From Fimbriimonas ginsengisoli Gsoil 348 (lineage in GTDB: Bacteria > Armatimonadota > Fimbriimonadia > Fimbriimonadales > Fimbriimonadaceae), in NCBI RefSeq assembly GCF_000724625.1, contig NZ_CP007139.1, positions 2,232,001 to 2,296,000 on the forward strand: a stretch of 64,000 bases of DNA. Reading direction: 5' to 3'. A model generated the notes under the pieces. The model worked only from the letters and a program-made list of their open reading frames with translations. It searched no databases and was not told where the DNA came from. The position numbers and the translations under genes are program-made. Shown piece by piece: positions 1 to 64,000 of this stretch. Numbering within the stretch: position 1 is the stretch's first letter; the number at the start of each line of letters is the position of its first letter.

Positions 1-405
1 AAGAAGGATTTCATCAAGGTCGTCAAGAACGAAATCCCCGAGCTGAATTACGCTACCGCCGCCTTCACGTCCGCCAAGGAGAGCGCGGGTCTCGGCCCGG
101 CATTGGATGAGGTTCTTCGAGCCCAAGAGGCTTACAACTTCCGGATTTCCACCGGTCAGTTGAACCGGCTGATTCAAGAAGCGGTCTTCTCTCGTCCCTA
201 TTCCAGTAAGGGCCGGGTGCTCAAGATCTACTACGCGACTCAGGTCTCTACCCGCCCTCCGACCTTCGTGCTGTTCTGCAACGACCCGGAGCTACTCCAC
301 TTCAGCTATCAGCGATACCTGCTGAACAAGATCCGTGAAGCCTTCCCCCTCGAAGGCACGCCGGTCCGTCTGACCGCCAAGAGCAGCCACAAGAAACCAG
401 AATAA
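1..405 (+). CDS. der: Ribosome-associated GTPase Der (EngA), C-terminal part
   Basis: Der is a GTPase with two G domains and a C-terminal KH-like domain that acts in 50S subunit maturation. The window opens inside the gene in frame 1. Visible are the end of the second G domain (FTSAKESAGLGPALDEV, where the SAKE/SAK-type base-contact motif is clear) and the whole KH-like domain. That domain has the family pattern ISTGQLNRLIQEA, a KIYYATQ strand, a PPTFVLFCND segment and a SYQRYLLNKIREAF helix. The last residues are a short basic tail (KSSHKKPE), as usual for Der. The 5' part lies outside the window, so start and promoter cannot be judged. A REP-like hairpin cluster follows directly after the TAA stop. 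Confidence 0.93.
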   Translation, partial: KKDFIKVVKNEIPELNYATAAFTSAKESAGLGPALDEVLRAQEAYNFRISTGQLNRLIQEAVFSRPYSSKGRVLKIYYATQVSTRPPTFVLFCNDPELLHFSYQRYLLNKIREAFPLEGTPVRLTAKSSHKKPE

Positions 406-406
406 G

Positions 407-499
407 GTAGCACGGGCGGCTCGCCCGTGGGTATTCATGGGCGGCCCGCCCATGCTGGCGAACGTCCGTTCGCCGGAGTGCCGGTCTGGAGACCGGCGG
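407..499. repeat. Cluster of four REP-like hairpins after der
   Basis: The cluster starts with the tetranucleotide GTAG at 407-410, the foot typical of REP sequences. Four perfect hairpins follow: CACGGGC/GCCCGTG, CATGGGC/GCCCATG, GGCGAAC/GTTCGCC and GCCGGTC/GACCGGC. The last has a TGGA (TCCA on the other strand) loop, like hairpins elsewhere in the window. The rest of the gap to 545 shows no gene. Confidence 0.7.
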
Positions 500-545
500 T
501 CATTGCCGAGGTGCGATGGAAAAACGCCCGACGGTGGAGAAAATA

Positions 546-764
546 TCACGCAACGGAAACGGTGCCTGCGACGCTAGATGGGAGGGGTATGGCGTACCCG
601 TGGCGTTGGAGGGCTTCTAGATGAAGTGCGATAGCTGTTGCCATTTCCGCTTTGACTTCATCGAGGGAGTCGCCCACCGCAATACAACCGGGAAGATCCG
701 GGACGTAGGCTCCCCAATTTAGCGCACCCTCCGGCCTTTCGTAAATGACGACGTATTGATGCAT
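546..764 (-). CDS. hicB: HicB-family antitoxin
   Basis: 72-aa antitoxin of a type II HicAB module; it should bind HicA and repress the pair. The N-terminal half has the HicB fold pattern: MHQYVVIYERPEG, then YVPDLPGCIAVGDSLDEVKAEMATAIALHLEALQRHG. The PDLPGC turn and the helix with regularly spaced Ala/Leu are diagnostic. No C-terminal ribbon-helix-helix or HTH domain is present, so this is the short form, and DNA binding may need another partner. It lies 42 nt downstream of hicA on the same strand, the classic hicA-hicB order. Confidence 0.85.
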   Translation of the reverse strand: MHQYVVIYERPEGALNWGAYVPDLPGCIAVGDSLDEVKAEMATAIALHLEALQRHGYAIPLPSSVAGTVSVA

Positions 765-806
765 GGCTTCTCTCCTAATAAGTTATAGACGCAATTCAGC
801 GATAGG

Positions 807-992
807 CTATTTCCAGCCAGCCTGTTTTTTGATGCTATTCAACGTTCCCGGTGGTATCTCTTTGTTGGGAGGTCCCGGAACCGTCACAATGCCCGGTTTC
901 GTTGGATGAACGAACTGCCGATGGCTTCCCGATTGGTGGTCAAGCACCCACCCCTCCTTTCTAAGTTTATCGAGCAGGTCTCGAACTTGCAT
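807..992 (-). CDS. hicA: HicA-family mRNA interferase toxin
   Basis: 61-aa toxin with a double-stranded RNA-binding-like fold; HicA proteins cleave mRNA when free of HicB. The sequence shows the family core: RDLLDKLRKEGW, then SGSHRQF with the presumed catalytic His at residue 24, then a basic C-terminus (GTLNSIKKQAGWK). Length matches the family (about 60 aa). The ATG start is 15 nt after the stop of mlaE on the same strand, so the module may be co-transcribed behind mlaE and the M48 peptidase gene rather than using only its own promoter. Confidence 0.87.
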   Translation of the reverse strand: MQVRDLLDKLRKEGWVLDHQSGSHRQFVHPTKPGIVTVPGPPNKEIPPGTLNSIKKQAGWK

Positions 993-1007
993 GGGGAACT
1001 CCCAAGG

Positions 1008-1790
1008 CTAGTACATCGCTCTCGCTAACAGGAAGTTGGCGATGTAAATGAGGACCATGCCGATGACGACGGTGTTGGTGGTGGCGCGACCTACGCCGAC
1101 GGCGCCTTCCTTGGTTCTCAGCCCCTGCTGGCAGGCGACGACGGCGACGATGAGGCCGAAACAGGGAGTTTTGATCATTCCCTTGACGAAATCTTCCGGC
1201 TTCACGAATTGCTGGACCGAATGGATAAAGGTGGCGTACGAGATCCGCTCCGTAATGGCCACCAGGAGGCCGCCCACCACGCCGGACCACATGCAGACCA
1301 TCGAGAGCACCGGCAGCATCAGGAGGCCCGCCAGAATGCGAGGGATGATCAAGTAGTTCGTGGGATGGACGCTCAGCATCTTGAGGGCGTCGATCTGCTC
1401 GGTTACCGCCATGCTGCCGATCTGGGCGGCCATCGCGGAGCCGCAACGCGCCGCCACCATGATTCCCGCAATCACCGGTCCGACCTCGCGGGTGACGGTC
1501 AGTCCTACCGTGGCTCCCACGAAATTCGTGGCGCCATACTGACCCAGGAACTGGGAAAGGTAGAGCGATAGAACCGCTCCGGAAAAGAACCCGGTCAAGG
1601 TGACGATCGGGACTGAGGCGACCCCAATGAACGCCATTTGGTTCATCGTCTCGCGAATCTCGAATGGGCGGCGGGGGGCTCGTCGAATCGCGTCGGCGAT
1701 GATCATGCCGCACTCCCCAACGAACGTCAGGAAGGAGACGATCGACTGGATCGGGCTAAGGGCGTAGGGGCGGTCGACGTTCGCGGCCAT
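1008..1790 (-). CDS. mlaE: MlaE-type lipid ABC transporter permease
   Basis: 260-aa integral inner-membrane permease of the Mla/Mce/TGD family, which moves phospholipids between the inner and outer membrane of diderm cells. The MlaE signature is clear: FFSGAVLSLYLSQFLGQYGA, TREVGPVIAGIMVAARCGSAMAAQIGSM, then ALKMLSVHPTNYLIIPRILA. Five to six hydrophobic helices follow the family pattern, ending in a hydrophobic C-terminal helix. The ATPase (MlaF) and MCE-domain protein (MlaD) are not in the window. It sits 24 nt downstream of the M48 peptidase gene and upstream of hicA, all on the minus strand. Confidence 0.9.
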   Translation of the reverse strand: MAANVDRPYALSPIQSIVSFLTFVGECGMIIADAIRRAPRRPFEIRETMNQMAFIGVASVPIVTLTGFFSGAVLSLYLSQFLGQYGATNFVGATVGLTVTREVGPVIAGIMVAARCGSAMAAQIGSMAVTEQIDALKMLSVHPTNYLIIPRILAGLLMLPVLSMVCMWSGVVGGLLVAITERISYATFIHSVQQFVKPEDFVKGMIKTPCFGLIVAVVACQQGLRTKEGAVGVGRATTNTVVIGMVLIYIANFLLARAMY

Positions 1791-1814
1791 TGGCGGAGGT
1801 CTCAGGCTAAGACC

Positions 1815-3029
1815 TTACCGTACTTCCCACACCCGGTAGCCGATCTTGAAGAGGGCGCCTCGGATTCGGGTCAGCGTCGCCTTCTGCAACTCGTCCATCG
1901 AGGTCTTGGCGGCGGCCGCATCGTCTTGCGTTAGCGCCAGAAGCTCCTGCCTCCGGCCCAAGATATTTCCATCGTCGCCGGATCGCACCTCGTACATCTC
2001 GGGAACCGAGTCGAAGAAATTGTTCAGTCGCCGCACGGCCGCGTCGGCCCGGGTGAGAGCATCGTTACCGGCAAACGAAACAAGCGGTTTGCCGCCGAAC
2101 GAAACCGCCACGGTACCGTCGTCGGCGGGCTTGGCTTCGGCCCGGAAGCTGCTGGCGACCCGGCTTCGCCGAATCGGAACGTTCGCCGCCTTCATGTATC
2201 TGAGCAGCGATTCGGCCCGTTCGCGCCCAGGAGGGTGAGTTTGGAAGATTCCCAGGTGCGCGTAACGAGGGTCGCCGACCTCCTTCATGGCGAGACGTTC
2301 CATGAAAGTGAGAATTCCCGTCGGATCGTACTTGCTCTTGAGCATGTACTGGAAGCCGCCGTAGTCGGCCGCTTCCTCCGCCCTCACGCTCCAGCCGCTC
2401 GTATAAGCCTGCGAGAGCAAGCTGGCGCCGGAGAGAACGCCGGGAAGCGCCTCCGTTCCTTTCGCGAGCACCATCGCGATGATCAGCGGGATCTCGATCT
2501 TTTGCATCTTCGCCTGCTCGGATTGGAGCGTGGCGACATGCCGGAAGGCTGCGTGGGCGATTTCGTGGGAGAGAACGCCCGCAAGCTCGTCGTCGCTTTC
2601 GGCGAAGTCGATCAGGCCGCGGTAGACGTAGATGAAGCCGCCGGGGAGGGAGAAGGCGTTAACTTCCTCCGGATGCTCCTTGTCTTCGACGATCTTGAAC
2701 ACGTAGTCGAACGTGTTCATGCGCTTGTCGCCCCACAGAGCATCGGCGTGGGTGATATTCGCAACGTCGGCAAGCTCGCGCCCGATCTTTTCGATCCGAG
2801 CGTTCAGATCCTTGTCCGGAACGACTTTCAGATCTTTTTCGACTTCGATGACGTACTTCGCGCCGACCTCGCGATCCCGCTTGATGTCGTCGCGATGTTT
2901 CTGCTCCTGCTTGTCGATCGGCTGCTGAGTCTCGACTTCTCGCCAGGCATTTGCCACGAGCCGCTCGACCGGGCTGGCCGGGATTGGCCGGGGCCGAATC
3001 AGCGTCATCGCAAGAAGTGCGGGGATCAT
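1815..3029 (-). CDS. M48-family zinc metallopeptidase
   Basis: 404-aa peptidase related to BepA/YfgC and Oma1-type M48 enzymes, which degrade misassembled envelope proteins. The zinc motif HEIAH is at residues 155-159, with the downstream glutamate ligand in RAEEAAD (about 219-220). The segment NAFSLPGGFIYVYRGLI before the motif is the usual M48 lead-in. A hydrophobic stretch at about 180-200 could be membrane associated. The N-terminus is only weakly signal-like. The roughly 120 C-terminal residues (SFRAEAKPADDGT onward) form a domain I do not recognise. Its place ahead of mlaE fits a role in envelope upkeep. Confidence 0.85.
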   Translation of the reverse strand: MIPALLAMTLIRPRPIPASPVERLVANAWREVETQQPIDKQEQKHRDDIKRDREVGAKYVIEVEKDLKVVPDKDLNARIEKIGRELADVANITHADALWGDKRMNTFDYVFKIVEDKEHPEEVNAFSLPGGFIYVYRGLIDFAESDDELAGVLSHEIAHAAFRHVATLQSEQAKMQKIEIPLIIAMVLAKGTEALPGVLSGASLLSQAYTSGWSVRAEEAADYGGFQYMLKSKYDPTGILTFMERLAMKEVGDPRYAHLGIFQTHPPGRERAESLLRYMKAANVPIRRSRVASSFRAEAKPADDGTVAVSFGGKPLVSFAGNDALTRADAAVRRLNNFFDSVPEMYEVRSGDDGNILGRRQELLALTQDDAAAAKTSMDELQKATLTRIRGALFKIGYRVWEVR

Positions 3030-3091
3030 GGTTACTCCGACGTTTGAGACAGGTATCGGTATTCAGAATACCGTCTGGAAGTTAGACGTCC

Positions 3092-4771
3092 TCACTTTGC
3101 CGAATCGTCCCAAACGATCATCGGCTTTAAGATTTCGCCCCTCTTCATCCTCCCATACGCCCTTGGCAGCTCGTCCATTCCGATGAACTCGCTGACGACC
3201 TGCTCGGCTTTGAGTTTTCCATCGCGTATCGCCTCGGCCGCCTCCCGAGTGTCCTCCGGCCCGCACGAGTACGAGTGTCTGATCGTAATGTCCCGGAAAT
3301 AAGCCTCCTGCGGAACCGCCAATGCCTCCCCTGGTCCAAGCGGAGCGAACATGACGATCGTCGCCCCCGGATTGGCGATTCGCATCGCAAAGTCGAACGC
3401 GGCTTGGCTGCCGGGACAGACGAAGATTACGTCCGCCGGTTCGGCGTCGTCCGGTAGTCGAGCGTCAATACCTTGCCTCGTTGCCCACTCGATCCGTCCT
3501 GGGCTAAGGTCGTATCCCACGGAGCCAGGCAAAAGCAGACAATGCATCAGCCCCATCACCCCAAGCCCAATCACCGCCGCCGTGGCACGGGCTTCCAGCC
3601 CGTGTGTATCACGACCGTCCCGGGCGTGCTCCCCCCTGCCCGCTCCCCCGCGCCAGCGGTGCACCGTCTCGCCGACGAACTGATAGTTCAGCAGCCCTGC
3701 CTTGGCGGGATTATAAAGGACGTAGTCGAGGGCGTGTTGGTAATCCTCGGCATCGCGAATTAAGTGGTCGTACGATTCCGATTGCCATACATCCCCAGTG
3801 CGTCCAAGAAGCTTGTTCACTTGCCTCGCAGTAAATGACTTCCAGGAGTGAAGTATCTCCGCCAACTCGTACCCCGGCAAAGGCTCGACGATCGCATGAA
3901 CGTGGTTCGGCATCACGCACCAGGCGTAAAGGCGGTACCGTTCGCCATCGAAGTGTTTCAGCCCCTCTTGGACCAAGCCGGCTGCTCGGTGGTCACGTAG
4001 GATGGAGGATCCGTGCCCTTCGTTAAGATAACTTTGCACTCGCTCCGCATGGAGGTGCTTTCGATTCCAGAGTTCCCGTTCGGTGAGGCGATCTGCCATG
4101 GCTGCGAGGCGTTCGCGTTCCAACCTCCACTCCTCGCGGACATGCCGTGGTACTGCGTCGGCCAACCGGAACGTGACGGAGTATGTCGCTCCCGGCCTTG
4201 TCCAGTGAGGAAGGTTGGCGCCTTGCCGAACTACCAACTCGTCCGCGGCTTGGGTGCTCGGCGCTACTTTGTCCACGCCCGGGACGGTCGTGATACCCAT
4301 TGGCTGGAAGCCAGTGCCACGGCGGATGCTCTTCACCACGCAGGCTAACGGCTCGATGAGGGCGGCGTCGACGGGTCGGAGGTCGTCGGTGCGGAGGGTG
4401 TCGGTTAGGTTTTCCGCATCCACTGCGAAGAAATCGGCCATGCCACCCGGGGCAAGCTTGGTTCGCTTCCAGTGGGGGCAATGGACGTACAGGCCCTGTC
4501 GGCAGAGCTCGCATTGCAGGCAGGGGGCGTGGTGGTGAGGAAACACCCGCGAACCGACCGGAAACCGCTCGTCTTGCGATTCAATGACCACCCCCGACAC
4601 CTCGTGCCCCAGAACGTGCGGCACCTTGCGGTCCATGTACCACGACATGAGCTCGCCGGAGCAGAGGCCGCATGCCTCCGTTCGAACGAGGAGGCCCCCT
4701 TCAGGGCAGGAGGGGATCGCCTCGTCCACGATTGCGACCTCGCCATTCCCGATGTATCTGGCAACCTTCAT
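3092..4771 (-). CDS. Zinc MDR dehydrogenase with an in-frame RAYT transposase insert
   Basis: One open frame of 559 codons encodes three parts. Residues 1 to about 151 are the catalytic domain of a zinc-type medium-chain dehydrogenase: C34/C37, GHE at 55-57, and the structural zinc cysteines C84, C87, C90 and C98. Residues about 152-398 are a REP-associated tyrosine transposase (Y1/HUH family): HxH at H290/H292 in MPNHVHAIVE, VWQSESYDHLIRD, and the Tyr helix YVLYNPAKAGL (Y350). From about 399 the dehydrogenase resumes with the Rossmann strand VIGLGVMG and continues to the stop. The host alone would be about 312 aa, slightly short for the family, as if 8-10 linker residues were lost. The ATG overlaps the upstream dehydrogenase gene by 4 nt. 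Seen: continuous frame and flanking inverted repeats. Inferred: a RAYT element landed in frame between the two domains. Whether the enzyme still works cannot be told. Confidence 0.85.
   Translation of the reverse strand: MKVARYIGNGEVAIVDEAIPSCPEGGLLVRTEACGLCSGELMSWYMDRKVPHVLGHEVSGVVIESQDERFPVGSRVFPHHHAPCLQCELCRQGLYVHCPHWKRTKLAPGGMADFFAVDAENLTDTLRTDDLRPVDAALIEPLACVVKSIRRGTGFQPMGITTVPGVDKVAPSTQAADELVVRQGANLPHWTRPGATYSVTFRLADAVPRHVREEWRLERERLAAMADRLTERELWNRKHLHAERVQSYLNEGHGSSILRDHRAAGLVQEGLKHFDGERYRLYAWCVMPNHVHAIVEPLPGYELAEILHSWKSFTARQVNKLLGRTGDVWQSESYDHLIRDAEDYQHALDYVLYNPAKAGLLNYQFVGETVHRWRGGAGRGEHARDGRDTHGLEARATAAVIGLGVMGLMHCLLLPGSVGYDLSPGRIEWATRQGIDARLPDDAEPADVIFVCPGSQAAFDFAMRIANPGATIVMFAPLGPGEALAVPQEAYFRDITIRHSYSCGPEDTREAAEAIRDGKLKAEQVVSEFIGMDELPRAYGRMKRGEILKPMIVWDDSAK
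3580..4322 (-). mobile_element. REP-RAYT element bounded by 49-bp inverted repeats
   Basis: The ends at 3580-3628 and 4274-4322 are inverted copies of one 49-bp sequence, differing at about four positions. Both have a GTGG foot, then a hairpin (CACGGGC/GCCCGTG or the partly decayed CACTGGC form) with a TTCCA loop, then GTATCACGACCGTCCCGGGC. They belong to the same family as solitary REPs at 19346, 35660 and 41804. Between them lies the HUH/Y1 transposase frame on the minus strand. The ends are translated as TGFQPMGITTVPGV and HARDGRDTHGLEARATA. RAYTs are known to be flanked by REPs that they recognise. Translation of the whole unit inside a host enzyme is the odd part. Confidence 0.85.
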
Positions 4772-5781
4772 GAACGCCTAAGGCCCGGAACTTGCGGTTT
4801 GAACACGTACTTCAACCCGGCGCCGTTCTGCAGATCCTCGAACACCTGCTTTCCTTCCTCTAAGAACCGTTCCCCCGAGATGATCCCGCTCAGGTCGAGG
4901 AGCGGGTTTAGGAGCCATTCTCGCGCTTGACGCACCGCTTTCGTTCCGAAGTGGAACGGACTCAGAATCGTGATCTGGTCGTAGTGGACCTTCTTGGTGT
5001 CGAAACTGGCCCGGGTGCCGCCGGGGCAGCCACCGAACAGCATCAGCGTCCCGCCCCGGCGGACGTAATCGATACTTTTCTCCCACACCTCGACCTGGCC
5101 GGTGCACTCGATGACGATGTCGTACGAACCCGGAATCGCGTCCACCTTGCAGGTCTGAGCCCCTAGCTTCTTCCCTTCGGCCAGTCGGGCGTCGTTTCGC
5201 CCCGCCAAAGTGATTTCGCGAGCGCCGGACAACCGCAAGGCGCCCACGAACATAAGCCCGATCGCGCCGGGGCCGATCACAAGCACCCGGCTATCTTCGC
5301 GTACTTTTAATAGCTCGACACCTTGGGCGACGCAAGAGAGAGGCTCGAGAAGGCACGCCTTCTCGAAGCTGATCGAATCCGGCTTTGGAAAAAGGTTGAG
5401 CTGGGCAATCCGCGCCGGAACCAGCAAATACTCGGCGTACGAGCCGAGCACCTTGGTGCTCATGATGCTCTCGCATAGGTTTTCCTGGTCGCGTTGGCAC
5501 CAATAGCATTCCTGGCATGGCGCCGAGTGGACTCCCATTACCGGATCGCCGACGGCGAACGAAGCCCCCTCGCCGACCGCCGCGACGATTCCGCTGTATT
5601 CGTGGCCAAGCACGCCCGGCATCGGAATCTGGGGATGCCCCCGTAGAAATGCCTTCAGGTCGGTTCCGCAGGTTGTGGCGGCTTCGACTTTCACCAGCAC
5701 TTCGCCGGGACCCGGATGTGGAATCTCGATTTGTTGGAGCGACATCCGCCCCGGCTCTTCCAGGACGAGGGCTCGCATGGT
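4768..5781 (-). CDS. Zinc-dependent MDR alcohol/polyol dehydrogenase
   Basis: About 337-aa member of the medium-chain dehydrogenase family, like sorbitol or threonine dehydrogenases; it would oxidise a polyol or similar alcohol with NAD(P). Visible: the catalytic zinc pocket (TTCGTD, GHEYSG), the structural zinc loop CQECYWCQRDQENLC, the Rossmann motif VIGPGAIGL, and the VIECTG strand. The ATG at 5781 gives the usual N-terminus MRALVLEEPG. The frame is open to 5865, but that extra stretch is basic and not family-like. It overlaps the next dehydrogenase gene by 4 nt, so the two are probably co-expressed. The SRPBCC gene starts divergently at 5915. The substrate cannot be inferred. Confidence 0.86.
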   Translation of the reverse strand, partial: TMRALVLEEPGRMSLQQIEIPHPGPGEVLVKVEAATTCGTDLKAFLRGHPQIPMPGVLGHEYSGIVAAVGEGASFAVGDPVMGVHSAPCQECYWCQRDQENLCESIMSTKVLGSYAEYLLVPARIAQLNLFPKPDSISFEKACLLEPLSCVAQGVELLKVREDSRVLVIGPGAIGLMFVGALRLSGAREITLAGRNDARLAEGKKLGAQTCKVDAIPGSYDIVIECTGQVEVWEKSIDYVRRGGTLMLFGGCPGGTRASFDTKKVHYDQITILSPFHFGTKAVRQAREWLLNPLLDLSGIISGERFLEEGKQVFEDLQNGAGLKYVFKPQVPGLRRS

Positions 5782-5914
5782 GCCGGTCGGCGGCGTCGAA
5801 AGGGCTTCCTCTAGTTTCTCCAAGTTCAACGGTTGTCTACGCGCCGCACGCCGACGTTGGCGCACCGGTAGACTGCTCCCTAGCTTAAAGCGCTACGATT
5901 TTGACCGAACCGAT

Positions 5915-6355
5915 ATGCCGACCGTCGAAACCACCGTTTGGATCAACGCCCCGCTCGCCAAAGTTTATGCGATTGCGAAGAATAGCGAGGCATATCCCGA
6001 ATATATGAAAGACGTGAAATCGGTGACTCCCGTCGAGCGCGACGAGACCCGATTCGTCGCCGATTGGGTCGGCATCGTCCCTACTTTCGGGCTCAAGGTC
6101 CGGTGGCGGCAGGAAGAGATTTGGGACGATACGACCCATTCCTCCCGTTTCCGGCAGATCGAGGGAGACTACGATCAGCTCGAGGGAACCTGGTCGTTCC
6201 GCGAGGAGAACGGCGGCACCCGCTTCGATCAGCACCTCGACTACGAGTACAACGTTCCAACGCTGGGCCCGCTCGTCAAGAAGGTCATCCTCTCGGTCGT
6301 TCAGAAGAACCTGGAGAACATCAACGAAGCGTTCCGCCTGAAAGCGGAAGCGTAA
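5915..6355 (+). CDS. SRPBCC-family (START/polyketide cyclase-like) protein
   Basis: About 146-aa soluble protein with the helix-grip fold pattern of the coenzyme Q-binding and polyketide cyclase group. It begins TVETTVWINAPLAKVYAIAKNSEAYPEYMKDVKSVTPVE, the usual first strand and helix pair, and ends with an amphipathic helix (LSVVQKNLENINEAFRLKAEA). These proteins bind hydrophobic ligands, but no specific one is indicated. The ATG at 5915 is chosen because homology-like sequence begins there; the open frame further upstream is compositionally unlike a protein. Divergent from the dehydrogenase pair and followed by a short hairpin region (about 6372-6410) before the GH31 gene. Confidence 0.75.
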   Translation: MPTVETTVWINAPLAKVYAIAKNSEAYPEYMKDVKSVTPVERDETRFVADWVGIVPTFGLKVRWRQEEIWDDTTHSSRFRQIEGDYDQLEGTWSFREENGGTRFDQHLDYEYNVPTLGPLVKKVILSVVQKNLENINEAFRLKAEA

Positions 6356-6455
6356 CGCGCGAAGCGCTTTGGAGTGCGCGAGCTTGCTCGCGCTTTTTCT
6401 CGCGCGGGGCGCGCAGGTCACGTCCCGCGCACATCGGCCAAAATGAGGGCGGCCC

Positions 6456-8780
6456 ATGTACTTCAACAAATATCCCCACCGCTCCAACTTCTCGTTCGTC
6501 GAGACGTTCGATCCAGAAACCGGGGTGGTGACGGCAGGGGTTCGCGTCTTCGCTACCGAAGTCGATTCCCATGAAGGGGATATCTATCATGTGCGCGTCT
6601 CGAATCCCGATGTGTGGCCCGAGACCTGCGGCCTTTCCGAGCTCGATGTTCCCGCCCCATGCGCGCGACAACGGCTGAAGGCAAACGACGATTTTCAGCT
6701 GAGCCTCCTTGGCCGCGACGCCAAACCGCTCATCACCGGAGAGTTCGGAGTCAGCGGCGATGCGTCGATGTTCGTCTTCGAGCTTGGCGGCGACGCCCGC
6801 TTCTACGGGATGGGCGAGAAGTATTTCGGCAAGATGGAGCTCTCCGGCTACCGGACCAAGTTCTGGAACACCGACGTCTGGGGGGACTTCCATTTCGCGC
6901 AGTGGGGAGAACATCCGAGCGACCCGCCGTACTTCTCGCTCCCTTATCTCGTCGCCAAAATCGGCGACGAGTACGTCGGGTTTCTTCTTCATAATTCCCA
7001 CCCCACGTTCATCGAGACCCCCGGCTCGGATGAGAGTCGCGTCTTCGTGGAGTGGCAGCGGACATCGGAACGGCTGATCTTGGGGAGCGAAGGAGGCGAG
7101 CCGAATCTTTGGGTGATCTATGGCCCGAGCTTGGCCGAGGTAACCCGCAAGCTGCAGAAGCTGATCGGAACCACCCCGGTTCCCCCCGCTTGGTCGCTCG
7201 GCTACCACCAATCGCGCTGGGGCTACGGCGGGCACGCTGACCTGATGCGGCTCGACGAAGGTTTCGCCAAGCACAAGATCCCGTGCGACGGCCTCTGGCT
7301 GGACCTCGACTACATGGATGGGTTCCGAATCTTCCAGACCAACGAGGCCAATTTCCCGGACGGCGTCTCCACCACCGCCGAGACGCTCGCGAAACATGAC
7401 CGTCATATCGTGCCGATCATCGATCCCGGCGTGAAGAAGGAGTCGGGCTACCGCGTCTACGACGACGGCCACGCGCAAAGAGTGTTCTGCCAAAACGCCG
7501 AGGGCGGAGAGTACGTCGGCTTGGTCTGGCCGGGCGAGACCGTGTTTCCCGACTTCACCCTCCCCCGGGTCTCCGATTGGTGGGCCGGCTACATTCAGGA
7601 GTTCGCGGAAAGCGGCTTCGGCGCCTGCTGGATCGACATGAACGACCCGTCCACCGGACCGGTCGACCCGAATGGAATGCGGTTCGCCGACGGCAAGCTG
7701 CCTCACGAAGCGCACCACAACGACTACTCGCTCGGCATGCAGCGAGCCACCTTCGATGGATTCCGCCGGGCGCGGCCGCACGAGCGGCCGTTTATCCTCT
7801 CCCGCTCCGGTTTCATCGGCAGCAGCCGCTACGCCGCCATCTGGACCGGCGACAACCTGGCCAACCGGTTCTATCTGAAGTCGTCGATTCCGACGTCCGT
7901 GAATCTGTCGATCTCGGGTCAGCCGTTTAACGGGGCGGACTTGGGCGGGTTCGGCGGCGACGTGACCGACGAATTGATGCTGGACTGGACGAAGGCCCAC
8001 TTCCTCTTCCCGTTTCTTCGAAATCACGCGAACCGCGGGACGCGCGACAAAGAGCCGTTCGCCTTCCCGGAACCGGTCATGGCGGTGATTCGCCGTTACA
8101 TCCGGCTCCGATACAAGCTTTTTCCGTACCTGTACAACCTGTTCGTCCAACAGGAGGAGCAGGGCGATCCGATTTTGCGGCCGTTGTTCTACGAATTCGA
8201 CGGAGTTGGCTTGGACAAGATCGACGACCAGTTTATGGTCGGCCCTTCGATCCTTCAGGCCCCGTTCGTGGAGGAAGGGGTGAAGAAGCGGACCGTGACG
8301 CTGCCTGGGTTGGAGCCTTGGTACGACGCCGCGAACGGCGACTGGATCGAGCCGGGCGAGCGGACGGCGAAGGCCGGCCGCGAGTCGACCCCGCTCTACC
8401 TTCGCGCCGGTGCGATCGTTCCAATGCAGCCTGGAACCCCCGTCGATAACACCAAGGAGCTTCGCGACGTGAACCTCCACCTCTTCATGCCCCCGGCATG
8501 GTCTGGTGAGTCGGAGCTGGAATACGTGGCCGACGACGGGATCTCCTACGCCTACACCAGCGGCGCGCGAAGCCGCCTAAAGGTTCGAGTCGTTTCCGTC
8601 GACGGAAACCTCGCGATCGCGACTGACCAAACCCAAGACGGCTTCGGCCTCATCGCCCCCACCTTCGTCATCCACGGCGACCCCAAATCGGTCCGCCTGA
8701 ACGGGTCCGAGGTCGTTCTAGAAAAAAACAAAGTCACCCTCGCCGGCAAACCGCTCGCCGTGGTTGTGGTCCGTGCGTAG
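6456..8780 (+). CDS. GH31-family alpha-glucosidase-type glycoside hydrolase
   Basis: 774-aa retaining glycosidase of family GH31 (alpha-glucosidase, alpha-xylosidase and relatives). N-terminal beta-sandwich to about residue 240, then the barrel. The active-site motifs are clear: WLDLDYMDG, the nucleophile region WIDMND with Asp394, and the acid/base motif WTGDN with Asp466, followed by GADLGGFGGD. A C-terminal beta region carries PLYLRAGAIVPM, typical of the family. No signal peptide is visible, so it is probably cytoplasmic. It follows the SRPBCC gene after 100 nt and ends 10 nt before the left repeat of the DUF559 element. Exact substrate preference cannot be read from the sequence. Confidence 0.93.
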   Translation: MYFNKYPHRSNFSFVETFDPETGVVTAGVRVFATEVDSHEGDIYHVRVSNPDVWPETCGLSELDVPAPCARQRLKANDDFQLSLLGRDAKPLITGEFGVSGDASMFVFELGGDARFYGMGEKYFGKMELSGYRTKFWNTDVWGDFHFAQWGEHPSDPPYFSLPYLVAKIGDEYVGFLLHNSHPTFIETPGSDESRVFVEWQRTSERLILGSEGGEPNLWVIYGPSLAEVTRKLQKLIGTTPVPPAWSLGYHQSRWGYGGHADLMRLDEGFAKHKIPCDGLWLDLDYMDGFRIFQTNEANFPDGVSTTAETLAKHDRHIVPIIDPGVKKESGYRVYDDGHAQRVFCQNAEGGEYVGLVWPGETVFPDFTLPRVSDWWAGYIQEFAESGFGACWIDMNDPSTGPVDPNGMRFADGKLPHEAHHNDYSLGMQRATFDGFRRARPHERPFILSRSGFIGSSRYAAIWTGDNLANRFYLKSSIPTSVNLSISGQPFNGADLGGFGGDVTDELMLDWTKAHFLFPFLRNHANRGTRDKEPFAFPEPVMAVIRRYIRLRYKLFPYLYNLFVQQEEQGDPILRPLFYEFDGVGLDKIDDQFMVGPSILQAPFVEEGVKKRTVTLPGLEPWYDAANGDWIEPGERTAKAGRESTPLYLRAGAIVPMQPGTPVDNTKELRDVNLHLFMPPAWSGESELEYVADDGISYAYTSGARSRLKVRVVSVDGNLAIATDQTQDGFGLIAPTFVIHGDPKSVRLNGSEVVLEKNKVTLAGKPLAVVVVRA

Positions 8781-8790
8781 TGCCGAACCT

Positions 8791-8859
8791 CCGGAGCCCC
8801 CTCTCCCTCCTCGGGATGCCCGTGCCCGATGAGGGAGAGGGGGTTGGGGGTGAGGGAGC
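8791..8859 (+). repeat. Left 69-bp inverted repeat of DUF559 element
   Basis: Internal hairpin arms CCCTCTCCCTC and GAGGGAGAGGG around a loop that itself pairs partly (CGGG/CCCG). The reverse complement of 9308-9376 matches outside the loop. Confidence 0.8.
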
Positions 8860-8891
8860 GACAAAGTTGCGCCAACCGCTAAATTATTGGG

Positions 8892-9284
8892 ATGCAACGA
8901 AACGCTAAGAACTCCGAGAGAATCGAGACCGCGCGTACCTACCGCAAAGAAGCCGGGGTTTCGGAGCGAATCATCTGGGAGTTTCTACGCGGTCGACGTA
9001 TCGGCTTTAAGTTCAGGCGCCAGCATCCAATCGGTCCGTACATCCTCGATTTCTACTGCGACGAGGCGCTTCTATGCGTCGAGGTCGATGGCGAGCAACA
9101 TGCTCTTCGAGCGGAACGAGATGCCAAACGAGACGAGTATCTGCTGGAACTCGGGGTGCTAACGTACCGATTGCCTAGCATCGGCATCTTTGAGGAGACG
9201 AGCCAGAACATGACTGAGTGGCTTCGGCAAATCGGCGAGCTCTGCGAAACGAAGTCCGGCCGGCGGGCGTTTCCAGGTACGTGA
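8892..9284 (+). CDS. DUF559-domain endonuclease-like protein
   Basis: 130-aa protein of the DUF559 family, which has the Vsr/PD-(D/E)XK-like nuclease fold. The core is complete: IIWEFLRGRRIGFKFRRQHPIG, then YILDFYCDEALLCVEVDGEQH, with Asp53, Glu64, Asp66 and His70 as likely metal or catalytic residues, then RDEYLLELGVLTYRLPS. ATG start 32 bp inside the left inverted repeat; stop 23 bp before the right one. Family members are common in bacteria but their job is not settled; nicking or strand cleavage is a reasonable guess from the fold. The tight packaging between inverted repeats suggests that it may act on those ends. Confidence 0.85.
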   Translation: MQRNAKNSERIETARTYRKEAGVSERIIWEFLRGRRIGFKFRRQHPIGPYILDFYCDEALLCVEVDGEQHALRAERDAKRDEYLLELGVLTYRLPSIGIFEETSQNMTEWLRQIGELCETKSGRRAFPGT

Positions 9285-9307
9285 GTCTTCCGTTTGAGGT
9301 AGGTTTT

Positions 9308-9376
9308 GCTCCCTCACCCCCAACCCCCTCTCCCTCGTCCCGCACAAACATCGGGAGGAGGGAGAGGGGGCTTCGG
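9308..9376 (-). repeat. Right 69-bp inverted repeat of DUF559 element
   Basis: Inverted copy of 8791-8859; differences fall mainly in the central loop. It abuts the stop of pxpC at 9380 on the other strand. Confidence 0.8.
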
Positions 9377-9379
9377 ATA

Positions 9380-10198
9380 CTATGCAGTTCTGGCCACTAG
9401 ACTCAACTCCGCGCACTGGCGCGTGAGGCGAGCTTCTCGTTCTTGGCGAAGGGTGCGTGCTTCGTCGAGCGACACTTCCAAAAACTCGACGCGGCTCCCG
9501 GGGCGGAGTTGCCCCAGCCGGTCGACGTCGGCGTCGATGACCACCGCGATTTTGGGATATCCGCCGATCGTCGGACCGTCTGGGCCGAGGACCAAGAGTC
9601 CTCCGCCGCCCGAGATCTGGATGGCTCCGACGCATGCCGGCTCACTCGGTGCTTCGATATCGTGCGGTGGCGTTTGACCTTCGATGCGAATCCCTACTCG
9701 GTCACTTGCCATTCCCACCTTTAAGTCGGATGCGAACGATCTCCAATTCACCGCGTCCGCCTGCGGACCCGCCACCACCCGGATCGGACCAGCGGATAGG
9801 CTCTCTAGACCCGTCGCCAGTCGCCGCGGACCTCGCGTCAGGCCGGAGCGGTGGGCCACGTAAACGCGAGCGCCTTCCGCCGGGGGACCGATATGCAACT
9901 CCGACCCCGCCCGAACCGGGAAGGTTGACTCGGCCGGCGCCGCCCGCCCGTCGATCGTAACCGGAGCGGGAGCCCCGACTACGGCGACCATTCCCCCGCT
10001 CGTCGCCCGGAACAGGGCGTTGGCCATCCCAAGCTCCCATACGAGGGTCCCGGCTGGGTTCCCGACCAGCGCGTTGGCCAGGCGAGCCGACTCCCGATCG
10101 AACGCCCCGCCGGGCGGGACGCCGAACCTTCGGAGTCCGGTAATCGGGAGGCCGACGCGTGAGGCGACTCCGTAAACCTGGACGATCTCCAGGCTCAC
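9380..10198 (-). CDS. pxpC: 5-oxoprolinase subunit C (biotin-dependent carboxyltransferase-like)
   Basis: About 272-aa subunit of the PxpABC ATP-dependent 5-oxoprolinase, which turns pyroglutamate into glutamate. Family features: GLRRFGVPPGGAFDRESARLANALVGNP at the N-terminus and GGLLVLGPDGPTIGGYPKIAVVIDADVDRLGQLRPG near the C-terminus. The GTG start at 10198 overlaps the TGA of pxpA in GTGA; this start is preferred over the upstream ATG in the frame because it gives the usual N-terminus and tight coupling. Last gene of the pxpB-pxpA-pxpC operon. Its 3' end abuts the DUF559 element. Confidence 0.88.
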   Translation of the reverse strand: MSLEIVQVYGVASRVGLPITGLRRFGVPPGGAFDRESARLANALVGNPAGTLVWELGMANALFRATSGGMVAVVGAPAPVTIDGRAAPAESTFPVRAGSELHIGPPAEGARVYVAHRSGLTRGPRRLATGLESLSAGPIRVVAGPQADAVNWRSFASDLKVGMASDRVGIRIEGQTPPHDIEAPSEPACVGAIQISGGGGLLVLGPDGPTIGGYPKIAVVIDADVDRLGQLRPGSRVEFLEVSLDEARTLRQEREARLTRQCAELSLVARTA

Positions 10199-10977
10199 GC
10201 GCCCACCCCGTAACCCCCGTCGAGCAAAGTCCGATAGACAAGCTCCGCAAAGGGGAGGCAATCCGGAGTGTCGCCATGTAGGCAAATCGAGTCGACGTTG
10301 CTGGCGAGCTGCAATACTTGTTCCCGCACCTGACCTGGGTCGACGAGCACCGCCCCCGGCTCAGAGCGCGGCATCAAGGTCCCGTCTCGCCGGTACTGCC
10401 GGTCGGCGAACCCTTCCCGGATGAACGGCTGTCGGGCCCGGTCCGCCACCGCCTTGTGGGCAGTCTTCTCCAGCCCCATCAGCGGGAGCTTATGGATGCG
10501 CAGAAGCATGAGAAGCGATTGAAGGCCGGGAAATTGCGAAAGGTAAACCCCACCACTCTCGTACTCGCTCGTGGTGGGCGCACGTTTGCGCTGGGTCTTC
10601 CAGTCGTGAGGCAAAACCACTGCGGTGTCGTTGTAAAACGCCCCATGCGGCTTCAGATAATCCGGTCGCTCGTTCTCGAGGAACCAGGTCACCTGCTCGA
10701 AAAGAGACTTTAGGTAAGGGCGTTCCTGCCCCGCCTGCATCGGCGCTCGCCCCATCGTCGGCCGGTCGGGGTAGCCCGGATGGATCCCGAGCCGCACCCG
10801 ATGTTTTCGGCACAGCTCGATGGTAGAAAGCGTCAAGTCACGCGATCCGGCGTGGACGCCGCAGCAGACATTGGCGCTGGAGGCGAAACGGAGGAGTTCG
10901 GCGTCGTGCGGAAAACCTTCGCCGATATCGACGTTGAGGTCGATGGTTCGCTTGCCGACGATCTGGGAAACCCTCAA
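10195..10977 (-). CDS. pxpA: 5-oxoprolinase subunit A (LamB/YcsF family)
   Basis: 260-aa subunit of the 5-oxoprolinase complex. The LamB/YcsF signature is clear: IDLNVDIGEGF, then SSANVCCGVHAG, RLGIHPGYPD, LKPHGAFYNDTA, and near the end ICLHGDTPD. The family is a TIM-barrel-like deacetylase relative, with Asp and His residues around a metal-type pocket. The middle contains an insert-like stretch around HDWKTQRKRAPTTSEYESGG not typical of short homologues. Overlaps pxpB by 4 nt (ATGA) and pxpC by 4 nt (GTGA), so the three are likely translated in coupling. Confidence 0.9.
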   Translation of the reverse strand: MRVSQIVGKRTIDLNVDIGEGFPHDAELLRFASSANVCCGVHAGSRDLTLSTIELCRKHRVRLGIHPGYPDRPTMGRAPMQAGQERPYLKSLFEQVTWFLENERPDYLKPHGAFYNDTAVVLPHDWKTQRKRAPTTSEYESGGVYLSQFPGLQSLLMLLRIHKLPLMGLEKTAHKAVADRARQPFIREGFADRQYRRDGTLMPRSEPGAVLVDPGQVREQVLQLASNVDSICLHGDTPDCLPFAELVYRTLLDGGYGVGA

Positions 10978-11606
10978 AGGCGCTCTCCCTCGCGCTCGTC
11001 GAACTCGTCGCGGCTAATCGGCACAAACCGCACCTCGTCGCCCGCCTCGATCGGAAAATACCGTGTGTCCGGATCGACGATCTTGAGTGGAGTTCGGCCG
11101 ATGAGCCACCAGCCCCCCGGCCTCGGTAGGGGGTAGATCCCGGTTTGGCGCCCGGTTATCGCTACCGAACCCGGCTCGACTCGAACCCGAGGCGAAGGGC
11201 GACGGGGCAAACCGGCGATCGCGTCGTCCAGGTATCCCAGGTAGGGAAACCCAGGGCAGAAGCCGACCGCGTAACATCGGTAGGATGGTTCGGCGTGCCG
11301 CTTGACGAGCTCGTCGGGAGCGATCGCGAGCCGAGCGGCGGCTTCGTCCAAGTCGACTCCCAATTCGTAGCAAACTGGAATTTCATGGCTTCGCCCCGCC
11401 CGCGGCGCGACAATTCCGAGAGAGGTCGAAAACGAAGAAGGGTCGAATTGGTCGGGGTCGACGTAAAGCCCGAGCGTATCGTAGCTGGCGACCGCCTCTG
11501 TAAGGCCCGGCAACCCACGCGAATTCAGCGCCGCCGCAATCTCGTACGCCGGCCCCTCTAACTCCCTCACCAAATACGCCGCATCGCCCAGCGGCTCGAT
11601 TTTCAT
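10974..11606 (-). CDS. pxpB: 5-oxoprolinase subunit B (KipI family)
   Basis: 210-aa first gene of the pxpBAC operon. KipI/PxpB features: starts IEPLGDAAYLVREL, contains SHEIPVCYELGVDLDEAA, AEPSYRCYAVGFCPGFPYLGYLD, and ends with GSVAITGRQTGIYPLPRPGGWWLIGRTP. This is the subunit historically annotated as kinase inhibitor KipI; in this gene context the 5-oxoprolinase role is the better reading. The ATG at 11606 is well placed, and the 47-nt gap to ispA on the same strand allows a longer operon. Confidence 0.9.
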   Translation of the reverse strand: MKIEPLGDAAYLVRELEGPAYEIAAALNSRGLPGLTEAVASYDTLGLYVDPDQFDPSSFSTSLGIVAPRAGRSHEIPVCYELGVDLDEAAARLAIAPDELVKRHAEPSYRCYAVGFCPGFPYLGYLDDAIAGLPRRPSPRVRVEPGSVAITGRQTGIYPLPRPGGWWLIGRTPLKIVDPDTRYFPIEAGDEVRFVPISRDEFDEREGERL

Positions 11607-11653
11607 GGGTATTAGTCTCTAAGACGTTCGAAAGGAACGAGTGGTTGACAAGA

Positions 11654-12529
11654 TCAGCTAAGTCTCTCGACCGAGAACCGCGCCAGCTCTTCGAGGTACT
11701 GCCGATTGGGGAGGTTTGCAAGTCGGCCGATTCCGCGCTCGGCCGCTTCGCGAGCCCTCCGGCGGGATTCGTCCAGCCCATATAGTGCGGGATAGGTCGC
11801 CTTTTGTCGTGCGCGGTCGCTCCCCGCCGCCTTGCCAAGCTGCTCGGCCGTCGACGTCTCGTTCAACACGTCGTCGGCGATCTGGAACGCCAGTCCGACG
11901 TCCTCGCCGTACGCCCTTAACGCCGCCGCCTCGGAGGCCGATCCCCCACTGACGATGACGCCGATCTCGCAACTTGCGGCGATCAGCGCGCCTGTCTTCA
12001 GCGCATGGATCATCGCCAAGGTGTCGGGTTCGATCGGTTTTCCTTCCGAGAGGATGTCGACCGTCTCACCCGCTACCAAGCCTGAAGAACCCGATGCAGT
12101 CGTTAGCGAGAGAACCGCCGCCACAATCCGGTTCGGCTCGATCGACAGGCGGCCGAGGGTATCGAACGCCAATGCGAAGAGCGCGTCCCCGGCGAGCAGG
12201 GCGACGGCCTCGCCAAACCGTTTCCAGCAGGTCGGCATCCCTCGGCGCAACTCGTCGTTGTCGATGGCGGGCAGATCGTCGTGGACCAGCGAGAAGGCGT
12301 GCGTCATCTCGATGGCGCACCCGGCGTCGAGCGCAAGGCCTGGATCTTGCCCGATCGCCTCGGCCGAAGCCATCGCCAGCGCCGGCCGAAGGCGCTTTCC
12401 AGGTGCTAAACACGCGTAGCGCATCGCCTCGTGCAATTCGCTCGGCACCCTATCTTCAGGGGGCAGGAGCTCTCGCAGTCGGGCGTCCACGCGTTCCGCG
12501 TGGGCCTTAAGTTGCAGCGGGAACCCCAC
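11654..12529 (-). CDS. ispA: Polyprenyl (farnesyl) diphosphate synthase
   Basis: About 291-aa all-alpha prenyltransferase that condenses IPP with allylic diphosphates. Both aspartate regions are present: HDDLPAIDNDELRRGMPTC (first Asp motif with the DDxxxxD-type spacing) and QIADDVLNE (second). GKRLRPAL is the IPP-binding basic stretch. The GTG at 12529 gives the normal N-terminus (FPLQLKAHAERVDARLRELLP). A longer frame to 12880 exists, but it would run across the 5' part of the divergent DUF1015 gene and is not family-like. The product is probably C15, given overall similarity to IspA; chain length cannot be proven. Confidence 0.88.
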   Translation of the reverse strand: MGFPLQLKAHAERVDARLRELLPPEDRVPSELHEAMRYACLAPGKRLRPALAMASAEAIGQDPGLALDAGCAIEMTHAFSLVHDDLPAIDNDELRRGMPTCWKRFGEAVALLAGDALFALAFDTLGRLSIEPNRIVAAVLSLTTASGSSGLVAGETVDILSEGKPIEPDTLAMIHALKTGALIAASCEIGVIVSGGSASEAAALRAYGEDVGLAFQIADDVLNETSTAEQLGKAAGSDRARQKATYPALYGLDESRRRAREAAERGIGRLANLPNRQYLEELARFSVERLS

Positions 12530-12580
12530 GAGAGCGATTTTACCGTTGCCGGGGTGAACTCGCTGGTAAGATGCGTCGTT

Positions 12581-13858
12581 ATGGCGGTCGTCCGTCCCTT
12601 TTTGGGTCTTCGCTTCGCAGACGAGGCTGGACCAATCGATAAGCTGGTTGCTCCTCCCTATGACGTACTCTCCCCCGCTGAGCGGGATGACTACGCCGTG
12701 CGCAGTCCATATAACGTCGTACATGTAACTTTGCCGGAATCCAAGCCGGACGATCGGAGCAAGTACGTCAAATACGCGCGAAGCGCCGCGCTGCTCAGTG
12801 AGTGGCGTCGCGACGGCATATTGATGAGGGAAGACGTGCCGGTCATCTACCGGTACACCCAAACCTTCAGCCTTCCGCATCTAGGCGAGACGTACACGCG
12901 AACCTCGATCCTCGTGCTTTTGAAGACCGAGCCGTACGAGCGAGGGGTCGTTTTGCCCCACGAGCGGACGTTCCCGAAGCATAAGGAAGACCGTCTTCGC
13001 ATCTTGGAGGCGACCCGCGCCCACCTCGAATCGATCTTCGGCTTATTCGAAGATCCGGACGCGCGAATTCACGAGACGATCCGTAACGCGCCCGCCGGTA
13101 CTTCGGTCGAAGTGACCACGGAAGACGGCGTGCATCAAGTTTTCGAACCGATTTCGGATCCGGAGTCGATAGACACGATCGTCGCGATGCTTGGCGACCG
13201 GAAGCTTTGGATCGCCGACGGCCACCACCGGTACGAGACGGCGGTCGCCTTCCGCGAAGCGCTCGGCGAACGAGACGGCGAGGTTCCGGAGGATTATCTT
13301 CCGATCGCCCTTTGCTCCATGTCCGATCCTGGCCTCGTCCTGCTGCCAACCCACCGGATCGTCGCCAAGCTCCCGTTTGGTCACGACGAGACCTTGGCCC
13401 GGCTCTCCACGGCGTTCGACATTCGGGAGACGCACAGTAGCCGCCTCTTCGACGCATTAGGGCATGGCCAAGTGGAAGGACGGAGAACCTTCGGTCTGGC
13501 GATGGAAGGCGGCCTCGGCTACGTGCTTACGCCCAAGGATGAAGCGACCCTCATGGAAGGGGTCTCTTCCGAAGAAAGCGACCGTTTACGGGGACTGGAC
13601 GTTACGGTTTTGCATTCTCTCATTTTTGAACGTCTTCTTGGATTGACGGGGCTGGACCAAATTTCTTACACTCGTGATCCAATGGAAGCAATTCGTGCCG
13701 CGGACCAGGGGGCGGCCGCATCGTTTCTCATGAACGCGCCGACGGTTGACGACATGCGAGCCATTGCCCTCGGGGGCGAGCGCATGCCGCAGAAGAGCAC
13801 TTACTATTTCCCGAAGGTCCTCAGTGGCCTTGTGATGTGGAGCCTTAACGACTTCTAA
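12581..13858 (+). CDS. DUF1015 family protein
   Basis: 425-aa member of the DUF1015 family (HTH-type SerK-like kinases in some archaea and bacteria). Typical start: RPFLGLRFADEAGPIDKLVAPPYDVLSPAERDDYAVRSPYNVVHVTLP. Also seen are HERTFPKHKEDRLRILEATRAHLESIFGLFED, the WIADGHHRYETA motif with the likely functional His pair, and the C-terminal FLMNAPTVDDMRAIALGGERMPQKSTYYFPK. Some family members are free-serine kinases, so that is a candidate role, but no serine pathway genes are nearby. ATG at 12581, divergent from ispA by 51 nt, so the two probably share a promoter region. The next gene follows after 6 nt. Confidence 0.85.
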   Translation: MAVVRPFLGLRFADEAGPIDKLVAPPYDVLSPAERDDYAVRSPYNVVHVTLPESKPDDRSKYVKYARSAALLSEWRRDGILMREDVPVIYRYTQTFSLPHLGETYTRTSILVLLKTEPYERGVVLPHERTFPKHKEDRLRILEATRAHLESIFGLFEDPDARIHETIRNAPAGTSVEVTTEDGVHQVFEPISDPESIDTIVAMLGDRKLWIADGHHRYETAVAFREALGERDGEVPEDYLPIALCSMSDPGLVLLPTHRIVAKLPFGHDETLARLSTAFDIRETHSSRLFDALGHGQVEGRRTFGLAMEGGLGYVLTPKDEATLMEGVSSEESDRLRGLDVTVLHSLIFERLLGLTGLDQISYTRDPMEAIRAADQGAAASFLMNAPTVDDMRAIALGGERMPQKSTYYFPKVLSGLVMWSLNDF

Positions 13859-13864
13859 CTGAGA

Positions 13865-14671
13865 ATGGATATTCGCCTCCTGGGTACCGCTGCTGCGGAC
13901 GGGATTCCTGGCCTCTTCAGCGATGACGAGGTGAGCCGTTACGCCCGCGAGAATGGCGGCAAAGATATCCGTACTCGCTCGGGCGCCCTCGTCGACGGGG
14001 TCATCAAGATCGACCTTCCGCCCGACACGATGGGGCAGTTGCAGCGCGACCGGCTAAACGCCCGGGACTGGAGCGCCCTCGTCTTCACGCACAGCGACGA
14101 CGACCACCTGGCGATCAACGAGATCCAGTACGCCCTCATCCCTTTCACGGATCTGGACCACCTGCCGTACACGATCTACGCCAACGCCGTGGTCTCCCAA
14201 CATATTCGGGCTCGATATCCTGACTGGCCGCTCGACCTGGTCGAAACCCACAGCTTCGAAACATTTCGGCATGGTCCCTATCAGATCACGCCGATCAAGG
14301 CGACGCACATCCAAGAAGAGGATTGCCACAACCTGATCGTGGAACGTGAGGGGAAGACGCTTCTCTATGCGACCGACACCGGAATTTGGCCGGAGCCCAC
14401 GTTCGAGTTTTTGGCCGGAGTCAAACTCGATCTCCTCGTGATCGAGTGCACCGACGGGTTCTGCCCCTCGGATTATCCCGGCCATTTGGCGATCAAGGAT
14501 TGCATCATGGTGGTCAACCGGTTGCGGGCGCAGGGGACACTTGCCCCGGACGCCCCGGTCTACACGACCCACCACTCGATCCGCGGCAAAGCCCGCCACT
14601 GCGACCTAGAGCGAGCCCTCCTCCCCCACGGCATCGAGCCCGGCTACGACGGCCTAAAGATCGACATCTAA
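13865..14671 (+). CDS. MBL-fold metallohydrolase (PhnP/PqqB-like)
   Basis: 268-aa metallo-beta-lactamase fold hydrolase. The metal motif is THSDDDH (about residues 77-83), a variant of HxHxDH, followed by KATHIQEEDCHNLIV and LLYATDTGIWP. The start MDIRLLGTAAADGIPGLF matches cyclic phosphodiesterase-like PhnP and PqqB relatives. The first His of HxHxDH is retained, but the third position is changed from H to D (HSDDDH), so the metal site may be altered. Six nt after the DUF1015 gene, hence a likely two-gene operon. Substrate unknown. Confidence 0.82.
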   Translation: MDIRLLGTAAADGIPGLFSDDEVSRYARENGGKDIRTRSGALVDGVIKIDLPPDTMGQLQRDRLNARDWSALVFTHSDDDHLAINEIQYALIPFTDLDHLPYTIYANAVVSQHIRARYPDWPLDLVETHSFETFRHGPYQITPIKATHIQEEDCHNLIVEREGKTLLYATDTGIWPEPTFEFLAGVKLDLLVIECTDGFCPSDYPGHLAIKDCIMVVNRLRAQGTLAPDAPVYTTHHSIRGKARHCDLERALLPHGIEPGYDGLKIDI

Positions 14672-15140
14672 TCCCCACCGGCAAGCCCCCGAGTCCATAC
14701 GGACCGCAGAGCTCCAGCTCTGCCCTCCCCTTCGCCGCAGGCTGGCCCATACCTGCGCCCGTTCTCCGCCGGCTAACCGCAGAAAATAGGTTGGTTTCCT
14801 CCCGCGCATCGAAGGATTTACTTGTGACAGCCCCATCTATGCTGATTGCGGCACGCGTAGGTGCCGGCTACACGGCTTCGCCGTGGCCCAAACAGGAGCG
14901 CGAACTTCAGTTCGCATGCGGGTCGACTTCAGTCGACGCCCCTAGTCGCGGACTAAAAGCCGGCGCTCCATCGGGCGTAACCTGCACCGGGTCTTTGTTC
15001 CCGGCATCCGTTACAAATTCACGGCCTCGGCGTGACAACGACGTGACACTCTGAAACCCGATAAAACCGAGCCGCAAACTTCTCTTGTTCGTGGAGGGGC
15101 GACATTGCCTCTCCCACGCATTTAGGCAAAGGAGAAGGAT
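14672..15140. repeat. 469-bp intergenic stretch with REP-like hairpins
   Basis: No gene seen. Perfect hairpins occur at 14706-14723 (GCAGAGC/GCTCTGC, loop TCCA), 14900-14915 (GCGAAC/GTTCGC, loop TTCA) and 14922-14937 (GTCGAC/GTCGAC, loop TTCA). The segment 14848-14874 is repeated exactly, over 27 bp, at 24413-24439. The last 20 bp hold a strong ribosome binding site (AAAGGAGAAGG) for the secreted protein gene at 15141. Confidence 0.7.
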
Positions 15141-17831
15141 ATGAGACTCAGATCAATTGGAGCGCTGACGGTCGCGGCGCTCGCGCTCGTAGCGACGGCT
15201 TCGGCCCAAGAGGCGGGCGGCCAGTACAACATCGCCAACTTTACACCCGCCTACGGTCCGCCCGGCACCACGATCAACATCGTCGGTTCCGGTGTTGGCA
15301 CTTCGACCGGCGTGACGTTTAACGGCAAGCCGGCCCAGTTCACCGTCGGAGCGGCGTATCAGGTCTACGCCGTCGTCCCGCAAGGGGCAACTTCCGGACC
15401 GATCGTCATCTCCCGAAACGGGCAGACGGCGAAGAGCACCAGCGACTTCATCGTCGGCACGGCTGGCGGGCCGCCTCCAGCGAGTATTGTCGATCCGCCT
15501 CCTCACATTTCGCCTCCGGCCGGAGCCTTGACCGGCCACCCGCGCCTTTGGGTGCGAGGGTCCGACATCAACCGCCTTCGTGGCTGGGCCGTCCCCGGAA
15601 ACCAGGTTTGGAACGATCTGAAAACGGTCGCCAACAACATGAAGGCCGACATGTTGCAGGGGAAAGTGCCCCAGCAAGACAGCGGCGATGGCGAAGGCAA
15701 TGCGTTCGCGTATCCGACCGAGGAGTACGCGGAGATATTCGCGTTCATGTCGCTGGTCGACCCGGTCGCAGCGAACCGAGCCGACTGGGCCAAGCGGGCT
15801 CACGACCTGATGATGGTCGTGATCAACAACGCGGTCCAAGGACCGGCGGCCAATCAGCCGTTCCGCACTCCGCACTTCATCACCATGAACCGGGGTCGAT
15901 GGTACGGCGAATCGTTCCCGCTGGTGCTCGACTGGTGCTACCCGCTCTTCAGCGCCGCCGAGAAGGCGACGATCCGAAAGGTGTTCATCCGGTGGATCCA
16001 TGAGTCGCTGGACGTCAACCAAATGGGCGGAAGCTACGTGGTTCAGCCCTCCGGAATGGTCAATAGCCCGGGGATGCTGAGCAATAAGGGATCGGTTCGT
16101 TGGTCGGGCAACAACTACTGGTGCAACCACGCCCGTAACATCGGCATGATGTCGCTCGCGCTCGACCCGGCCGACGACGTCCCGGCCGCCGCCGGCGACC
16201 CGAAGGCGGGCTACGTGGGCGATTATATTGGCAACGTTACGGGAGCCTGGCTCTACGTTCGCAGCTACGCTGATACTCACGACCTGGCGGGCGGACTCTC
16301 CCAAGAGGGTCCGGGCTACGGCGAGAGCTCGTTCAGCGCGCTGACGATGCTGATGCTCGCCATGCACACGGCCGGGTACGACGATCCGGCGGTATATGGC
16401 TCTCCGGCCGCGATCGCTCAGAACCCGTTCTGGAAGAGCGACGCGATGACGGCGTACATCCACTCGATGAGCCCGCAGAAGGCGACGTTCGCGAGCTGGA
16501 TGCCGCCAATGTACTTACCGGCCGGCTACGGCGATGTGCTTCGGTTCGAGACGATCGATATGATCCGGGCGTTCGGCCCGCTGGCGATTATGGATTTGGC
16601 GGACGGAAACACCACCTCGACCCGGCTGAACTCGATCCGTTGGATGCAAACCTGGCTTAGCCCCGGCGGCCCCACCAGCCTGGACAAACGGCTGGTCTCT
16701 TCCCCCTCCAACTACGGCTCCATGCTGCCGATCCTCTACTTCCTGACCTTCGACCCGACCGCGCCCGCGCCGCTGGATCCGAGGGTTGGGCTCTCGACCG
16801 ACTATGTCGCGCCGGGGATGAACCGGATTCTCTCCCGCACCGATTGGACGGCCAACGCCTCCTGGTTCGCGTTCATCTCGACCTGGAACGTCACCGACCA
16901 CCAGTGGGGGAATGCCAATTCGTTCTCCTTCTATCGCGGTGGCGAGTTTCTGACCAAGGAATGGTCGGGCTATGGCAAGAACATCGGCGCGTCGGATTAC
17001 CAGAACAACCTGTCGATTCAGAACCCGCCAACCGGAGCCGGTATCCCGTGGTTCAATGTCGACGAGGGGACGCACGGCGGCCAGTACTCCTACTCCAGCA
17101 ACGGCGACCCGGTGGTCAAGAGCTCGTTGCAGGGAAGCTATGTCTTCGCGGAAGGAGATTCGACGAATCGGTACAATACGACCATATTCCATGCGACCGA
17201 CGTAGCGCACGCCAGCCGCTCGATCCTATACCTGAAGCCGGACACCATCGTGGTCTACGACCGGGCCACCTCGAAGAGCGCGAACCGTTACAAGAGGTTC
17301 TATCTGAACTTCGCCACCCAGCCGGTCATCAACGGAAACACGGCAACGGTGACTACTCCGAAGGGCCAGAAGCTCTTCGTCTCCAGCCTGCTCCCTGCCG
17401 GAGCGTCGTTGACCGGGGACATGCCGACGACGACCTGGTCTTACAACGAAGGGACGCAAGACGAGCCGATGCACTACCGGCTTTGCGAGCAAGACCCCTC
17501 GAACCCCTTGGACGTGCGGTTCCTGAACGTGCTGCAAGGCGCGAACTCGAACGCCGCGCCGATCCAAGCGAGCTGGTTCGCCCCGTCGGTGGGCGCGTTC
17601 GACGGCGCCCTGTTCAACAACACCGCGGTTCTGTTCGCGGTGAACCTGAACCAGGCGTTTACCGGGCTTACCTATACGGTTCCGGTGGGGACCACGTCCC
17701 ACTTCGTAACCGGCCTAACCCCCGGCGCGGGCTACACCGTCACCCAACAGACCGGCCTGAACGGGGTCACGGTCACCGTGACAGCCGGTGGAACGACGAT
17801 CGCGGACAGTGGAGGCCTCATCCACTTCTAA
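15141..17831 (+). CDS. Secreted heparinase II/III-like protein with IPT/TIG domain
   Basis: 896-aa exported protein. Residues 1-22 form a signal peptide (LALVATASA/QE). About 30-110 is an IPT/TIG Ig-like domain (FTPAYGPPGTTINIVGSGVG). The middle part (about 130-500) is alpha-helical and resembles the toroid of polysaccharide lyases. After about 555 comes a beta-rich part with DHQWGNANSFSFYRGGEFLTKEWSGYG, which looks like the heparinase II/III catalytic His region. The C-terminus ends in a small beta domain (VTGLTPGAGYTVTQQ). A second protein of the same type is encoded at 62239-64000. Lyase activity is inferred from the pattern, not shown. Strong SD at 15127-15137. Confidence 0.7.
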   Translation: MRLRSIGALTVAALALVATASAQEAGGQYNIANFTPAYGPPGTTINIVGSGVGTSTGVTFNGKPAQFTVGAAYQVYAVVPQGATSGPIVISRNGQTAKSTSDFIVGTAGGPPPASIVDPPPHISPPAGALTGHPRLWVRGSDINRLRGWAVPGNQVWNDLKTVANNMKADMLQGKVPQQDSGDGEGNAFAYPTEEYAEIFAFMSLVDPVAANRADWAKRAHDLMMVVINNAVQGPAANQPFRTPHFITMNRGRWYGESFPLVLDWCYPLFSAAEKATIRKVFIRWIHESLDVNQMGGSYVVQPSGMVNSPGMLSNKGSVRWSGNNYWCNHARNIGMMSLALDPADDVPAAAGDPKAGYVGDYIGNVTGAWLYVRSYADTHDLAGGLSQEGPGYGESSFSALTMLMLAMHTAGYDDPAVYGSPAAIAQNPFWKSDAMTAYIHSMSPQKATFASWMPPMYLPAGYGDVLRFETIDMIRAFGPLAIMDLADGNTTSTRLNSIRWMQTWLSPGGPTSLDKRLVSSPSNYGSMLPILYFLTFDPTAPAPLDPRVGLSTDYVAPGMNRILSRTDWTANASWFAFISTWNVTDHQWGNANSFSFYRGGEFLTKEWSGYGKNIGASDYQNNLSIQNPPTGAGIPWFNVDEGTHGGQYSYSSNGDPVVKSSLQGSYVFAEGDSTNRYNTTIFHATDVAHASRSILYLKPDTIVVYDRATSKSANRYKRFYLNFATQPVINGNTATVTTPKGQKLFVSSLLPAGASLTGDMPTTTWSYNEGTQDEPMHYRLCEQDPSNPLDVRFLNVLQGANSNAAPIQASWFAPSVGAFDGALFNNTAVLFAVNLNQAFTGLTYTVPVGTTSHFVTGLTPGAGYTVTQQTGLNGVTVTVTAGGTTIADSGGLIHF

Positions 17832-18188
17832 GATCGCGTGAAGATAGTTCTGGGCGAAGCCGAGACTCGGGTCCGCCCAGGGCTCTCAATGCCTCTACCC
17901 TCGCCAGGCATGCAACACATGACGAGTCTGGTGGGGTTGCAAAGTTGCCGAACCGCCACCCAGGGCCAAACTCCTCTCGTTGCATTCGATGTCCTAAACC
18001 GAAGAGCCTTCCCATCGAAGGTGCCTCCAAACAAATCATCCGGAGCCAGCCCCTTCGGGGCGGGCGGGGCGGGGCGGGGCCGAGAATGCTTGATGGGAGC
18101 AACCTTCGCTCCCTCTGCCTGAAACGTTTCCCCGTACACGAGAAGCAATTTGCCCGGCAGAGACGAACCGTTTGGATAGGGAGGGAAA
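17832..18188. other. Intergenic region with G-run and AAACGTTT palindrome
   Basis: 357 bp without a recognisable gene. It holds five closely spaced runs of three or four G at about 18057-18080 (G-quadruplex-like) and the 10-bp palindrome GAAACGTTTC at 18121-18130. That palindrome shares the AAACGTTT core with the operator-like site at 57995. A GGGAGGG ribosome binding site precedes the ATG at 18189. Confidence 0.5.
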
Positions 18189-19346
18189 ATGACACACGTG
18201 CAGGAGCTATTTGAGAAGCCGAAAGGTGTGGAGACGCGGTGGTTTAGTCCGGAGAACCCGGAGGGGAAGCGAGGGAGCGGCGGCAGGGAGAATGCCGGGT
18301 CAAAGGGGCGGCCGTATGTTTCGGTGGCGGCGGGGGAGACGGCGACCCTGTTGGAATTCGAAGGGAGCGGGGTCGTCCGCCGGATGTGGGTAACGATCGG
18401 CGATCGAAGCCCGGAGATGCTCCGATCCCTTCGGATTGAAATGTTCTGGGATGGGGCGGCGTCTCCGGCGGTTTCCGTCCCCTTCGGCGACTTCTTTGGG
18501 ATCGGGCTCGGCCGGCGCACGCCGTTCGAAAACGCCCTCTTTTCCGATCCGGAGGGGCGCAGCTTCAACTGCTTCATCCCGATGCCTTTCCGGCAATCCG
18601 CCCGCGTCGCGATCACTAACGACAGCGCCCAGAACCTGCGGCACCTGTTTTACGACATCGACGTCACGGTAAACGAATCTCTCGCCCCCGAGACCATCTA
18701 TTTTCACGCTTGTTGGCGCCGCGAATCGCCGAACGAACTGGGCAAGGAGTTCGCGATCCTTCCCCGAGTTGAGGGGAGTGGCCGATTCTTGGGTTGCAAC
18801 CTCGGCATTATCACGGACCCGCGGTACGACGGGACCTGGTGGGGCGAGGGCGAGGTCAAGATACGGACCGGCGACGACCAAGACCCCACTCTATGCGGGA
18901 CCGGCACCGAGGATTACGTCGGCACCGGCTGGGGCCAAGGGTCGTACGCGCACCGTACGCAAGGATGCCTTATCGCCGACAAAGAGCGCCGCCACTGGGC
19001 GTTCTACCGCTACCACGTCGACGACCCGGTCTATTTCGACGGCGGCTGCACCGTCTCGATCCAGACGATTGGCGGCATCGGCAAGCCGAAGGCGTTGGAG
19101 CTGCTGGCGAATGGCGTTCCTATGATTCCGGTCACGCTCGACCCGGGCGATCCGCACCCGATGATCCACCTCATGGGCCGCGAAACGCCGGTAGACCTGG
19201 CAACCGAAGGGACGGAGACGGATTGGTGCAACTTCTGGCGTCAAGACGACTGGTCGGCGGTGGCGTATTTCTATCTGGACCGCCCCGAGAACAGCCTCCC
19301 GCCTCTTGCTCCAGCCGCAGAGCGAGTCAGAGATCTAAACCCCTAG
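18189..19346 (+). CDS. DUF2961 / GH172-family glycoside hydrolase
   Basis: 385-aa protein of the DUF2961 family, now GH172 (difructose-anhydride synthases and furanosidases). The central segment shows the family pattern: VPFGDFFGIGLG, RSFNCFIPMPFRQSARVAITND, then EGEVKIRTGDDQDPTLCGTGTEDYVGTGWGQG with the conserved GTGTEDY and its Glu, and YRYHVDDPVYFDGG. No signal peptide, so likely cytoplasmic or exported by another route. The target sugar is not certain; furanosides (fructose or arabinose) are known for the family. The TAG stop runs directly into a GTGG-footed REP. Confidence 0.88.
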   Translation: MTHVQELFEKPKGVETRWFSPENPEGKRGSGGRENAGSKGRPYVSVAAGETATLLEFEGSGVVRRMWVTIGDRSPEMLRSLRIEMFWDGAASPAVSVPFGDFFGIGLGRRTPFENALFSDPEGRSFNCFIPMPFRQSARVAITNDSAQNLRHLFYDIDVTVNESLAPETIYFHACWRRESPNELGKEFAILPRVEGSGRFLGCNLGIITDPRYDGTWWGEGEVKIRTGDDQDPTLCGTGTEDYVGTGWGQGSYAHRTQGCLIADKERRHWAFYRYHVDDPVYFDGGCTVSIQTIGGIGKPKALELLANGVPMIPVTLDPGDPHPMIHLMGRETPVDLATEGTETDWCNFWRQDDWSAVAYFYLDRPENSLPPLAPAAERVRDLNP

Positions 19347-19502
19347 TGGCACTGGCTTCTAGCCAGTGGGTCCCAAGGGCATCCTGCCCTTGGCCCTTTT
19401 CCCATAGCAAGGAGGGCCGTCGGGTTCATCGGCTGGAAGCCGATGCTACGTTTACACGACCAGGATGGTCGTGATACACACGGGCTGGAAGCGCCGTGCC
19501 AC
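19346..19502. repeat. Composite REP cluster after GH172 gene
   Basis: Begins GTGG at 19346, sharing its G with the TAG stop of the gene upstream. It contains CACTGGC/GCCAGTG with loop TTCTA, AAGGGCA/TGCCCTT, CATCGGC/GCCGATG with loop TGGAA, CACGACCA/TGGTCGTG and a final inverted copy ending GTGCCAC. Same family as the RAYT element ends. Confidence 0.8.
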
Positions 19503-19526
19503 GGGGGCTTGATACCGTCCTGTAAC

Positions 19527-19565
19527 AAAAAAGCCCGGCGTCGGAATTTCCGACGCCGGGCTTTT
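19527..19565. terminator. Bidirectional rho-independent terminator
   Basis: A perfect hairpin AAAAGCCCGGCGTCGG / CCGACGCCGGGCTTTT with A-run and T-run on either side. It lies between convergent genes (ends 19346 and 19580) and can stop both transcripts. A second hairpin (CCACCAGCGAC/GTCGCTGGTGG) sits at 19571-19594 across the stop of the minus-strand gene. Confidence 0.85.
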
Positions 19566-19579
19566 AGGGCCACCAGCGA

Positions 19580-22500
19580 CTAGTCGCTGGTGGTCGCGGC
19601 GGAGGAGGTGCGGTCGATCGAGAGGCGGAACGAGTTGGTTCCGAAGGACGAGGGGACCAAGGCTCGGGTTACGAGCTCGATCTTGCGGGCGCTCGACATG
19701 TAGTTGGCGATCGTTCCGGTGACGGCTACGGTTTGGGTTGTTCGGGTCGTCGTTCCCGGGAACGCCTTCAGTAGCTCGTAGGCGCCGGTCTTCCAGTTCT
19801 TCACGTAGAGCTGCTCGGTGGCGGCTTGAGTGCTGGAGGCGACGGACACCTCGAAGCTGAGGGCATTCAAGGTTCCGGTTCCCGGCACCGTGAAGGTGGA
19901 CACTTCGGCGGCGACTTGGCCGAGACCGGTCACCGTTGCGGAGCTCACCACCAGGTTATTCCCATCGTCGGCAGCCAGGCTTTGGACATTGCCTCCTACG
20001 AACGAGCCGGTCATGATCGAGTAGCCGGAGGGGACGAGCGGGGCGGAGGTACCGAAGCCGATCTGCCAGACGCCGCGCCCGTAGGTTCCCGCGCTTAGCA
20101 AGCCGGTTCGAGCGTTCGCCGACAGCGAGTTGACTTGGACATTCGGCAGGCCGAGCGGGACGGTGGCGTTACCCCAGGTCTGGCCGCCATCGCCGGTCGA
20201 GAAGACCCCGATATCGTTTCCGACATACCAAACCTTGGTCGGCTTGGACGGGTCTCGCTCGATAACGTTGACCGGAACATCGGGAAGGCCGCTGCTTCCG
20301 ACACCGCTCTTGTTGACGAACTGAGGGGTGGCGACGCTCGTGTTCGTGCACTCCATCACGTGGGCGGAGCCGGTTCCGCTGAGCCCGACGACGATGTCGT
20401 TCGGATTGGCGGGATCTACCGAGATCGAGGTGATCGCTCGGTTCGGCAACGTCGGCCCGTTCAAGCTTCGGAACGAGGCGCCGGCGTTAGTGGAAACGAA
20501 GAGCCGGCCGTCGTCTGAGCCGGTGTAGATCACGTCGCCGTTGCTCGGCGCAACCGTGACCACGTGAATCAGCGAGCCGTTCGAGAGCTGAGTGCCGCCG
20601 AGGTGGCTAGCCCAGGTGTTAGTGGTCAAGTCGTAGCGCCACAGGTAGTTCGTGCATCCGTAGAGGTAGCGGGTTCGAACCGGATCTTGGAAGATCGGGG
20701 TGACGAACGGCGAGGCGTCCGAGCCGGTATCGGGGCTGATATCGGTGCTGGTAGCCCATCCGTCCTTCGTGATGATAACGGTGAAGCCGTAGATCGTGAC
20801 GTACTGGACGTTCGGGTTGGTCGGGTTGATGGCGCAGAAGCCGCCGTCTCCTCCTCCCACGTTCTCCCACTTGGAGAGGTTGCCGATGGAAACCGGGGAA
20901 GCGTTATCTTGGGTACCGCCGAGGATCTTCGTCTTGTCGGTCGGGTGCCACACCACGTTGTAAAACTGGGTGATTCCGAGGTTGGCGCTGAGGCCCGTAA
21001 TCGTCCAGTTACCCGCGCCGCCGGTACCCATGTAGAGACCGCCGTCGTTCCCCATCAGAACCTCCTTCGGATTCTTCGGGTTTACGGCGAAAGAGTGCTG
21101 GTCGTTGTGCGTCTTCGCCCCGTTGGTGTAGGTGAGGCCGACCGGCTGCCAGGTCGAGCCGCCGTCCGGAGATTCCACAACGTCGATAAGGCCGGTGAAG
21201 AGGTGATCCTTGCCGCCGTCCGCGTAGCAGGCGATGTACCAGTCGTAGAACCCTTGGCTCCAGTTGTAACCGCCAGGGAATGAACCGGTGGTATCGGTCC
21301 AGTTCGCGCCGGAGTCGGTCGACTTGTAAATCTTTTGGTCCTGGGTGCTGAGGATGTACGCCGTTTTGGAGTCGACCGCGGAGGCGGCGATGTACGGAAG
21401 ATTGAACGTGCTGTTGGCGACCGGGCTCGTCAACTTGGTCCAAGCCGCGCCGCTGTTGTCGGACCGGTAAAGGTTGCCGCCGCTGCCGATCGCATACAGC
21501 GACCGCTTGCCGGAGGAGTCGGCGGGGCCGTAGCTCAGGCTCGACCAGGAGGCGAGGACGTTGATCGCGGGGGTCCAGTTGGTACCGCCGTTCACCGACC
21601 GCCATACGCGGCCGACGCCGTCCGGTCCGCGGCCGGTGGTGAGGGTCACGATGGCCGAATTATCCGGGTCGACCACGATTCCGCTGACGGAGGAGGAGCC
21701 GAAGTTCGAACGTCCGACGTTGGTCCAGGTCGCGCCGCCGTCGAGCGACTTCATTACGCCCATCGTGTAAGCGCCGACAAGACCTTGAAAGTCGCCGGTG
21801 CCCGCGTAAACCGTATTCGGGTTCTTAGGGTCGACGGCGAGCGAGGAAACGGTGTTGAAGCCCCAATTGTCGCCAACCGCCGTCCAAGTTACGCCGGCGT
21901 CGGTGGTCTTCATGACGCCGCCCTGAGGAGCGCCGATGTAGATCGTTTTCGTGTTGACCGGATCGTAGGCGATCGCGTTAACGCGCCCCGAACTGGGTCG
22001 CAGGCCGTAGTACACGCGATAGGGGGTGTTCAGGTTGTTCGGCCCGACAAACTTCCATTTGCCACCGATGCCGGCGACCAAGGGATGAACGTCTCCGGTT
22101 TGGGTCGAGGTGCCGATCTTGGCGGCTTTCATCTGGGCAGCCTGCTGAATGCCGCGGTTGTACGCTTCGGAGTCGATTCGGTCGTACGGGTAGGCGCGCA
22201 CTTTGATGTACTGCTTCAGCGCCTGCAAGTACTCCGTTCCGGCCTCCTTCTCTTCGTTCTTCGGGTCGAACTTCTTGTGCTTCTCCTGTCTCTCCTCGTC
22301 GCCGCCGAGCTTCTCGATCCACTCGCTGAGCATGCTTACGGAGCGGAGATCGTCTCGGTGGGAGAACCGGACGCCGTCGCCGGCGCGCACTTCGAGAACC
22401 TCGCGCCGCTTGGCTAACTTGGCCACCACGTCGTCGATCGAGATCCCCGGTTTGAGGTTTAACTTGAGCGTTCCGCTCTTGCGGTCGATTGACGAGGTCG

Positions 22501-22654
22501 TGGCAAACTGCTGTCCGACCTTCGATTTAGCGGTGACCGCCGCGGGGTCGAGTCGAACCCAGAGAGTCCGGCCGGCGCCGTCGCCGGCGAAGCTCGGAGC
22601 GATCGCCGCTCCAATGAAGCTGGCGGAAAGAAGAAGACGGGAATATTTAGGCAT
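19580..22654 (-). CDS. Large secreted BNR/VPS10-like beta-propeller protein
   Basis: About 1024-aa exported protein. The start at 22654 gives a signal peptide (MPKYSRLLLSASFIGAAIAPSFA). The first 200 residues are helical and charged (EERQEKHKKFDPKNEEKEAG), ending before GGKWKFVGPNNL. The bulk is a repeat array with blade motifs of the type TTDAGVTWTAVGDNWG, VDPKNPNTVYAGTG, KSLDGGATWTNVG and STDSGANWTDTTG, as in sortilin/GH74/BNR propellers. The last roughly 150 residues are a beta-rich pre-peptidase-like domain (SFEVSVASSTQAATEQLYVKN). Function unknown; it could bind or cleave extracellular glycans or proteins. Transcribed toward the shared terminator at 19527. Confidence 0.75.
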   Translation of the reverse strand: MPKYSRLLLSASFIGAAIAPSFAGDGAGRTLWVRLDPAAVTAKSKVGQQFATTSSIDRKSGTLKLNLKPGISIDDVVAKLAKRREVLEVRAGDGVRFSHRDDLRSVSMLSEWIEKLGGDEERQEKHKKFDPKNEEKEAGTEYLQALKQYIKVRAYPYDRIDSEAYNRGIQQAAQMKAAKIGTSTQTGDVHPLVAGIGGKWKFVGPNNLNTPYRVYYGLRPSSGRVNAIAYDPVNTKTIYIGAPQGGVMKTTDAGVTWTAVGDNWGFNTVSSLAVDPKNPNTVYAGTGDFQGLVGAYTMGVMKSLDGGATWTNVGRSNFGSSSVSGIVVDPDNSAIVTLTTGRGPDGVGRVWRSVNGGTNWTPAINVLASWSSLSYGPADSSGKRSLYAIGSGGNLYRSDNSGAAWTKLTSPVANSTFNLPYIAASAVDSKTAYILSTQDQKIYKSTDSGANWTDTTGSFPGGYNWSQGFYDWYIACYADGGKDHLFTGLIDVVESPDGGSTWQPVGLTYTNGAKTHNDQHSFAVNPKNPKEVLMGNDGGLYMGTGGAGNWTITGLSANLGITQFYNVVWHPTDKTKILGGTQDNASPVSIGNLSKWENVGGGDGGFCAINPTNPNVQYVTIYGFTVIITKDGWATSTDISPDTGSDASPFVTPIFQDPVRTRYLYGCTNYLWRYDLTTNTWASHLGGTQLSNGSLIHVVTVAPSNGDVIYTGSDDGRLFVSTNAGASFRSLNGPTLPNRAITSISVDPANPNDIVVGLSGTGSAHVMECTNTSVATPQFVNKSGVGSSGLPDVPVNVIERDPSKPTKVWYVGNDIGVFSTGDGGQTWGNATVPLGLPNVQVNSLSANARTGLLSAGTYGRGVWQIGFGTSAPLVPSGYSIMTGSFVGGNVQSLAADDGNNLVVSSATVTGLGQVAAEVSTFTVPGTGTLNALSFEVSVASSTQAATEQLYVKNWKTGAYELLKAFPGTTTRTTQTVAVTGTIANYMSSARKIELVTRALVPSSFGTNSFRLSIDRTSSAATTSD

Positions 22655-22767
22655 GGCTAGACGGAGCCCTCGCGAGTCGATGACCCCATGATAGACGCAC
22701 AACTGGCCCAGCGAATTCACCGGGGGCAGCAATTGCCGCCGGAAAGGCGCATTTTCCCTAGATGCCG

Positions 22768-23319
22768 CTAAAGTTCATCCGCTGCCCACTGGCGGAGCTC
22801 TTCGAGCTGAGCCGTGCGTCGGGCGACGGCTTGCTCCAGCTTTTCGTTCGCCTCGGCCAGCTGGGCGTGGGCGATGACGAGCTCCTTATCGCGCTCAAGC
22901 ACCTGGCGGCGCTCGGCTCTTTCTTTTTCGCCCAGGAGCACGATGACGAGCCCGACGCCGAGGTACAGGAGCATGCTGAGAGCGTCCCCGATATCCTCGA
23001 TGGCATGGGTTCGATCCGGCGGGAGGAAGAAATAGGTTCCGATGTAGCAGGTGGCGACCAGTGCAAGGCAGCCGGAGATGAGCCCGCCCCGCCAAACCGA
23101 GTAGCAGGGGGCGATAAAGAAGAGGGTGTAACGAGCTCGATCCTCAAGGATTCCGGCGGCGAGCTGCCGTACGTAAGTGAGGATACAGATGAGCAGGACG
23201 GTCTCGATGTAGGGAGAGACCGCTCGCCAACCCCAAGGTTTCGAGTCGTGCTCCTTACTTGCTTCCATCGGGCTCCATCGCTCGCTCGCCAGGTCGAACG
23301 ATTCGACCTGCGCCACCAT
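22768..23319 (-). CDS. DUF4118-like sensor membrane domain with C-terminal coiled coil
   Basis: 183-aa membrane protein. Four hydrophobic helices between about 35 and 130 match the KdpD/DUF4118 four-helix sensor module (YIETVLLICILTYV, ISGCLALVATCYIGTYFFLPP, ALSMLLYLGVGLVIVLLG). They are followed by a helix rich in Glu, Arg and Leu (EKERAERRQVLERDKELVIAHAQLAEANEKLEQAVARRTAQLEEL). In histidine kinases this linker leads into HisKA, but here the protein ends at WAADEL. So it is either a stand-alone sensor or a kinase that lost its catalytic half. Start uncertain: a second ATG lies at 23268. Confidence 0.65.
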   Translation of the reverse strand: MVAQVESFDLASERWSPMEASKEHDSKPWGWRAVSPYIETVLLICILTYVRQLAAGILEDRARYTLFFIAPCYSVWRGGLISGCLALVATCYIGTYFFLPPDRTHAIEDIGDALSMLLYLGVGLVIVLLGEKERAERRQVLERDKELVIAHAQLAEANEKLEQAVARRTAQLEELRQWAADEL

Positions 23320-23381
23320 CGTAGCGCTTTCCGTACCTTTAGCTCAAGTTCAGGACCGGTTTGTGGTGGAGACTAGGGGAG

Positions 23382-23924
23382 ATGGAAGGGGTCGTCACCG
23401 CGGTAAGCCGCAGCGAAGTGCACGAGTTCAGCAAACCGGCCTGCGTCAGCGTCCGGCTCATCGCCGGTTTGGGGGTGGAGGGGGACGCTCACTGTGGGAG
23501 CACGGTGAAGCATCGCTCCCGGGTAGCCCGCGATCCCAGCCAGCCGAACCTGCGCCAGGTGCACTTGATTCATTCGGAGCTGCACGACGAGCTGCGGCTC
23601 GCTGGGTTTGAGGTGGCTCCGGGTGGGATGGGGGAGAACATCACCACGAGGGGGATCGACCTTTTGGGGTTGCCGACGGGCGCCGTGCTTTACCTGGGTT
23701 CGGATGCCGTGGTGGAGGTCACCGGCCTCCGAAACCCGTGCGCGCAGATCGACCGGTTTCAGTCGGGGCTCTTGGCGGCGGTGCTGGGTCGGGACCACGA
23801 TGGGAATCTGATCCGCAAGGCGGGGGTGATGGGAGTCGTGCTCGTCGGCGGAGAGGTGAGCGCGGGAGACCCGATTTGGGTGGAATTTCCCTCGGGCGAA
23901 TGGAGCCCTCTGCAGGTGGTCTGA
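23382..23924 (+). CDS. MOSC-domain protein
   Basis: 180-aa MOSC domain (molybdenum cofactor sulfurase C-terminal fold; YiiM-like). Seen: GVVTAVSRSEVHEFSKPACVSVRLIAGLGVEGDAHCGSTVKHRSR, PNLRQVHLIHSELHDEL, GGMGENITTRGIDLLGLPTGAVLYLGSDAVVEVTGLRNPCAQIDRF with the conserved Cys, and GVMGVVLVGGEVSAGDPI. The domain binds Moco and often handles reductive or sulfur chemistry; the partner is unknown here. The ATG at 23382 has a good AGGGGAG ribosome binding site; an upstream ATG at 23361 is not needed. Monocistronic, divergent from the DUF4118 gene. Confidence 0.85.
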   Translation: MEGVVTAVSRSEVHEFSKPACVSVRLIAGLGVEGDAHCGSTVKHRSRVARDPSQPNLRQVHLIHSELHDELRLAGFEVAPGGMGENITTRGIDLLGLPTGAVLYLGSDAVVEVTGLRNPCAQIDRFQSGLLAAVLGRDHDGNLIRKAGVMGVVLVGGEVSAGDPIWVEFPSGEWSPLQVV

Positions 23925-24625
23925 GGGGCACCTCCGATTGAGCGCAAAGATCGAAGGGGTTGGCTTACGACCGCGGAATCACCGACCTATCCGTCGTGTT
24001 GTGTTCTGACGGAAGAGACGCCGAAGACAGTTGGGGTATGCCGCCCTGACAGAGGGTGGGCCATTGTGACGTTCAGTTCTGGACCCGCAAAAGAATCGAA
24101 GCCCCGACCGACTCAAACGCCACAACGTCCTATCCCTCTCCGCTCGCGAGAAGGGTCGGTGAACCTGAGGAACGAAGGTGAACCGGGGGAGAGGGACTCC
24201 GGTCCGAAACGTCAAAAGTCCACTCCTAATATTCTTAGGTGCTCAAGAAAACTCCGAACACAATGGCCCACCCTCCTACAGGGCTTGGAGGTAAGGACGT
24301 TCTCTTTACCAGGGCTTCGCCCTTCGCTTTAGGAGGTCGCCCGTTCCGGGCTGCGGCTAGGCGATCGGTGCGAGGGCCGGCGGTCGTTTGGTGGTTGGCG
24401 GCGGTACAGCGGGCGGCACGCGTAGGTGCCGGCTACACGCCTGCGGCGAAGGGGAGGGATGCTGGTACGGAGTGTGTCCCACGCCTCCGGACAGTTACTT
24501 CTCGTGGCCTGTTTACGATATCCGCGGCTTGGGCTGCGGCTGGTCGAAGGTATCCAGCTCTGTAATGGCGCGCTTGGGGGCTTCGGCATTCCCCTGCGTG
24601 GGCATGGGGTGGGAATAATGAGGGC
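23925..24625. other. 701-bp intergenic region with repeats, no gene seen
   Basis: No convincing coding frame. It contains 24413-24439, an exact 27-bp copy of 14848-14874 (with GTAG and CTAC flanking GTGCCGG). It also has a TCCCTCTCC / GGAGAGGGA inverted pair near 24131-24195, with arms similar to those of the DUF559 element ends. These look like decayed repeat elements. Confidence 0.5.
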
Positions 24626-26218
24626 GTGACTACTGCCGTTGCCATGCTTTGCTTGGGGCTTGCGCCCGTTTCCGCGATCCAGGAGGGGTGGCCTCAGAGT
24701 CGGGCGGTGCGGACGGACTATCGGGAGACGTCGACGTATCGGGACGTGATCGATTTCATCGAGGCGCTGCAGCGGAAGGGGGCGCCGATCTCGGTGGAGT
24801 ACTTCGGGCTGAGCAAGGAGGCGAGGCGGATGCCGCTCGTCATCGCGGCACGGCCGATGGTGGCGTCTCCGGCGGAGGCTCGGCGGACGGGGAAGCCGAT
24901 TATCTACGTTCAAGCGAATATCCACGCCGGCGAAGTGGAGGGGAAGGAGGCGGCGATGGCAATTCTCTCCCGCGTTTGCCAGGAACCTCATGGCCTCCTC
25001 GACAAGGTGATCTTGCTCGTCGATCCGATCTACAACATCGACGGTAACGAGAAGTTCGGCCCCCAAGCAAGGAATCGACCCGAGCAGAACGGTCCGGAAC
25101 TGGTCGGAGTGCGCGCGAGCGGTGAGGGATTCGATCTTAACCGGGACGGAATGAAGGCGGAGTCGCTGGAGTTCCGGGCGGTGCTGGAGCGGATCTGGAA
25201 CCGATGGGACCCGGACGTGATGATGGACCTCCACACCACCGACGGAACCCGGCACGGGTACGACCTCACCTACTCGCCGCCGCTGAACCCAAACACCCCA
25301 CCAGCCATCCTCAAATTCAGCCGGGACGAGATGCTGCCCGCCATCCGCCGGCAGATGCGCCAGCAATATAACCTCCCGCTGTTCGACTACGGCGACGCCA
25401 CCACTCGCGACAAGAAGCCGGCGTGGACGACCTTTGGGGAGGGCGGACGGTACATGACCAACTACGCGGGGATTCGGAACCGGATCGGAATCCTCTCGGA
25501 AGCGGCCACCTACATTCCGTTCAGGGAGCGGGTGGTGGCCACCGACCGGTTTGTCACCGCCGTTCTAGATTACGTGGAGAAGAATTCGCGGCGCGTGGTC
25601 GAGCTGACGCGGGGAGCGGACGCCGAGGTGTCGGCCTTCGAGACGACTCAGCCGGAACTCGGCGTTCGCTTCGAGATGGCTTCGCGAGGGGAGGAGGAGA
25701 CGCTGCTCGAGCCGCCTCCCGCCGCGGGCAAGCGCCGACCCGAGACCGGGCGGCCGGCGAGCCTGATCAAGGTGAAGATGCCGATTTATGACCGCTTTGC
25801 CGCCACTCGTAAGTCGAAGGTTCCGGCGGCGTACCTGATTCCGGAAACGGAAACGAAGATCGTGGAGCTGCTTCGCCGCCAAGGGGTGGTCGTGGAACGG
25901 TTTGTCGCGCCGGCTACGGTCGACGGTCAGCGGTTTACCGTGCGGGAAGCGAAGATCGCCTCCCAGCCATTTCAGGGGCACCGCCTCATCGAGATTAACG
26001 GCGCTTTCGCTCCCGAGCAGGCGACGGTTCGTCCGGGTGCGTTCTTGGTGCGAATGGACCAGCCGCTCGGAGTATTAATCTTCAACCTGCTGGAACCGGA
26101 GAGCGTCGACGGGGTTGTCGCTTGGGGATTCCTTAGCCGCGATCCGCGAGTCGGGGACAGCTATCCGGTCTTAAAGGCGTTTCGGCCGGTCAATGCGGTC
26201 ACGGAGCGGTTGCCGTAA
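24626..26218 (+). CDS. M14-family zinc carboxypeptidase-like protein
   Basis: 530-aa exported peptidase. The GTG at 24626 gives a short signal sequence (AVAMLCLGLAPVSA/IQ). The M14 zinc site is visible: HAGEVEGKE (His and Glu ligands, about residues 92-95) and LHTTDG (third His, about 200). The substrate-side motifs NIDGNEKFG and GFDLNRDGMKAES fit the family, and the late Glu in GILSEAATYIPF is the likely catalytic residue. The C-terminal third is a beta-rich domain of unknown role. In this group the enzyme may be an aminoacyl or polyglutamate hydrolase rather than a true carboxypeptidase. Confidence 0.83.
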   Translation: MTTAVAMLCLGLAPVSAIQEGWPQSRAVRTDYRETSTYRDVIDFIEALQRKGAPISVEYFGLSKEARRMPLVIAARPMVASPAEARRTGKPIIYVQANIHAGEVEGKEAAMAILSRVCQEPHGLLDKVILLVDPIYNIDGNEKFGPQARNRPEQNGPELVGVRASGEGFDLNRDGMKAESLEFRAVLERIWNRWDPDVMMDLHTTDGTRHGYDLTYSPPLNPNTPPAILKFSRDEMLPAIRRQMRQQYNLPLFDYGDATTRDKKPAWTTFGEGGRYMTNYAGIRNRIGILSEAATYIPFRERVVATDRFVTAVLDYVEKNSRRVVELTRGADAEVSAFETTQPELGVRFEMASRGEEETLLEPPPAAGKRRPETGRPASLIKVKMPIYDRFAATRKSKVPAAYLIPETETKIVELLRRQGVVVERFVAPATVDGQRFTVREAKIASQPFQGHRLIEINGAFAPEQATVRPGAFLVRMDQPLGVLIFNLLEPESVDGVVAWGFLSRDPRVGDSYPVLKAFRPVNAVTERLP

Positions 26219-26224
26219 ACAAGG

Positions 26225-26249
26225 ACGCCTGCCTCTGGGAGGCAGGCGT
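26225..26249. terminator. Hairpin after the M14 gene
   Basis: ACGCCTGCCTC / GAGGCAGGCGT with a TGG loop, 6 nt after the stop. There is no strong T-run, so terminator activity is only likely. It could also serve erpA coming from the other side. Confidence 0.5.
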
Positions 26250-26301
26250 TAAACCCTAGTGCCGAACGTTTTCAGGGGCGGGCCGCCCGTGCCGCGTTGT
26301 A

Positions 26302-26679
26302 TTAACGGCTGCTGCAAGAACCGCAGCCGCCGCCGCTGGCAGCGCCGCTGCCGTCGGTTTTGAAGCTGGAACCGCATCCGCAGCTCGAGGTTGCGTTGGG
26401 GTTCTCAACTTTGAAGCCGCCGCCCAGCACGTCGTCGACGTAGTCGACCGATGCGCCGTCCATGTAGTTCAAGCTGATCGGATCGACGTAAACCTTGATG
26501 CCGGACTGCTCGAAAATCTTGTCTTCGGCTTCGGGATCGTTGTCGTCCAGCGCCATGCCGTACTGCAGGCCAGAGCAGCCGCCGCCGGCGACCCACACTC
26601 GGAGCGCTGCGTTCTGCTTCTCTTGGCCGTTGATCAAATCTCGCAGCTCGGTCGCTGCCCGTTCCGTCAGGGTGATCAT
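26302..26679 (-). CDS. erpA: A-type iron-sulfur carrier (ErpA/IscA/HesB) with Cys-rich tail
   Basis: 125-aa carrier for [Fe-S] cluster delivery. The three canonical cysteines are in VAGGGCSGLQYG and SSCGCGSSF. Other family features are ITLTERAATELRDLI at the start and the KVYVDPISLNYMDGASVDYVDD stretch. Most homologues end just after CGCGSSF; this one continues with KTDGSGAASGGGCGSCSSR, adding a second CxxC pair. Divergent from the GH63-like gene; the 159-bp spacer holds a 12-bp palindrome at 26748. The symbol is a best guess between erpA and iscA. Confidence 0.88.
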   Translation of the reverse strand: MITLTERAATELRDLINGQEKQNAALRVWVAGGGCSGLQYGMALDDNDPEAEDKIFEQSGIKVYVDPISLNYMDGASVDYVDDVLGGGFKVENPNATSSCGCGSSFKTDGSGAASGGGCGSCSSR

Positions 26680-26747
26680 CTTTCTTTTTGCCTCTCTAAG
26701 AGACCTTCGCTTTCTTATACGTCATAACGGCGTCGAACGGTCGAAAG

Positions 26748-26759
26748 TTCGATATCGAA
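26748..26759. promoter_or_regulatory. Palindrome TTCGATATCGAA in divergent promoter
   Basis: A perfect 12-bp palindrome between erpA (minus) and the GH63-like gene (plus), next to a TATAAA box at about 26764. It could be an operator; no regulator is identified. Confidence 0.3.
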
Positions 26760-26838
26760 AGGTCTATAAATCTGTTGTACCCGGTCACATGCCGGCCAAA
26801 CGACCTGGGGCGAGGCGGTTAGGGCTAAGCTACCGGCA

Positions 26839-29151
26839 ATGCCACTCTGTTCCATCATCGCCGCGGTTTTGCTTTCAGGCTACGTCAAGCCGGCCCCTCG
26901 GGTTCGAATCGGCAACTTCCTGCTCGCCGCTCCGGTCGGGATCGCTTTCGTTAGAAACGACGCGGAAGGGTTCGTGATCGACACGGGCGCGGCGTACGTG
27001 GCCGGGACCGCGGCGCCCGACGACTCGTACCACCGGCAGAGATTTCGCCTGGGAAACGCGAAGATCGACTTTGAGTGGATGCGCAGTGGCGACGGTGCAT
27101 TTGGCCGATTTACCTCTGACGCGGCGATCGATATTCCGCTACGTCTCAGCTCGGGCTGGCCAGATTTCACGAGCAACTTCACGCCGGTCGACGAGGGTGT
27201 GGACGGAGCCACGGGTGGGCGAACCGTGTGGTCTCTGCGGACGTCGCCGGCTCCGATCAGAAACTCGGGGACCGAAGTCGTTCTTCGAGTGACGCCGGGG
27301 GCTCCCGCCACCTTCACTGCCGGGTTCATCGGGCGATCGCCCTTGAAAACGGATCTGGCTTCGCAAGCCGCCCGGTACGCGGCGACGCGTCCGTCGGCGG
27401 GCGGGGATTGGGGCGACTTCGTGGGCGCGATCGCCGATAACTTGAATAACAGCCGCACGTACAGCGCAGACAACGGACGCCTGGCCTATTCGGTCAGTCG
27501 CCGCTGGGCTGGCGGCAATCCGAACAACGGGCCTTACTTCTGTTGGGATAGCTTCTTCAACGCGGCGCTCGGATGCCTAGATGACCCGGTGATGGCGCGC
27601 GACACCGTGCGCGCGATCTTGAATTGGCAGACTCCGGAAGGGCTTGTGCCGAATTTTGGCCACTGGACTTTTGCCGACAAACGAAGCAGCGACGACCGAT
27701 CTCAGCCGCCCGTGGGCGCGCTTTGCGTCTGGAAAATTCAGCAGCGTTTCCCCGATATGGCATTCCTTCGCGAGGTCTATCCGCGCTTGGTGCGGTGGCA
27801 CGAGTGGTGGCGAGAGGCGCGGGACGGCAATAAGAACGGGCTGCTGGAGTGGGGCAGCTCGACGGGAGGATGGCAAGAGGCGCAGTGGGAAACCGGTTGG
27901 GACGACAACCTCCACTTCGCCGGAACGCGGATGATGGGAACGTCGATGAACGCGGACGCGGTTGATTTGAGCTCGATGTGGTCGATGGATGCCCAGTATC
28001 TCGCGCTACTAGCAACTTCGCTTGGCCGAAAATCGGATGCCGAACAGTTTCGAAAAGAACAGTTGGAGATGAATGCGAACATCAACGCGCATCTCTGGAA
28101 TCCGCGGCTCGGCCTTTACTGCAGCCGGCTCTGGCACCCGGAGCGGCCCGTGCCCGTTTCTCTGGGTCCGTTTACCGCATCGTTCTTTTCGGACGAGGCA
28201 CTGGGGAAAGAGGCTGCCCGTCGCACCGATCGGGTGGTCGACTTCGACTGGAACGGCAAGCCGCCCATGTCTGGCGTCGATGGGAGCCACTGGAGCGCCC
28301 GATGGAGCGGAAATTTTATAGCGCCGAAGGCGGGCCGGTATCGGTTCTCGGTCACTTCCGACGACGGGGTGCGACTCCTTCTGGGATGGCGAAAGATTCT
28401 CGAGGATTGGACGGTCCATGCGCCAAGTCAACGTGAAGCCGAGGTGTCCCTAAAAGCAGGGGAGGCGAAGCCGATTGTTATCGAGTACTACCAGCACGAC
28501 GGCGGGTCTTCTCTTCGCCTCAGCGCCGCACGAATCGAGGCGGGTCGACCGGAAGACGCGTTCCTGACGCGAGTGACGCCGATGAACTTCTATCCGCTGA
28601 TCGCGGGCGTGCCGAATGCCGAGCGGGGCCAGCAGGTGATGGCGAAGCTGACGGATCCGAAGCGATTCTGGGGGAAGTGGGCCATTCCGACCCTTTCCTA
28701 CGACGACCTGAATTACCACGAGCAGCAGTATTGGCGAGGGGACGTGTGGGGGCCGGTGAACTACCTACTGATGCAGGGTATCCAGCGGTACGCGAGCCCC
28801 GCGCAGCGGGCGGAGCTCGGTCGGAGGAGCGTCAGCCTGTTCATGGGACCGTGGACGAGGTCGGGTATTTGCAGCGAGAACTATCTCAGCACCACGGGGG
28901 AGCCGGGCGGGGATCCTCATTACACATGGGGGGCGCTGCTGGATCTGGTCGGGATCGAGAGCATCGTGGATGTGACGCCGGACGGCTACATCGCTTTGAA
29001 CGGCGCGGGCTCGATCACCGTTCACCTAAAGCGAATTCCGATCCAAGGCAAACGGTACGACATCAACACTCGGCCGGGATATGCCGAGCTTAGGTTGGGT
29101 GGGAGGATCGTTCTGATCGCACGTCACGATGTCGCGCGCATGAAACTGTAG
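26839..29151 (+). CDS. GH63-like (alpha/alpha)6 glycosidase with inserted PA14 domain
   Basis: 770-aa glycosidase of the GH63/mannosylglycerate hydrolase type. N-terminal beta domain to about 180; then the helical barrel with FCWDSFFNAALGCLDDP, NWQTPEGLVPNF and GWDDNLHF, resuming late with YHEQQYWRGDVWGPVNYLLMQG. Between about 470 and 575 lies a PA14-like domain (WSARWSGNFIAPKAGRYRFSVTSDDGVRLLLG, then PIVIEYYQHDGGSSLRLS), so the sugar-binding module interrupts the catalytic barrel. The start MPLCSIIAAVLLSGYVKPAP suggests a signal peptide or lipoprotein-like export. The TAG stop lies in the GTAG foot of a REP. Substrate unknown. Confidence 0.75.
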   Translation: MPLCSIIAAVLLSGYVKPAPRVRIGNFLLAAPVGIAFVRNDAEGFVIDTGAAYVAGTAAPDDSYHRQRFRLGNAKIDFEWMRSGDGAFGRFTSDAAIDIPLRLSSGWPDFTSNFTPVDEGVDGATGGRTVWSLRTSPAPIRNSGTEVVLRVTPGAPATFTAGFIGRSPLKTDLASQAARYAATRPSAGGDWGDFVGAIADNLNNSRTYSADNGRLAYSVSRRWAGGNPNNGPYFCWDSFFNAALGCLDDPVMARDTVRAILNWQTPEGLVPNFGHWTFADKRSSDDRSQPPVGALCVWKIQQRFPDMAFLREVYPRLVRWHEWWREARDGNKNGLLEWGSSTGGWQEAQWETGWDDNLHFAGTRMMGTSMNADAVDLSSMWSMDAQYLALLATSLGRKSDAEQFRKEQLEMNANINAHLWNPRLGLYCSRLWHPERPVPVSLGPFTASFFSDEALGKEAARRTDRVVDFDWNGKPPMSGVDGSHWSARWSGNFIAPKAGRYRFSVTSDDGVRLLLGWRKILEDWTVHAPSQREAEVSLKAGEAKPIVIEYYQHDGGSSLRLSAARIEAGRPEDAFLTRVTPMNFYPLIAGVPNAERGQQVMAKLTDPKRFWGKWAIPTLSYDDLNYHEQQYWRGDVWGPVNYLLMQGIQRYASPAQRAELGRRSVSLFMGPWTRSGICSENYLSTTGEPGGDPHYTWGALLDLVGIESIVDVTPDGYIALNGAGSITVHLKRIPIQGKRYDINTRPGYAELRLGGRIVLIARHDVARMKL

Positions 29152-29258
29152 CATCGGCTCCCAGCCGATGTACCCGAATGATCCCTGCCCGACGGCGCGT
29201 CGGGAGGGATCGCGAACCATTGGAGGGTTTTGCTCATCGGCTGGGAGCCGATGCTACG
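29148..29258. repeat. REP pair (REPIN-like), CATCGGC family
   Basis: A left copy GTAG + CATCGGC TCCCA GCCGATG and a right inverted copy CATCGGC TGGGA GCCGATG ending CTAC, about 60 bp apart. The TAG of the left foot is the stop codon of the upstream gene. Confidence 0.8.
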
Positions 29259-29334
29259 GTTGCTCAGACCCCTACCCGCCAACCGTATAGCTTATTGGAC
29301 TAAAGGTTGAACACACTCTTGACCGGAAGAACCA

Positions 29335-30315
29335 ATGGGCGAGCGTGATCACTCTCATGACGGACACGACCATCACCATGGCCTGATGCACGTTCATGGG
29401 AGCACGCATGGACCGAGGCTCGTGCTTTCACTTGTAGTCACCACGGCATTCGTGGCTGGCGAGGCGATCGCGGGATACGCGGCGCATAGCCTGGCTCTCT
29501 TGTCCGATGCGGGGCACAACGCCAGCGACGCGCTGGCGCTTGGGCTAGCCGCCTATGCGATCTGGATTTCAAAGCGGCCGGCAAATAGCAAGAAAACGTA
29601 TGGCTACCACCGTGCGAACATCCTTATCGCTCTATTCAATGCGGCTAGCCTCGTAGTCATCGGCGTGGTCATCCTAGTCGAGGCGTGGCGGTTGGTTCGT
29701 ACGCCAAAGCCCGCGGAAGGCACGCTGATGATTTGGGTGGCGGGAGTGTCGGTTCTCATGAACACCGTCATTGCTTGGCTCTTAAGCGGCGGGGCCAAAG
29801 AGAGCCTCAATATGCGGGCGGCATTTGTTCACATGGCGGGGGACGCTCTTTCGGCCGTGGCGGTGGTCGTTGCCGGCCTAGTCGTGAAACGGACCGGGTG
29901 GGTTTACGCGGATCCGCTGGTTTCGGCTCTGATCGCCGTCTTCATCCTCTATACCGCGTGGGGAATCGTGCGGGATGCGACGGACATCTTGCTCGAGAGC
30001 GCGCCGAAGGGGTTGGATTTCGACAAGATGGTAAGGGCGATGGGACGGGTGAAGGACGTGAAGTCGGTGCACGACGTCCACGCCTGGACCGTCTCCGACG
30101 GAATGAATTACCTCTCGTGCCACGTCGAGCTACCAGAGGGGACACCTATCGAAAAGTGTAGCGAGGTAGTCCGGGAGCTTAACGAGCTTCTCGCCCACGA
30201 ATTCGGAATCGCTCACGCGACCATCCAAACCGAATTGGCGGGCTCGTGCATTCACCAACACGAGGCGTCCGTGCTCTGCGACGAGAGCGTCGCCCGCCAC
30301 GAAGGGCATAAGTAG
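29335..30315 (+). CDS. czcD: Cation diffusion facilitator (zinc/cobalt exporter, CzcD type)
   Basis: 326-aa CDF transporter exporting divalent metal by proton antiport. It has a His-rich N-terminus (HSHDGHDHHHGLMHVHGSTHG), six transmembrane helices, and the metal motifs LLSDAGHNASDALALG (TM2) and AFVHMAGDALSAVAVV (TM5), followed by a cytoplasmic ferredoxin-like domain (MVRAMGRVKDVKSVHDVHAWTVSDGMNYLSCHVEL) and a further His/Cys-containing tail. The ATG at 29335 has a GGAAGA ribosome binding site. It ends with TAG inside the GTAG foot of a REP. Confidence 0.9.
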   Translation: MGERDHSHDGHDHHHGLMHVHGSTHGPRLVLSLVVTTAFVAGEAIAGYAAHSLALLSDAGHNASDALALGLAAYAIWISKRPANSKKTYGYHRANILIALFNAASLVVIGVVILVEAWRLVRTPKPAEGTLMIWVAGVSVLMNTVIAWLLSGGAKESLNMRAAFVHMAGDALSAVAVVVAGLVVKRTGWVYADPLVSALIAVFILYTAWGIVRDATDILLESAPKGLDFDKMVRAMGRVKDVKSVHDVHAWTVSDGMNYLSCHVELPEGTPIEKCSEVVRELNELLAHEFGIAHATIQTELAGSCIHQHEASVLCDESVARHEGHK

Positions 30316-30385
30316 CATCGGCTCCTAGCGGATGAACCGCGGCCTTTCATAGGTCTCGGTTCATCGGCTGGGAGCCGATGCAACG
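30312..30385. repeat. REP pair, CATCGGC family, after czcD
   Basis: A left copy GTAGCATCGGCTCC(T)AGC is partly degenerate, and the right copy is CATCGGC TGGGA GCCGATG. The TAG of the foot is the stop codon of czcD. The right end lies 5 nt from the stop of the convergent porin gene. Confidence 0.75.
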
Positions 30386-30389
30386 CTGA

Positions 30390-31514
30390 TCAGAATTTGA
30401 TCAGGTGGGCGAGGGTGAGGGTCGTTCGCTTGTTCTTCGCACCGGAGTCGGAGGCGAAGAGGTCGCGGTTGGAGTTGTCGGCGCGGAGTTCCAGGCGGAA
30501 CAGCGCGTTCGGGTTAACGGCGTACTCGACCATCGCGGTTAGCGATCCGAGCCGGGTGTTGCCGCCGGTGCGGAGGCCGTCCGGGTCGGAAACGGTGTCG
30601 TAGCGAAGGGCGACGCCGACCTTCGACGAGACCTGATCCCGTACGTAAGCGGCAATGCCGCGGAAGTTGCCGGAAGGATCGCCCGGATCTACAGCCTTCG
30701 AAGTGCCGTAGTCGGCATTGACGGCGAGCTTGATGTTCGGAGTGAGCTGGTGGGTTAGCACCAGATCTCCGAGGTGAACGGAGGTCTGTCCCGCGGGAGC
30801 TCCGAAGAACCCGTTGATGGTGGAAGCCCCCTCGACACCGCCGTAGTAGTTCAAGCTAACATTGGTTTTTGAACCTACGGTACCGGACAACGAAGCGCCG
30901 TAGCTCTTCGCGCCGTTGGAGTCTTCGACCTCGTTCCAGCCGTTGACCAGGTAGAGACCGCCGGTCACTCCCTTTCCAAGTGGGCTGGTTGCCCGGACGC
31001 CCATGTGGTAGATCGGCTGGCAAACAAAGAAGACGTTGGAGAGCGAGTACAGATCGTTACCAGGGGTAACGATTCCCTCCAGGCCGATCCAGGTCAGGAA
31101 CTTACCGATGTCGACGGTCGCGCCGGTTTTGGAAACGGCGTAGGTGACGTAAGCCTGCTGGATGTACTTGTAGGTGTCTTTGCCACCGGGCTCGGCCGCG
31201 TGAATGATGTCCTGATTCTTCCCCGCGGCGACGCTTAGAGTGAACCCGAAGGGACTCCCCTCTTTGGGAGCTTTCGAGATGTTGAACTGTAGCGCCGCCA
31301 ACGCGAACTGGTCATGCTTCACATCGAACTGACGCCAGGCCAGGTCGGTGCGGGAGCCCGGCTTGTTGAAGTCGAACTGGTAGTAGAGATCGGCGTGACC
31401 GCTGAAGGTCACGTCCTTGAATAGGTCATCCGCCGCTTGCGCGCTGATGATGCTGATCGACGAGAAAATTGCGAGCATCATTGGTCGCGCGAACGATATG
31501 CGGTTGTGTTTCAT
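30390..31514 (-). CDS. Outer-membrane beta-barrel porin (BBP2-like)
   Basis: 374-aa outer-membrane protein. The ATG at 31514 gives a signal peptide (FARPMMLAIFSSISIISAQA/ADD). The rest is a run of alternating amphipathic strands (FSGHADLYYQFDF, VTGGLYLVNGWNEVED, VSLNYYGGVEG, GVALRYDTVS) and ends in Phe (LAHLIKF), the usual outer-membrane insertion signal. It matches the putative OmpL-like beta-barrel porin-2 group by pattern. It is transcribed away from the amt-PII genes, and 436 bp separate it from amt; a role in nitrogen compound passage is only suggested by position. A TTG at 31532 is less likely as start. Confidence 0.75.
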   Translation of the reverse strand: MKHNRISFARPMMLAIFSSISIISAQAADDLFKDVTFSGHADLYYQFDFNKPGSRTDLAWRQFDVKHDQFALAALQFNISKAPKEGSPFGFTLSVAAGKNQDIIHAAEPGGKDTYKYIQQAYVTYAVSKTGATVDIGKFLTWIGLEGIVTPGNDLYSLSNVFFVCQPIYHMGVRATSPLGKGVTGGLYLVNGWNEVEDSNGAKSYGASLSGTVGSKTNVSLNYYGGVEGASTINGFFGAPAGQTSVHLGDLVLTHQLTPNIKLAVNADYGTSKAVDPGDPSGNFRGIAAYVRDQVSSKVGVALRYDTVSDPDGLRTGGNTRLGSLTAMVEYAVNPNALFRLELRADNSNRDLFASDSGAKNKRTTLTLAHLIKF

Positions 31515-31950
31515 TTCAACTGCCCCACTCAAGGGGATGCGGGGGAGTGTAGGTTGCGGAGAGGTGAAAACGTGGTCACTAAAAGAGCGCTTTTAACCGC
31601 ATGAAATTGCACTTGGACTCGCGTTAAAGCTGTGTTATCGTGTTGGGCTTATCGTTCCGATTCGTAGGCACGGGGAGACCGGCTTAAACTTCTGCAAAAT
31701 TTAAGTTGGCAATTGGCGGGGTTTGCCTTACAATGCGTCATCCGCAACGGCGCGGCCTAAATCTTCACTCGACAGGAGGGATGCATGAAGGGTCATCGCC
31801 CCGCATCAATTGCGCCGTCTTCGCGGAGCGCCATTTCGGCCGCTACGCGCCCGTCCCATTGGTCTGCCACGTTTCTAAAATCTAAGGGAGGTCGACGCTG
31901 TTGACCGTTCTCTGCGCTCCCGGCTTGACTCATCGTCGAGGTGACCGGTG
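31515..31950 (+). promoter_or_regulatory. Divergent promoter and about 210-nt leader of the first amt
   Basis: A sigma70-type promoter is seen at 31706-31711 (TTGGCA) and 31729-31734 (TACAAT) with a 17-bp spacer, so transcription should start near 31741. The leader then holds two short frames (31785-31904 and 31901-31951), each with an upstream purine-rich ribosome binding site (AGGAGG, GGGAGG). No known nitrogen riboswitch fold was recognised by eye. No sigma54 site with GG-N10-GC spacing was found. Confidence 0.55.
31785..31904 (+). other. Possible leader peptide 1 upstream of amt (39 aa)
   Basis: An ATG 6 nt after AGGAGG opens a 39-codon frame (MKGHRPASIAPSSRSAISA..., ending KGGRRC). Its TGA overlaps the TTG start of the next short frame. 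The product is Ser- and Arg-rich, with no known family. Translation is unproven. Confidence 0.25.
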
Positions 31951-31951
31951 A
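31901..31951 (+). other. Possible leader peptide 2 upstream of amt (16 aa)
   Basis: A TTG start preceded by GGGAGG opens a 16-codon frame whose TGA overlaps the ATG of amt (TGATG). The arrangement suggests translational coupling, but may be chance. Confidence 0.2.
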
Positions 31952-33495
31952 TGTTTTACAGAACTCGCCGAAGCCTCCGCTATCTACGGACCGCCGTGCC
32001 GATTCGCACGGTAACTCCGGCCGAACGGATTAAACTCGGCGCCACCGTTTTAGGCGGCAAGTTCCTCGGCCTCGCCCTGCTGTTCTTGCTCCTCGCCGGC
32101 GGTTCGGCGCTCATTACGCCCGCTCACGCCGCCGAAACGTATACCGCCCACGAAACGACGATCTTCAACTCGATCAACACCGCGTGGACCTTGCTCGGCG
32201 CCTTCCTGGTGTTCGGCATGCAAGCGGGATTCGTCATGCTCGAGGCCGGCTTCGCCCGCCAGAAAGAGACGGTCAACGTTTTGATGGAGTGTATTTTCGA
32301 CACCTGTCTTTGCGGTTTCCTCTTCTGGGCATTCGGCTACGCCTTCATGTTCGCCGAAGGGAACGCGTTTATCGGAACCCAATGGTTCTTCCTAAACGGC
32401 GCGCCCGACACCTATCTCACGACCGGTATCCCGATTCTGGCCCACTGGATCTTCCAGTTCGCATTCGCCGACACCTGCTCGACGATCACATCGGGCGCGA
32501 TGATCGGCCGGACCAGCTTCCGCGGCGACATCCTTTACAGCATCGCGGTGACCGGCTTCATCTATCCGATTCTCGGCCACTGGTGCTGGGGCCCGGGCGG
32601 ACTGCTCGCCACGATGGGATCGAAGGATCACTTCCTCCCCTCGATCGGAACCGGCTTCCTCGACTTCGCCGGATCGACGGTCGTTCATACGATCGGCGGC
32701 GTGATCTCACTGGCCGGCGCCATCGCTCTAGGCCCTCGCGTGGGCAGGATTTTCGCCCGCGACGACAAGGCTCGCGGTGGTATGCCGCCTCCCCATAACC
32801 TCACGGTAGCGGCGGTCGGCGGCTTCCTGCTCTGGTTCGGCTGGTACGGATTTAACCCAGGCAGCACCCTTTCGGCGATGGATGCCCAGGGAATCGGCCG
32901 GGTCGCGGCAAACACCACGTTGGCGGCTTGCGCCGGCGGGATGGCGGCCATGCTGGTCGCGCTTTGGTTCGGACCGACGAAGGGCAAGTTCGACTTGGGC
33001 TTTACGGTGAACGGATTCCTGGGCGGACTCGTGGCAATCACCTGTCCCTGCTACTGGGTGAACCCGCTCGGGTCGATCCTCTTGGGACTCGTCGCGGGAG
33101 TCGTCGTATTCTTCGGCGTCAACTACATCGAGTGGCTACGGATCGACGACCCGGTTGGAGCGGTGACCGTTCACGGCTTCTGCGGAATCTGGGGAACGAT
33201 TTCCCTCGGCCTCTTCGCCTGCGGAAAATATGGCGTGACCGGGCCTACCGGGGCGGACGATTCGTCGCCGGTTAAGGGTCTCTTCTACGGCGGCGGCCCG
33301 ACGGTGTTGATCGCCCAAATCATCGGAAGCGCGGTGATCACGATCCTCACGTTCCTCATCGCCATTGTGATTATGAAGGCGCTCCGGGCATTGCCCCATC
33401 CTTGGAACCTCCGCGTGGAACCGGAGGGAGAAACCGGTCCCGGCGGACTGGACGTGTTCGAGCACGGCATCGAGGCGTACCCCGCCCAGGCTTAG
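31951..33495 (+). CDS. amt: Ammonium transporter (Amt), long N-terminus
   Basis: 514-aa Amt/Rh-family ammonium channel. Family features: AWTLLGAFLVFGMQAGFVMLEAG, IFQFAFADTCSTITSGAMIGR, FAGSTVVHTIGG and VGAVTVHGFCGIWGTISLG, the last two carrying the twin His of the pore; also PPPHNLTVAAVGGFLLWFGWYGFNPGS. The roughly 60 residues before the first conserved helix include a hydrophobic segment (GLALLFLLLAGGSALITPAHAAE) that looks like a signal peptide, with a basic stretch before it. The ATG at 31951 is directly preceded by a GTG at 31948, either of which could be used. It is followed after 48 nt by a PII gene, and together they form one amt-glnK unit. Confidence 0.92.
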   Translation: MFYRTRRSLRYLRTAVPIRTVTPAERIKLGATVLGGKFLGLALLFLLLAGGSALITPAHAAETYTAHETTIFNSINTAWTLLGAFLVFGMQAGFVMLEAGFARQKETVNVLMECIFDTCLCGFLFWAFGYAFMFAEGNAFIGTQWFFLNGAPDTYLTTGIPILAHWIFQFAFADTCSTITSGAMIGRTSFRGDILYSIAVTGFIYPILGHWCWGPGGLLATMGSKDHFLPSIGTGFLDFAGSTVVHTIGGVISLAGAIALGPRVGRIFARDDKARGGMPPPHNLTVAAVGGFLLWFGWYGFNPGSTLSAMDAQGIGRVAANTTLAACAGGMAAMLVALWFGPTKGKFDLGFTVNGFLGGLVAITCPCYWVNPLGSILLGLVAGVVVFFGVNYIEWLRIDDPVGAVTVHGFCGIWGTISLGLFACGKYGVTGPTGADDSSPVKGLFYGGGPTVLIAQIIGSAVITILTFLIAIVIMKALRALPHPWNLRVEPEGETGPGGLDVFEHGIEAYPAQA

Positions 33496-33543
33496 CTCCC
33501 CTTTCGCCGGGCCGCTCGGGCGGCCCGGCTTAACCCGAAGACC

Positions 33544-33888
33544 ATGTATAAAATCGAAGCGATCATTCGCCCCCATCTGTTAGAGGCCGTGAGGGAGGCA
33601 CTCACCGATCTTCATGTCGTCGGTATCACCGCAAGCGACTGCCGTGGCAGCGGTAGCCAGAGGGGCGTAACCCATTCGTTCCGCGGCTCGCAATATGGCG
33701 CCGGCCTTTCCCCCCGGGTCCGTCTCGAGATCGTCGTGACGAACGCTCAGCTCGAGTCGATCGTGGACGCAATTCAGAAGGCGGCTTACACCGGCGAAGT
33801 TGGCGACGGCAAGATCTGGGTTACGGCCCTCCACGAGGTGGTCCGGATTCGTACCAACGAGCGAGGCGACGCCGCGCTCGACGTTTAG
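33544..33888 (+). CDS. glnK: PII nitrogen-regulatory protein, first copy
   Basis: 114-aa trimeric PII protein that senses 2-oxoglutarate and ATP/ADP and gates Amt. It begins YKIEAIIRPHLLEAVREAL. The T-loop region is SGSQRGVTHSFRGSQYGAGLSPRVRLEIVV with the modifiable Tyr retained (SQY), and the C-terminal nucleotide motif TGEVGDGKIWV and RIRTNERGDAAL is intact. Placed between the two amt genes, so its most likely partner is the transporter just upstream. The neighbouring second PII is similar but distinct. Confidence 0.92.
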   Translation: MYKIEAIIRPHLLEAVREALTDLHVVGITASDCRGSGSQRGVTHSFRGSQYGAGLSPRVRLEIVVTNAQLESIVDAIQKAAYTGEVGDGKIWVTALHEVVRIRTNERGDAALDV

Positions 33889-33965
33889 CTCCGGCCCTTT
33901 GTTAAGAAGGGAATTCTGTGTCATAACCTTCGCCACGCCTCAACGACGAGGTGGCCGGAGGATTG

Positions 33966-35300
33966 ATGTTCAAGTCTCGACCCTTTGCCGCCTTTGTCGC
34001 GGCAACGCTTTGCACCTCGGCGTTGGCCCAAGCGCCGACTACTCCGGCGGCTCCGGCCATTAATTGGACCGACACCCTCTGGGTGATCATCGCGGCGGCG
34101 CTCGTCCTGTTGATGACTCCGGCACTGGCGCTCTTTTACGGCGGAATGGTGCGTCGCAAGAACGTGCTCAGCACCTTCTTACACTCGTTCATCATGCTGG
34201 GAATCGTCAGCATTCTCTGGCTGGTGATCGGTTACTCCATCGCGTTCGGTAAGAGCGGCAACGGATGGATCGGCAATCCGATGGAATTCTTTGGCGGCGC
34301 CGGCATCTCGATGAAGGCGCCGTATCCGTATTTCAGCCCAGCGGGAACGATTCCGGCGGGAGCGTTCATGCTTTTCCAGATGATGTTCGCCATCATCACC
34401 CCTGCCCTTATCTCCGGCGCGATCGCGGAGCGGATGAAGTTTTCCGGCTACGTGATGTTCACCACGCTCTGGTCGCTCCTTATCTACGGGCCGATCGCGT
34501 GCTGGGTGTGGAACCCGGGTGGTTGGCTGTTCCAGAAGGGAGCGCTCGACTTTGCGGGGGGCACTGTCGTTCACCTTGCCAGCGGCGTCTCGGCGTTGGC
34601 CGCTTGTATGGTGCTCGGCCGGCGGCGCGCGCTCGACCATAAAGAGCCGATCCTGCCGAACAATCTGACGACGACTTTGCTCGGCGCCGGCCTCCTTTGG
34701 TTCGGTTGGATCGGGTTCAACGCGGGCTCCGCGTTGGCGGTTGGCGACCTGGCGCTGTCGGCGTTTACCGGAACCCATGTCGCGGCGGCGGCGGGAATGC
34801 TGGGGTGGCTGGTTTGCGAGAAGATTCGCTACGGTAAGCCGACCGCGCTGGGCGCGGCATCGGGGCTGGTGGCGGGCCTGGTGGCAATCACGCCGGGGGC
34901 CGGTTTTCTTACCCCGATGTCGGCGATTCTCGTCGGCTTCGTCGTGGGAGCGATCTGCTGCATGGCCGTCGGTCTGAAGCACAAGTTCGGCTTCGACGAC
35001 TCGCTCGACGTGGTGGGGGTGCACGGCGTCGGAGGGCTGCTGGGCGCGATCTGCACCGGGATTTTCGCCAGCGTGGAGATCAACCCGCTCGTGGCGGACG
35101 CTTTAAAGACAAACGGCGGAAGGGGCGGACTCATTCTCACCCAACTCATCGCCGTCGCCGTGGTGGGGGCTTTCGCTTTCGTCGGTACTCTCCTTCTTAT
35201 GAAGCTTACGCAGGCAGTGGTCGGGGTTCGCGCCACGGAGGAAGACGAGTCGACCGGTCTCGACATCGCGTTGCACGGGGAGGCGGGCTACAACCTGTAA
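33966..35300 (+). CDS. amt: Ammonium transporter (Amt), second copy
   Basis: 444-aa ammonium transporter with its own signal peptide (FAAFVAATLCTSALA/QA). Hallmarks: ALALFYGGMVRRKNVLST, MFAIITPALISGAIAERMKFSGYV, FAGGTVVHLASGVSALAA and DDSLDVVGVHGVGGLLGAICTG, both with the pore His. The ATG at 33966 has a GGAGG ribosome binding site 5 nt upstream. It is clearly a different lineage from the first Amt in the window (shorter, closer to AmtB). Followed after 5 nt by the second PII gene, the classic amtB-glnK pairing. Confidence 0.93.
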   Translation: MFKSRPFAAFVAATLCTSALAQAPTTPAAPAINWTDTLWVIIAAALVLLMTPALALFYGGMVRRKNVLSTFLHSFIMLGIVSILWLVIGYSIAFGKSGNGWIGNPMEFFGGAGISMKAPYPYFSPAGTIPAGAFMLFQMMFAIITPALISGAIAERMKFSGYVMFTTLWSLLIYGPIACWVWNPGGWLFQKGALDFAGGTVVHLASGVSALAACMVLGRRRALDHKEPILPNNLTTTLLGAGLLWFGWIGFNAGSALAVGDLALSAFTGTHVAAAAGMLGWLVCEKIRYGKPTALGAASGLVAGLVAITPGAGFLTPMSAILVGFVVGAICCMAVGLKHKFGFDDSLDVVGVHGVGGLLGAICTGIFASVEINPLVADALKTNGGRGGLILTQLIAVAVVGAFAFVGTLLLMKLTQAVVGVRATEEDESTGLDIALHGEAGYNL

Positions 35301-35305
35301 AAGCC

Positions 35306-35647
35306 ATGGTGAAAATCGAAGCAATCATTCGCACGCAACGGCTGGAGGATGTTCAGGATGCGCTGGACGCGCTCGACATCTCCGGCATGACGGTGATCGA
35401 GGTGCGCGGGAAGGGACGATCCAAGGGGATTACGCACACCTACCGAGGTTCTCAATACACCTTGGCTCTTACTCCCCGGCTGAAGTTGGAGCTCGTGGTT
35501 CACGACCATGAGGTTGAAGAGGTTGTGGCCGCAATTCAGAAAGCGGCCCAAACCGGCGAAGTGGGGGACGGCAAGATCTTCCTCTTCCCGGTTGGCGACT
35601 CCATCCGCATCCGGACCGGCGAACGGGGGGACGCGGCGCTTTCGTAG
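35306..35647 (+). CDS. glnK: PII nitrogen-regulatory protein, second copy
   Basis: 113-aa PII protein. It begins VKIEAIIRTQRLEDVQDAL. The T-loop VRGKGRSKGITHTYRGSQYTLALTPRLKLELVV keeps both tyrosines (HTY and SQY), unlike the first PII, where the earlier one is Phe. B-loop TGEVGDGKIFLFPV and C-loop RIRTGERGDAAL are present. Only 5 nt separate it from the second amt, so translation is coupled. A REP pair lies 12 nt downstream. Confidence 0.93.
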   Translation: MVKIEAIIRTQRLEDVQDALDALDISGMTVIEVRGKGRSKGITHTYRGSQYTLALTPRLKLELVVHDHEVEEVVAAIQKAAQTGEVGDGKIFLFPVGDSIRIRTGERGDAALS

Positions 35648-35659
35648 TTAGCGTTCCCC

Positions 35660-35738
35660 GTGGCACGGGCTTCCAGCCCGTGTAAAAAGACTAAGGGCAG
35701 GATGCCCTTGGGACCCACTGGCTGGAAGCCAGTGCCAC
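35660..35738. repeat. REP pair (REPIN-like), CACGGGC/CACTGGC family
   Basis: GTGG + CACGGGC TTCCA GCCCGTG, then AAGGGCA/TGCCCTT, then CACTGGC TGGAA GCCAGTG ending CCAC. Same family as the RAYT element ends at 3580 and 4274. Confidence 0.85.
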
Positions 35739-35779
35739 TATGGGTCAGGTAAAATTGCACCCGGAGTTCAATAGAAAAA

Positions 35780-36028
35780 GTGCCCTACGTAGTTACCGAA
35801 CCTTGTATCGGCGTGAAAGATAAGAGCTGTATGACCGTCTGCCCGGTGGACTGCATCTACGAAGGCGACACGCAAGTTTTTATCAATCCGGACGAGTGCA
35901 TCGACTGCGGGCTATGCGAGCCGGAATGCCCGGTCAACGCCATCTTTGTGGACACCGACGTTCCGCCGAATTGGAAGAGCTTTATCGAGCTGAATCTCGT
36001 CGAAGGGAAGCGGCTGGCCGGCGGTTAA
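35780..36028 (+). CDS. fdxA: 7Fe ferredoxin (FdxA-like)
   Basis: 82-aa ferredoxin. The first motif is CIGVKDKSCMTVCPVDC, with one Cys spaced eight from the next, which fits a [3Fe-4S] site. The second is CIDCGLCEPECPV for a [4Fe-4S] site. The PPNWKSFIELN stretch near the C-terminus is typical of the FdxA group. The GTG at 35780 is the only sensible start (VPYVVTEPC). It sits alone between a REP and a regulator gene. The electron partner is unknown. Confidence 0.9.
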   Translation: MPYVVTEPCIGVKDKSCMTVCPVDCIYEGDTQVFINPDECIDCGLCEPECPVNAIFVDTDVPPNWKSFIELNLVEGKRLAGG

Positions 36029-36083
36029 CCAAGCCGACCTTCCACCCGGTATTCTCCCGTTTGAATTGAGCGAAGAGAAGCCG

Positions 36084-36629
36084 ATGGGATCCGACGAAGA
36101 GGCTCGCGCGATTCTGCGGCGAGCTCAGGACCAGTTTATTTTGGAATGGGGGCGGATGAGCTCCTCGTGGGGGATCAACCGCACGATGGCGCAGATCCAC
36201 GCGCTGCTGTTCGTCACCGGAGTACCGCTCGAGGTGAACGAGATCATGGACCGCCTCCAAATCTCGCGTGGCAACGCGAGCATGAACTTGCGGGAGCTCA
36301 TGGACTGGGGGGTCGTTCGCCGATTTCGCCAGCCGGGTGACCGGAAGGACACCTACGTCAGCGAAACCGATCCGTTCCTTACCTTGGTGAAGATCGTTAA
36401 GGAGCGGAAACGGCGGGAGATCGATCCGACCGCCGACGCCCTTCGCGAGGTAATTGCCAAGCTTCCTGAGAACCACTTCAATGCGGATATCCAAAGCCTG
36501 AGATCGCGGCTGGCCGCGTTGCTGGAGATCTTCGAGCTGATGGACGCCGCGTATCGACAGGTCTTCGCGTCGGAGCTGAATTTCGACGACGTGCAGATGA
36601 TGATCGAGAAAGGGACGCACCAGGACTAG
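36084..36629 (+). CDS. GbsR/MarR-type winged-helix regulator
   Basis: About 181-aa regulator of the GbsR group, known for osmoprotectant and other stress genes. The winged helix is at about 30-95: WGINRTMAQIHALLFVTGVPLEVNEIMDRLQISRGNASMNLRELMDWGVVRRFRQPGDRKDTYVSE. A helical C-terminal half (DIQSLRSRLAALLEIFELMDAAYRQ) is probably for dimerisation. A TTG at 36066 would add six residues; the ATG at 36084 is preferred. The lon gene begins 4 nt after its stop, suggesting co-transcription. Confidence 0.82.
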   Translation: MGSDEEARAILRRAQDQFILEWGRMSSSWGINRTMAQIHALLFVTGVPLEVNEIMDRLQISRGNASMNLRELMDWGVVRRFRQPGDRKDTYVSETDPFLTLVKIVKERKRREIDPTADALREVIAKLPENHFNADIQSLRSRLAALLEIFELMDAAYRQVFASELNFDDVQMMIEKGTHQD

Positions 36630-36632
36630 ACC

Positions 36633-38954
36633 ATGTCGAACCGCGGGAAGGGTCAACTCAAGGCGCTCCCGGTTTTGGCCATCCGCGACGCGGTCCACTT
36701 TCCGGGCGCCGTCAATACCGTGCACGTGGCGCGCGACACCTCGCTTCGAGCGGTGCGCCGGGCATTGGCGCAAGATCAGACCCTCGTCGTTCTCAGCCAG
36801 CGGGATATGTCCGTCGAGGAGCCGGAGCTCGAGGATCTTTACGACGTCGGGACTCTGAGCGAGATCTTGCAGTCGATTCCGTTGCCCGACGGGAGTCTTC
36901 GGGTGGCGTTGCGGTCCCTAGCCCGGGTTCGAGCCCGGGTCACCGAGAGCCAGGGCAACGCCTACTTCGCGGAAACGGACGAGCTGGCCGAAATCTTGGC
37001 CGAAGATCCGGAGGGAGAGGCGCTCTGCCGGGCTTGCGTCGCATCGTTCACCCGGATCGTCGAGCTGAACCCGGAGATTCCGCCCGAGGCGCTTCAAGGG
37101 TTGGGGCAGGCTCCTAACGGAGGGGCGCTCGCCGATTCGATCTTGCACCACCTTCCGGTGCGGGCGGCGGAGAAGCAGGCGCTGCTACAAGAGCTGGACC
37201 ACCGCGCCCGTCTGGAGAAGACGCTGGCGCTCCTCAAGCGGGAAGAGGCGGTGCTCGACATTCGGGAGCAGATCCGGGACCGGGTCGACCGCTCGATCGG
37301 AGAAGGGCAGCGCGAGCTCTATCTGCGCGAACAGCTCCGCGTCATTCAGGACGAGCTGCGGGAAGCTTCGGCCGAGCTGACGGAGGTTGAGGAGTACCGG
37401 GCGAAGGTAGAAAAGGCGGGCATGCCGACCGAGGCACGGGAGCACGCGGAGATCGAGATCCGGCGACTGGACCGAACGCCGGCGGCTTCGCCGGAAGGGA
37501 TGGTTTTGCGGAACTATCTCGATACTCTGGTTTCCCTTCCTTGGACGCGAGAGACCGCGGACCGGCTCGACGTGAATGCCGCGCAACGGCTGCTCGACGA
37601 GCATCATTTCGGGTTGGCGAAGGTGAAGGAACGGATCCTCGACCACCTTGCCGTTCGCCAGCTTCGCGGCTCGTTGCGCGGTCCGATCCTCTGCTTTCTT
37701 GGCCCACCGGGGGTGGGGAAGACTTCCATCGGCCGTTCGATCGCCGAGGCGATGGGGAGGCAGTTTTTGCGGATTTCCCTGGGTGGAGTGCGGGATGAGG
37801 CCGAGATCCGGGGGCACCGCCGAACTTACGTCGGTTCGATGCCGGGGCGCATTCTCGCTGGGTTGCGGTCGTGCGAATCGCGCAATCCGGTGATCTTGCT
37901 GGACGAAATCGACAAGCTTGTCCGCGGCGCCCAGAGCGATCCGACGAGCGCGCTTTTGGAGGCGCTGGATCCGGAGCAGAACATCCGGTTCTCCGACCAC
38001 TACGTGGAGACGCCGTTTGATCTAAGCCGGGTGCTTTTTATCGCGACCGCCAACCTTCTCGACAACGTTCCGTCGGCACTCCGAGACCGAATGGAGGTGA
38101 TTCCGTTCCCCAGCTACACGGAGGAAGAGCGGCGCGAAATTGCGACCCGGTTTCTCATTCCTCGGTCCATCGAGGAACACGGGTTAACGCCGGAACAGAT
38201 GAAGATCACGGACTCCAGCCTCGATCAGTTGGTGGGCGAATACACCCGAGAGGCGGGAGTTCGCGATCTTCGGCGTCAAATCGACACCGTGAGCCGCAAA
38301 TCGGCGCGGCTGGTGGCGCAGGGGTCGGAGACGGAGGTGGTGCTGGATGAAGGGCGGCTCGCCGCGTTTTTGGGACAGCCGCGGTACCGGCGTATGGCGG
38401 TCGATCTGTTGTCCCAGGTTGGGTGCGCCAACGCGATGGTAGTCAGCGAGTGCGGCGGCGACGTCGTCACCGTCGAGGTGAGCCTTACCGAGCCGCTCGG
38501 AGAACGACCGGAATTGATTTTGACGGGCAACCTGGGGGCGGTGATGCGGGAATCGGCGCAGGCTGCCTTAACGGCGGTACGAGCGACTTTGGAATCCGGT
38601 GGCGACGCCAGGCGCGACGTTCACATCCACGTCCCGGAGGCCGCGGTTCCGAAGGATGGTCCAAGTGCTGGCCTGACTTTGGCGGTGGCCCTCGCCTCGG
38701 CATTTTCCAATCGACCAGTGCGAGGCGACGTCGCGATGACGGGCGAGATCACCCTGCGTGGCCGGGTGCTCCCCGTAGGGGGCGTTCCCGAGAAGTTGCT
38801 CGCGGCGATCCGGGCGGGCATGACGACCATCATCTTGCCCAAAGAAAACCAACCCGACCTTGCCGAAATCCCCGCCCACGTGCTCGCAAAAATCCAGATC
38901 GAGCTAGTGGAGCGGCTGGAGGAAGGGGTTGGGGTGGCGCTGGGCGGCGGGTGA
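36633..38954 (+). CDS. lon: ATP-dependent Lon protease
   Basis: 773-aa AAA+ serine protease that removes damaged and regulatory proteins. LON substrate-binding domain to about 200 (LPVLAIRDAVHFPGAVNTV), helical linker, then the ATPase with Walker A GPPGVGKTS and Walker B VILLDEIDKL, and the protease domain from about 590. The catalytic dyad is intact: Ser678 in PKDGPSAG and Lys721 in VPEKLLAAI, with the same 43-residue spacing as E. coli Ser679/Lys722. The GbsR-type gene ends 3 nt upstream. No HrcA or heat-shock operator was recognised. Confidence 0.95.
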   Translation: MSNRGKGQLKALPVLAIRDAVHFPGAVNTVHVARDTSLRAVRRALAQDQTLVVLSQRDMSVEEPELEDLYDVGTLSEILQSIPLPDGSLRVALRSLARVRARVTESQGNAYFAETDELAEILAEDPEGEALCRACVASFTRIVELNPEIPPEALQGLGQAPNGGALADSILHHLPVRAAEKQALLQELDHRARLEKTLALLKREEAVLDIREQIRDRVDRSIGEGQRELYLREQLRVIQDELREASAELTEVEEYRAKVEKAGMPTEAREHAEIEIRRLDRTPAASPEGMVLRNYLDTLVSLPWTRETADRLDVNAAQRLLDEHHFGLAKVKERILDHLAVRQLRGSLRGPILCFLGPPGVGKTSIGRSIAEAMGRQFLRISLGGVRDEAEIRGHRRTYVGSMPGRILAGLRSCESRNPVILLDEIDKLVRGAQSDPTSALLEALDPEQNIRFSDHYVETPFDLSRVLFIATANLLDNVPSALRDRMEVIPFPSYTEEERREIATRFLIPRSIEEHGLTPEQMKITDSSLDQLVGEYTREAGVRDLRRQIDTVSRKSARLVAQGSETEVVLDEGRLAAFLGQPRYRRMAVDLLSQVGCANAMVVSECGGDVVTVEVSLTEPLGERPELILTGNLGAVMRESAQAALTAVRATLESGGDARRDVHIHVPEAAVPKDGPSAGLTLAVALASAFSNRPVRGDVAMTGEITLRGRVLPVGGVPEKLLAAIRAGMTTIILPKENQPDLAEIPAHVLAKIQIELVERLEEGVGVALGGG

Positions 38955-39075
38955 GGTGTTGCGGTGTTCTTGAGCCTTACCCTCTTTGATTGGACGAATG
39001 GGTCGAATGGGACATCTGAGTCTCATGTTTCCGATTAGTCCACACGCCAGCGTGCCTCGCACCTGAGCGACGCCC

Positions 39076-41064
39076 TTAATACGGCAGTTTGGCAACCGCT
39101 TTTGATACGAGGGCGATGGAGATGGAGGCGAGGGAGATTAGGCCGGTGCCGCAGCTAAAGCCGGCGAGAAGGACCGGGGCGTAGCGGGACCAGTTTTCGG
39201 CTCCGTACCGCTTGGCCATGTAGCGGCGGCCGAACCAAGCGCCGAAGAACTGGGGGATGGTGTTTGCGGGGTAGAGACCGAGACCGCCGGCGAACCCGTA
39301 GAAGAAGAGTAGCGGCAATTTAAACAGCCCGAAGATGCCGTAAAGGATCAGGCCGCCGGCGGTGCCGCCTAAGACGTACATCGGCTTGATCGCCTTGGCA
39401 AACCAGCCGACCTCGCCATTCGGGCGGGGGACGTTGATCTGCTGCATTACCGACTGGAGCTGGGCTTGGATCGGCCAGAACTTTTGAGCGTACGGGTAGG
39501 CCGCGCTGGGCAGCGCGTTCGAATTCCAGAAGAAGCTCCAGAAGGCGAAGCTCGCGATCATGACGATCGGGAACATCGCGATTTCGGCGTAGAGGATGCT
39601 GTTCAGCTTCGTGCCGGTGAGCTCGACCTCCCGGAACCGCTGCGCCACCGGACCTTGATCGGCCAGGGGAATCGGCGCGTACCAAACGTCCACCCCTCGA
39701 TACCCGGATGCGACCACGCTGGCTTCCTTAAGATAGGGGAACGACACGCCGCGGCCGGTGAGGCCGTGCATTCGGGCGGAGATGTAGCTGTTCATCGGGC
39801 TCCAAAGGAATCCGAAGAAGATGAGAATCCAGGCCGGGAATTCCGGGATGAGCCACCGGCATAGAACGACAAGGGTGGCAGTCGACCCGAGCCAAGCCGC
39901 GAGGGCGATCCAGATTGGAACATCGCCCCGACCGGGGGGCGGGGGGGCAAGGGAAAACTTTCGCTCGATCTGATGTTTTTTGGCGTCGCGAAATGCCTTG
40001 AAGACCAAGCCGATCCCCAGGATAGCGACTGCCAGGTTGACGCCGATTCCGGCGGAGAGCCAGAAATCCATGTCGACCGATAGCTTGGTGAGAATGGCGT
40101 CGCCGCCGGGGTGGTAATTCGGAAGCAGGCCTGCCTTGTACAGGAGCGGGTTGCCGATGATGAGCGCGGCAACGCTCGCGGCCATGGCGCCCGCCACGAT
40201 CTCGTATGGGAGCACGAAACCCATGAGTACGTTGCCCAGGCTGAAGCTGAGGCCGACGATGGCGGCGGGGGCAAAGTTGGCCACGTTCTTCGTGTAGTCG
40301 GCGAACGGGATCGGGAGTATTTCGACGGAGTGTCCGAACATCGTTCCGGTGAGAACCGGAACCCCGACGTAGACGAGTCCGAATAGGAGCCCGATGACGG
40401 TGCCGGTGGAGAAGATCCCCCAGCGCCAGCTCTCCGACCCGGCTTCGCTAAGCGCAGTGGCGCCCGAGGCGGCCACCGGCGCGTACGGGAACGGCAGCTT
40501 TTCTACGTCGCTGGTGATGCGGAACAGGGCGTAGCCGAGGCCCATCCAGCTAAGGCGTCCGCAGAGCTCGGTGACGACCAGAAGGATGATCGGCATCAGC
40601 CAGTGGGCGTGCCATAGCTCTCGATGAACGAGGCCGGGGCTGGTGGCGGAGGGGACTGCCCAATCGGGGATTTTGTCGGCGATTGGGCGAGCGGCTTGGG
40701 AGGTCCGGAAGTAGGCGTTCCAGATGAGGTTCGACATCGGCCCGCCGGCGAGGCCACGTTCGGCGTTCACCACGGTGGTGAGCGACGACGCAATGTAGAA
40801 GAGGATGTAGATCTCCTGCTTCCGGAGGGGTTGATAAGAGCGGCGAGCGACCTCCGCGAATAGGACGATCGTGACCCACTCGGCGGCGTCGCCTACCCCT
40901 TGGCCGGCGACAAGGCCGAGGTACATGCCACCGGGCACCATGAACAACGCTATGAAGATCGCGCCGATGAGCGTCTTGAGCGTAAACCCGTTTTGAAATT
41001 CCGGCTCAGGGGGCGACGCCGGCGGCGTCGCCTCGACCGGATCCAACGCTTCGTTGCGGGCCAT
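39076..41064 (-). CDS. Polytopic membrane protein, OPT-transporter-like (DUF6785 type)
   Basis: 662-aa protein with about 14 hydrophobic segments. Stretches such as KLPFPYAPVAASGATALSEAG, NVLMGFVLPYEIVAGAM and FAKAIKPMYVLGGTAGGLILYG resemble oligopeptide transporter (OPT/YSL) family patterns. The N-terminus is Pro-rich and cytoplasmic (EATPPASPPEPEFQNG); a central hydrophilic loop follows the eighth or ninth helix (AFRDAKKHQIERKF). Transport of peptides or metal chelates is possible, but is a guess. Together with the esterase gene upstream (41079-41780) on the same strand, 14 nt apart, it may form a two-gene operon. Confidence 0.55.
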   Translation of the reverse strand: MARNEALDPVEATPPASPPEPEFQNGFTLKTLIGAIFIALFMVPGGMYLGLVAGQGVGDAAEWVTIVLFAEVARRSYQPLRKQEIYILFYIASSLTTVVNAERGLAGGPMSNLIWNAYFRTSQAARPIADKIPDWAVPSATSPGLVHRELWHAHWLMPIILLVVTELCGRLSWMGLGYALFRITSDVEKLPFPYAPVAASGATALSEAGSESWRWGIFSTGTVIGLLFGLVYVGVPVLTGTMFGHSVEILPIPFADYTKNVANFAPAAIVGLSFSLGNVLMGFVLPYEIVAGAMAASVAALIIGNPLLYKAGLLPNYHPGGDAILTKLSVDMDFWLSAGIGVNLAVAILGIGLVFKAFRDAKKHQIERKFSLAPPPPGRGDVPIWIALAAWLGSTATLVVLCRWLIPEFPAWILIFFGFLWSPMNSYISARMHGLTGRGVSFPYLKEASVVASGYRGVDVWYAPIPLADQGPVAQRFREVELTGTKLNSILYAEIAMFPIVMIASFAFWSFFWNSNALPSAAYPYAQKFWPIQAQLQSVMQQINVPRPNGEVGWFAKAIKPMYVLGGTAGGLILYGIFGLFKLPLLFFYGFAGGLGLYPANTIPQFFGAWFGRRYMAKRYGAENWSRYAPVLLAGFSCGTGLISLASISIALVSKAVAKLPY

Positions 41065-41078
41065 CGATGAGCCCTATT

Positions 41079-41780
41079 CTACTGGCGCTTATGCTTCAAA
41101 AACCAATCGTATATTTCATCTCCGGCGTAGACGGCGCTCCAAACGTCGTGACCACCGCCCGGAATGAGGTCGAAGCGCACCTCGGGGTTCCCTAGCTTGC
41201 GCACGTTCTCCACCATTCGGCGGGTTTCGTCGTAGGGAACGGAGGGGTCGGAGTCGCCATGGACCGCCCATATCGGGGTCTTCGCGAGCATCCAACACTT
41301 GATCCAACTCCCGCCGCCGCAGATCGGAGCGATCGCCGCGAATCGGTCCGGCATCGCCGCCGCCAGCTCCCAAACGCCGAATCCTCCCATGCTGAGGCCG
41401 GTCAGGTATTCGCGAGTTTTATCGATCCGGTATCGCTTCTCGAGCTCGTTCACGAGTCCGGAGAGGACCTCGGTGTCCCAGATCTGGCCGTCTGGGCACT
41501 GGGGCGAGACGACGATGAAAGGAAGCTTACGTCCGTTGGCGACCTCTTTGGGTGGTCCATGAACCCGGACCTTGCTGAGGTTATCGCCTCGTTCTCCCGA
41601 GCCGTGAAGGAAGAGGATGAACGGCCATTTTTGCTTGGGATCGCGCTCGTACCCTTCCGGTAGATCGACCAGAAAGCCGACTCTGATGTGATGCGCCACC
41701 CGCAGGCGCCAGACCACGCCGCCTTGGGGCAACCTTTGAGCGCTCGAGAGGGCCGCCGCGGCGACAAGTACCGAAACCAT
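41079..41780 (-). CDS. Secreted alpha/beta-hydrolase (esterase/PHB depolymerase-like)
   Basis: About 233-aa exported hydrolase. The ATG at 41780 gives a signal peptide (MVSVLVAAAALSSA/QR). The alpha/beta-hydrolase triad is visible: nucleophile in GLSMGGFG, Asp in HGDSDPSVPY, His in GGGHDVWSAVY. FILFLHGSGERGD is the oxyanion-hole strand, and RYRIDKTREYLTGLSMGG is typical of the feruloyl esterase/PHB depolymerase group. It ends 14 nt before the OPT-like gene. A REP lies just upstream of the start (41804-41907), between this gene and ruvA. Confidence 0.82.
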   Translation of the reverse strand: MVSVLVAAAALSSAQRLPQGGVVWRLRVAHHIRVGFLVDLPEGYERDPKQKWPFILFLHGSGERGDNLSKVRVHGPPKEVANGRKLPFIVVSPQCPDGQIWDTEVLSGLVNELEKRYRIDKTREYLTGLSMGGFGVWELAAAMPDRFAAIAPICGGGSWIKCWMLAKTPIWAVHGDSDPSVPYDETRRMVENVRKLGNPEVRFDLIPGGGHDVWSAVYAGDEIYDWFLKHKRQ

Positions 41781-41803
41781 TGCGCGGAAGTCTACACGTC
41801 CTC

Positions 41804-41907
41804 GTGGCACGGCGCTTCCAGCCCGTGTGTATCACGACCATCTTGGTCGTGTAAACCGGCCAAGGGCAGGATGCCCTTGGGACCCACTGGCAAGATGCCA
41901 GTGCCAC
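41804..41907. repeat. REP pair (REPIN-like) between esterase gene and ruvA
   Basis: GTGG + CACGG(C)GC TTCCA GCCCGTG, then CACGACCA/TGGTCGTG and AAGGGCA/TGCCCTT hairpins, then CACTGGC AAGA TGCCAGTG ending CCAC. It lies within the upstream regions of two divergent genes, so it could influence both. Confidence 0.85.
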
Positions 41908-41947
41908 GGCGGGCAAAGTCTGATTAAAAAAAGGTAGACAAAGGGTA

Positions 41948-42547
41948 ATGATCGGGCGACTTCGCGGGGAGCTGATAACGGTTGAAGGGAGCTTGGCGGT
42001 CGTCGATTGCGGCGGGGTGGGGTATGAGGTGTCGCTGCCGGAGGCAGTGCTCGTGCGGCTGCCCGCGCCGGGGGAGCCGGTGGAACTGCTGACCCGCCAG
42101 ATTTTCCGCGAGGACGGGGTGACGCTTTACGGATTTATCGAGTCTTTCCAACGGCGGCTGTTTGATTTGTTGTTGACGGTCCAGGGATGCGGGCCCAAGG
42201 CGGCGCTGGCGCTCATCGGCCAGGTTGGGGAGGACGCGGTTGCGGGGGCGATCCTCGCCCAGGACGCGCGGGTGCTTACAAGGGCGAACGGCATCGGCCC
42301 CAAGCTTGGCGAGCGGATCATCCTGGAGCTGAAGACGAAGATCCAAGAAGAAGCGCTGTTGAGAAAGATCGAGGCGACGATGGCTCCCAAGAAGAAAGTC
42401 GCCCACCCATCGGACGAACTGGTCGACGCGCTTTTGGGGCTGGGATTCCGACGCAACGAAGCGGAGACCGCCGCGAACGACGCCCGTGAACAGTCGGACG
42501 ACCTTCAGGAACAGCTTCGGTTCGCCCTGAGGGTTCTCCAACGATAG
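41948..42547 (+). CDS. ruvA: Holliday junction helicase subunit RuvA
   Basis: 199-aa junction-binding protein that works with RuvB and RuvC in recombination repair. Domain I MIGRLRGELITVEGSLAVVDCGGVGYEVSLP; domain II with the two helix-hairpin-helix motifs (LLTVQGCGPKAALALIG and LTRANGIGPKLGERIILELK); domain III at the C-terminus (SDELVDALLGLGFRRNEAETAA). Length is normal. ruvB follows after an 81-aa-type membrane gene and a repeat-rich gap, rather than directly. Confidence 0.96.
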   Translation: MIGRLRGELITVEGSLAVVDCGGVGYEVSLPEAVLVRLPAPGEPVELLTRQIFREDGVTLYGFIESFQRRLFDLLLTVQGCGPKAALALIGQVGEDAVAGAILAQDARVLTRANGIGPKLGERIILELKTKIQEEALLRKIEATMAPKKKVAHPSDELVDALLGLGFRRNEAETAANDAREQSDDLQEQLRFALRVLQR

Positions 42548-42615
42548 TCAATAGCGGTTGAAGACCAGTAAATTTACGGGTCGTGGAGATTGCTTCGCCG
42601 CCGACCATTTTATGT

Positions 42616-42828
42616 ATGGACGAGCGACATAACCCGCAGACGAGTGTGTGGGCTACCTTCGGGATCCTGGTTCTCATCGCACTAGTCGCATGGTCGATGG
42701 GCTCCACCGGATTAGCCCTCGCGCTCGGAGCCGGAGCAACCGGCTCGATCCTTGTTACCGTCGTACAGCGCCGCCCGCGGCGCCGTGCGGAGCAGCGAGT
42801 AGCGCACATCGCCTCGCCTCGCCATTAA
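42616..42828 (+). CDS. Small two-helix membrane protein of unknown function
   Basis: 70-aa protein: VWATFGILVLIALVAWSMG and LALALGAGATGSILVTVVQ form two membrane helices, and the tail is basic (RRPRRRAEQRVAHIASPRH). The ATG at 42616 is preferred; a GTG at 42583 in the same frame would add 11 residues. It lies between ruvA and a strong terminator, so it probably ends the ruvA transcript. No family recognised. Confidence 0.55.
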   Translation: MDERHNPQTSVWATFGILVLIALVAWSMGSTGLALALGAGATGSILVTVVQRRPRRRAEQRVAHIASPRH

Positions 42829-42850
42829 GGCTAAGCAAGACGAAACCTTT

Positions 42851-42889
42851 ACCCGGCCTGACTTTCCCGGTCAGGACCGGGTTTTTTTG
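42851..42889 (+). terminator. Rho-independent terminator
   Basis: ACCCGGCCTGAC and GTCAGGACCGGGT form an almost perfect hairpin, followed by seven T. It ends the ruvA-small membrane protein unit. Confidence 0.85.
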
Positions 42890-42898
42890 TGCTGCCCG

Positions 42899-43052
42899 GT
42901 TGGCGGTTGGCGGTTGGCGGCTAGCGGTTCTTGGGGAGTTAGCGGTTGGCGGTTAGCAGTTGGCGGTTTGGAGGACAGATGCTTCGAGGCAAGGTGGAGT
43001 CCAACCTATTCCTGTCCGAGCCGCTAACCGCTAACTGCTAACTGCCAACCCC
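42899..43052. repeat. Heptamer array in inverted arrangement before ruvB
   Basis: 42899-42969 is built from 7-bp units of the GGTTGGC and GGTTAGC type (about eight copies). 43020-43052 holds the same units in inverse orientation (CGCTAAC, TGCTAAC, TGCCAAC). GGACAG (at about 42972) and CTGTCC (at about 43012) extend the pairing inward, so the whole could fold into one long imperfect hairpin. No gene is within it. Confidence 0.7.
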
Positions 43053-43101
43053 AAAACGAGTAGACTATCATCTACATATTCTGCCGCCACGGCGTAGGAA
43101 G

Positions 43102-44202
43102 ATGGCGATGCCCGTAAACTTCAGCGACATCGCCGGTACTCTCAAGCTGGCCGAACTCACCGCTATGGCTCGAGACAACGAACTGAATCCGAATCCGCTG
43201 CCGACCGACGAGCCGGAGCTTTCGCTCCGTCCTCGGCGGCTCGCCGAGTTCATCGGCCAAGAGACGCTTAAGTCGAATCTCGCCGTCTTCTTGAAAGCGG
43301 CCCAGCAGCGCGACGAGCCTTTGGATCATGTTCTCTTGTACGGCCCTCCCGGGTTGGGAAAGACGACCCTCGCTCACATCGTGGCGAACGAGATGGACGC
43401 GACGATTCACGTGACCTCGGGTCCTGCGGTCGAGCGGCCAGGGGACCTGGTGGGGATCTTGACGAATCTCGACAACGGCTCGGTGCTGTTTATCGACGAG
43501 ATTCATCGGCTTAGCCGCGCGGTCGAGGAGATCCTCTATCCGGCGATGGAGGACAACAAGGTCGACATCATGATCGGTAAGGGTCCAGCCGCCCGTTCCA
43601 TCCGCCTCGATGTCCCCCGCTTTACGGTGATCGGCGCGACGACACGCCAGGGTCTCCTGACGGGGCCATTGCGTGACCGGTTCGGCATCATCTCGCACTT
43701 CCAGTTCTACGGCGAAGAGGCGCTCTTCCAGATCATCAGCCGCTCGGCCGGGATCTTGGGGTACGCGATCGAGCGCTCGGGGGCGGAGGAGATCGCACGG
43801 CGGAGCCGGGGCACCCCCCGAATCGCCAACCGGCTCCTTCGCCGCGTCCGCGACTTCGCCCAAGTGGAAGACCGGCCGACGATCGATGCGGGGATCACGG
43901 CAACGGCGTGTAAGGCGCTCGAAGTCGACGAGTTGGGCCTCGACCGGGTCGATCGCACGATCCTACGCATCATGATCGAGCGGTACAAGGGAGGGCCGGT
44001 CGGCCTGGACACCCTCGCCGCCAGTACCGGGGAGGACGCCACGACCATCGAGGACGTCTACGAACCGTTCCTACTGCAAATCGGAATGCTCCAACGGACT
44101 CCCCGGGGGAGGGTGGTCACCGACCAAGCTTACAAACACCTCGGCCTGAAGCCGCCGAAGCGGCCGTCGGAAGGGACGTTGGATTTCGACGCCGAGAGCT
44201 AA
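43102..44202 (+). CDS. ruvB: Holliday junction helicase motor RuvB
   Basis: 366-aa AAA+ motor. Walker [18 protein letters not shown], Walker [16 protein letters not shown], sensor 1 [19 protein letters not shown], the arginine of the sensor 2 region in [22 protein letters not shown], and the C-terminal winged helix ([24 protein letters not shown]). The N-terminus before [10 protein letters not shown] is longer than usual (about 45 residues). The ATG at 43108 has better spacing from GGAAG than 43102. A degenerate CATCGGC-type REP follows the stop at 44209. Confidence 0.96.
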
Positions 44203-44208
44203 AGTATT

Positions 44209-44225
44209 ATCGGCTCCAAGCCGAT
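44209..44225. repeat. Solitary degenerate REP hairpin after ruvB
   Basis: ATCGGCT CCA AGCCGAT with a weak foot (GTATT). Only one copy, so possibly the remains of a REP pair. Confidence 0.6.
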
Positions 44226-44480
44226 GAACGAATCAAATTTGCCAGGTGGCAGCCAATGACCGAGGTGTTTGCGTATTAGGAACTACGCTTCGCGGGACGC
44301 GCTTGGCGACTATGCTCTCATCGCGTCCCTGATCCCCTAAGGAACGGGATAGACACCATCGCCTACGAGGTCCGGTGGCACTGGTCCGAGGACGGGAACG
44401 ACATTGCAAGACGCCACGGTCTGAACGAGGACCTTGACGAGAATCCGCGCGTAACCACGGTTACGGCACCGCTTGATCCG

Positions 44481-44723
44481 GTGGCCGTCGAGGAGTTGTT
44501 AGGGCGCCTAAGATCTCTAACTATTCCGCTCGCCTATCACGATAGTGTCGGAAACGTCGACGATATCTCATCCGGTTTTCGCTTCGAGGGAAACGGGTTT
44601 GGTCTTGAACTGTATTGGAGCGCAACGAATGCAGATCATTTAGGAGAACTGCGCTCTTTGTTGGACGAATTTGTGCGGCTCTTCCAGCACGCTCTTGAAA
44701 ACGACGCTTTTCCGTTCACTTGA
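44481..44723 (+). CDS. Hypothetical protein, possibly 5'-truncated
   Basis: 80-aa frame with a GTG start: AVEELLGRLRSLTIPLAYHDSVGNVDDISSGFRFEGNGFGLELYWSATNADHLGELRSLLDEFVRLFQHALEND. It looks like a small helical protein. No family recognised. The frame stays open for 67 codons upstream, to a TAG at 44277, and this stretch reads like protein (RWHWSEDGNDIARRHGLNEDL) but has no ATG, GTG or TTG. So the true start may be lost, or the gene is a fragment. Confidence 0.4.
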   Translation: MAVEELLGRLRSLTIPLAYHDSVGNVDDISSGFRFEGNGFGLELYWSATNADHLGELRSLLDEFVRLFQHALENDAFPFT

Positions 44724-45024
44724 CGAGAAATTGGCACGATTCTGGAGAGACGTCCAATTTCGACGTCATGAGTTGATATGGCCAGAGCGGCTGGCCAATA
44801 TGGCCCGGTTTTCACTACTCGGGTCATCTTTGGTTTTTTGCGATCCGCTTGGCACCCTTTGCGAGAAACTCCGGAAAAGGGATTTCTCGCGAAGGACGCA
44901 AAGAACGGTGGAGATTCGGTGGAAGAGAGGTTGAACCGCAAAGGGCGCAAAGGCATCGCGGCAAGAACAGCGCCTTTAAGGCGGCCACGATCCTCAGCGG
45001 CCCCAAACGTCATAGACTATCGCT
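44724..45024. other. 301-bp intergenic stretch, no gene seen
   Basis: It contains an 8-bp hairpin (GCGAGAAA / TTTCTCGC, near 44860-44895) and two short, similar purine-rich repeats (GAAGGACGCAAAG and CGCAAAGGGCGCAAAG). No ribosome binding site or gene apart from the GTG of the next gene. Confidence 0.4.
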
Positions 45025-46365
45025 GTGATCAAGATGCTCTTCCGCAAGCGAGGAAGCCTGCTTTCAGCGCGACTTGCCCAGTTTTTTGGTGTTAGCGCCC
45101 AGCAACTGCCGATCAGGGCTCGCGGATTTTCCAGTTTTGACCTTCCGAATTTGCAACTTGCAATTCAGGCCGTCACCCGGGAACGGGGCGGAACACCGGA
45201 GACGATCGGCTATTTGAAGTCGATGACGATGTTCTCCAACAGCTTCCGAGATCTCCTCTCGACCGGTGGCTATGACCCTGCCGTTGTTGGTCCTGTCCAG
45301 TACCGGCAGGTCGAAACCGGGGTGGGTGAAGAGCTTTCCTGTGTGGAGGAGGGGATTTTCCTGATCAATCTCCCGGTAGGGAAGGTTGCCGCGCTTCTTC
45401 GCCAAGACCAAATGAAGGGTTCGCTGCAACTCGAGGTCACCTCTACCAATGAGGGGCTCGCAAGCGACTTCATCTTGTGGGTGCGGGATGCGATCGCCCG
45501 GCTAAACGTTTACCGGGGAAAGGTGCTTTCCTTGGAGGGAAAGCAAGAACAGGGGCGGTGCACTTCCCACGAGATCCGCTTTCACCGATTACCGGAAGTA
45601 AACCGAGAGCAGATTATCCTGCCTGCAGAGGTGCTGCGAGTATTGGAACGCAATACCATTGGCTTCTTCAAGAATGCTCAGAAGCTCCTCGATAGCGGCC
45701 GATCGGTAAAGCGCGGCCTACTTCTATTCGGCAAACCCGGTACGGGCAAGACCTTCACGGCTCGTTGGCTGGCGCAGGCGACGCCAGGACTGACCGTGCT
45801 TGTGATGTCCGGCGAGCAGCTATGGTTAATTCGGGAGTGTTGTCAACTCGCGCGAATGCTCGCCCCTTCGCTCGTGATCATGGAAGACGTAGACCTCATT
45901 GCCTCGGCGAGAGACGAGTCGCGCCACCCGATGTATCAGGTCACATTGCACCAGCTCCTGAACGAGATGGACGGCATCGAAGCGCCGGCGCCGATCCTAT
46001 TCTTGCTTACAACAAACCGCCCAGACGCGATCGAGCCGGCCATCGCTTCCCGTCCTGGCCGAATCGACCAAGCGATCGAATATCCCCTTCCCGACGCCGA
46101 TTGCCGCCGGCAACTGATTGAACTGTACAGTCGCGGGCTTGTGTTAGAGGTTCGCGACATCGACACCATCGTGGCGCGAACGGAAGGAGCGAGCCCGGCT
46201 TTCATTCAGGAGATGCTCCGCAAAGCCGCCCTCTTTGCCGCCGAGGAGCCTTCGAGCGACATGCTGCGCGTGACCGACGAGCACTGTCAAGCCGCCCTCC
46301 GCGAACTGCTCTTCTCCGGCGGCGAGCTAACGCGCCGCCTTCTGGGATTCAGTACTGAAGGTTGA
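45025..46365 (+). CDS. Orphan AAA+ ATPase (FtsH/CDC48-like ATPase domain)
   Basis: 446-aa AAA+ protein. Residues 1 to about 200 form a domain I do not recognise (LPIRARGFSSFDLPNLQLAIQAVTRE ... LSCVEEGIFLINLPVGKVAALL). Then the ATPase: Walker A FGKPGTGKTF (about 235), Walker B LVIMEDVDLI, sensor 1 FLLTTNRPD, arginine-finger-like SRPGRIDQAIEYPLPD, and the AAA lid helices. No membrane helix, zinc protease motif or second AAA domain. GTG at 45025 or ATG at 45034. Likely an unfoldase or disassembly ATPase with an own substrate domain; partner unknown. Confidence 0.75.
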   Translation: MIKMLFRKRGSLLSARLAQFFGVSAQQLPIRARGFSSFDLPNLQLAIQAVTRERGGTPETIGYLKSMTMFSNSFRDLLSTGGYDPAVVGPVQYRQVETGVGEELSCVEEGIFLINLPVGKVAALLRQDQMKGSLQLEVTSTNEGLASDFILWVRDAIARLNVYRGKVLSLEGKQEQGRCTSHEIRFHRLPEVNREQIILPAEVLRVLERNTIGFFKNAQKLLDSGRSVKRGLLLFGKPGTGKTFTARWLAQATPGLTVLVMSGEQLWLIRECCQLARMLAPSLVIMEDVDLIASARDESRHPMYQVTLHQLLNEMDGIEAPAPILFLLTTNRPDAIEPAIASRPGRIDQAIEYPLPDADCRRQLIELYSRGLVLEVRDIDTIVARTEGASPAFIQEMLRKAALFAAEEPSSDMLRVTDEHCQAALRELLFSGGELTRRLLGFSTEG

Positions 46366-46598
46366 GATTTACGAGGGCGTGATGGCCGTCCCTCACCGCA
46401 ATCCATCGTCCCCCGCGCGTCAGGCGTTGTATCCCGCGGTGGCGGGAACGTGGCCGTTGCCCAGTCACGCCGCGTCAGTCGAGGATGGCTACATTAATGG
46501 GACAAACGGGAACATCTGGGACTTATTGGTCGCATGTGTCTCATCCGTCCCATCAAGCCACAGGCAACACGCCACAGTCCACATGCTGATGGCCGATG
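46366..46598. repeat. Gap with half REP and GGGAC/ATG palindromic repeats
   Basis: 233 bp, no gene. At about 46495-46553 are inverted GGGAC and GTCCC units; a similar arrangement occurs at 38986-39043. A half REP at 46592-46602 (GTAGCATCGGC on the minus strand) overlaps the argJ stop. Confidence 0.5.
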
Positions 46599-47813
46599 CT
46601 ACGTGTGGTACTCGGCGTTGATTCTTACGTAGCCGTAGCCGAAGTCGCAGGTGTAGACCTTGGCGGAGGGGCCTTCGCCTAGGTTTAGGTCAATCACTAC
46701 GTGGTCTGACTTTAGGGCGGAGGAGACTCGCTTCGGGTCGAACGAGGCGGGGGCGCCGTCTTCGAAGAGGACGTGCTCTTCGTCGCCGGCGAGCAGCGAC
46801 AGGCTGACGTCGGCGGTGGTGAACGGGACGCCGGCGCGGCCGGCGGCCATTAGGATTCGGCCCCAGTTCGGGTCGCAGCCGAACATGGCGGTCTTCACAA
46901 GCGGCGATTCGCCGATGGTGCGGGCGATCTTAATCGGGTCACTCGTCCCTTGCACCCGGATCTCGACCAACTTGGTTGCGCCTTCGCCGTCGCGGGCGAT
47001 TTGTTTAGCCAAAGACACGCAGACTCCTTCTAGCGCCGCTTCGAACTCGGCTTCGCTGGCTCGAATTCCAGACGCTCCGTTCGCGAGGAGCAAGAGCATG
47101 TCATTCGTCGACGTGTCTCCGTCCACCGTCATACAGTTGAAGCTCCGGTCGGAGACCCTTTTGAGGATCGCCGGCAGGTCGAGGCCGCTTGCATCCAAGT
47201 CGGTGACCACGAAGCCGAGCATCGTGGCCATATTGGGGGCGATCATCCCGGAGCCTTTGGCGACACCATAGAACACGCCGTAGGGACCGGCCGGGGCGGG
47301 GCGTTCGTTGGCGTTGAACCGCGCGTCGACAACGACCGAGGGCTCTTCTCCCGGCACGCAGGTGGTCCAAGCCCACTTTTCGACCAGATCGGTCGTCAGA
47401 ATCGCGTCCATGTAAGGGCGCGGGTCGTCGCCCAGCTTGGTTCCGGCTTCGCGGATGCCCCGCTCGACCTTAGCCATGTCGAGCAGGTGGCCGATGACTC
47501 CGGTCGAGGCGACGGCGACCTCGTTCGGCTCCGTACCCAGGGCGGCGGCGGCCCATTCGGACATCTTCTGCGTATCCCGGACCCCTTGCTCGCCCGTGCA
47601 ACAGTTGGCGTTTCCGCTGTTGACCACCACCGCTCGAAGCGTCCCGCCGGAGATCACGTCGCGCGAATGGTCCACGCAAGCGGCCCGAACGAAGTTGGTC
47701 GTGAACACGCCGGCGGCTTGGGCGAGGACGTCGGAGACGATCATGCCGAGATCGTTCCGCTTGTTCTTCAGGCCGCACCGGACGCCGGCGAATCGAAATC
47801 CTTTAGGGGTCAA
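46599..47813 (-). CDS. argJ: Bifunctional glutamate N-acetyltransferase/NAGS ArgJ
   Basis: About 404-aa enzyme of the cyclic arginine pathway that moves acetyl from N-acetylornithine to glutamate. The precursor cleavage site is the ATML motif (PNMATMLGFVV), where the Thr becomes the catalytic N-terminus of the beta chain. The oxyanion hole region is AVVVNSGNANCCTGEQG. KGFRFAGVRCGLK starts the protein. The TTG at 47813 overlaps the argC stop (TTGA), so argJ is coupled to argC; a longer frame up to 47975 would lie inside argC. The TAG stop is part of a REP foot (GTAGCATCGGC). Confidence 0.93.
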   Translation of the reverse strand: MTPKGFRFAGVRCGLKNKRNDLGMIVSDVLAQAAGVFTTNFVRAACVDHSRDVISGGTLRAVVVNSGNANCCTGEQGVRDTQKMSEWAAAALGTEPNEVAVASTGVIGHLLDMAKVERGIREAGTKLGDDPRPYMDAILTTDLVEKWAWTTCVPGEEPSVVVDARFNANERPAPAGPYGVFYGVAKGSGMIAPNMATMLGFVVTDLDASGLDLPAILKRVSDRSFNCMTVDGDTSTNDMLLLLANGASGIRASEAEFEAALEGVCVSLAKQIARDGEGATKLVEIRVQGTSDPIKIARTIGESPLVKTAMFGCDPNWGRILMAAGRAGVPFTTADVSLSLLAGDEEHVLFEDGAPASFDPKRVSSALKSDHVVIDLNLGEGPSAKVYTCDFGYGYVRINAEYHT

Positions 47814-48820
47814 GGCCAGATACCATCCTTGGGCAAGCCGGTGTCCTCGGGAAGGCCGAGCATCAGGTTCATATTTTGGATCGCCTGCCCCGCTGCGCCT
47901 TTGACCAAGTTGTCGATCACGCTGCAGACCACCGCGAAACCGGTCCGCGCGTCGTAATCCACGAAGATGTCGCATCGGTTGGAGCCGAGTACCTGTTTGG
48001 TCGATGGGGGAGTGTCGCGTACCGACACAAACGGCTCCGAGCGGTAGGATTCGCGGAAGAGTTCACGTAGGGCGTCGCGGCTCGAGTCTCCGACTTGCAC
48101 GTGGCACGTCGCCTCGAGCCCGCGGGCGGCAGGGATGAGGTGCGGGGTGAACCGAACCGGACGCCCGGCGAGCTGCTCGATTTCGGGGTTGTGCCGGTGG
48201 CCCGTGACCGCGTACGGCTTGAAGCCGCCGCTTAATTCGGAGAAGAGGTAGTCCGTCTCTTTCTTCGATCGTCCGGCACCGGAGACTCCCGACTTCGCGT
48301 CGACGACCGGCGTCCCCTGCGCGAGGCCGGCTCGGATGAGCGGCATGATCGCGAGGAGCGTCGCGGTGGGATAGCACCCGGGGTTCGCGATGAGGGGGGA
48401 TGCGGCGATCCGCTCGCGGTCGACCAACTCAGGAAGCCCGTACTCCGGCTCGCCACCGAGGTCGGGGTTGGTGTGCGGGCGTCCGTAGGTGCGTTCGAAC
48501 ACGCCGTGGTCCTTGAGGCGAAAATCGGCCGAGAGGTCGATCACTTTCGCGTGGCCCACGAGGTTCGCCGCGTGCTCCATGGCGAAGCCTGCCTCTTGGC
48601 AGAGAAAAACGACGTCGACATCCACTTTCTCCGGCTCGAACGCGGTCAGAGTGAGGTCGGTGGAGAGCCACGGGCACTCGTCGCGCAACGCCCGTCCGGC
48701 GCTACGGCCGGAGGTCGCTACCGTCACGGTCGCGCACGGGTGGCTGGAAAGTAGACGGACGATCTCCGCCCCTCCATACCCACTCGCCCCCACGACCGCG
48801 ACTCGATAGCTACCCGCCAT
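47810..48820 (-). CDS. argC: N-acetyl-gamma-glutamyl-phosphate reductase ArgC
   Basis: 336-aa NADPH-dependent reductase, step three of arginine synthesis. N-terminal Rossmann motif GASGYGGAEIVRLLSSHP; active-site Cys in ANPGCYPTATLLA; VSGAGRSKKETDYLFSE; HRHNPEIEQ with the conserved His; FTPHLIPAARGLEATCHV. Type 1 (about 340 aa). It overlaps argJ by 4 nt. No argB or argD follows, so the rest of the pathway lies elsewhere. A REP pair lies just upstream (48855-48925). Confidence 0.95.
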   Translation of the reverse strand: MAGSYRVAVVGASGYGGAEIVRLLSSHPCATVTVATSGRSAGRALRDECPWLSTDLTLTAFEPEKVDVDVVFLCQEAGFAMEHAANLVGHAKVIDLSADFRLKDHGVFERTYGRPHTNPDLGGEPEYGLPELVDRERIAASPLIANPGCYPTATLLAIMPLIRAGLAQGTPVVDAKSGVSGAGRSKKETDYLFSELSGGFKPYAVTGHRHNPEIEQLAGRPVRFTPHLIPAARGLEATCHVQVGDSSRDALRELFRESYRSEPFVSVRDTPPSTKQVLGSNRCDIFVDYDARTGFAVVCSVIDNLVKGAAGQAIQNMNLMLGLPEDTGLPKDGIWP

Positions 48821-48854
48821 CTAAAGAGGGTACCTCCCCGCCGCACTCAAACCC

Positions 48855-48925
48855 GTAGCGTCGGCGCCCTCGCCGATGCCTCCGGGGCCCCGCTGCTTGG
48901 GCTGCCGGCTGGAAGCCGGCGCCAC
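48855..48925. repeat. REP pair between argC and the SBP-like gene
   Basis: GTAG + CGTCGGCG CCCT CGCCGATG at the left and GCCGGC TGGAA GCCGGC ending GCCAC at the right: a third stem sequence, but the same foot and loop logic as the other REPs. Confidence 0.7.
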
Positions 48926-48928
48926 GGC

Positions 48929-50017
48929 CTAGCCGTGACCGACGGCCCCGAGCAACTTCTGCATCACCGAGGGGCGGGGCATCTGCATGACGTTCTCGAT
49001 TCGGGTTGGGATGCCGACGACTTCCAATACCTTGGGATCGTTTTGGATGCCGACCATTCCGGAGCGGAAGCCGTGGCGTTCCCAGGCGATGCGTTGGATC
49101 TCCGGGTCTTTCAGCGCACCCAGGAGGCGTTCGCCGTTGGGCGTCAGGGCGATCATTGGGTGGTTGCTCCATACCGTGGGGCGTGGATAGAGGATGCGGA
49201 TCTGCTGCTTGATGAGTGGCGCGTGCTCAGGGTGCTGAAGCACGAATTCGACGAGCTGGTTCTCGTAGCCGACCATGATCGGATTCGATCCCATCCCCTG
49301 CGTCACGAACTGCGAGAAGAGGTCGGCCGAGCTGCGCTCCATCAAGCCGAGCTGAGCGAAAAAGGACTTCGTAGGCCCCAAAACGTGGTCCACGTTCGCA
49401 TCGGTAACGACTTTGCCGTCGTTGAGGAGGTTGGCGAGCAGGCCGCAAAACATCATTCCCGAGTTGCTCGTGGTTGGGTCGGTCGTGTGGATCGACACCG
49501 CGCCGTAGAGGTCGCCCAAACCGAGGCTCTCCCACTTAGCTCCCTTTTGAATCTTGTCGATGAGCCCGCGGAAATCGGTGACGTAGTACGCGCCGTCGAT
49601 TTGCTTCACAAGGTGCGCCTGCTGCAGTGCCTGCACAACCTTGTCCCATGAGTAGAGCACCACCGGCGAGTTGAAGATCACCTCGTTTCGCGAGCCGGTT
49701 GTGTCTTTCTCCTTGAACATCTCCAGCGCGACCTGGCTGGAAGGCCAAGCGAAGTCTTTGCCTGTGAGCCCGGTCATCTCCAGCGAGCCGGCCTTATCCG
49801 CTTTCACAGTGAGGCCGAACCGGTCGTGAAGGATGTTCGCCACCGCCGGATCGTTCAGAAGGTCGATTTTCTCACCACCCACTGGTCCGGTAACGGTGAC
49901 CGGCTCTCCGACGGGAGCGGCTCCGGTGGGAGAGGAAGTCTTATGTGTCAGGAAATATGCGCCGACCGAGACGGCGACCACGGCGACGAGCAAGGCAATT
50001 CCGGCATTCGATTTCAT
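48929..50017 (-). CDS. Membrane-anchored substrate-binding-like protein
   Basis: 362-aa protein with one N-terminal membrane helix (GIALLVAVVAVSVGAYFL), then a periplasmic binding-protein-like domain (FGLTVKADKAGSLEMTGLTGKDFAWPSS, VILYS-type strands VVLYSWDKVVQAL, SIHTTDPTTSNSGMMFCGLLANLL, NPIMVGYENQLVEFVLQHP). No lipobox. Last gene of a three-gene unit, overlapping the XpaC-like gene by 4 nt. A phosphate-binding-protein-like fold is likely from the TTSNSG loop; ligand unknown. Confidence 0.65.
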   Translation of the reverse strand: MKSNAGIALLVAVVAVSVGAYFLTHKTSSPTGAAPVGEPVTVTGPVGGEKIDLLNDPAVANILHDRFGLTVKADKAGSLEMTGLTGKDFAWPSSQVALEMFKEKDTTGSRNEVIFNSPVVLYSWDKVVQALQQAHLVKQIDGAYYVTDFRGLIDKIQKGAKWESLGLGDLYGAVSIHTTDPTTSNSGMMFCGLLANLLNDGKVVTDANVDHVLGPTKSFFAQLGLMERSSADLFSQFVTQGMGSNPIMVGYENQLVEFVLQHPEHAPLIKQQIRILYPRPTVWSNHPMIALTPNGERLLGALKDPEIQRIAWERHGFRSGMVGIQNDPKVLEVVGIPTRIENVMQMPRPSVMQKLLGAVGHG

Positions 50018-50586
50018 GTGGATGGGCCACCTACGTTATAAAGCTGTCCGAGCTCCTCGACGTTCAGCTGGTAACCCTCGAGCGCGGCTTTGGTGCTGCT
50101 CGCGCTCTCCAGGTTGAGCCTCGTCAGGAGGGTATCGAGTTGTTGGGAGTGTTTCTCCAGCAGGTTCTTGTAAGCCGCGGCGATCGTGGGGTCGGATTGG
50201 TCCGAGGCGGCAAAGTCGTTCGTTGCGAGAGCAATAATATTGAGCGACGGGCGGATATAGCTTTGCCAGTTTTGGCTCTGACCGGCTTCGATGAGTCGCG
50301 ACCGGACGGTGCCCGCTTTCCGAATCAGCGCGGACAGGTTCTCTCGCGGTGCGGGTTGAAGCTTCGGGAGCATCGCGGAAAGCTTCAAAAGGGTCGTGCT
50401 CTCGTCCTGCTCCCGAAGCTCGTCCGACGGTGTTCGTCCTGCCATCGCGATCTGCGTTCCAGCAAACGCGGCGGCGGATAGAACTAGGCTGAGGGCTAAC
50501 CCGGGCAAGAAGCCGAGCGGCGAAAGTGCCACGAAGAAGAGAAAAAGGAAGACGGCGGAGGCGACGACTCCCGGAACGATCCTCAT
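50014..50586 (-). CDS. XpaC-like two-helix membrane protein
   Basis: 190-aa protein. Two N-terminal membrane helices (VVASAVFLFLFFVALSPLGFLPGLALSLVLSAAAFAG), followed by a helical cytoplasmic or periplasmic domain (LLKLSAMLPKLQPAPRENLSALIRKAGTVRSRLIEAG ... YKNLLEKHSQQLDTLLTRLNLE). Its pattern resembles the XpaC family (named for 5-bromo-4-chloroindolyl phosphate hydrolysis). In other bacteria, XpaC stands next to TelA in stress-response clusters. Here TelA is not seen. Overlaps both neighbours (1 nt with the VWA gene, 4 nt with the next). Confidence 0.5.
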   Translation of the reverse strand: MRIVPGVVASAVFLFLFFVALSPLGFLPGLALSLVLSAAAFAGTQIAMAGRTPSDELREQDESTTLLKLSAMLPKLQPAPRENLSALIRKAGTVRSRLIEAGQSQNWQSYIRPSLNIIALATNDFAASDQSDPTIAAAYKNLLEKHSQQLDTLLTRLNLESASSTKAALEGYQLNVEELGQLYNVGGPST

Positions 50587-52187
50587 CAGTTGTAGCCGCT
50601 CACTTCCCGGAACGTTTTGACCAGATCCTTCTTGCCGTCGAAATACTTGGCGCTCGTCCGTTTGGCGATCTCTTGAAGCTGGCTATCGTCCGCGTCACCG
50701 AAGCCGATCGAGTAGACCGGAACCTTCACACCGGTCTGGCTCATCTTGGCCATGACCTCTTCAACGCTGCCCGAGTCGGACCGCCCGTCCGTCATCAGCT
50801 CCACGGACACCATGTGCCTTTCTAGATTGGGAATCGATTTGAAGTACCCGATGGCTTCCTCCACCGGGAGAAAGATGTCGGTGCCGCCTCTGATCGACTC
50901 CGCCTGCACCTTGGCGTTCAGGTCCCGAAGCTCCTTCGGGTCGTTCCCACGTACCACCCACTGGTGGATGACCTCCGAATCGAACGTGATCACGACGGTG
51001 ATATCGTCGGGGCCGATGTCTAGGAAGTGCTTCCGGGCCTCCTCCGGGTCCAAGATCAGGCGCATTGCCTGTTTCACTTGCCGCTGCCCCTCGCCCTCCA
51101 TGCTGCCGGAGAAGTCGAGGCAGTAGGCGCGGGCGATCGGCCGCCTCAAGACGGTTTGGTAGAGCGAGAGCCCCTTCTCGATGACTTGGGGGCTCGGAAA
51201 CCGGATCGGCTGCAGCACGCGTTTCATGTCCACGCCCCAATCGGGGCTGAACGCCGCCGAGTCGTTCGAAGCGGTTCCCATACCGGCGGCGCCGACCCGC
51301 CACCCCTGCCGCATGATTTCCTGCTGTGCCTCGGGCGACTGCAGGAATTGTTGGAGACCGCGGATGAATTGGTGCTTCTTGTCGTCGCCGTGGTCCACGT
51401 AGTACATCGGGCAGTCGGCGATCGTCAGGCCGTCGACCGGATACACGGCGTAGAGCGGTTCGCGGCCGCTGGAGGCGAGGGTTCGGTTCGCTTCTATCCC
51501 CATCGACTCGTAATTGATCATCGAGTTGAACTCGTCGTAATGGTCGATGAAGTAATCCTTCGCCCATTTGGAGCTGCCGAACGAGTGCTTGATGTTGTCG
51601 TAAAAGCTCTTGATTTTCTTGCGGACATCGGGGCGGTTCAGGTGCTCTTCGCCGAGCACCGCGGGGGCTCCGCTGAACGCGCTGAGGTAGCCGAAGTAAG
51701 CGGAGGCTCCGGAGTTCGATTGCGTCGCCGAGGTGACGAGCATATTCAGCTTCCCGGACTGATTGGCAGGGAGGATGTCTTGCATCTTCACCGTCTTGCC
51801 GATCCACCCGAGTTCCTTCGCCGTCGACCGCTTCACCCACAGGATCACCGGGGTCCGCATGATGCTCTGACCCTCTTTCACCTGCGAATTGCCGCCTAAG
51901 GTGACCCACATCGAATTCGAGGGCCAGATCGCGTCGTAGCGGTTATCGCCGCTTTTAAGACCGAGCATGATGTCGACGGCGCCCTTGGATTCGAACGTCA
52001 CTTGCACCCCCGCCTTGCGGGCGTATTGCTCGACCAGAGGCCGGAGCGGCTCGGTTTCGGAGCCGGTTAGGAAGGAGACGGACGCGGGGTTGAGCGCGAT
52101 TCCGGGGGTGTAGTCGACCGCCGGCCGACAGCCGGCCCCGATTACCGCGATCCCCACGGCGAATACCAGAAACCGACTTTTCGTCAT
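50586..52187 (-). CDS. Lipoprotein: substrate-binding domain fused to VWA domain
   Basis: About 533-aa lipoprotein. The ATG at 52187 gives a lipobox VIGAGC with Cys20. From 30 to about 330 there is a periplasmic-binding-protein domain (VSFLTGSETEPLRPLVEQYARKAGVQVTFESKGAVDIMLGL, RTPVILWVKRSTAKELGW, SNSGASAYFGYLSAFSG). From about 350 a von Willebrand A domain with an intact MIDAS: DFSGS (358-362), GGTD, and MTDGRSDSG. Such SBP-VWA fusions occur with XpaC and TelA genes in envelope-stress (Ter-like) systems. First gene of the cluster; the promoter region upstream has a TTAACAATT operator-like array. Confidence 0.8.
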   Translation of the reverse strand: MTKSRFLVFAVGIAVIGAGCRPAVDYTPGIALNPASVSFLTGSETEPLRPLVEQYARKAGVQVTFESKGAVDIMLGLKSGDNRYDAIWPSNSMWVTLGGNSQVKEGQSIMRTPVILWVKRSTAKELGWIGKTVKMQDILPANQSGKLNMLVTSATQSNSGASAYFGYLSAFSGAPAVLGEEHLNRPDVRKKIKSFYDNIKHSFGSSKWAKDYFIDHYDEFNSMINYESMGIEANRTLASSGREPLYAVYPVDGLTIADCPMYYVDHGDDKKHQFIRGLQQFLQSPEAQQEIMRQGWRVGAAGMGTASNDSAAFSPDWGVDMKRVLQPIRFPSPQVIEKGLSLYQTVLRRPIARAYCLDFSGSMEGEGQRQVKQAMRLILDPEEARKHFLDIGPDDITVVITFDSEVIHQWVVRGNDPKELRDLNAKVQAESIRGGTDIFLPVEEAIGYFKSIPNLERHMVSVELMTDGRSDSGSVEEVMAKMSQTGVKVPVYSIGFGDADDSQLQEIAKRTSAKYFDGKKDLVKTFREVSGYN

Positions 52188-52254
52188 CTTCTTAACCAAC
52201 TGTATACGAAAGCACGGCCGCCCGTATAGGTTGGGTTGCGGGGGTTTGGAACGC

Positions 52255-52317
52255 CTTAACAATTGGAGAATTGTTAAGATCGGCAGCGAGGCAAGCGCGA
52301 ATGAGTTCTTAACAATT
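52255..52317. promoter_or_regulatory. TTAACAATT operator-like array
   Basis: CTTAACAATT (52255-52264) and AATTGTTAAG (52269-52278) form a perfect inverted repeat with a 4-bp spacer. A third exact copy, CTTAACAATT, is at 52308-52317. It is in the 147-bp region upstream of the VWA lipoprotein gene, about 70-130 bp from its start. Probably a binding site for an unknown regulator of the three-gene cluster. Confidence 0.5.
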
Positions 52318-52334
52318 GCTCGCAGCTTCCCAGG

Positions 52335-53195
52335 TCAATTGCGGCCGCCGGTGGTGGCGATGCCTTGGATGAAGGTGCGTTGGGCGAAGAAGAAGATCAC
52401 CACGACCGGGAGGGTGAAGAGAGTGGCGGCGGCCATTAGAAGCGTCCACTGGCCGCCGTTCTTGGACATGAACTGCTGCAGGCCGTAAGCCACGGTGTAC
52501 TTCTGCGGGTCGTTCAGGTACAGGAGGGGGCCAAGGAAGTCGTTCCAGGTCCCGACGAACTGGAAGAGGGCGCAGGTCGCCAGCGCGGGCTTGGAGAGGG
52601 GAAGCATCAAGCGGGTGAAGATCCGCCACTCGCCCGCCCCGTCGAGCCGCGCCGCTTCCGCCATCTCGTCGGGCAGCGTCCGGTAGAACTGGGTGAGCAA
52701 GAAGATAAAGAACGGAACGCCGAAGAATGCCGGTACGGTCAGCGGAAGGTAGGAGCCGTACCAGCCGAGCGCCCGGTACATGGCGAACACCGGCACCATC
52801 GTGACCTGGCCGGGGATCGCCATAGTCGCGACCATGACGAGAAACAGCCCGTCCCGGCCGATGAACCGCATCCGGGCGAAGCCGTACGCAACCACCGCGC
52901 TGCTCAGAACCGCGCCCAAGATGTTCATCAGGCAGAGAAACGCGGTGTTCCGTACGTACACGCGAAGGGGGAGGGCGGTGAGCGCGTCCGGGTAGTTCTT
53001 GAGGTTGACGGGGCGCGGAACCAGGCTCTTGAGGCTAACCGTCGGCGCGCCCTTTCCTTCGGTGGCGAAGACCTGCTTGTCGGTCTTTAGCGAAGTCGAA
53101 ACCATCCAGGCCATCGGCAACAGGGCCGGTATGGAGAGCACGACGAGGGCGAGCCACACGAGTAGCTTGCGACCGCGATCGGCTCTATTTGCCAC
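52335..53195 (-). CDS. Carbohydrate ABC transporter permease (MalG type)
   Basis: 286-aa inner-membrane permease with six predicted helices. The EAA loop is EAARLDGAGEWRIFTRLMLPLSKPALAT, the ATPase contact site. It begins with a GTG at 53195 (VANRADRGRKLLVWLALV). A cytoplasmic or periplasmic stretch of about 40 residues (ATEGKGAPTVSLKSLVPRP) is typical of the group. Last gene of the five-gene operon, overlapping the binding-protein gene by 11 nt. Confidence 0.9.
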   Translation of the reverse strand: MANRADRGRKLLVWLALVVLSIPALLPMAWMVSTSLKTDKQVFATEGKGAPTVSLKSLVPRPVNLKNYPDALTALPLRVYVRNTAFLCLMNILGAVLSSAVVAYGFARMRFIGRDGLFLVMVATMAIPGQVTMVPVFAMYRALGWYGSYLPLTVPAFFGVPFFIFLLTQFYRTLPDEMAEAARLDGAGEWRIFTRLMLPLSKPALATCALFQFVGTWNDFLGPLLYLNDPQKYTVAYGLQQFMSKNGGQWTLLMAAATLFTLPVVVIFFFAQRTFIQGIATTGGRN

Positions 53196-54522
53196 GTCCC
53201 AACCTCCGTTGTCTTGCGATCTCGTCTTGAAGGTGGGTGGCGAGGGTGTCTAACGCTTGGTCGGCGGTTTGGCTCCCGCGGGTAGCGACGTCGTTCGCTT
53301 TTTGGATCTCGTTGGTGATGAACGACTGGAGCGGCCCGGAGGGCGGGATCTCGAGATTCGGGCTGCGGATGAGCTGCACGAACGGGGCGAACGTGGGGAA
53401 CTTGCGAAGGTATGCCTGGTACGCGGAGCTCTTGGCGACGCGGTCGCAATAAGGTAGCCAGCCCATGTCGACCACGTTCTTCGCGCCCGTCTCCGGGTCG
53501 TCCATTCCGGTCCAGAACTTCACGAAGGCGAGGGCGCCCTGCGGGTTATGCGAAGCGCGTGGGATTACCATGTAGTTGGCGTTCGTGAACGAGGCAAGCG
53601 GGCGTCCCCCCTTGGGCGGCGGAAGCGGCGCGACGCAGTAGCGGAGATCCGGCGCGAACTGGGCGGTCTGCTTTACCCGCCACTGGCCGTCGAGCATTAC
53701 CGAGTAGTTTCCGGCGATCAAAGGGGCATTTACGCCGGCATCGGCGGCGAGCGTGGAATTGAAACGGGTTACGCGGTCGAAGCCGAGCCGCTTGAAGGAA
53801 TCGACGATGAAGCCGAGGGCTCGCCGTTGCTCCTTGGTCGCGACGACCGGTCCGTCGGGGCCGTTGAAGCTGCCTCCGAAGGTAGGGGTGAGCTGCTCGA
53901 AATAGCGCGGGAGAAAACCGACTCGCCGCAGGCGTCCCTGCTCATCGTGCCGGTCGAGCTGCTTCGCTACATCCGCCAGCTCCTCCATCGTTTGCGGGAG
54001 GTGGTTCTCGTCGCGTCCGATTTCCTTGAGGTGGTCCAGGCGGTAATAGCAGGCATACACGTCGACGCCGGCGATGAGCGCCATGATGTGCCCTTGGTAA
54101 GTCGCGTGCTTTTGAATGACCGGATACGCCTCTTGCTTAAATCGTGCACGCTCTTCCGGTGTCATCAGCGCATCGATCGGCTGGATGAGCCCGCGCTCGC
54201 TCCACATACCGAGGATCGGGTTCCACTGGCTGACGAGGTCGGGAGACGTGCCGCCGGCGGCGGAGAGGAGGAACTTCGTTTCCGATCCTTCGGCGGGAAT
54301 CTGGAGCGGGATCACTTCGTATCGGCTCTGGCTGGCATTGAAGCGCTTACAGATGTTCTCCACGACCGGCAACCACTCGCCGGACCACATGTGCCAGAAG
54401 TAGACCGGCTCCCGTTTCCGGTCATGGACGAGCGGCGGCGGGGCGGGCGCGAGGACGATCAGCATCGCCAGCGCGAGTGCGCCGCCGAGGACGACCTTCA
54501 AAGAAATCCGGCTACCGGCCAA
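53185..54522 (-). CDS. Sugar ABC transporter substrate-binding protein (family 1)
   Basis: About 445-aa extracellular solute-binding protein. The probable TTG start at 54522 gives a membrane-spanning N-terminus (SLKVVLGGALALAMLIVLAP), followed by VYFWHMWSGEWLPVVENICKRFNAS, LLSAAGGTSPDLVSQWNP, GHIMALIAGVDVYACYYR and NYMVIPRASHNPQGALAFVKFWTG, typical of the MalE-like family. The long frame to 54621 runs into the preceding permease gene and is not used. It overlaps both permease genes. No lipobox Cys is seen, so the protein is either N-terminally anchored or released. Confidence 0.85.
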   Translation of the reverse strand: MAGSRISLKVVLGGALALAMLIVLAPAPPPLVHDRKREPVYFWHMWSGEWLPVVENICKRFNASQSRYEVIPLQIPAEGSETKFLLSAAGGTSPDLVSQWNPILGMWSERGLIQPIDALMTPEERARFKQEAYPVIQKHATYQGHIMALIAGVDVYACYYRLDHLKEIGRDENHLPQTMEELADVAKQLDRHDEQGRLRRVGFLPRYFEQLTPTFGGSFNGPDGPVVATKEQRRALGFIVDSFKRLGFDRVTRFNSTLAADAGVNAPLIAGNYSVMLDGQWRVKQTAQFAPDLRYCVAPLPPPKGGRPLASFTNANYMVIPRASHNPQGALAFVKFWTGMDDPETGAKNVVDMGWLPYCDRVAKSSAYQAYLRKFPTFAPFVQLIRSPNLEIPPSGPLQSFITNEIQKANDVATRGSQTADQALDTLATHLQDEIARQRRLGRGK

Positions 54523-55390
54523 AGTGCACCCATTTCCTTTGGCTTCGGAACAGAAGCCCGGTGACGGTGAGCACGACCAGGAACAACACCCAGGCCATGG
54601 CGCTGGCGTAGCCCATGTCAAGGTATTGCCACGAGCGTTGGAAGAGGTAGAGGGCGTAGAACGTCGTGCTCCCTTCCGGCCCGCCCTGCGTCATCACGTA
54701 CGCCTCGGTGAAGTATTGGAACGCGCTGATGACGCCCATGACGAGGTTGAAGAAGATGACCGGCGTCAACAGGGGAAGGGTGACGTGGCGGAGCAGATGC
54801 CGGCCTTTGGCGCCGTCGATCCGAGCCGCTTCGTACAGGTGGATGGGAATATCTTTGAGCCCGGCGAGGTAGATCACCATGCTCCCGCCAATTCCCCAGA
54901 GGGACATCAGCACCAAGCTCCACGGCGCCCACTTCGTGTCGCTGAGCCAGGCGGGTCCCTCGATTCCCACGGTTCGCAACAAGCCGTTGACGAGGCCGAT
55001 TTCCGGATTCAGGATCCACATGAAAACGACTGCGGTGGCGACGCTGGGGACGATCGACGGGAGATAGAAGATCGTCCGGAAGATCGCCTGGCCGCGCACC
55101 TCGACGTTGAGCAGCAATGCTAATGCCACCCCCGCCACGATCCCGAGTGGGACGGCGAAGATGGCGTAGCGAACCGTCACCCAGAGCGACTGCCAGAAGA
55201 CCGGGTCGTCGTGAAGGAGGGTCTGGTAGTTGGCGAGGCCGATCCACTTGGGAGCGGTGACCACATCGTAGGAGGTGAACGAAAGGTACACGCTCCTCAG
55301 GAACGGCCACGCCATGAAGACGAGGAAGCCGACCAACCACGGGCTGATGAACAGCAGGCCAGGCCCGTTGTCGCGCCAAAACTTCCTCAT
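54512..55390 (-). CDS. Carbohydrate ABC transporter permease (MalF type)
   Basis: 292-aa permease with six helices. EAA motif EAARIDGAKGRHLLRHVTLPLLTPVIFFNLV. It starts PGLLFISPWLVGFLVFMAWPFLRSVYLSFTSYD, the standard MalF/UgpA beginning. It overlaps the binding-protein gene and follows the small lipoprotein gene after 10 nt. No ABC ATPase is encoded in the operon or elsewhere in the window; a shared MsmX-like ATPase would be needed. Confidence 0.9.
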   Translation of the reverse strand: MRKFWRDNGPGLLFISPWLVGFLVFMAWPFLRSVYLSFTSYDVVTAPKWIGLANYQTLLHDDPVFWQSLWVTVRYAIFAVPLGIVAGVALALLLNVEVRGQAIFRTIFYLPSIVPSVATAVVFMWILNPEIGLVNGLLRTVGIEGPAWLSDTKWAPWSLVLMSLWGIGGSMVIYLAGLKDIPIHLYEAARIDGAKGRHLLRHVTLPLLTPVIFFNLVMGVISAFQYFTEAYVMTQGGPEGSTTFYALYLFQRSWQYLDMGYASAMAWVLFLVVLTVTGLLFRSQRKWVHFGR

Positions 55391-55400
55391 TACCGTAGCT

Positions 55401-55580
55401 TTACTTGGCTTTCGCCCCGGACTTTTCGATGCGCTCCGCCATCGGGTTCTTAGTCGGCTCGGGCTTGATCACGTCGCCGCCACCTCCCGCAGAGGAGCAT
55501 CCCGCCGCAACGCCGGTGAGAAAGAGGAGGGCCAGGAAACCTGGCCCGAACTTACGAACTACTCCCAAGAGCATGCCCAT
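55401..55580 (-). CDS. Small lipoprotein
   Basis: 59-aa lipoprotein: [27 protein letters not shown], lipobox GVAAGC, then a short polar tail ([31 protein letters not shown]). It overlaps the 3' end of the pseudopilin gene by 22 nt and lies 10 nt upstream of the MalF-type permease gene. No known family; its position suggests an accessory to the importer or to the pilin. Confidence 0.65.
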
Positions 55581-56431
55581 GGATTGCCGTCCTTCGTCGT
55601 GGGACACCATGCCGCGCCGCGCTTGCCGGCGAGGGCGGAGATCTTGATCGACTTCGCGTGGCCGTCGGCCCAGCCGACGGTTACGCCACCGGCGTGTCGG
55701 CCCTTGGAGAGGTCGCTCGCGATCTTGGCGACGTTGGCGGCGTCCCAGCCGCTTGGGTCGCCGGAGATGCAGTCGAGCTCGGGAGAGGCGCTGGTGCTCT
55801 TGCCGAAGCCGTTCGTGCACTCGCCCGGGACGTAGTTGAAGGCGCCCCAGCCTGGCACTCGGAAGGTGTTGTTATCGACGAGGTAGTTGCCCGATTCCGA
55901 GATCAGAACCTTGTTGGCGATATCGTCGAGCGACGTCGTCGAGGTCGGCTTCGGATGGGCCGGATTCCAAAGCGGGATGCCGGTCAGGGCGAAGTTCGCG
56001 CCGTAGTTGGCCACGCCGGGGTTGCCGTTGGCGTTGCTCCCGCCCGGATCGCGGAAGATTTGGGTCGCCTTGTGATACGGATAGGTGCTCTCGCCCCAGG
56101 TCCAGAAGCAGCCCTGAGGAGGCGAGTTGCCGTCGTCGGCCCAGGTCCAGCACTTGTCGTTGGTCTGCGCGAGGAGCGCGGCGTCGGGGGGCGGGCTGGT
56201 GGCAATCGGGGTGGCGGTGTCGTGCAGCGCCATCGGGAGCAGGTCGTCCGAGTCGCTAGAGTACATGATCATGCCAAGGTTCATCTGCTTGACATTGGAG
56301 ATGCAGCTCGTCTGCTTGGCCGCGGCCTTGGCCTGGGCGAACACGGGGAATAGGATAGCGGCGAGAATCGCGATAATGGCGATGACGACTAGAAGCTCGA
56401 TAAGGGTAAAGGCTCGTGCTTTCGATGACAT
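55559..56431 (-). CDS. Type II secretion/type IV pilin-like protein (DUF1559-like)
   Basis: 290-aa prepilin-like protein. Prepilin peptidase site and helix: [36 protein letters not shown], followed by a Cys-containing globular domain with several repeated aromatic motifs and the late H-X9-DG motif ([22 protein letters not shown]) that is a hallmark of this abundant group in Armatimonadota and Planctomycetota. Here it is the first gene of the sugar importer operon. It could display or assemble a surface structure that binds the polymer. A LacI-type palindrome lies 90 bp upstream. Confidence 0.88.
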
Positions 56432-56520
56432 GATAGTTTTCCTTGGTAAGTTCCGAAGAATTGCGGTGTTCTAATTCGAGATAATTGATTCGTTTATGCG
56501 TTCGACTATTGGTTTACTGT

Positions 56521-56536
56521 GGTCAATCGTTTGATC
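56521..56536. promoter_or_regulatory. LacI-type operator upstream of the pseudopilin/ABC operon
   Basis: GGTCAATCGTTTGATC, whose minus strand GATCAAACGATTGACC matches 57995-58010 at 14 of 16 bases. Located between the pseudopilin start (56431) and the stop of the DUF4832 gene. Confidence 0.55.
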
Positions 56537-56543
56537 TTTTTCT

Positions 56544-57842
56544 TTATTTTGCGACCCCTACTTGACATAAGACGACATAACCTCCGGATCGGTCGAGACG
56601 GTTGGCGAAAGCGATGGAGGGCTTGCCGGTCCACGGGTCGAGGATGCCGAGGGCGAGGCGGTACTGCCCCGGCGTCACTTGGGTCGGAATCGAAGTGGTG
56701 AACCGGAATGCTCCGGGCTGCCACTTTCGGATGTCGACGGTCGCAGGGGCCCTGGCGACGACGCTTCCTTTTTCGTCGAGAAGAACGGTCTCCATCGACC
56801 ACGGGTAGTAGAACGGGGCGACCCCTTGATTCACTCCTTCGATGGAAGCACTCGCGGGTTTACCGGCTTGCAGGGCTGCGGGCAATGTCAGCTTGGCGAG
56901 CCGAAACTCGTATCCCAGCATCCGGATGAGCTCTTCCGCGTGGTGCCGGAAGGAGTCGTCGCGGGGGGCGACCATGGCCGGGCAGTACGGGCCGATCCAA
57001 CTGAAGTGGGCATCCCGAACCGCCCGCTGAGTATCCGACCAACCATCCCCCAGCCACTTGGCCGCGGCGCCAGGGACCATTTCTCCTCCCGTTGGGGCGA
57101 CCTGCCAGTTGCCGTCCATGTGGCCGGCGCGGAGGGCGGGGAGGAACTTCCAATCTTCCGGCGGCAGGGTGTCCTCTGGAATCATGTCGTCGTGGAACCC
57201 CATGCCGGGAAGCTGCAAAGATGGGTAGGACGGATTTCGTCCCATCAGCTTTTTGTGCGGAAAGGCGGTTTGAAGCGCGCTAACAACCTGCTTCTGGGTC
57301 GCCTCCGAGGCGAACAGCTCGGCGCGTGGGTAGGTATGAAATTCTCCCCAGTGCCCGAGTAGCCCAACTTGGACGAAGGCGACGCGCGGGTTAGAGTCGT
57401 ATCGCTCGCCTAGCCTTTTGATGAGGCGAAGGAGCGCCGTCTTTAGTTTGGGATTCTCATAGTCCGGCGATTTTCCGCCGCCGAAATCGGTGTAGGGGGT
57501 CATCTTCACCCCTTGGTCGATAAGCCATTGGGGGACGCCGGTCGCCTGGCCGGGGTAGTCCATCCAGACTCGGAAGACGATGTGCTTCCCCTTCGCGAGG
57601 TTCTCGTCCCACTTCTTCTGCTCCCACGCGGCGAACTGATATTCGCCTTCTCGCGGTTCCAATTCTCGCCAAGACGCGTCCACGTATGCCATGGAGGCGG
57701 GGAAATAGTGGGTCACGCCCGCTCCGGAATATGAGGCGTATCCCTTGAGCGGATTCTCCAGCGGTCCGGGTCCGGCGGGCAAATCGACCGTTCGAGCGCC
57801 TTGAGCCCCCGTGAGGATGGCGAGGAGTATCGCGCTTATCAA
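56544..57842 (-). CDS. Secreted DUF4832/DUF4874-type glycosidase
   Basis: 432-aa exported protein. The TTG start gives a short signal peptide (ISAILLAILTGAQG/AR). The middle is a TIM-barrel-like domain with paired aromatic and acidic residues (YVDASWRELEPREGEYQF, VFRVWMDYPGQ, FVQVGLLGHWGEFHTYPR), resembling beta-galactosidase-like glycosidases annotated DUF4832. Glu in the WRELEP and GEFHTY regions are candidate catalytic residues. The C-terminus is beta-rich (ASIEGVNQGVAPFYYPWSMETVLLDEKG). Divergent from the Gfo/Idh gene, with the palindrome 57995-58010 between them, about 150 bp upstream of this start. Confidence 0.72.
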   Translation of the reverse strand: MISAILLAILTGAQGARTVDLPAGPGPLENPLKGYASYSGAGVTHYFPASMAYVDASWRELEPREGEYQFAAWEQKKWDENLAKGKHIVFRVWMDYPGQATGVPQWLIDQGVKMTPYTDFGGGKSPDYENPKLKTALLRLIKRLGERYDSNPRVAFVQVGLLGHWGEFHTYPRAELFASEATQKQVVSALQTAFPHKKLMGRNPSYPSLQLPGMGFHDDMIPEDTLPPEDWKFLPALRAGHMDGNWQVAPTGGEMVPGAAAKWLGDGWSDTQRAVRDAHFSWIGPYCPAMVAPRDDSFRHHAEELIRMLGYEFRLAKLTLPAALQAGKPASASIEGVNQGVAPFYYPWSMETVLLDEKGSVVARAPATVDIRKWQPGAFRFTTSIPTQVTPGQYRLALGILDPWTGKPSIAFANRLDRSGGYVVLCQVGVAK

Positions 57843-57994
57843 GGCGCTTCCCCTTCGCGCCGACGAAAAATCTCCGCCGGCCCGTTCTCGACCTCATTGT
57901 CTATTTGGGCAACTCTCATATTTACTTAGGGTCATTCTTACTCAAGAATCGGAAAGTTAGGAAAAGATTTTCTTTTGTTGCGGATCAATTCTTT

Positions 57995-58010
57995 GGTCAA
58001 ACGTTTGACC
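57995..58010. promoter_or_regulatory. LacI-type operator in the divergent DUF4832/Gfo promoter
   Basis: The perfect 16-bp palindrome GGTCAAACGTTTGACC. It overlaps a TTGACC -35-like hexamer at 58005-58010. Lies 121 bp upstream of the Gfo/Idh start and 152 bp upstream of the DUF4832 start. Confidence 0.65.
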
Positions 58011-58130
58011 GTTAGGTGTGCTCTTTATCTCGTTAGAGCATTCATATACACTACTTATGATCGCGGTGCCAAATCCGCGAAAAGCGTGGTATCTCATGAG
58101 TATGAAACTCACTCCTTCGGAGCAGCGCCC

Positions 58131-59417
58131 GTGACCTCTCCCCGAGCGGCGGGACTGACGTTCGCCATCGCGGGCGCCGGTGGTCGGGGCCGGATGTTCG
58201 CCCAGTGGCTGCACGACAACCTCGGTCCGGGCGTCGTCGTCGCCGTCGCCGATCCACGGGCTCATGCCCGCCAAGCGGTGGTCGAGATGCACGGAGTTCC
58301 CGAGGCGGGGAGGTTTGAGACTTGGCAAGATTTGCTTGCGAAAGGGCGCGTCGCCGACGTCTTGATCAACACCACCATGGATCGCGAGCATGTCGGCTCG
58401 GCCTGCGAAGCGATGCGGCTCGGCTACCACATGCTGTTGGAAAAGCCGCTGGCGACGACGCTAGAGCATGCCCGAGAGATCGATCGGGTGCGGCGCGAGA
58501 CCGGCCGCATCGTAAGCGTCTGCCACAGCCTCCGTTACCATTCCGTCTACGAGCGGGTGCGCGAGATCATCGACTCCGGCGCGATCGGCGACATCGTGTC
58601 GCTCGACCAGCTCGAGGCGGTGGAGCACATTCACCAGTCCCACTCGTTCGTCCGCGGCAATTGGGGAAACACCGCCCGAAGCACTTTTATGTTGCTGGCC
58701 AAGAGCTGCCACGACATCGATATCATCGCCTCGCTCGTCGATCGCCCTTGCCGCCGAGTCGGCTCCTTTGGGGCTCTCACTCACTTCAGGACCGAGCAGG
58801 CACCGGCCGGGGCGCCGGAGTATTGCGTCGACGGGTGCCCGGTGGCGGAGACGTGTCCGTATCACTCGATGAAGGTGTACGGCGCCGACACGCCGTGGCG
58901 CTCGCATGCGGGATTCGACGGCCTGACTCGGGAGCAGACTTTGCTCCGACTGCGGGAGAGTCCGTACGGCCGGTGCGTCTACCGGACCGATAACGACGTG
59001 GTGGATCACCAGGTGGTGAATATCGATTTCGAAGGGGATGTGACGGCAACCTTTACGATGACCGCCTTCACTCCCTGGGGTGGCCGCTACCTTCGGATCC
59101 ACGGAACTCGCGGCTATCTGGAGGCGAAGATCGATCAGCGGTCGGTCGACCTTTGGGAGTTCTGGCGCGAGAACCGTCACTCCCGGTTCGAAGTGCCGGA
59201 AGAAGCGGGAGCGCACGGCGGGGCGGATGGACGCCTAATGAAGAATTTCCTGGAGGCGGTACTCCAAGGCGATCCTTCGAAGGTGCGCACGGGAACGGAA
59301 GAGTCGCTGCGGACCCACACCATCGCTTTCGCGGCGGAAACGGCGCGGCGGGACGGTGTCGTCGTGGACGTTGCGGCGATGTCGGCGGAGCTTCGCGAGC
59401 CGGCCCAGGTCTCTTAG
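58131..59417 (+). CDS. Gfo/Idh/MocA-family NAD(P)-dependent oxidoreductase
   Basis: About 428-aa sugar or inositol dehydrogenase-like enzyme. Rossmann domain FAIAGAGGRGRMFAQWL; the EKP motif HMLLEKPLATTLEHARE with the catalytic Lys; C-terminal alpha/beta domain with NWGNTARSTFMLLAKSCHDIDIIASLV, where HD matches the second catalytic pair. The Cys-rich insert YCVDGCPVAETCPYHSMKVYG could bind a metal. The GTG at 58131 has GGAG 8 nt upstream; an upstream frame from 57975 is not family-like. Under the LacI-type palindrome; its start suits co-regulation with the sugar operon. Confidence 0.87.
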   Translation: MTSPRAAGLTFAIAGAGGRGRMFAQWLHDNLGPGVVVAVADPRAHARQAVVEMHGVPEAGRFETWQDLLAKGRVADVLINTTMDREHVGSACEAMRLGYHMLLEKPLATTLEHAREIDRVRRETGRIVSVCHSLRYHSVYERVREIIDSGAIGDIVSLDQLEAVEHIHQSHSFVRGNWGNTARSTFMLLAKSCHDIDIIASLVDRPCRRVGSFGALTHFRTEQAPAGAPEYCVDGCPVAETCPYHSMKVYGADTPWRSHAGFDGLTREQTLLRLRESPYGRCVYRTDNDVVDHQVVNIDFEGDVTATFTMTAFTPWGGRYLRIHGTRGYLEAKIDQRSVDLWEFWRENRHSRFEVPEEAGAHGGADGRLMKNFLEAVLQGDPSKVRTGTEESLRTHTIAFAAETARRDGVVVDVAAMSAELREPAQVS

Positions 59418-59455
59418 CGGACCCCACTGCTTGCATCGGTCAAAATTGCATCGCG

Positions 59456-62242
59456 ATGCCGCCCGGATTTGTTCTCCGCACGTTCGGCCCGCTCGAATTC
59501 GAGCGGGGTGACTGGCGGTTGACGCGGTTCCCAACCCGAAAGTCGGGATTGATCCTCGCCCGGATTGCCTTGGCGCGCGACGGAAGGATGGAGCGGGACG
59601 CGCTCGCCGAGTTACTTTGGCCGGACGATTATCTGGACATCACGCGCGGGCGTCTCCGCCAAGAGCTTCGTCGTCTGCGGCAGGTCATCGGCGAATTCGA
59701 TTCTCACTTGCAATCCGACCGGTATCAGGTGGGAATCGAACCGGGGGTCCTCACGACCGACGCCCTTATGTTCGACGCCCTTGTAGCCGAGGGGAGTGAC
59801 GAGACGCCGAGCGAAAGAGTTGCTCGCCTCTCAAGCGCGGTAGATCTGCTCCGAGGCCCTTTTCTCGCGGGATATCAAGAGCCATGGGTGTTCTCTACCC
59901 GGCGGCAGTACGACGAGAAGGCCCGCCGAGCACTGCTTGCTCTGGCGGATGCTTGGGAAGCGCTCGGCGAGCAGGAGTCGGCACTTAACGCGATCATCCA
60001 AGCGGTCCACCACGACCCGCTCGATACCGGAGCGAACGGCCGCCTCATCCGCCGCCTCGTCGCGCTTGGGCAGGGAAACCGAGCGCGGCAAGCTTTCTTA
60101 CAGTTCGATGGAATGCTCTTCCGCGAACTGGGCCATCACGCACCCGATTCGATACGGGCTCTTCTGGCGGGGACGAAAGAAGCTCCGCTCCCGCCTACGC
60201 AAGAACCTCGGACGGTAGTCCCGCGCCCGGCGGAGCTCTTCGGGCGGGAAGAAAGGCTGGCATTTATCGATGCCGCACTGGCGGAACCGGGTGCGTGCGT
60301 CTTGTTGGTGGGAGCTCTCGGGGTGGGCAAGACTCACCTCCTTCGGGCATGCGCGTGGCGATTCTCGCTGGCGAATCAATTGCCCGTTCAACTTGGCGGC
60401 GAGCCATCGCCGGTTGCAGACGGCCTCTTCGTCCTCGAGTCGACGCACGAACCGAGGGAGATCGAGAGAACGATTGCGGCCGCCGCCAGGAACGGCTGGC
60501 GTGTCTTGGCCGAGTCGCGCGTGCGGCTCGACATGGCCGGAGTTTCCGAGGTGCGGGTCAACCCGCTCCCGACCGGTCCCAACGAGGACGAAGCGGCGGT
60601 TCGGCTCCTCGCCTCGCAGACCTCCTCGGAAATTGGGAACGAGTCGATTCGAGCGTCGCTTGCCGCACTGGCTACGTGCTTGAGCGGATTGCCGCTGGCG
60701 TTGAAGCTGTTTGCCAAGCGGCTGGAGATCCAGTCGCCGGAGCAGGCGATCCAAGATCTAGATTCCGGTCTAGCTGCGTTCGCCGAGCTCGAAACATCAA
60801 CGGGCGAATCCGTCGCAAGGTCCCTGATTGGGACTCTCGAACAGATGCCACCTTTGGCGAAGGAGGCGTTCGATTCGCTTTGCCTCCTCGACGGCGCTTG
60901 CCCGGAACTGGCCTCCAAGCTGGCATCGTTCGAAATCCTTCGGCTGCTCGAGAATCACTCCCTGATTTGCGTTCAGGGGGAGGGTTCTCGCCGGCGGATG
61001 CAAGTACCACGCCCCCTCGCGTTCGTGGCACGGCAGCGGTTGGCGGCCTCCGACCGTGACCAGGTGGCGGAACGAACCTGGCAGATCATGGCGGACTGGA
61101 CCTACGACACTTCCCGGTACCAGACCGGCCCTTACCAAGTGGAAGCGTTCGACCGAGTCGCCGTCGAGTGGCCAAATATCATGAGCGGGGTGCGATGGGG
61201 AATCGACTATAACGCGGCGGTAGCGGCCCACCTCGTAGCGGGCGCCTGGAGAACCGTTGGGACGCGGGGGATGCCGCCGAGCAACGTCGATCTGTTCCTC
61301 GAAGCCGTACAGCTCGGCGCCGCGTCGCTTCCCTGCTGGCCGGGAGGGGAAGCATGGCTGGGAACCGGGATCGCGCTCGCGCTCGGGGGGCGAATCAAAC
61401 GAGCGGAGCCGGCGTTCCTTGCCGCGATCGAGACTTTCGAGAAGGGAAACCACTTGGTAGGGCAAAGTTGGGCGACCTTGAATTACGCGGCGTTGATCCT
61501 TGCCCGGACTGACCCGCCCCGAGCGGTCGAGGTCCTAAAGAAGCTGGCAACGACAACCCCGAGAACCGAGCATCGTCATCTGGCGCTGTCCGACTGTGCG
61601 AGCATCCTCGTCTCGCTGGGCAATCTAGACGAGGCGGTCCGGATCGCGGAAGAAGCATTCGAGATTAGAACTCAGGCGGTCGATCCCTCCAACCAGGGGC
61701 GCGCTTACGGCGAACTAGCGCACATCTATATCGCGGCCGGACGGCCCGAGGCGGCGCGGCCATTGCTGATCGAAGGGATCCGCCGCCTTCGCGAGCTCGG
61801 AATCCAGTTCTTACTCACCGGACCCTTGCTCGATCTCGCTCGCATCAGCCTCGACTCCGAAGAATCGCGCGCCCTTCTCGACGAGGCGGCGGAGATCGCC
61901 CGACGTCTTGGGTCGCCGCAATACATGCTCGACGTGGCTCGCGTCCGCCTGGAGTGGGAGCAGCGCCGAAACGACATTCCGGCGCTGCTCGCCGCGATCG
62001 AGGCGATGTTCCGGTTTACCCAGCTCCTCGATTCGAGCGAAGAGCGAGAGGCTTCCCTTCGATCCTTGGCGGGCGAGTGTTTGCGTCGGGGAAAAGAGCC
62101 GTACGCAAACGCGGTGATCGGAGCGCTGGGCGATCCGATCACCGGTCCGGTGCACGAGGGTTGGCGGAGCCTTCTCTCGTCCGATTCTAACCGTACCGTC
62201 TGCACCCTGGCCGTGGCCTTGGCGCAGGAAGCGTTCGGTTAG
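59456..62242 (+). CDS. Large BTAD/STAND-type transcriptional regulator
   Basis: 928-aa regulator. N-terminal winged helix and BTAD-like region (FGPLEFERGDWRLTRFPTRKSGLILARIALARDGRMERDALAELLWPDDYLDITRGRLRQELRRLRQVIG; then AWEALGEQESALNAIIQAVHHDPLD), as in SARP/AfsR proteins. From about 270 a STAND ATPase: Walker A LVGALGVGKTHLL, a Walker B-like strand DGLFVLEST, then LSGLPLALKLFAKRL, as in NB-ARC proteins. The last third is TPR-like repeats (EEAFEIRTQAVDPSNQGRAYGELAHIYIAAGRPEAARPLL). An ATP-switched activator is likely. Its stop overlaps that of the convergent lyase-like gene by 3 nt. Confidence 0.85.
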   Translation: MPPGFVLRTFGPLEFERGDWRLTRFPTRKSGLILARIALARDGRMERDALAELLWPDDYLDITRGRLRQELRRLRQVIGEFDSHLQSDRYQVGIEPGVLTTDALMFDALVAEGSDETPSERVARLSSAVDLLRGPFLAGYQEPWVFSTRRQYDEKARRALLALADAWEALGEQESALNAIIQAVHHDPLDTGANGRLIRRLVALGQGNRARQAFLQFDGMLFRELGHHAPDSIRALLAGTKEAPLPPTQEPRTVVPRPAELFGREERLAFIDAALAEPGACVLLVGALGVGKTHLLRACAWRFSLANQLPVQLGGEPSPVADGLFVLESTHEPREIERTIAAAARNGWRVLAESRVRLDMAGVSEVRVNPLPTGPNEDEAAVRLLASQTSSEIGNESIRASLAALATCLSGLPLALKLFAKRLEIQSPEQAIQDLDSGLAAFAELETSTGESVARSLIGTLEQMPPLAKEAFDSLCLLDGACPELASKLASFEILRLLENHSLICVQGEGSRRRMQVPRPLAFVARQRLAASDRDQVAERTWQIMADWTYDTSRYQTGPYQVEAFDRVAVEWPNIMSGVRWGIDYNAAVAAHLVAGAWRTVGTRGMPPSNVDLFLEAVQLGAASLPCWPGGEAWLGTGIALALGGRIKRAEPAFLAAIETFEKGNHLVGQSWATLNYAALILARTDPPRAVEVLKKLATTTPRTEHRHLALSDCASILVSLGNLDEAVRIAEEAFEIRTQAVDPSNQGRAYGELAHIYIAAGRPEAARPLLIEGIRRLRELGIQFLLTGPLLDLARISLDSEESRALLDEAAEIARRLGSPQYMLDVARVRLEWEQRRNDIPALLAAIEAMFRFTQLLDSSEEREASLRSLAGECLRRGKEPYANAVIGALGDPITGPVHEGWRSLLSSDSNRTVCTLAVALAQEAFG

Positions 62243-64000
62243 ATGGTGGCTTTGATCACCCCCGCCGCATCCGCGGTCGATCCGGCGACGCCGGGAGTAA
62301 GAGTGACCGTTACGCCACCCGCCGTAGCCGTCGTCGTGATTCCGTACGCTGCTCCGGGTGTTAATCCGGTCACTACGAAGGTGTGGACGCCGGCCGGAAC
62401 CACGAAGGTGCTGGTGGCGATGACGGCTCCCTTGTTCACCGGGAAGTAAACGGCGTACTTGCCGAATACCGCGCCGTCGAACGCCGTGCCGTTCGCATTG
62501 GCGACCTTGGTGGCCGCCGCCATCGCCGTACCGGCGTCGGCTCCTTGGAGCACGTGCAGGAAGCGAGTGTTCTGGGGCATGGCCGGGTCCTGAATCGACA
62601 GGATCTGCGTCATTGGCTCCAACTCAGCGATCGGATTAAGGTCGCTCGCCGCGTAGACCGACTTGATGGCGGCGTTCTGCGGGAGCAACGTCTGGACGAA
62701 CAGCTTTTGACCGCTCGGCATCGTTTCCGTCGTCACGTTCCCTACGATGGTCGGCGCGGTGGCCAGGCTCAGGTTGAACGTTTTGAACAGACCGGTGTGA
62801 ACCGACGTGGCCCGATCGTAGACGACGATATAGTCGCCGTCAAGCCAGAGGACGGAGCGAGTGGCTTGCGTAATGTCCACCGCGGCATCGTTCGGTGAGT
62901 AAACGTTGGGGCGGTTGTAGAGCTTGGTGAGATCGCTTGCGGCGTACACGTAGCCGGTGCCGCTGCTGTTCACCGTCGTCGGATCGCCGGCGCTTTGAGC
63001 GAGTATCCATTGGCTGCCGTTGGCCCACTCTCCAGCCTCGAACCATGAGATATTCGGTGTGCCGTTGGCGCACCAGTTCTTCAGCCCGAGGGAGTTGTGG
63101 TACTTGGTCGTCATTCCGACCGTGTTGTTGTCGTAGTTGCTCATCTCCTTGGTGAGCCAGTCTCCCTTGCGGAAGAACTCGAACTGGCCGGCGTCGCCGA
63201 GCTGGTGGTTGATCGAATTCCAGCTTGCGCGGTAGTCGAACATCGTTCCATTCGCTGTCCAGTCGGTTTTTGCGATGATGCGCGCGGCCGGAGCGTCCAC
63301 GTAATTGAGCGGCATCGCCGGCCGGGGATCGAATCCGCCGCTCGTGCTGTTGCCGAGAAGCATGAAGTAGAGGATCGACTGGGTCGAGCTCCAACTCCAA
63401 GGGTTGGTGATATTCGTCATCAGTCCAGCGGCTCCGCCGGGAACCGCATTAACCGAGAACCATCGTGCGACGGCGGCGTGAGTCGCCTGGCCCTGCTGCC
63501 CTTCGAGGAGCGATAGCAGCGCAAACGGCTGCATGACGTCCGGAGTGACGTATAGCCGAAGCAGGTCGCCGAAGCTGGCGTACTGATAGATCGGACCCAG
63601 CCAAGGCTCGGTCGCCGCGACCTGCGCGGTCGGGGTCATCGAGGCGAGATACCCCTGAACGAATCGATCCCATACAGGAGCGCCGATCAGCTTGATCTGT
63701 GGTCCCGAGTAGGCCGGGTTATTGAAACCTGCGGTCTGCAGGGCCAGGAGCTGACCGAGGATGTAGGCGAACGAGTGCCCGTACAGCATTCCCTCCGGAG
63801 GAAGCCCGCCGCTGGCGAGGCCGAACCCGGCGCCGTTTCCGGCGATTCCGTAGTCGGCGGCGACCGTTGCCGGCTCGCCCATCATCGCGTACATCTGGTA
63901 GAGCCAAGCGCCGTTGGCGTTCAGGATGTAGCTGCGGAGCGTGTTGCCCATCGCCGAAGGGGCAAGGCTCGCATTGATCACCGGGTCGTCGGCCGGGTCG
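62239..64000 (-). CDS. Secreted heparinase II/III-like protein, partial (5' end outside)
   Basis: At least 587 codons; the frame runs past the window edge (no start, upstream part missing). It is a paralogue of the 896-aa protein at 15141: NANGAWLYQMYA and GLPPEGMLYGHSF match its helical domain, HQLGDAGQFEFFRKGDWLTKEMSNYDNN matches its lyase-like His region, and FLHVLQGADAGTA and VTGLTPGAAYGIT match its C-terminal parts. The putative active-site His is in HQLGDAG. Convergent with the BTAD/STAND gene, with overlapping stops (62239-62242). Confidence 0.75.
   Translation of the reverse strand, partial: DPADDPVINASLAPSAMGNTLRSYILNANGAWLYQMYAMMGEPATVAADYGIAGNGAGFGLASGGLPPEGMLYGHSFAYILGQLLALQTAGFNNPAYSGPQIKLIGAPVWDRFVQGYLASMTPTAQVAATEPWLGPIYQYASFGDLLRLYVTPDVMQPFALLSLLEGQQGQATHAAVARWFSVNAVPGGAAGLMTNITNPWSWSSTQSILYFMLLGNSTSGGFDPRPAMPLNYVDAPAARIIAKTDWTANGTMFDYRASWNSINHQLGDAGQFEFFRKGDWLTKEMSNYDNNTVGMTTKYHNSLGLKNWCANGTPNISWFEAGEWANGSQWILAQSAGDPTTVNSSGTGYVYAASDLTKLYNRPNVYSPNDAAVDITQATRSVLWLDGDYIVVYDRATSVHTGLFKTFNLSLATAPTIVGNVTTETMPSGQKLFVQTLLPQNAAIKSVYAASDLNPIAELEPMTQILSIQDPAMPQNTRFLHVLQGADAGTAMAAATKVANANGTAFDGAVFGKYAVYFPVNKGAVIATSTFVVPAGVHTFVVTGLTPGAAYGITTTATAGGVTVTLTPGVAGSTADAAGVIKATI

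Follow-up and report, generated by a model that had tools for sequence, protein, structure and literature searches.

A RAYT (TnpAREP) transposase is encoded in frame inside a zinc-type MDR dehydrogenase in the window, by which we mean the whole stretch of 64,000 nucleotides of the Fimbriimonas ginsengisoli Gsoil 348 genome analysed here. We consider the best explanation, with a probability of roughly 0.78, to be that this gene is one example of translated, unspliced REP-RAYT-REP cassettes that persist in host genes much as inteins do. The parts of such an arrangement are known, but the persistence of a RAYT as a translated and unspliced domain of host proteins appears, on this evidence, to be a new lifestyle.

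The chimeric gene is a single open frame of 559 codons that begins with ATG and contains no internal stop, in a genome that is complete in one contig of 5.23 Mb. Pfam places ADH_N (residues 24-123, 65.3 bits), Y1_Tnp and ADH_zinc_N (residues 444-515) along it in this order, and the middle part matches the NCBIfam model REP_Tyr_transpos (NF047646) with 83.7 bits against a cut-off of 80. The initial annotation, which had described one frame made of an MDR N-terminal half, a RAYT and a Rossmann half, is borne out by these matches, and the HVH motif and the tyrosine that it had placed at residues 290-292 and 350 lie exactly there. Tyr350 is the Y of the Y-x3-NP signature, in YVLYNP, and its position is invariant in our RAYT clade alignment A1 except in one truncated row. 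The flanking REP copies, described there as 49 bp long (3580-3628 and 4274-4322), are indeed inverted and translated, but they extend further, each arm measuring 52 nt (3577-3628 and 4274-4325) with 92% complementarity. The start codon of the chimera overlaps the stop of an upstream dehydrogenase gene in an ATGA, which indicates that the chimeric gene is part of an operon; a second, weaker dehydrogenase match adjoins the dehydrogenase gene in relatives too. The features of the locus are as follows.

3092..4771, minus strand: chimeric gene, an MDR dehydrogenase with an in-frame REP-RAYT-REP cassette, 559 codons (open frame; Pfam and NCBIfam matches)
4319..4771, minus strand: MDR N-terminal half (GroES-like, zinc), residues 1-151, with Cys 84, 87, 90 and 98 of the structural zinc and GHE at 55 intact (ADH_N; alignment to 19 relatives; motif positions)
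4274..4325, minus strand: left inverted REP arm, translated as RRGTGFQPMGITTVPGV (repeat search; REP family of the same genome)
4205..4303, minus strand: disordered linker 1, residues 157-189, mostly REP-derived (AlphaFold2 pLDDT < 50)
3674..4231, minus strand: core of the RAYT (TnpAREP) domain, residues 181-366 (NF047646 above cut-off; A1 profile against 4er8, E 7e-8)
3896..3904, minus strand: HUH motif HVH, residues 290-292 (motif position)
3722..3724, minus strand: catalytic-type Tyr350 in YVLYNP (motif position; conservation in A1)
3593..3643, minus strand: disordered linker 2, residues 377-393, REP-derived (AlphaFold2 pLDDT < 50)
3577..3628, minus strand: right inverted REP arm, translated as HARDGRDTHGLEARATAA (repeat search)
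3095..3580, minus strand: MDR Rossmann (cofactor) half, residues 398-559, with GLGVMG at 402 (ADH_zinc_N; alignment)
4768..5865, minus strand: upstream paralogous MDR dehydrogenase, its stop overlapping the start of the chimera (open frame; Pfam)

The GroES-like zinc domain, the Rossmann domain, the zinc-binding Cys/His residues and the GxGxxG motif that define an MDR enzyme are all present in the chimera. Likewise, its inserted part carries the HUH motif, the Y-x3-N signature, the family profile and the inverted repeated REP flanks of a RAYT, and it departs from that family in that it does not stand alone as a gene and lacks a start and stop of its own. A scan for promoters of the sigma-70 type found no match inside the chimeric gene, and the predicted stability of the REP hairpins in its mRNA did not exceed that of shuffled sequences.

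When the whole chimera was used as query, the dehydrogenase matches in 60 relatives ended at about residue 151 and restarted at 397-398, the RAYT being absent in between. Alignment with 19 uninterrupted homologues revealed an interdomain hinge of about four residues at the insertion site (VVKSIR|RGTGFQPM...EARAT|AAVIGLGVMG), just before the first Rossmann strand, in agreement with the earlier proposal that the join falls exactly at the linker between the two enzyme domains. As one dehydrogenase gene spans the site in these relatives, the insert interrupts one enzyme and does not join two pieces; a RAYT as a separate gene next to two unrelated dehydrogenase pieces, which the initial annotation had regarded as fatal to its interpretation, is not what the relatives display. 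With the insert left out, the end branch of the window dehydrogenase (0.21) was the shortest, its sisters having 0.27 and 0.36, and the host halves have kept the structural-zinc cysteines, GHE and GxGxxG. The short branch and the intact motifs argue against a dead gene, while being compatible with a very young insertion, and this dehydrogenase gene was found to carry the insert in one genome only.

A structural model was computed with AlphaFold2 from an alignment of the chimera, 10 dehydrogenases and 38 RAYT domains. Its mean pLDDT was 83.8, the dehydrogenase and RAYT parts scoring mostly between 85 and 97 and residues 157-189 and 377-393, which the REPs encode, below 50. In Foldseek searches whole MDR enzymes aligned to the model across the insert, with TM(target) of about 0.7-0.8, and the A1 profile matched the solved TnpAREP structure PDB 4er8 (E 7e-8). 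The model predicts a whole dehydrogenase bearing a separate RAYT domain on two flexible, REP-encoded tethers.

The strongest support for a functional chimera came from other genomes. The RAYT clade alignment A1 was searched in family, phylum and species-wide collections and the frame around each match was read, a survey along the lines suggested in the initial annotation, which returned many RAYTs in frame within host enzymes of Armatimonadota, Planctomycetota, Verrucomicrobiota and others. Against curated host models the chimeras scored above the cut-off as ValRS (1036 bits, cut-off 704), LeuRS (851 and 846, cut-off 548), MetH (1135, cut-off 1011), AlaRS (774, cut-off 457), IspG (470, cut-off 280), XseA (468, cut-off 180), CarB (774, cut-off 599) and TsaC (172, cut-off 123), while a FabZ chimera stayed under its length-dependent cut-off. 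Further hosts were GH38, type ISP, DUF1156, Eco57I, N6_N4 methylase and VitK2_biosynth proteins, as well as PrmC, where the RAYT is located at the C-terminus. Among the best 80 species-wide relatives, 46 were flanked on either side by 90 or more in-frame residues, a proportion that is no estimate of prevalence since A1 was seeded with chimeras. Most RAYTs of this family with lower similarity lie in frames of about 160-300 aa, so G+C content by itself does not explain the long frames. At the level of sequence, the window case is thereby shown to be one of a widespread and recurrent class, which the initial annotation had not seen.

Several of these hosts appear to be the only copy of the enzyme in their genome. 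The chimera was the only copy found of IspG in seven of seven genomes, of LeuRS in two of two, and of the first half of CarB in G020, G023, G025 and G062; that of AlaRS was the only copy in three of three genomes, once as two overlapping frames. Genomes carrying a ValRS chimera showed no second ValRS above the cut-off, their remaining matches of 200-310 bits fitting IleRS; in this set the chimeric gene of L133 itself, as well as L140/L159, is either broken or truncated by a contig end. Sole-copy status is strong only in aggregate, these genomes having been reached through MAG loci and being of uncertain completeness. As the pattern recurs across hosts, a reading in which the fused sole-copy enzymes do not work is nevertheless very hard to sustain. 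Extending this step from the sole-copy chimeras to the window gene, we strongly infer that the window dehydrogenase would be a working enzyme as well. Hence the domain-insertion chimera postulated in the initial annotation gains support from the uninterrupted relatives, the unaccelerated host branch and the two-module model, and above all from the essential sole-copy enzymes of other genomes.

The inserted RAYT seems to be maintained as well. Nearly all chimeras retain HUH and Y-x3-NP, and for the pairs that could be scored the RAYT domain had a dN/dS of about 0.04-0.1, dS being saturated in most pairs; examples are the ValRS pair L137/L140 (dN 0.077, dS 0.723) and the MetH pair L179/L201 (dN 0.072, dS 1.746). 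A strong Shine-Dalgarno start near the RAYT was present in none of 61 chimeras versus 6 of 46 free RAYTs, and several chimeras have no ATG, GTG or TTG within 30 codons of it. Purifying selection together with the loss of start signals indicates that selection seems to act on the RAYT as made within the host protein. For the window RAYT itself, the catalytic residues and the purifying selection in relatives only suggest a working transposase. In the CarB chimera of G020 (L077, frame 1469-3949) the tyrosine has been lost (SIESNP) and Pfam no longer detects Y1_Tnp, while the host frame and all CarB domains are kept; since this frame survives without the tyrosine, transposase function is not always required, and a decayed RAYT of this kind is the appearance that would be expected at the end of the process.

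As regards history, a tree of 120 RAYTs, built with a quick method without bootstraps, grouped the seven IspG inserts in one clade (SH-aLRT 93), 10 of the 11 MetH inserts in another (SH-aLRT 97) and the nine ValRS inserts nearly in one group, with the other hosts scattered and over a dozen hosts overall. These host-wise clades among scattered hosts point to several captures, each followed by long vertical retention. Near-identical RAYT copies in different hosts were absent from this tree, and a recent movement of the window RAYT between different genes was accordingly rejected. Transfer of an insert at the same site is shown once, as judged from the alignment of two MetH genes from different genera: L178 (a Prosthecobacter MAG) and L181 (a Luteolibacter MAG) share an exact tract of 733 bp (L178:3915-4647) that spans the RAYT insert and includes a few tens of host bases on each side, whereas over the rest of the alignment identity drops to 85.5% and no other exact run exceeds 75 bp. 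The insert may have entered an empty or diverged allele by recombination, and other shorter identical patches in the MetH gene suggest that ordinary recombination could suffice without homing.

These data bear differently on the alternatives. If a chance in-phase insertion had recently disrupted the window gene, leaving a dead or dying dehydrogenase whose frame is not yet broken, the restriction of the insert in this gene to one genome would be expected; the dehydrogenase is moreover not known as essential, and REPs are open in most frames anyway. This explanation is nonetheless very unlikely in our judgement, since it accounts neither for an insert placed exactly at the hinge nor for the retention of all catalytic and structural motifs on an unaccelerated host branch, and essential sole-copy enzymes have retained this arrangement across genera. 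An assembly or sequencing artefact, for which one might invoke the 454 pyrosequencing of the genome at 22x (PMC4072686) and the many MAGs among the relatives, can practically be dismissed, because 454 errors break frames instead of creating them and the chimeras recur independently in isolates (Rubritalea marina, L205, and strain E54, L185) as well as in many MAG projects.

The RAYT domain could also have been recruited for the host protein, in regulation or nucleic-acid binding, instead of being an active REP mobiliser. The purifying selection on the RAYT within orthologous ValRS and MetH chimeras and the vertical retention within IspG and MetH would suit such a domestication, and RAYTs have been viewed as domesticated transposases (PMC8266576); however, the hosts are unrelated and share no common pathway, the conserved residues are those of the nuclease and go beyond the fold alone, the REP flanks are kept, and sister genera do without the insert and without apparent harm, so that we regard it as somewhat improbable. 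Less probable still is a RAYT released as a separate product, by internal initiation or by proteolysis at the REP linkers, leaving the host as two associated halves or as a trimmed protein. The REP linkers, predicted to be disordered, may be prone to proteases, and some chimeras contain start-like codons upstream of the RAYT, but no start with a Shine-Dalgarno sequence is conserved there, several chimeras have no usable codon within 30 codons, and stops are not tolerated, though separate halves would allow them. Internal initiation was rejected as the general source of the RAYT, no start with Shine-Dalgarno sequence being kept in the chimeras.

According to the reading that we prefer, a REP-RAYT-REP cassette (REPtron) would have settled, in phase and free of stops, in the hinge codons of a zinc-type MDR dehydrogenase gene. 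With REPs that are stop-free in the frame used and a RAYT without its own stop, the ribosome would read through, so that a fusion protein would be made in which the dehydrogenase and RAYT parts may both be active, the RAYT being expressed from the host operon and presumably acting on the REPs of the genome. A sole-copy host gene would survive only a precise in-frame loss, so that the cassette would be hard to shed, much like an intein. The insert may also pass from one genus to another at an unchanged site, taking short host flanks along, as is shown in sequence for the one MetH case. A broader generalization, in which mobile-element enzymes form an intein-like class without splicing, living as unspliced domains of essential sole-copy proteins with stop-free palindromes as flexible linkers, host-only expression and homing-like movement from allele to allele across lineages, is put forward tentatively, its chances being a little short of even.

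The REPs themselves make such tolerance plausible. The family to which those of the chimera belong has about 67 matches in the 5.23-Mb genome, which makes it a genuine repeat family and excludes a chance arrangement. The REPs of this genome are almost always open in two frames per strand, and in the third frame about half the time. One of them lies in frame, without a RAYT, between two aldehyde dehydrogenase domains (L025:770-3043, minus strand; G000:C1 near 2147077). The entry of stop-poor palindromes into hinges and loops would be a simple route to tolerance of a whole cassette. Further copies of the same REP family occur in the window at 19346-19507 (G000:C1:2251346-2251371, 2251427-2251450 and 2251445-2251507). 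In the CarB of G059 (L066), the RAYT occupies another CarB site and is accompanied by several tandem in-frame REP-like peptides (SGATPFVASQADAADS), the linker being made of repeats.

Compared with known systems, the chimera resembles REPtrons and other RAYTs (NF047646; PDB 4er8; PMC6006769, PMC8266576) in its HUH and Y-x3-N motifs, its inverted REP flanks, the many REPs of the genome and the single copy of this RAYT, but those are normally free-standing with their own start and stop, whereas here the transposase has no stop of its own, has lost its start signals and forms an internal enzyme domain. Intragenic REPs and Rickettsia palindromic elements (PMC3733652) are likewise translated within host genes and tolerated in linkers, and they occur in repair genes and tRNA synthetases; the REP arms fit this type of short translated palindrome, yet such elements encode about 20-82 residues and no enzyme, while the insert described here includes a complete transposase. 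Di Nocera et al. (2013; PMC3733652) reported intragenic REPs encoding 20-82 residues, among others in tRNA synthetases and repair genes, with REPtrons as separate genes, and Quentin et al. (2018; PMC6006769) set aside RAYT proteins of unexpected length, taking them for fusions or errors of annotation. Inteins with homing endonucleases also place a mobile-element enzyme in frame in sole-copy housekeeping proteins and combine vertical retention with horizontal transfer at the same site. Such persistence in essential sole-copy genes, with horizontal transfer, was found for the relatives and not for the window gene. Unlike inteins, however, the inserts of the chimeras lie in tolerant loops and hinges rather than active sites and appear to stay in the protein. 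Identity as an intein was rejected, since no intein (Hint) or homing-endonuclease domain was among the family matches of the window and its relatives and the junctions, R|GTG and RAT|A, carry no splicing residues. IStrons, which combine a group I intron with an IS200/IS605 transposase (PMC4227781), also render a Y1 transposase harmless to the gene it has entered, but they are removed from the host RNA by self-splicing, whereas the RAYT insert is translated. An ordinary IS200/IS605 insertion sequence was discarded as well, the RAYT matches in the same genome all being different proteins and no tnpB adjoining the insert. Searches of freely accessible journal papers turned up no account of RAYTs residing in host proteins.

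RAYTs have been puzzling for a long time, being transposases that occur in single copy and are inherited vertically, with no evident advantage to the host. Those built into essential enzymes would offer a direct explanation of how some of them persist, their expression being tied to that of the host protein. An enzyme domain of about 190 residues and its linkers have been inserted by nature into hosts such as aminoacyl-tRNA synthetases, IspG and MetH; this provides dozens of natural, testable insertion sites usable for protein engineering, and it serves as a warning to annotation pipelines, which treat or discard such chimeras as errors. RAYT function also becomes testable through mutation of the HUH or tyrosine residues within a chimera.

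Among the in-frame hosts, about a fifth resemble DNA methylases or their kin (type ISP, Eco57I, DUF1156, N6_N4), namely L114, L130, L131, L141, L142, L166, L169, L184, L194 and L118-L120, of which seven were checked with Pfam and the remainder grouped by flank similarity; this could possibly reflect a preference for restriction-modification genes. One candidate host fusion, the 393-aa frame of L091, was rejected by eye, as it looks like a chance upstream extension. The large subunit of carbamoyl-phosphate synthase is encoded by two separate genes in Fimbriimonadaceae (G000, G018, G020, G023 and G025), with the RAYT in the first of them, and in another Fimbriimonadales genome a RAYT is fused behind a TetR-type regulator (L160:3242-4723).
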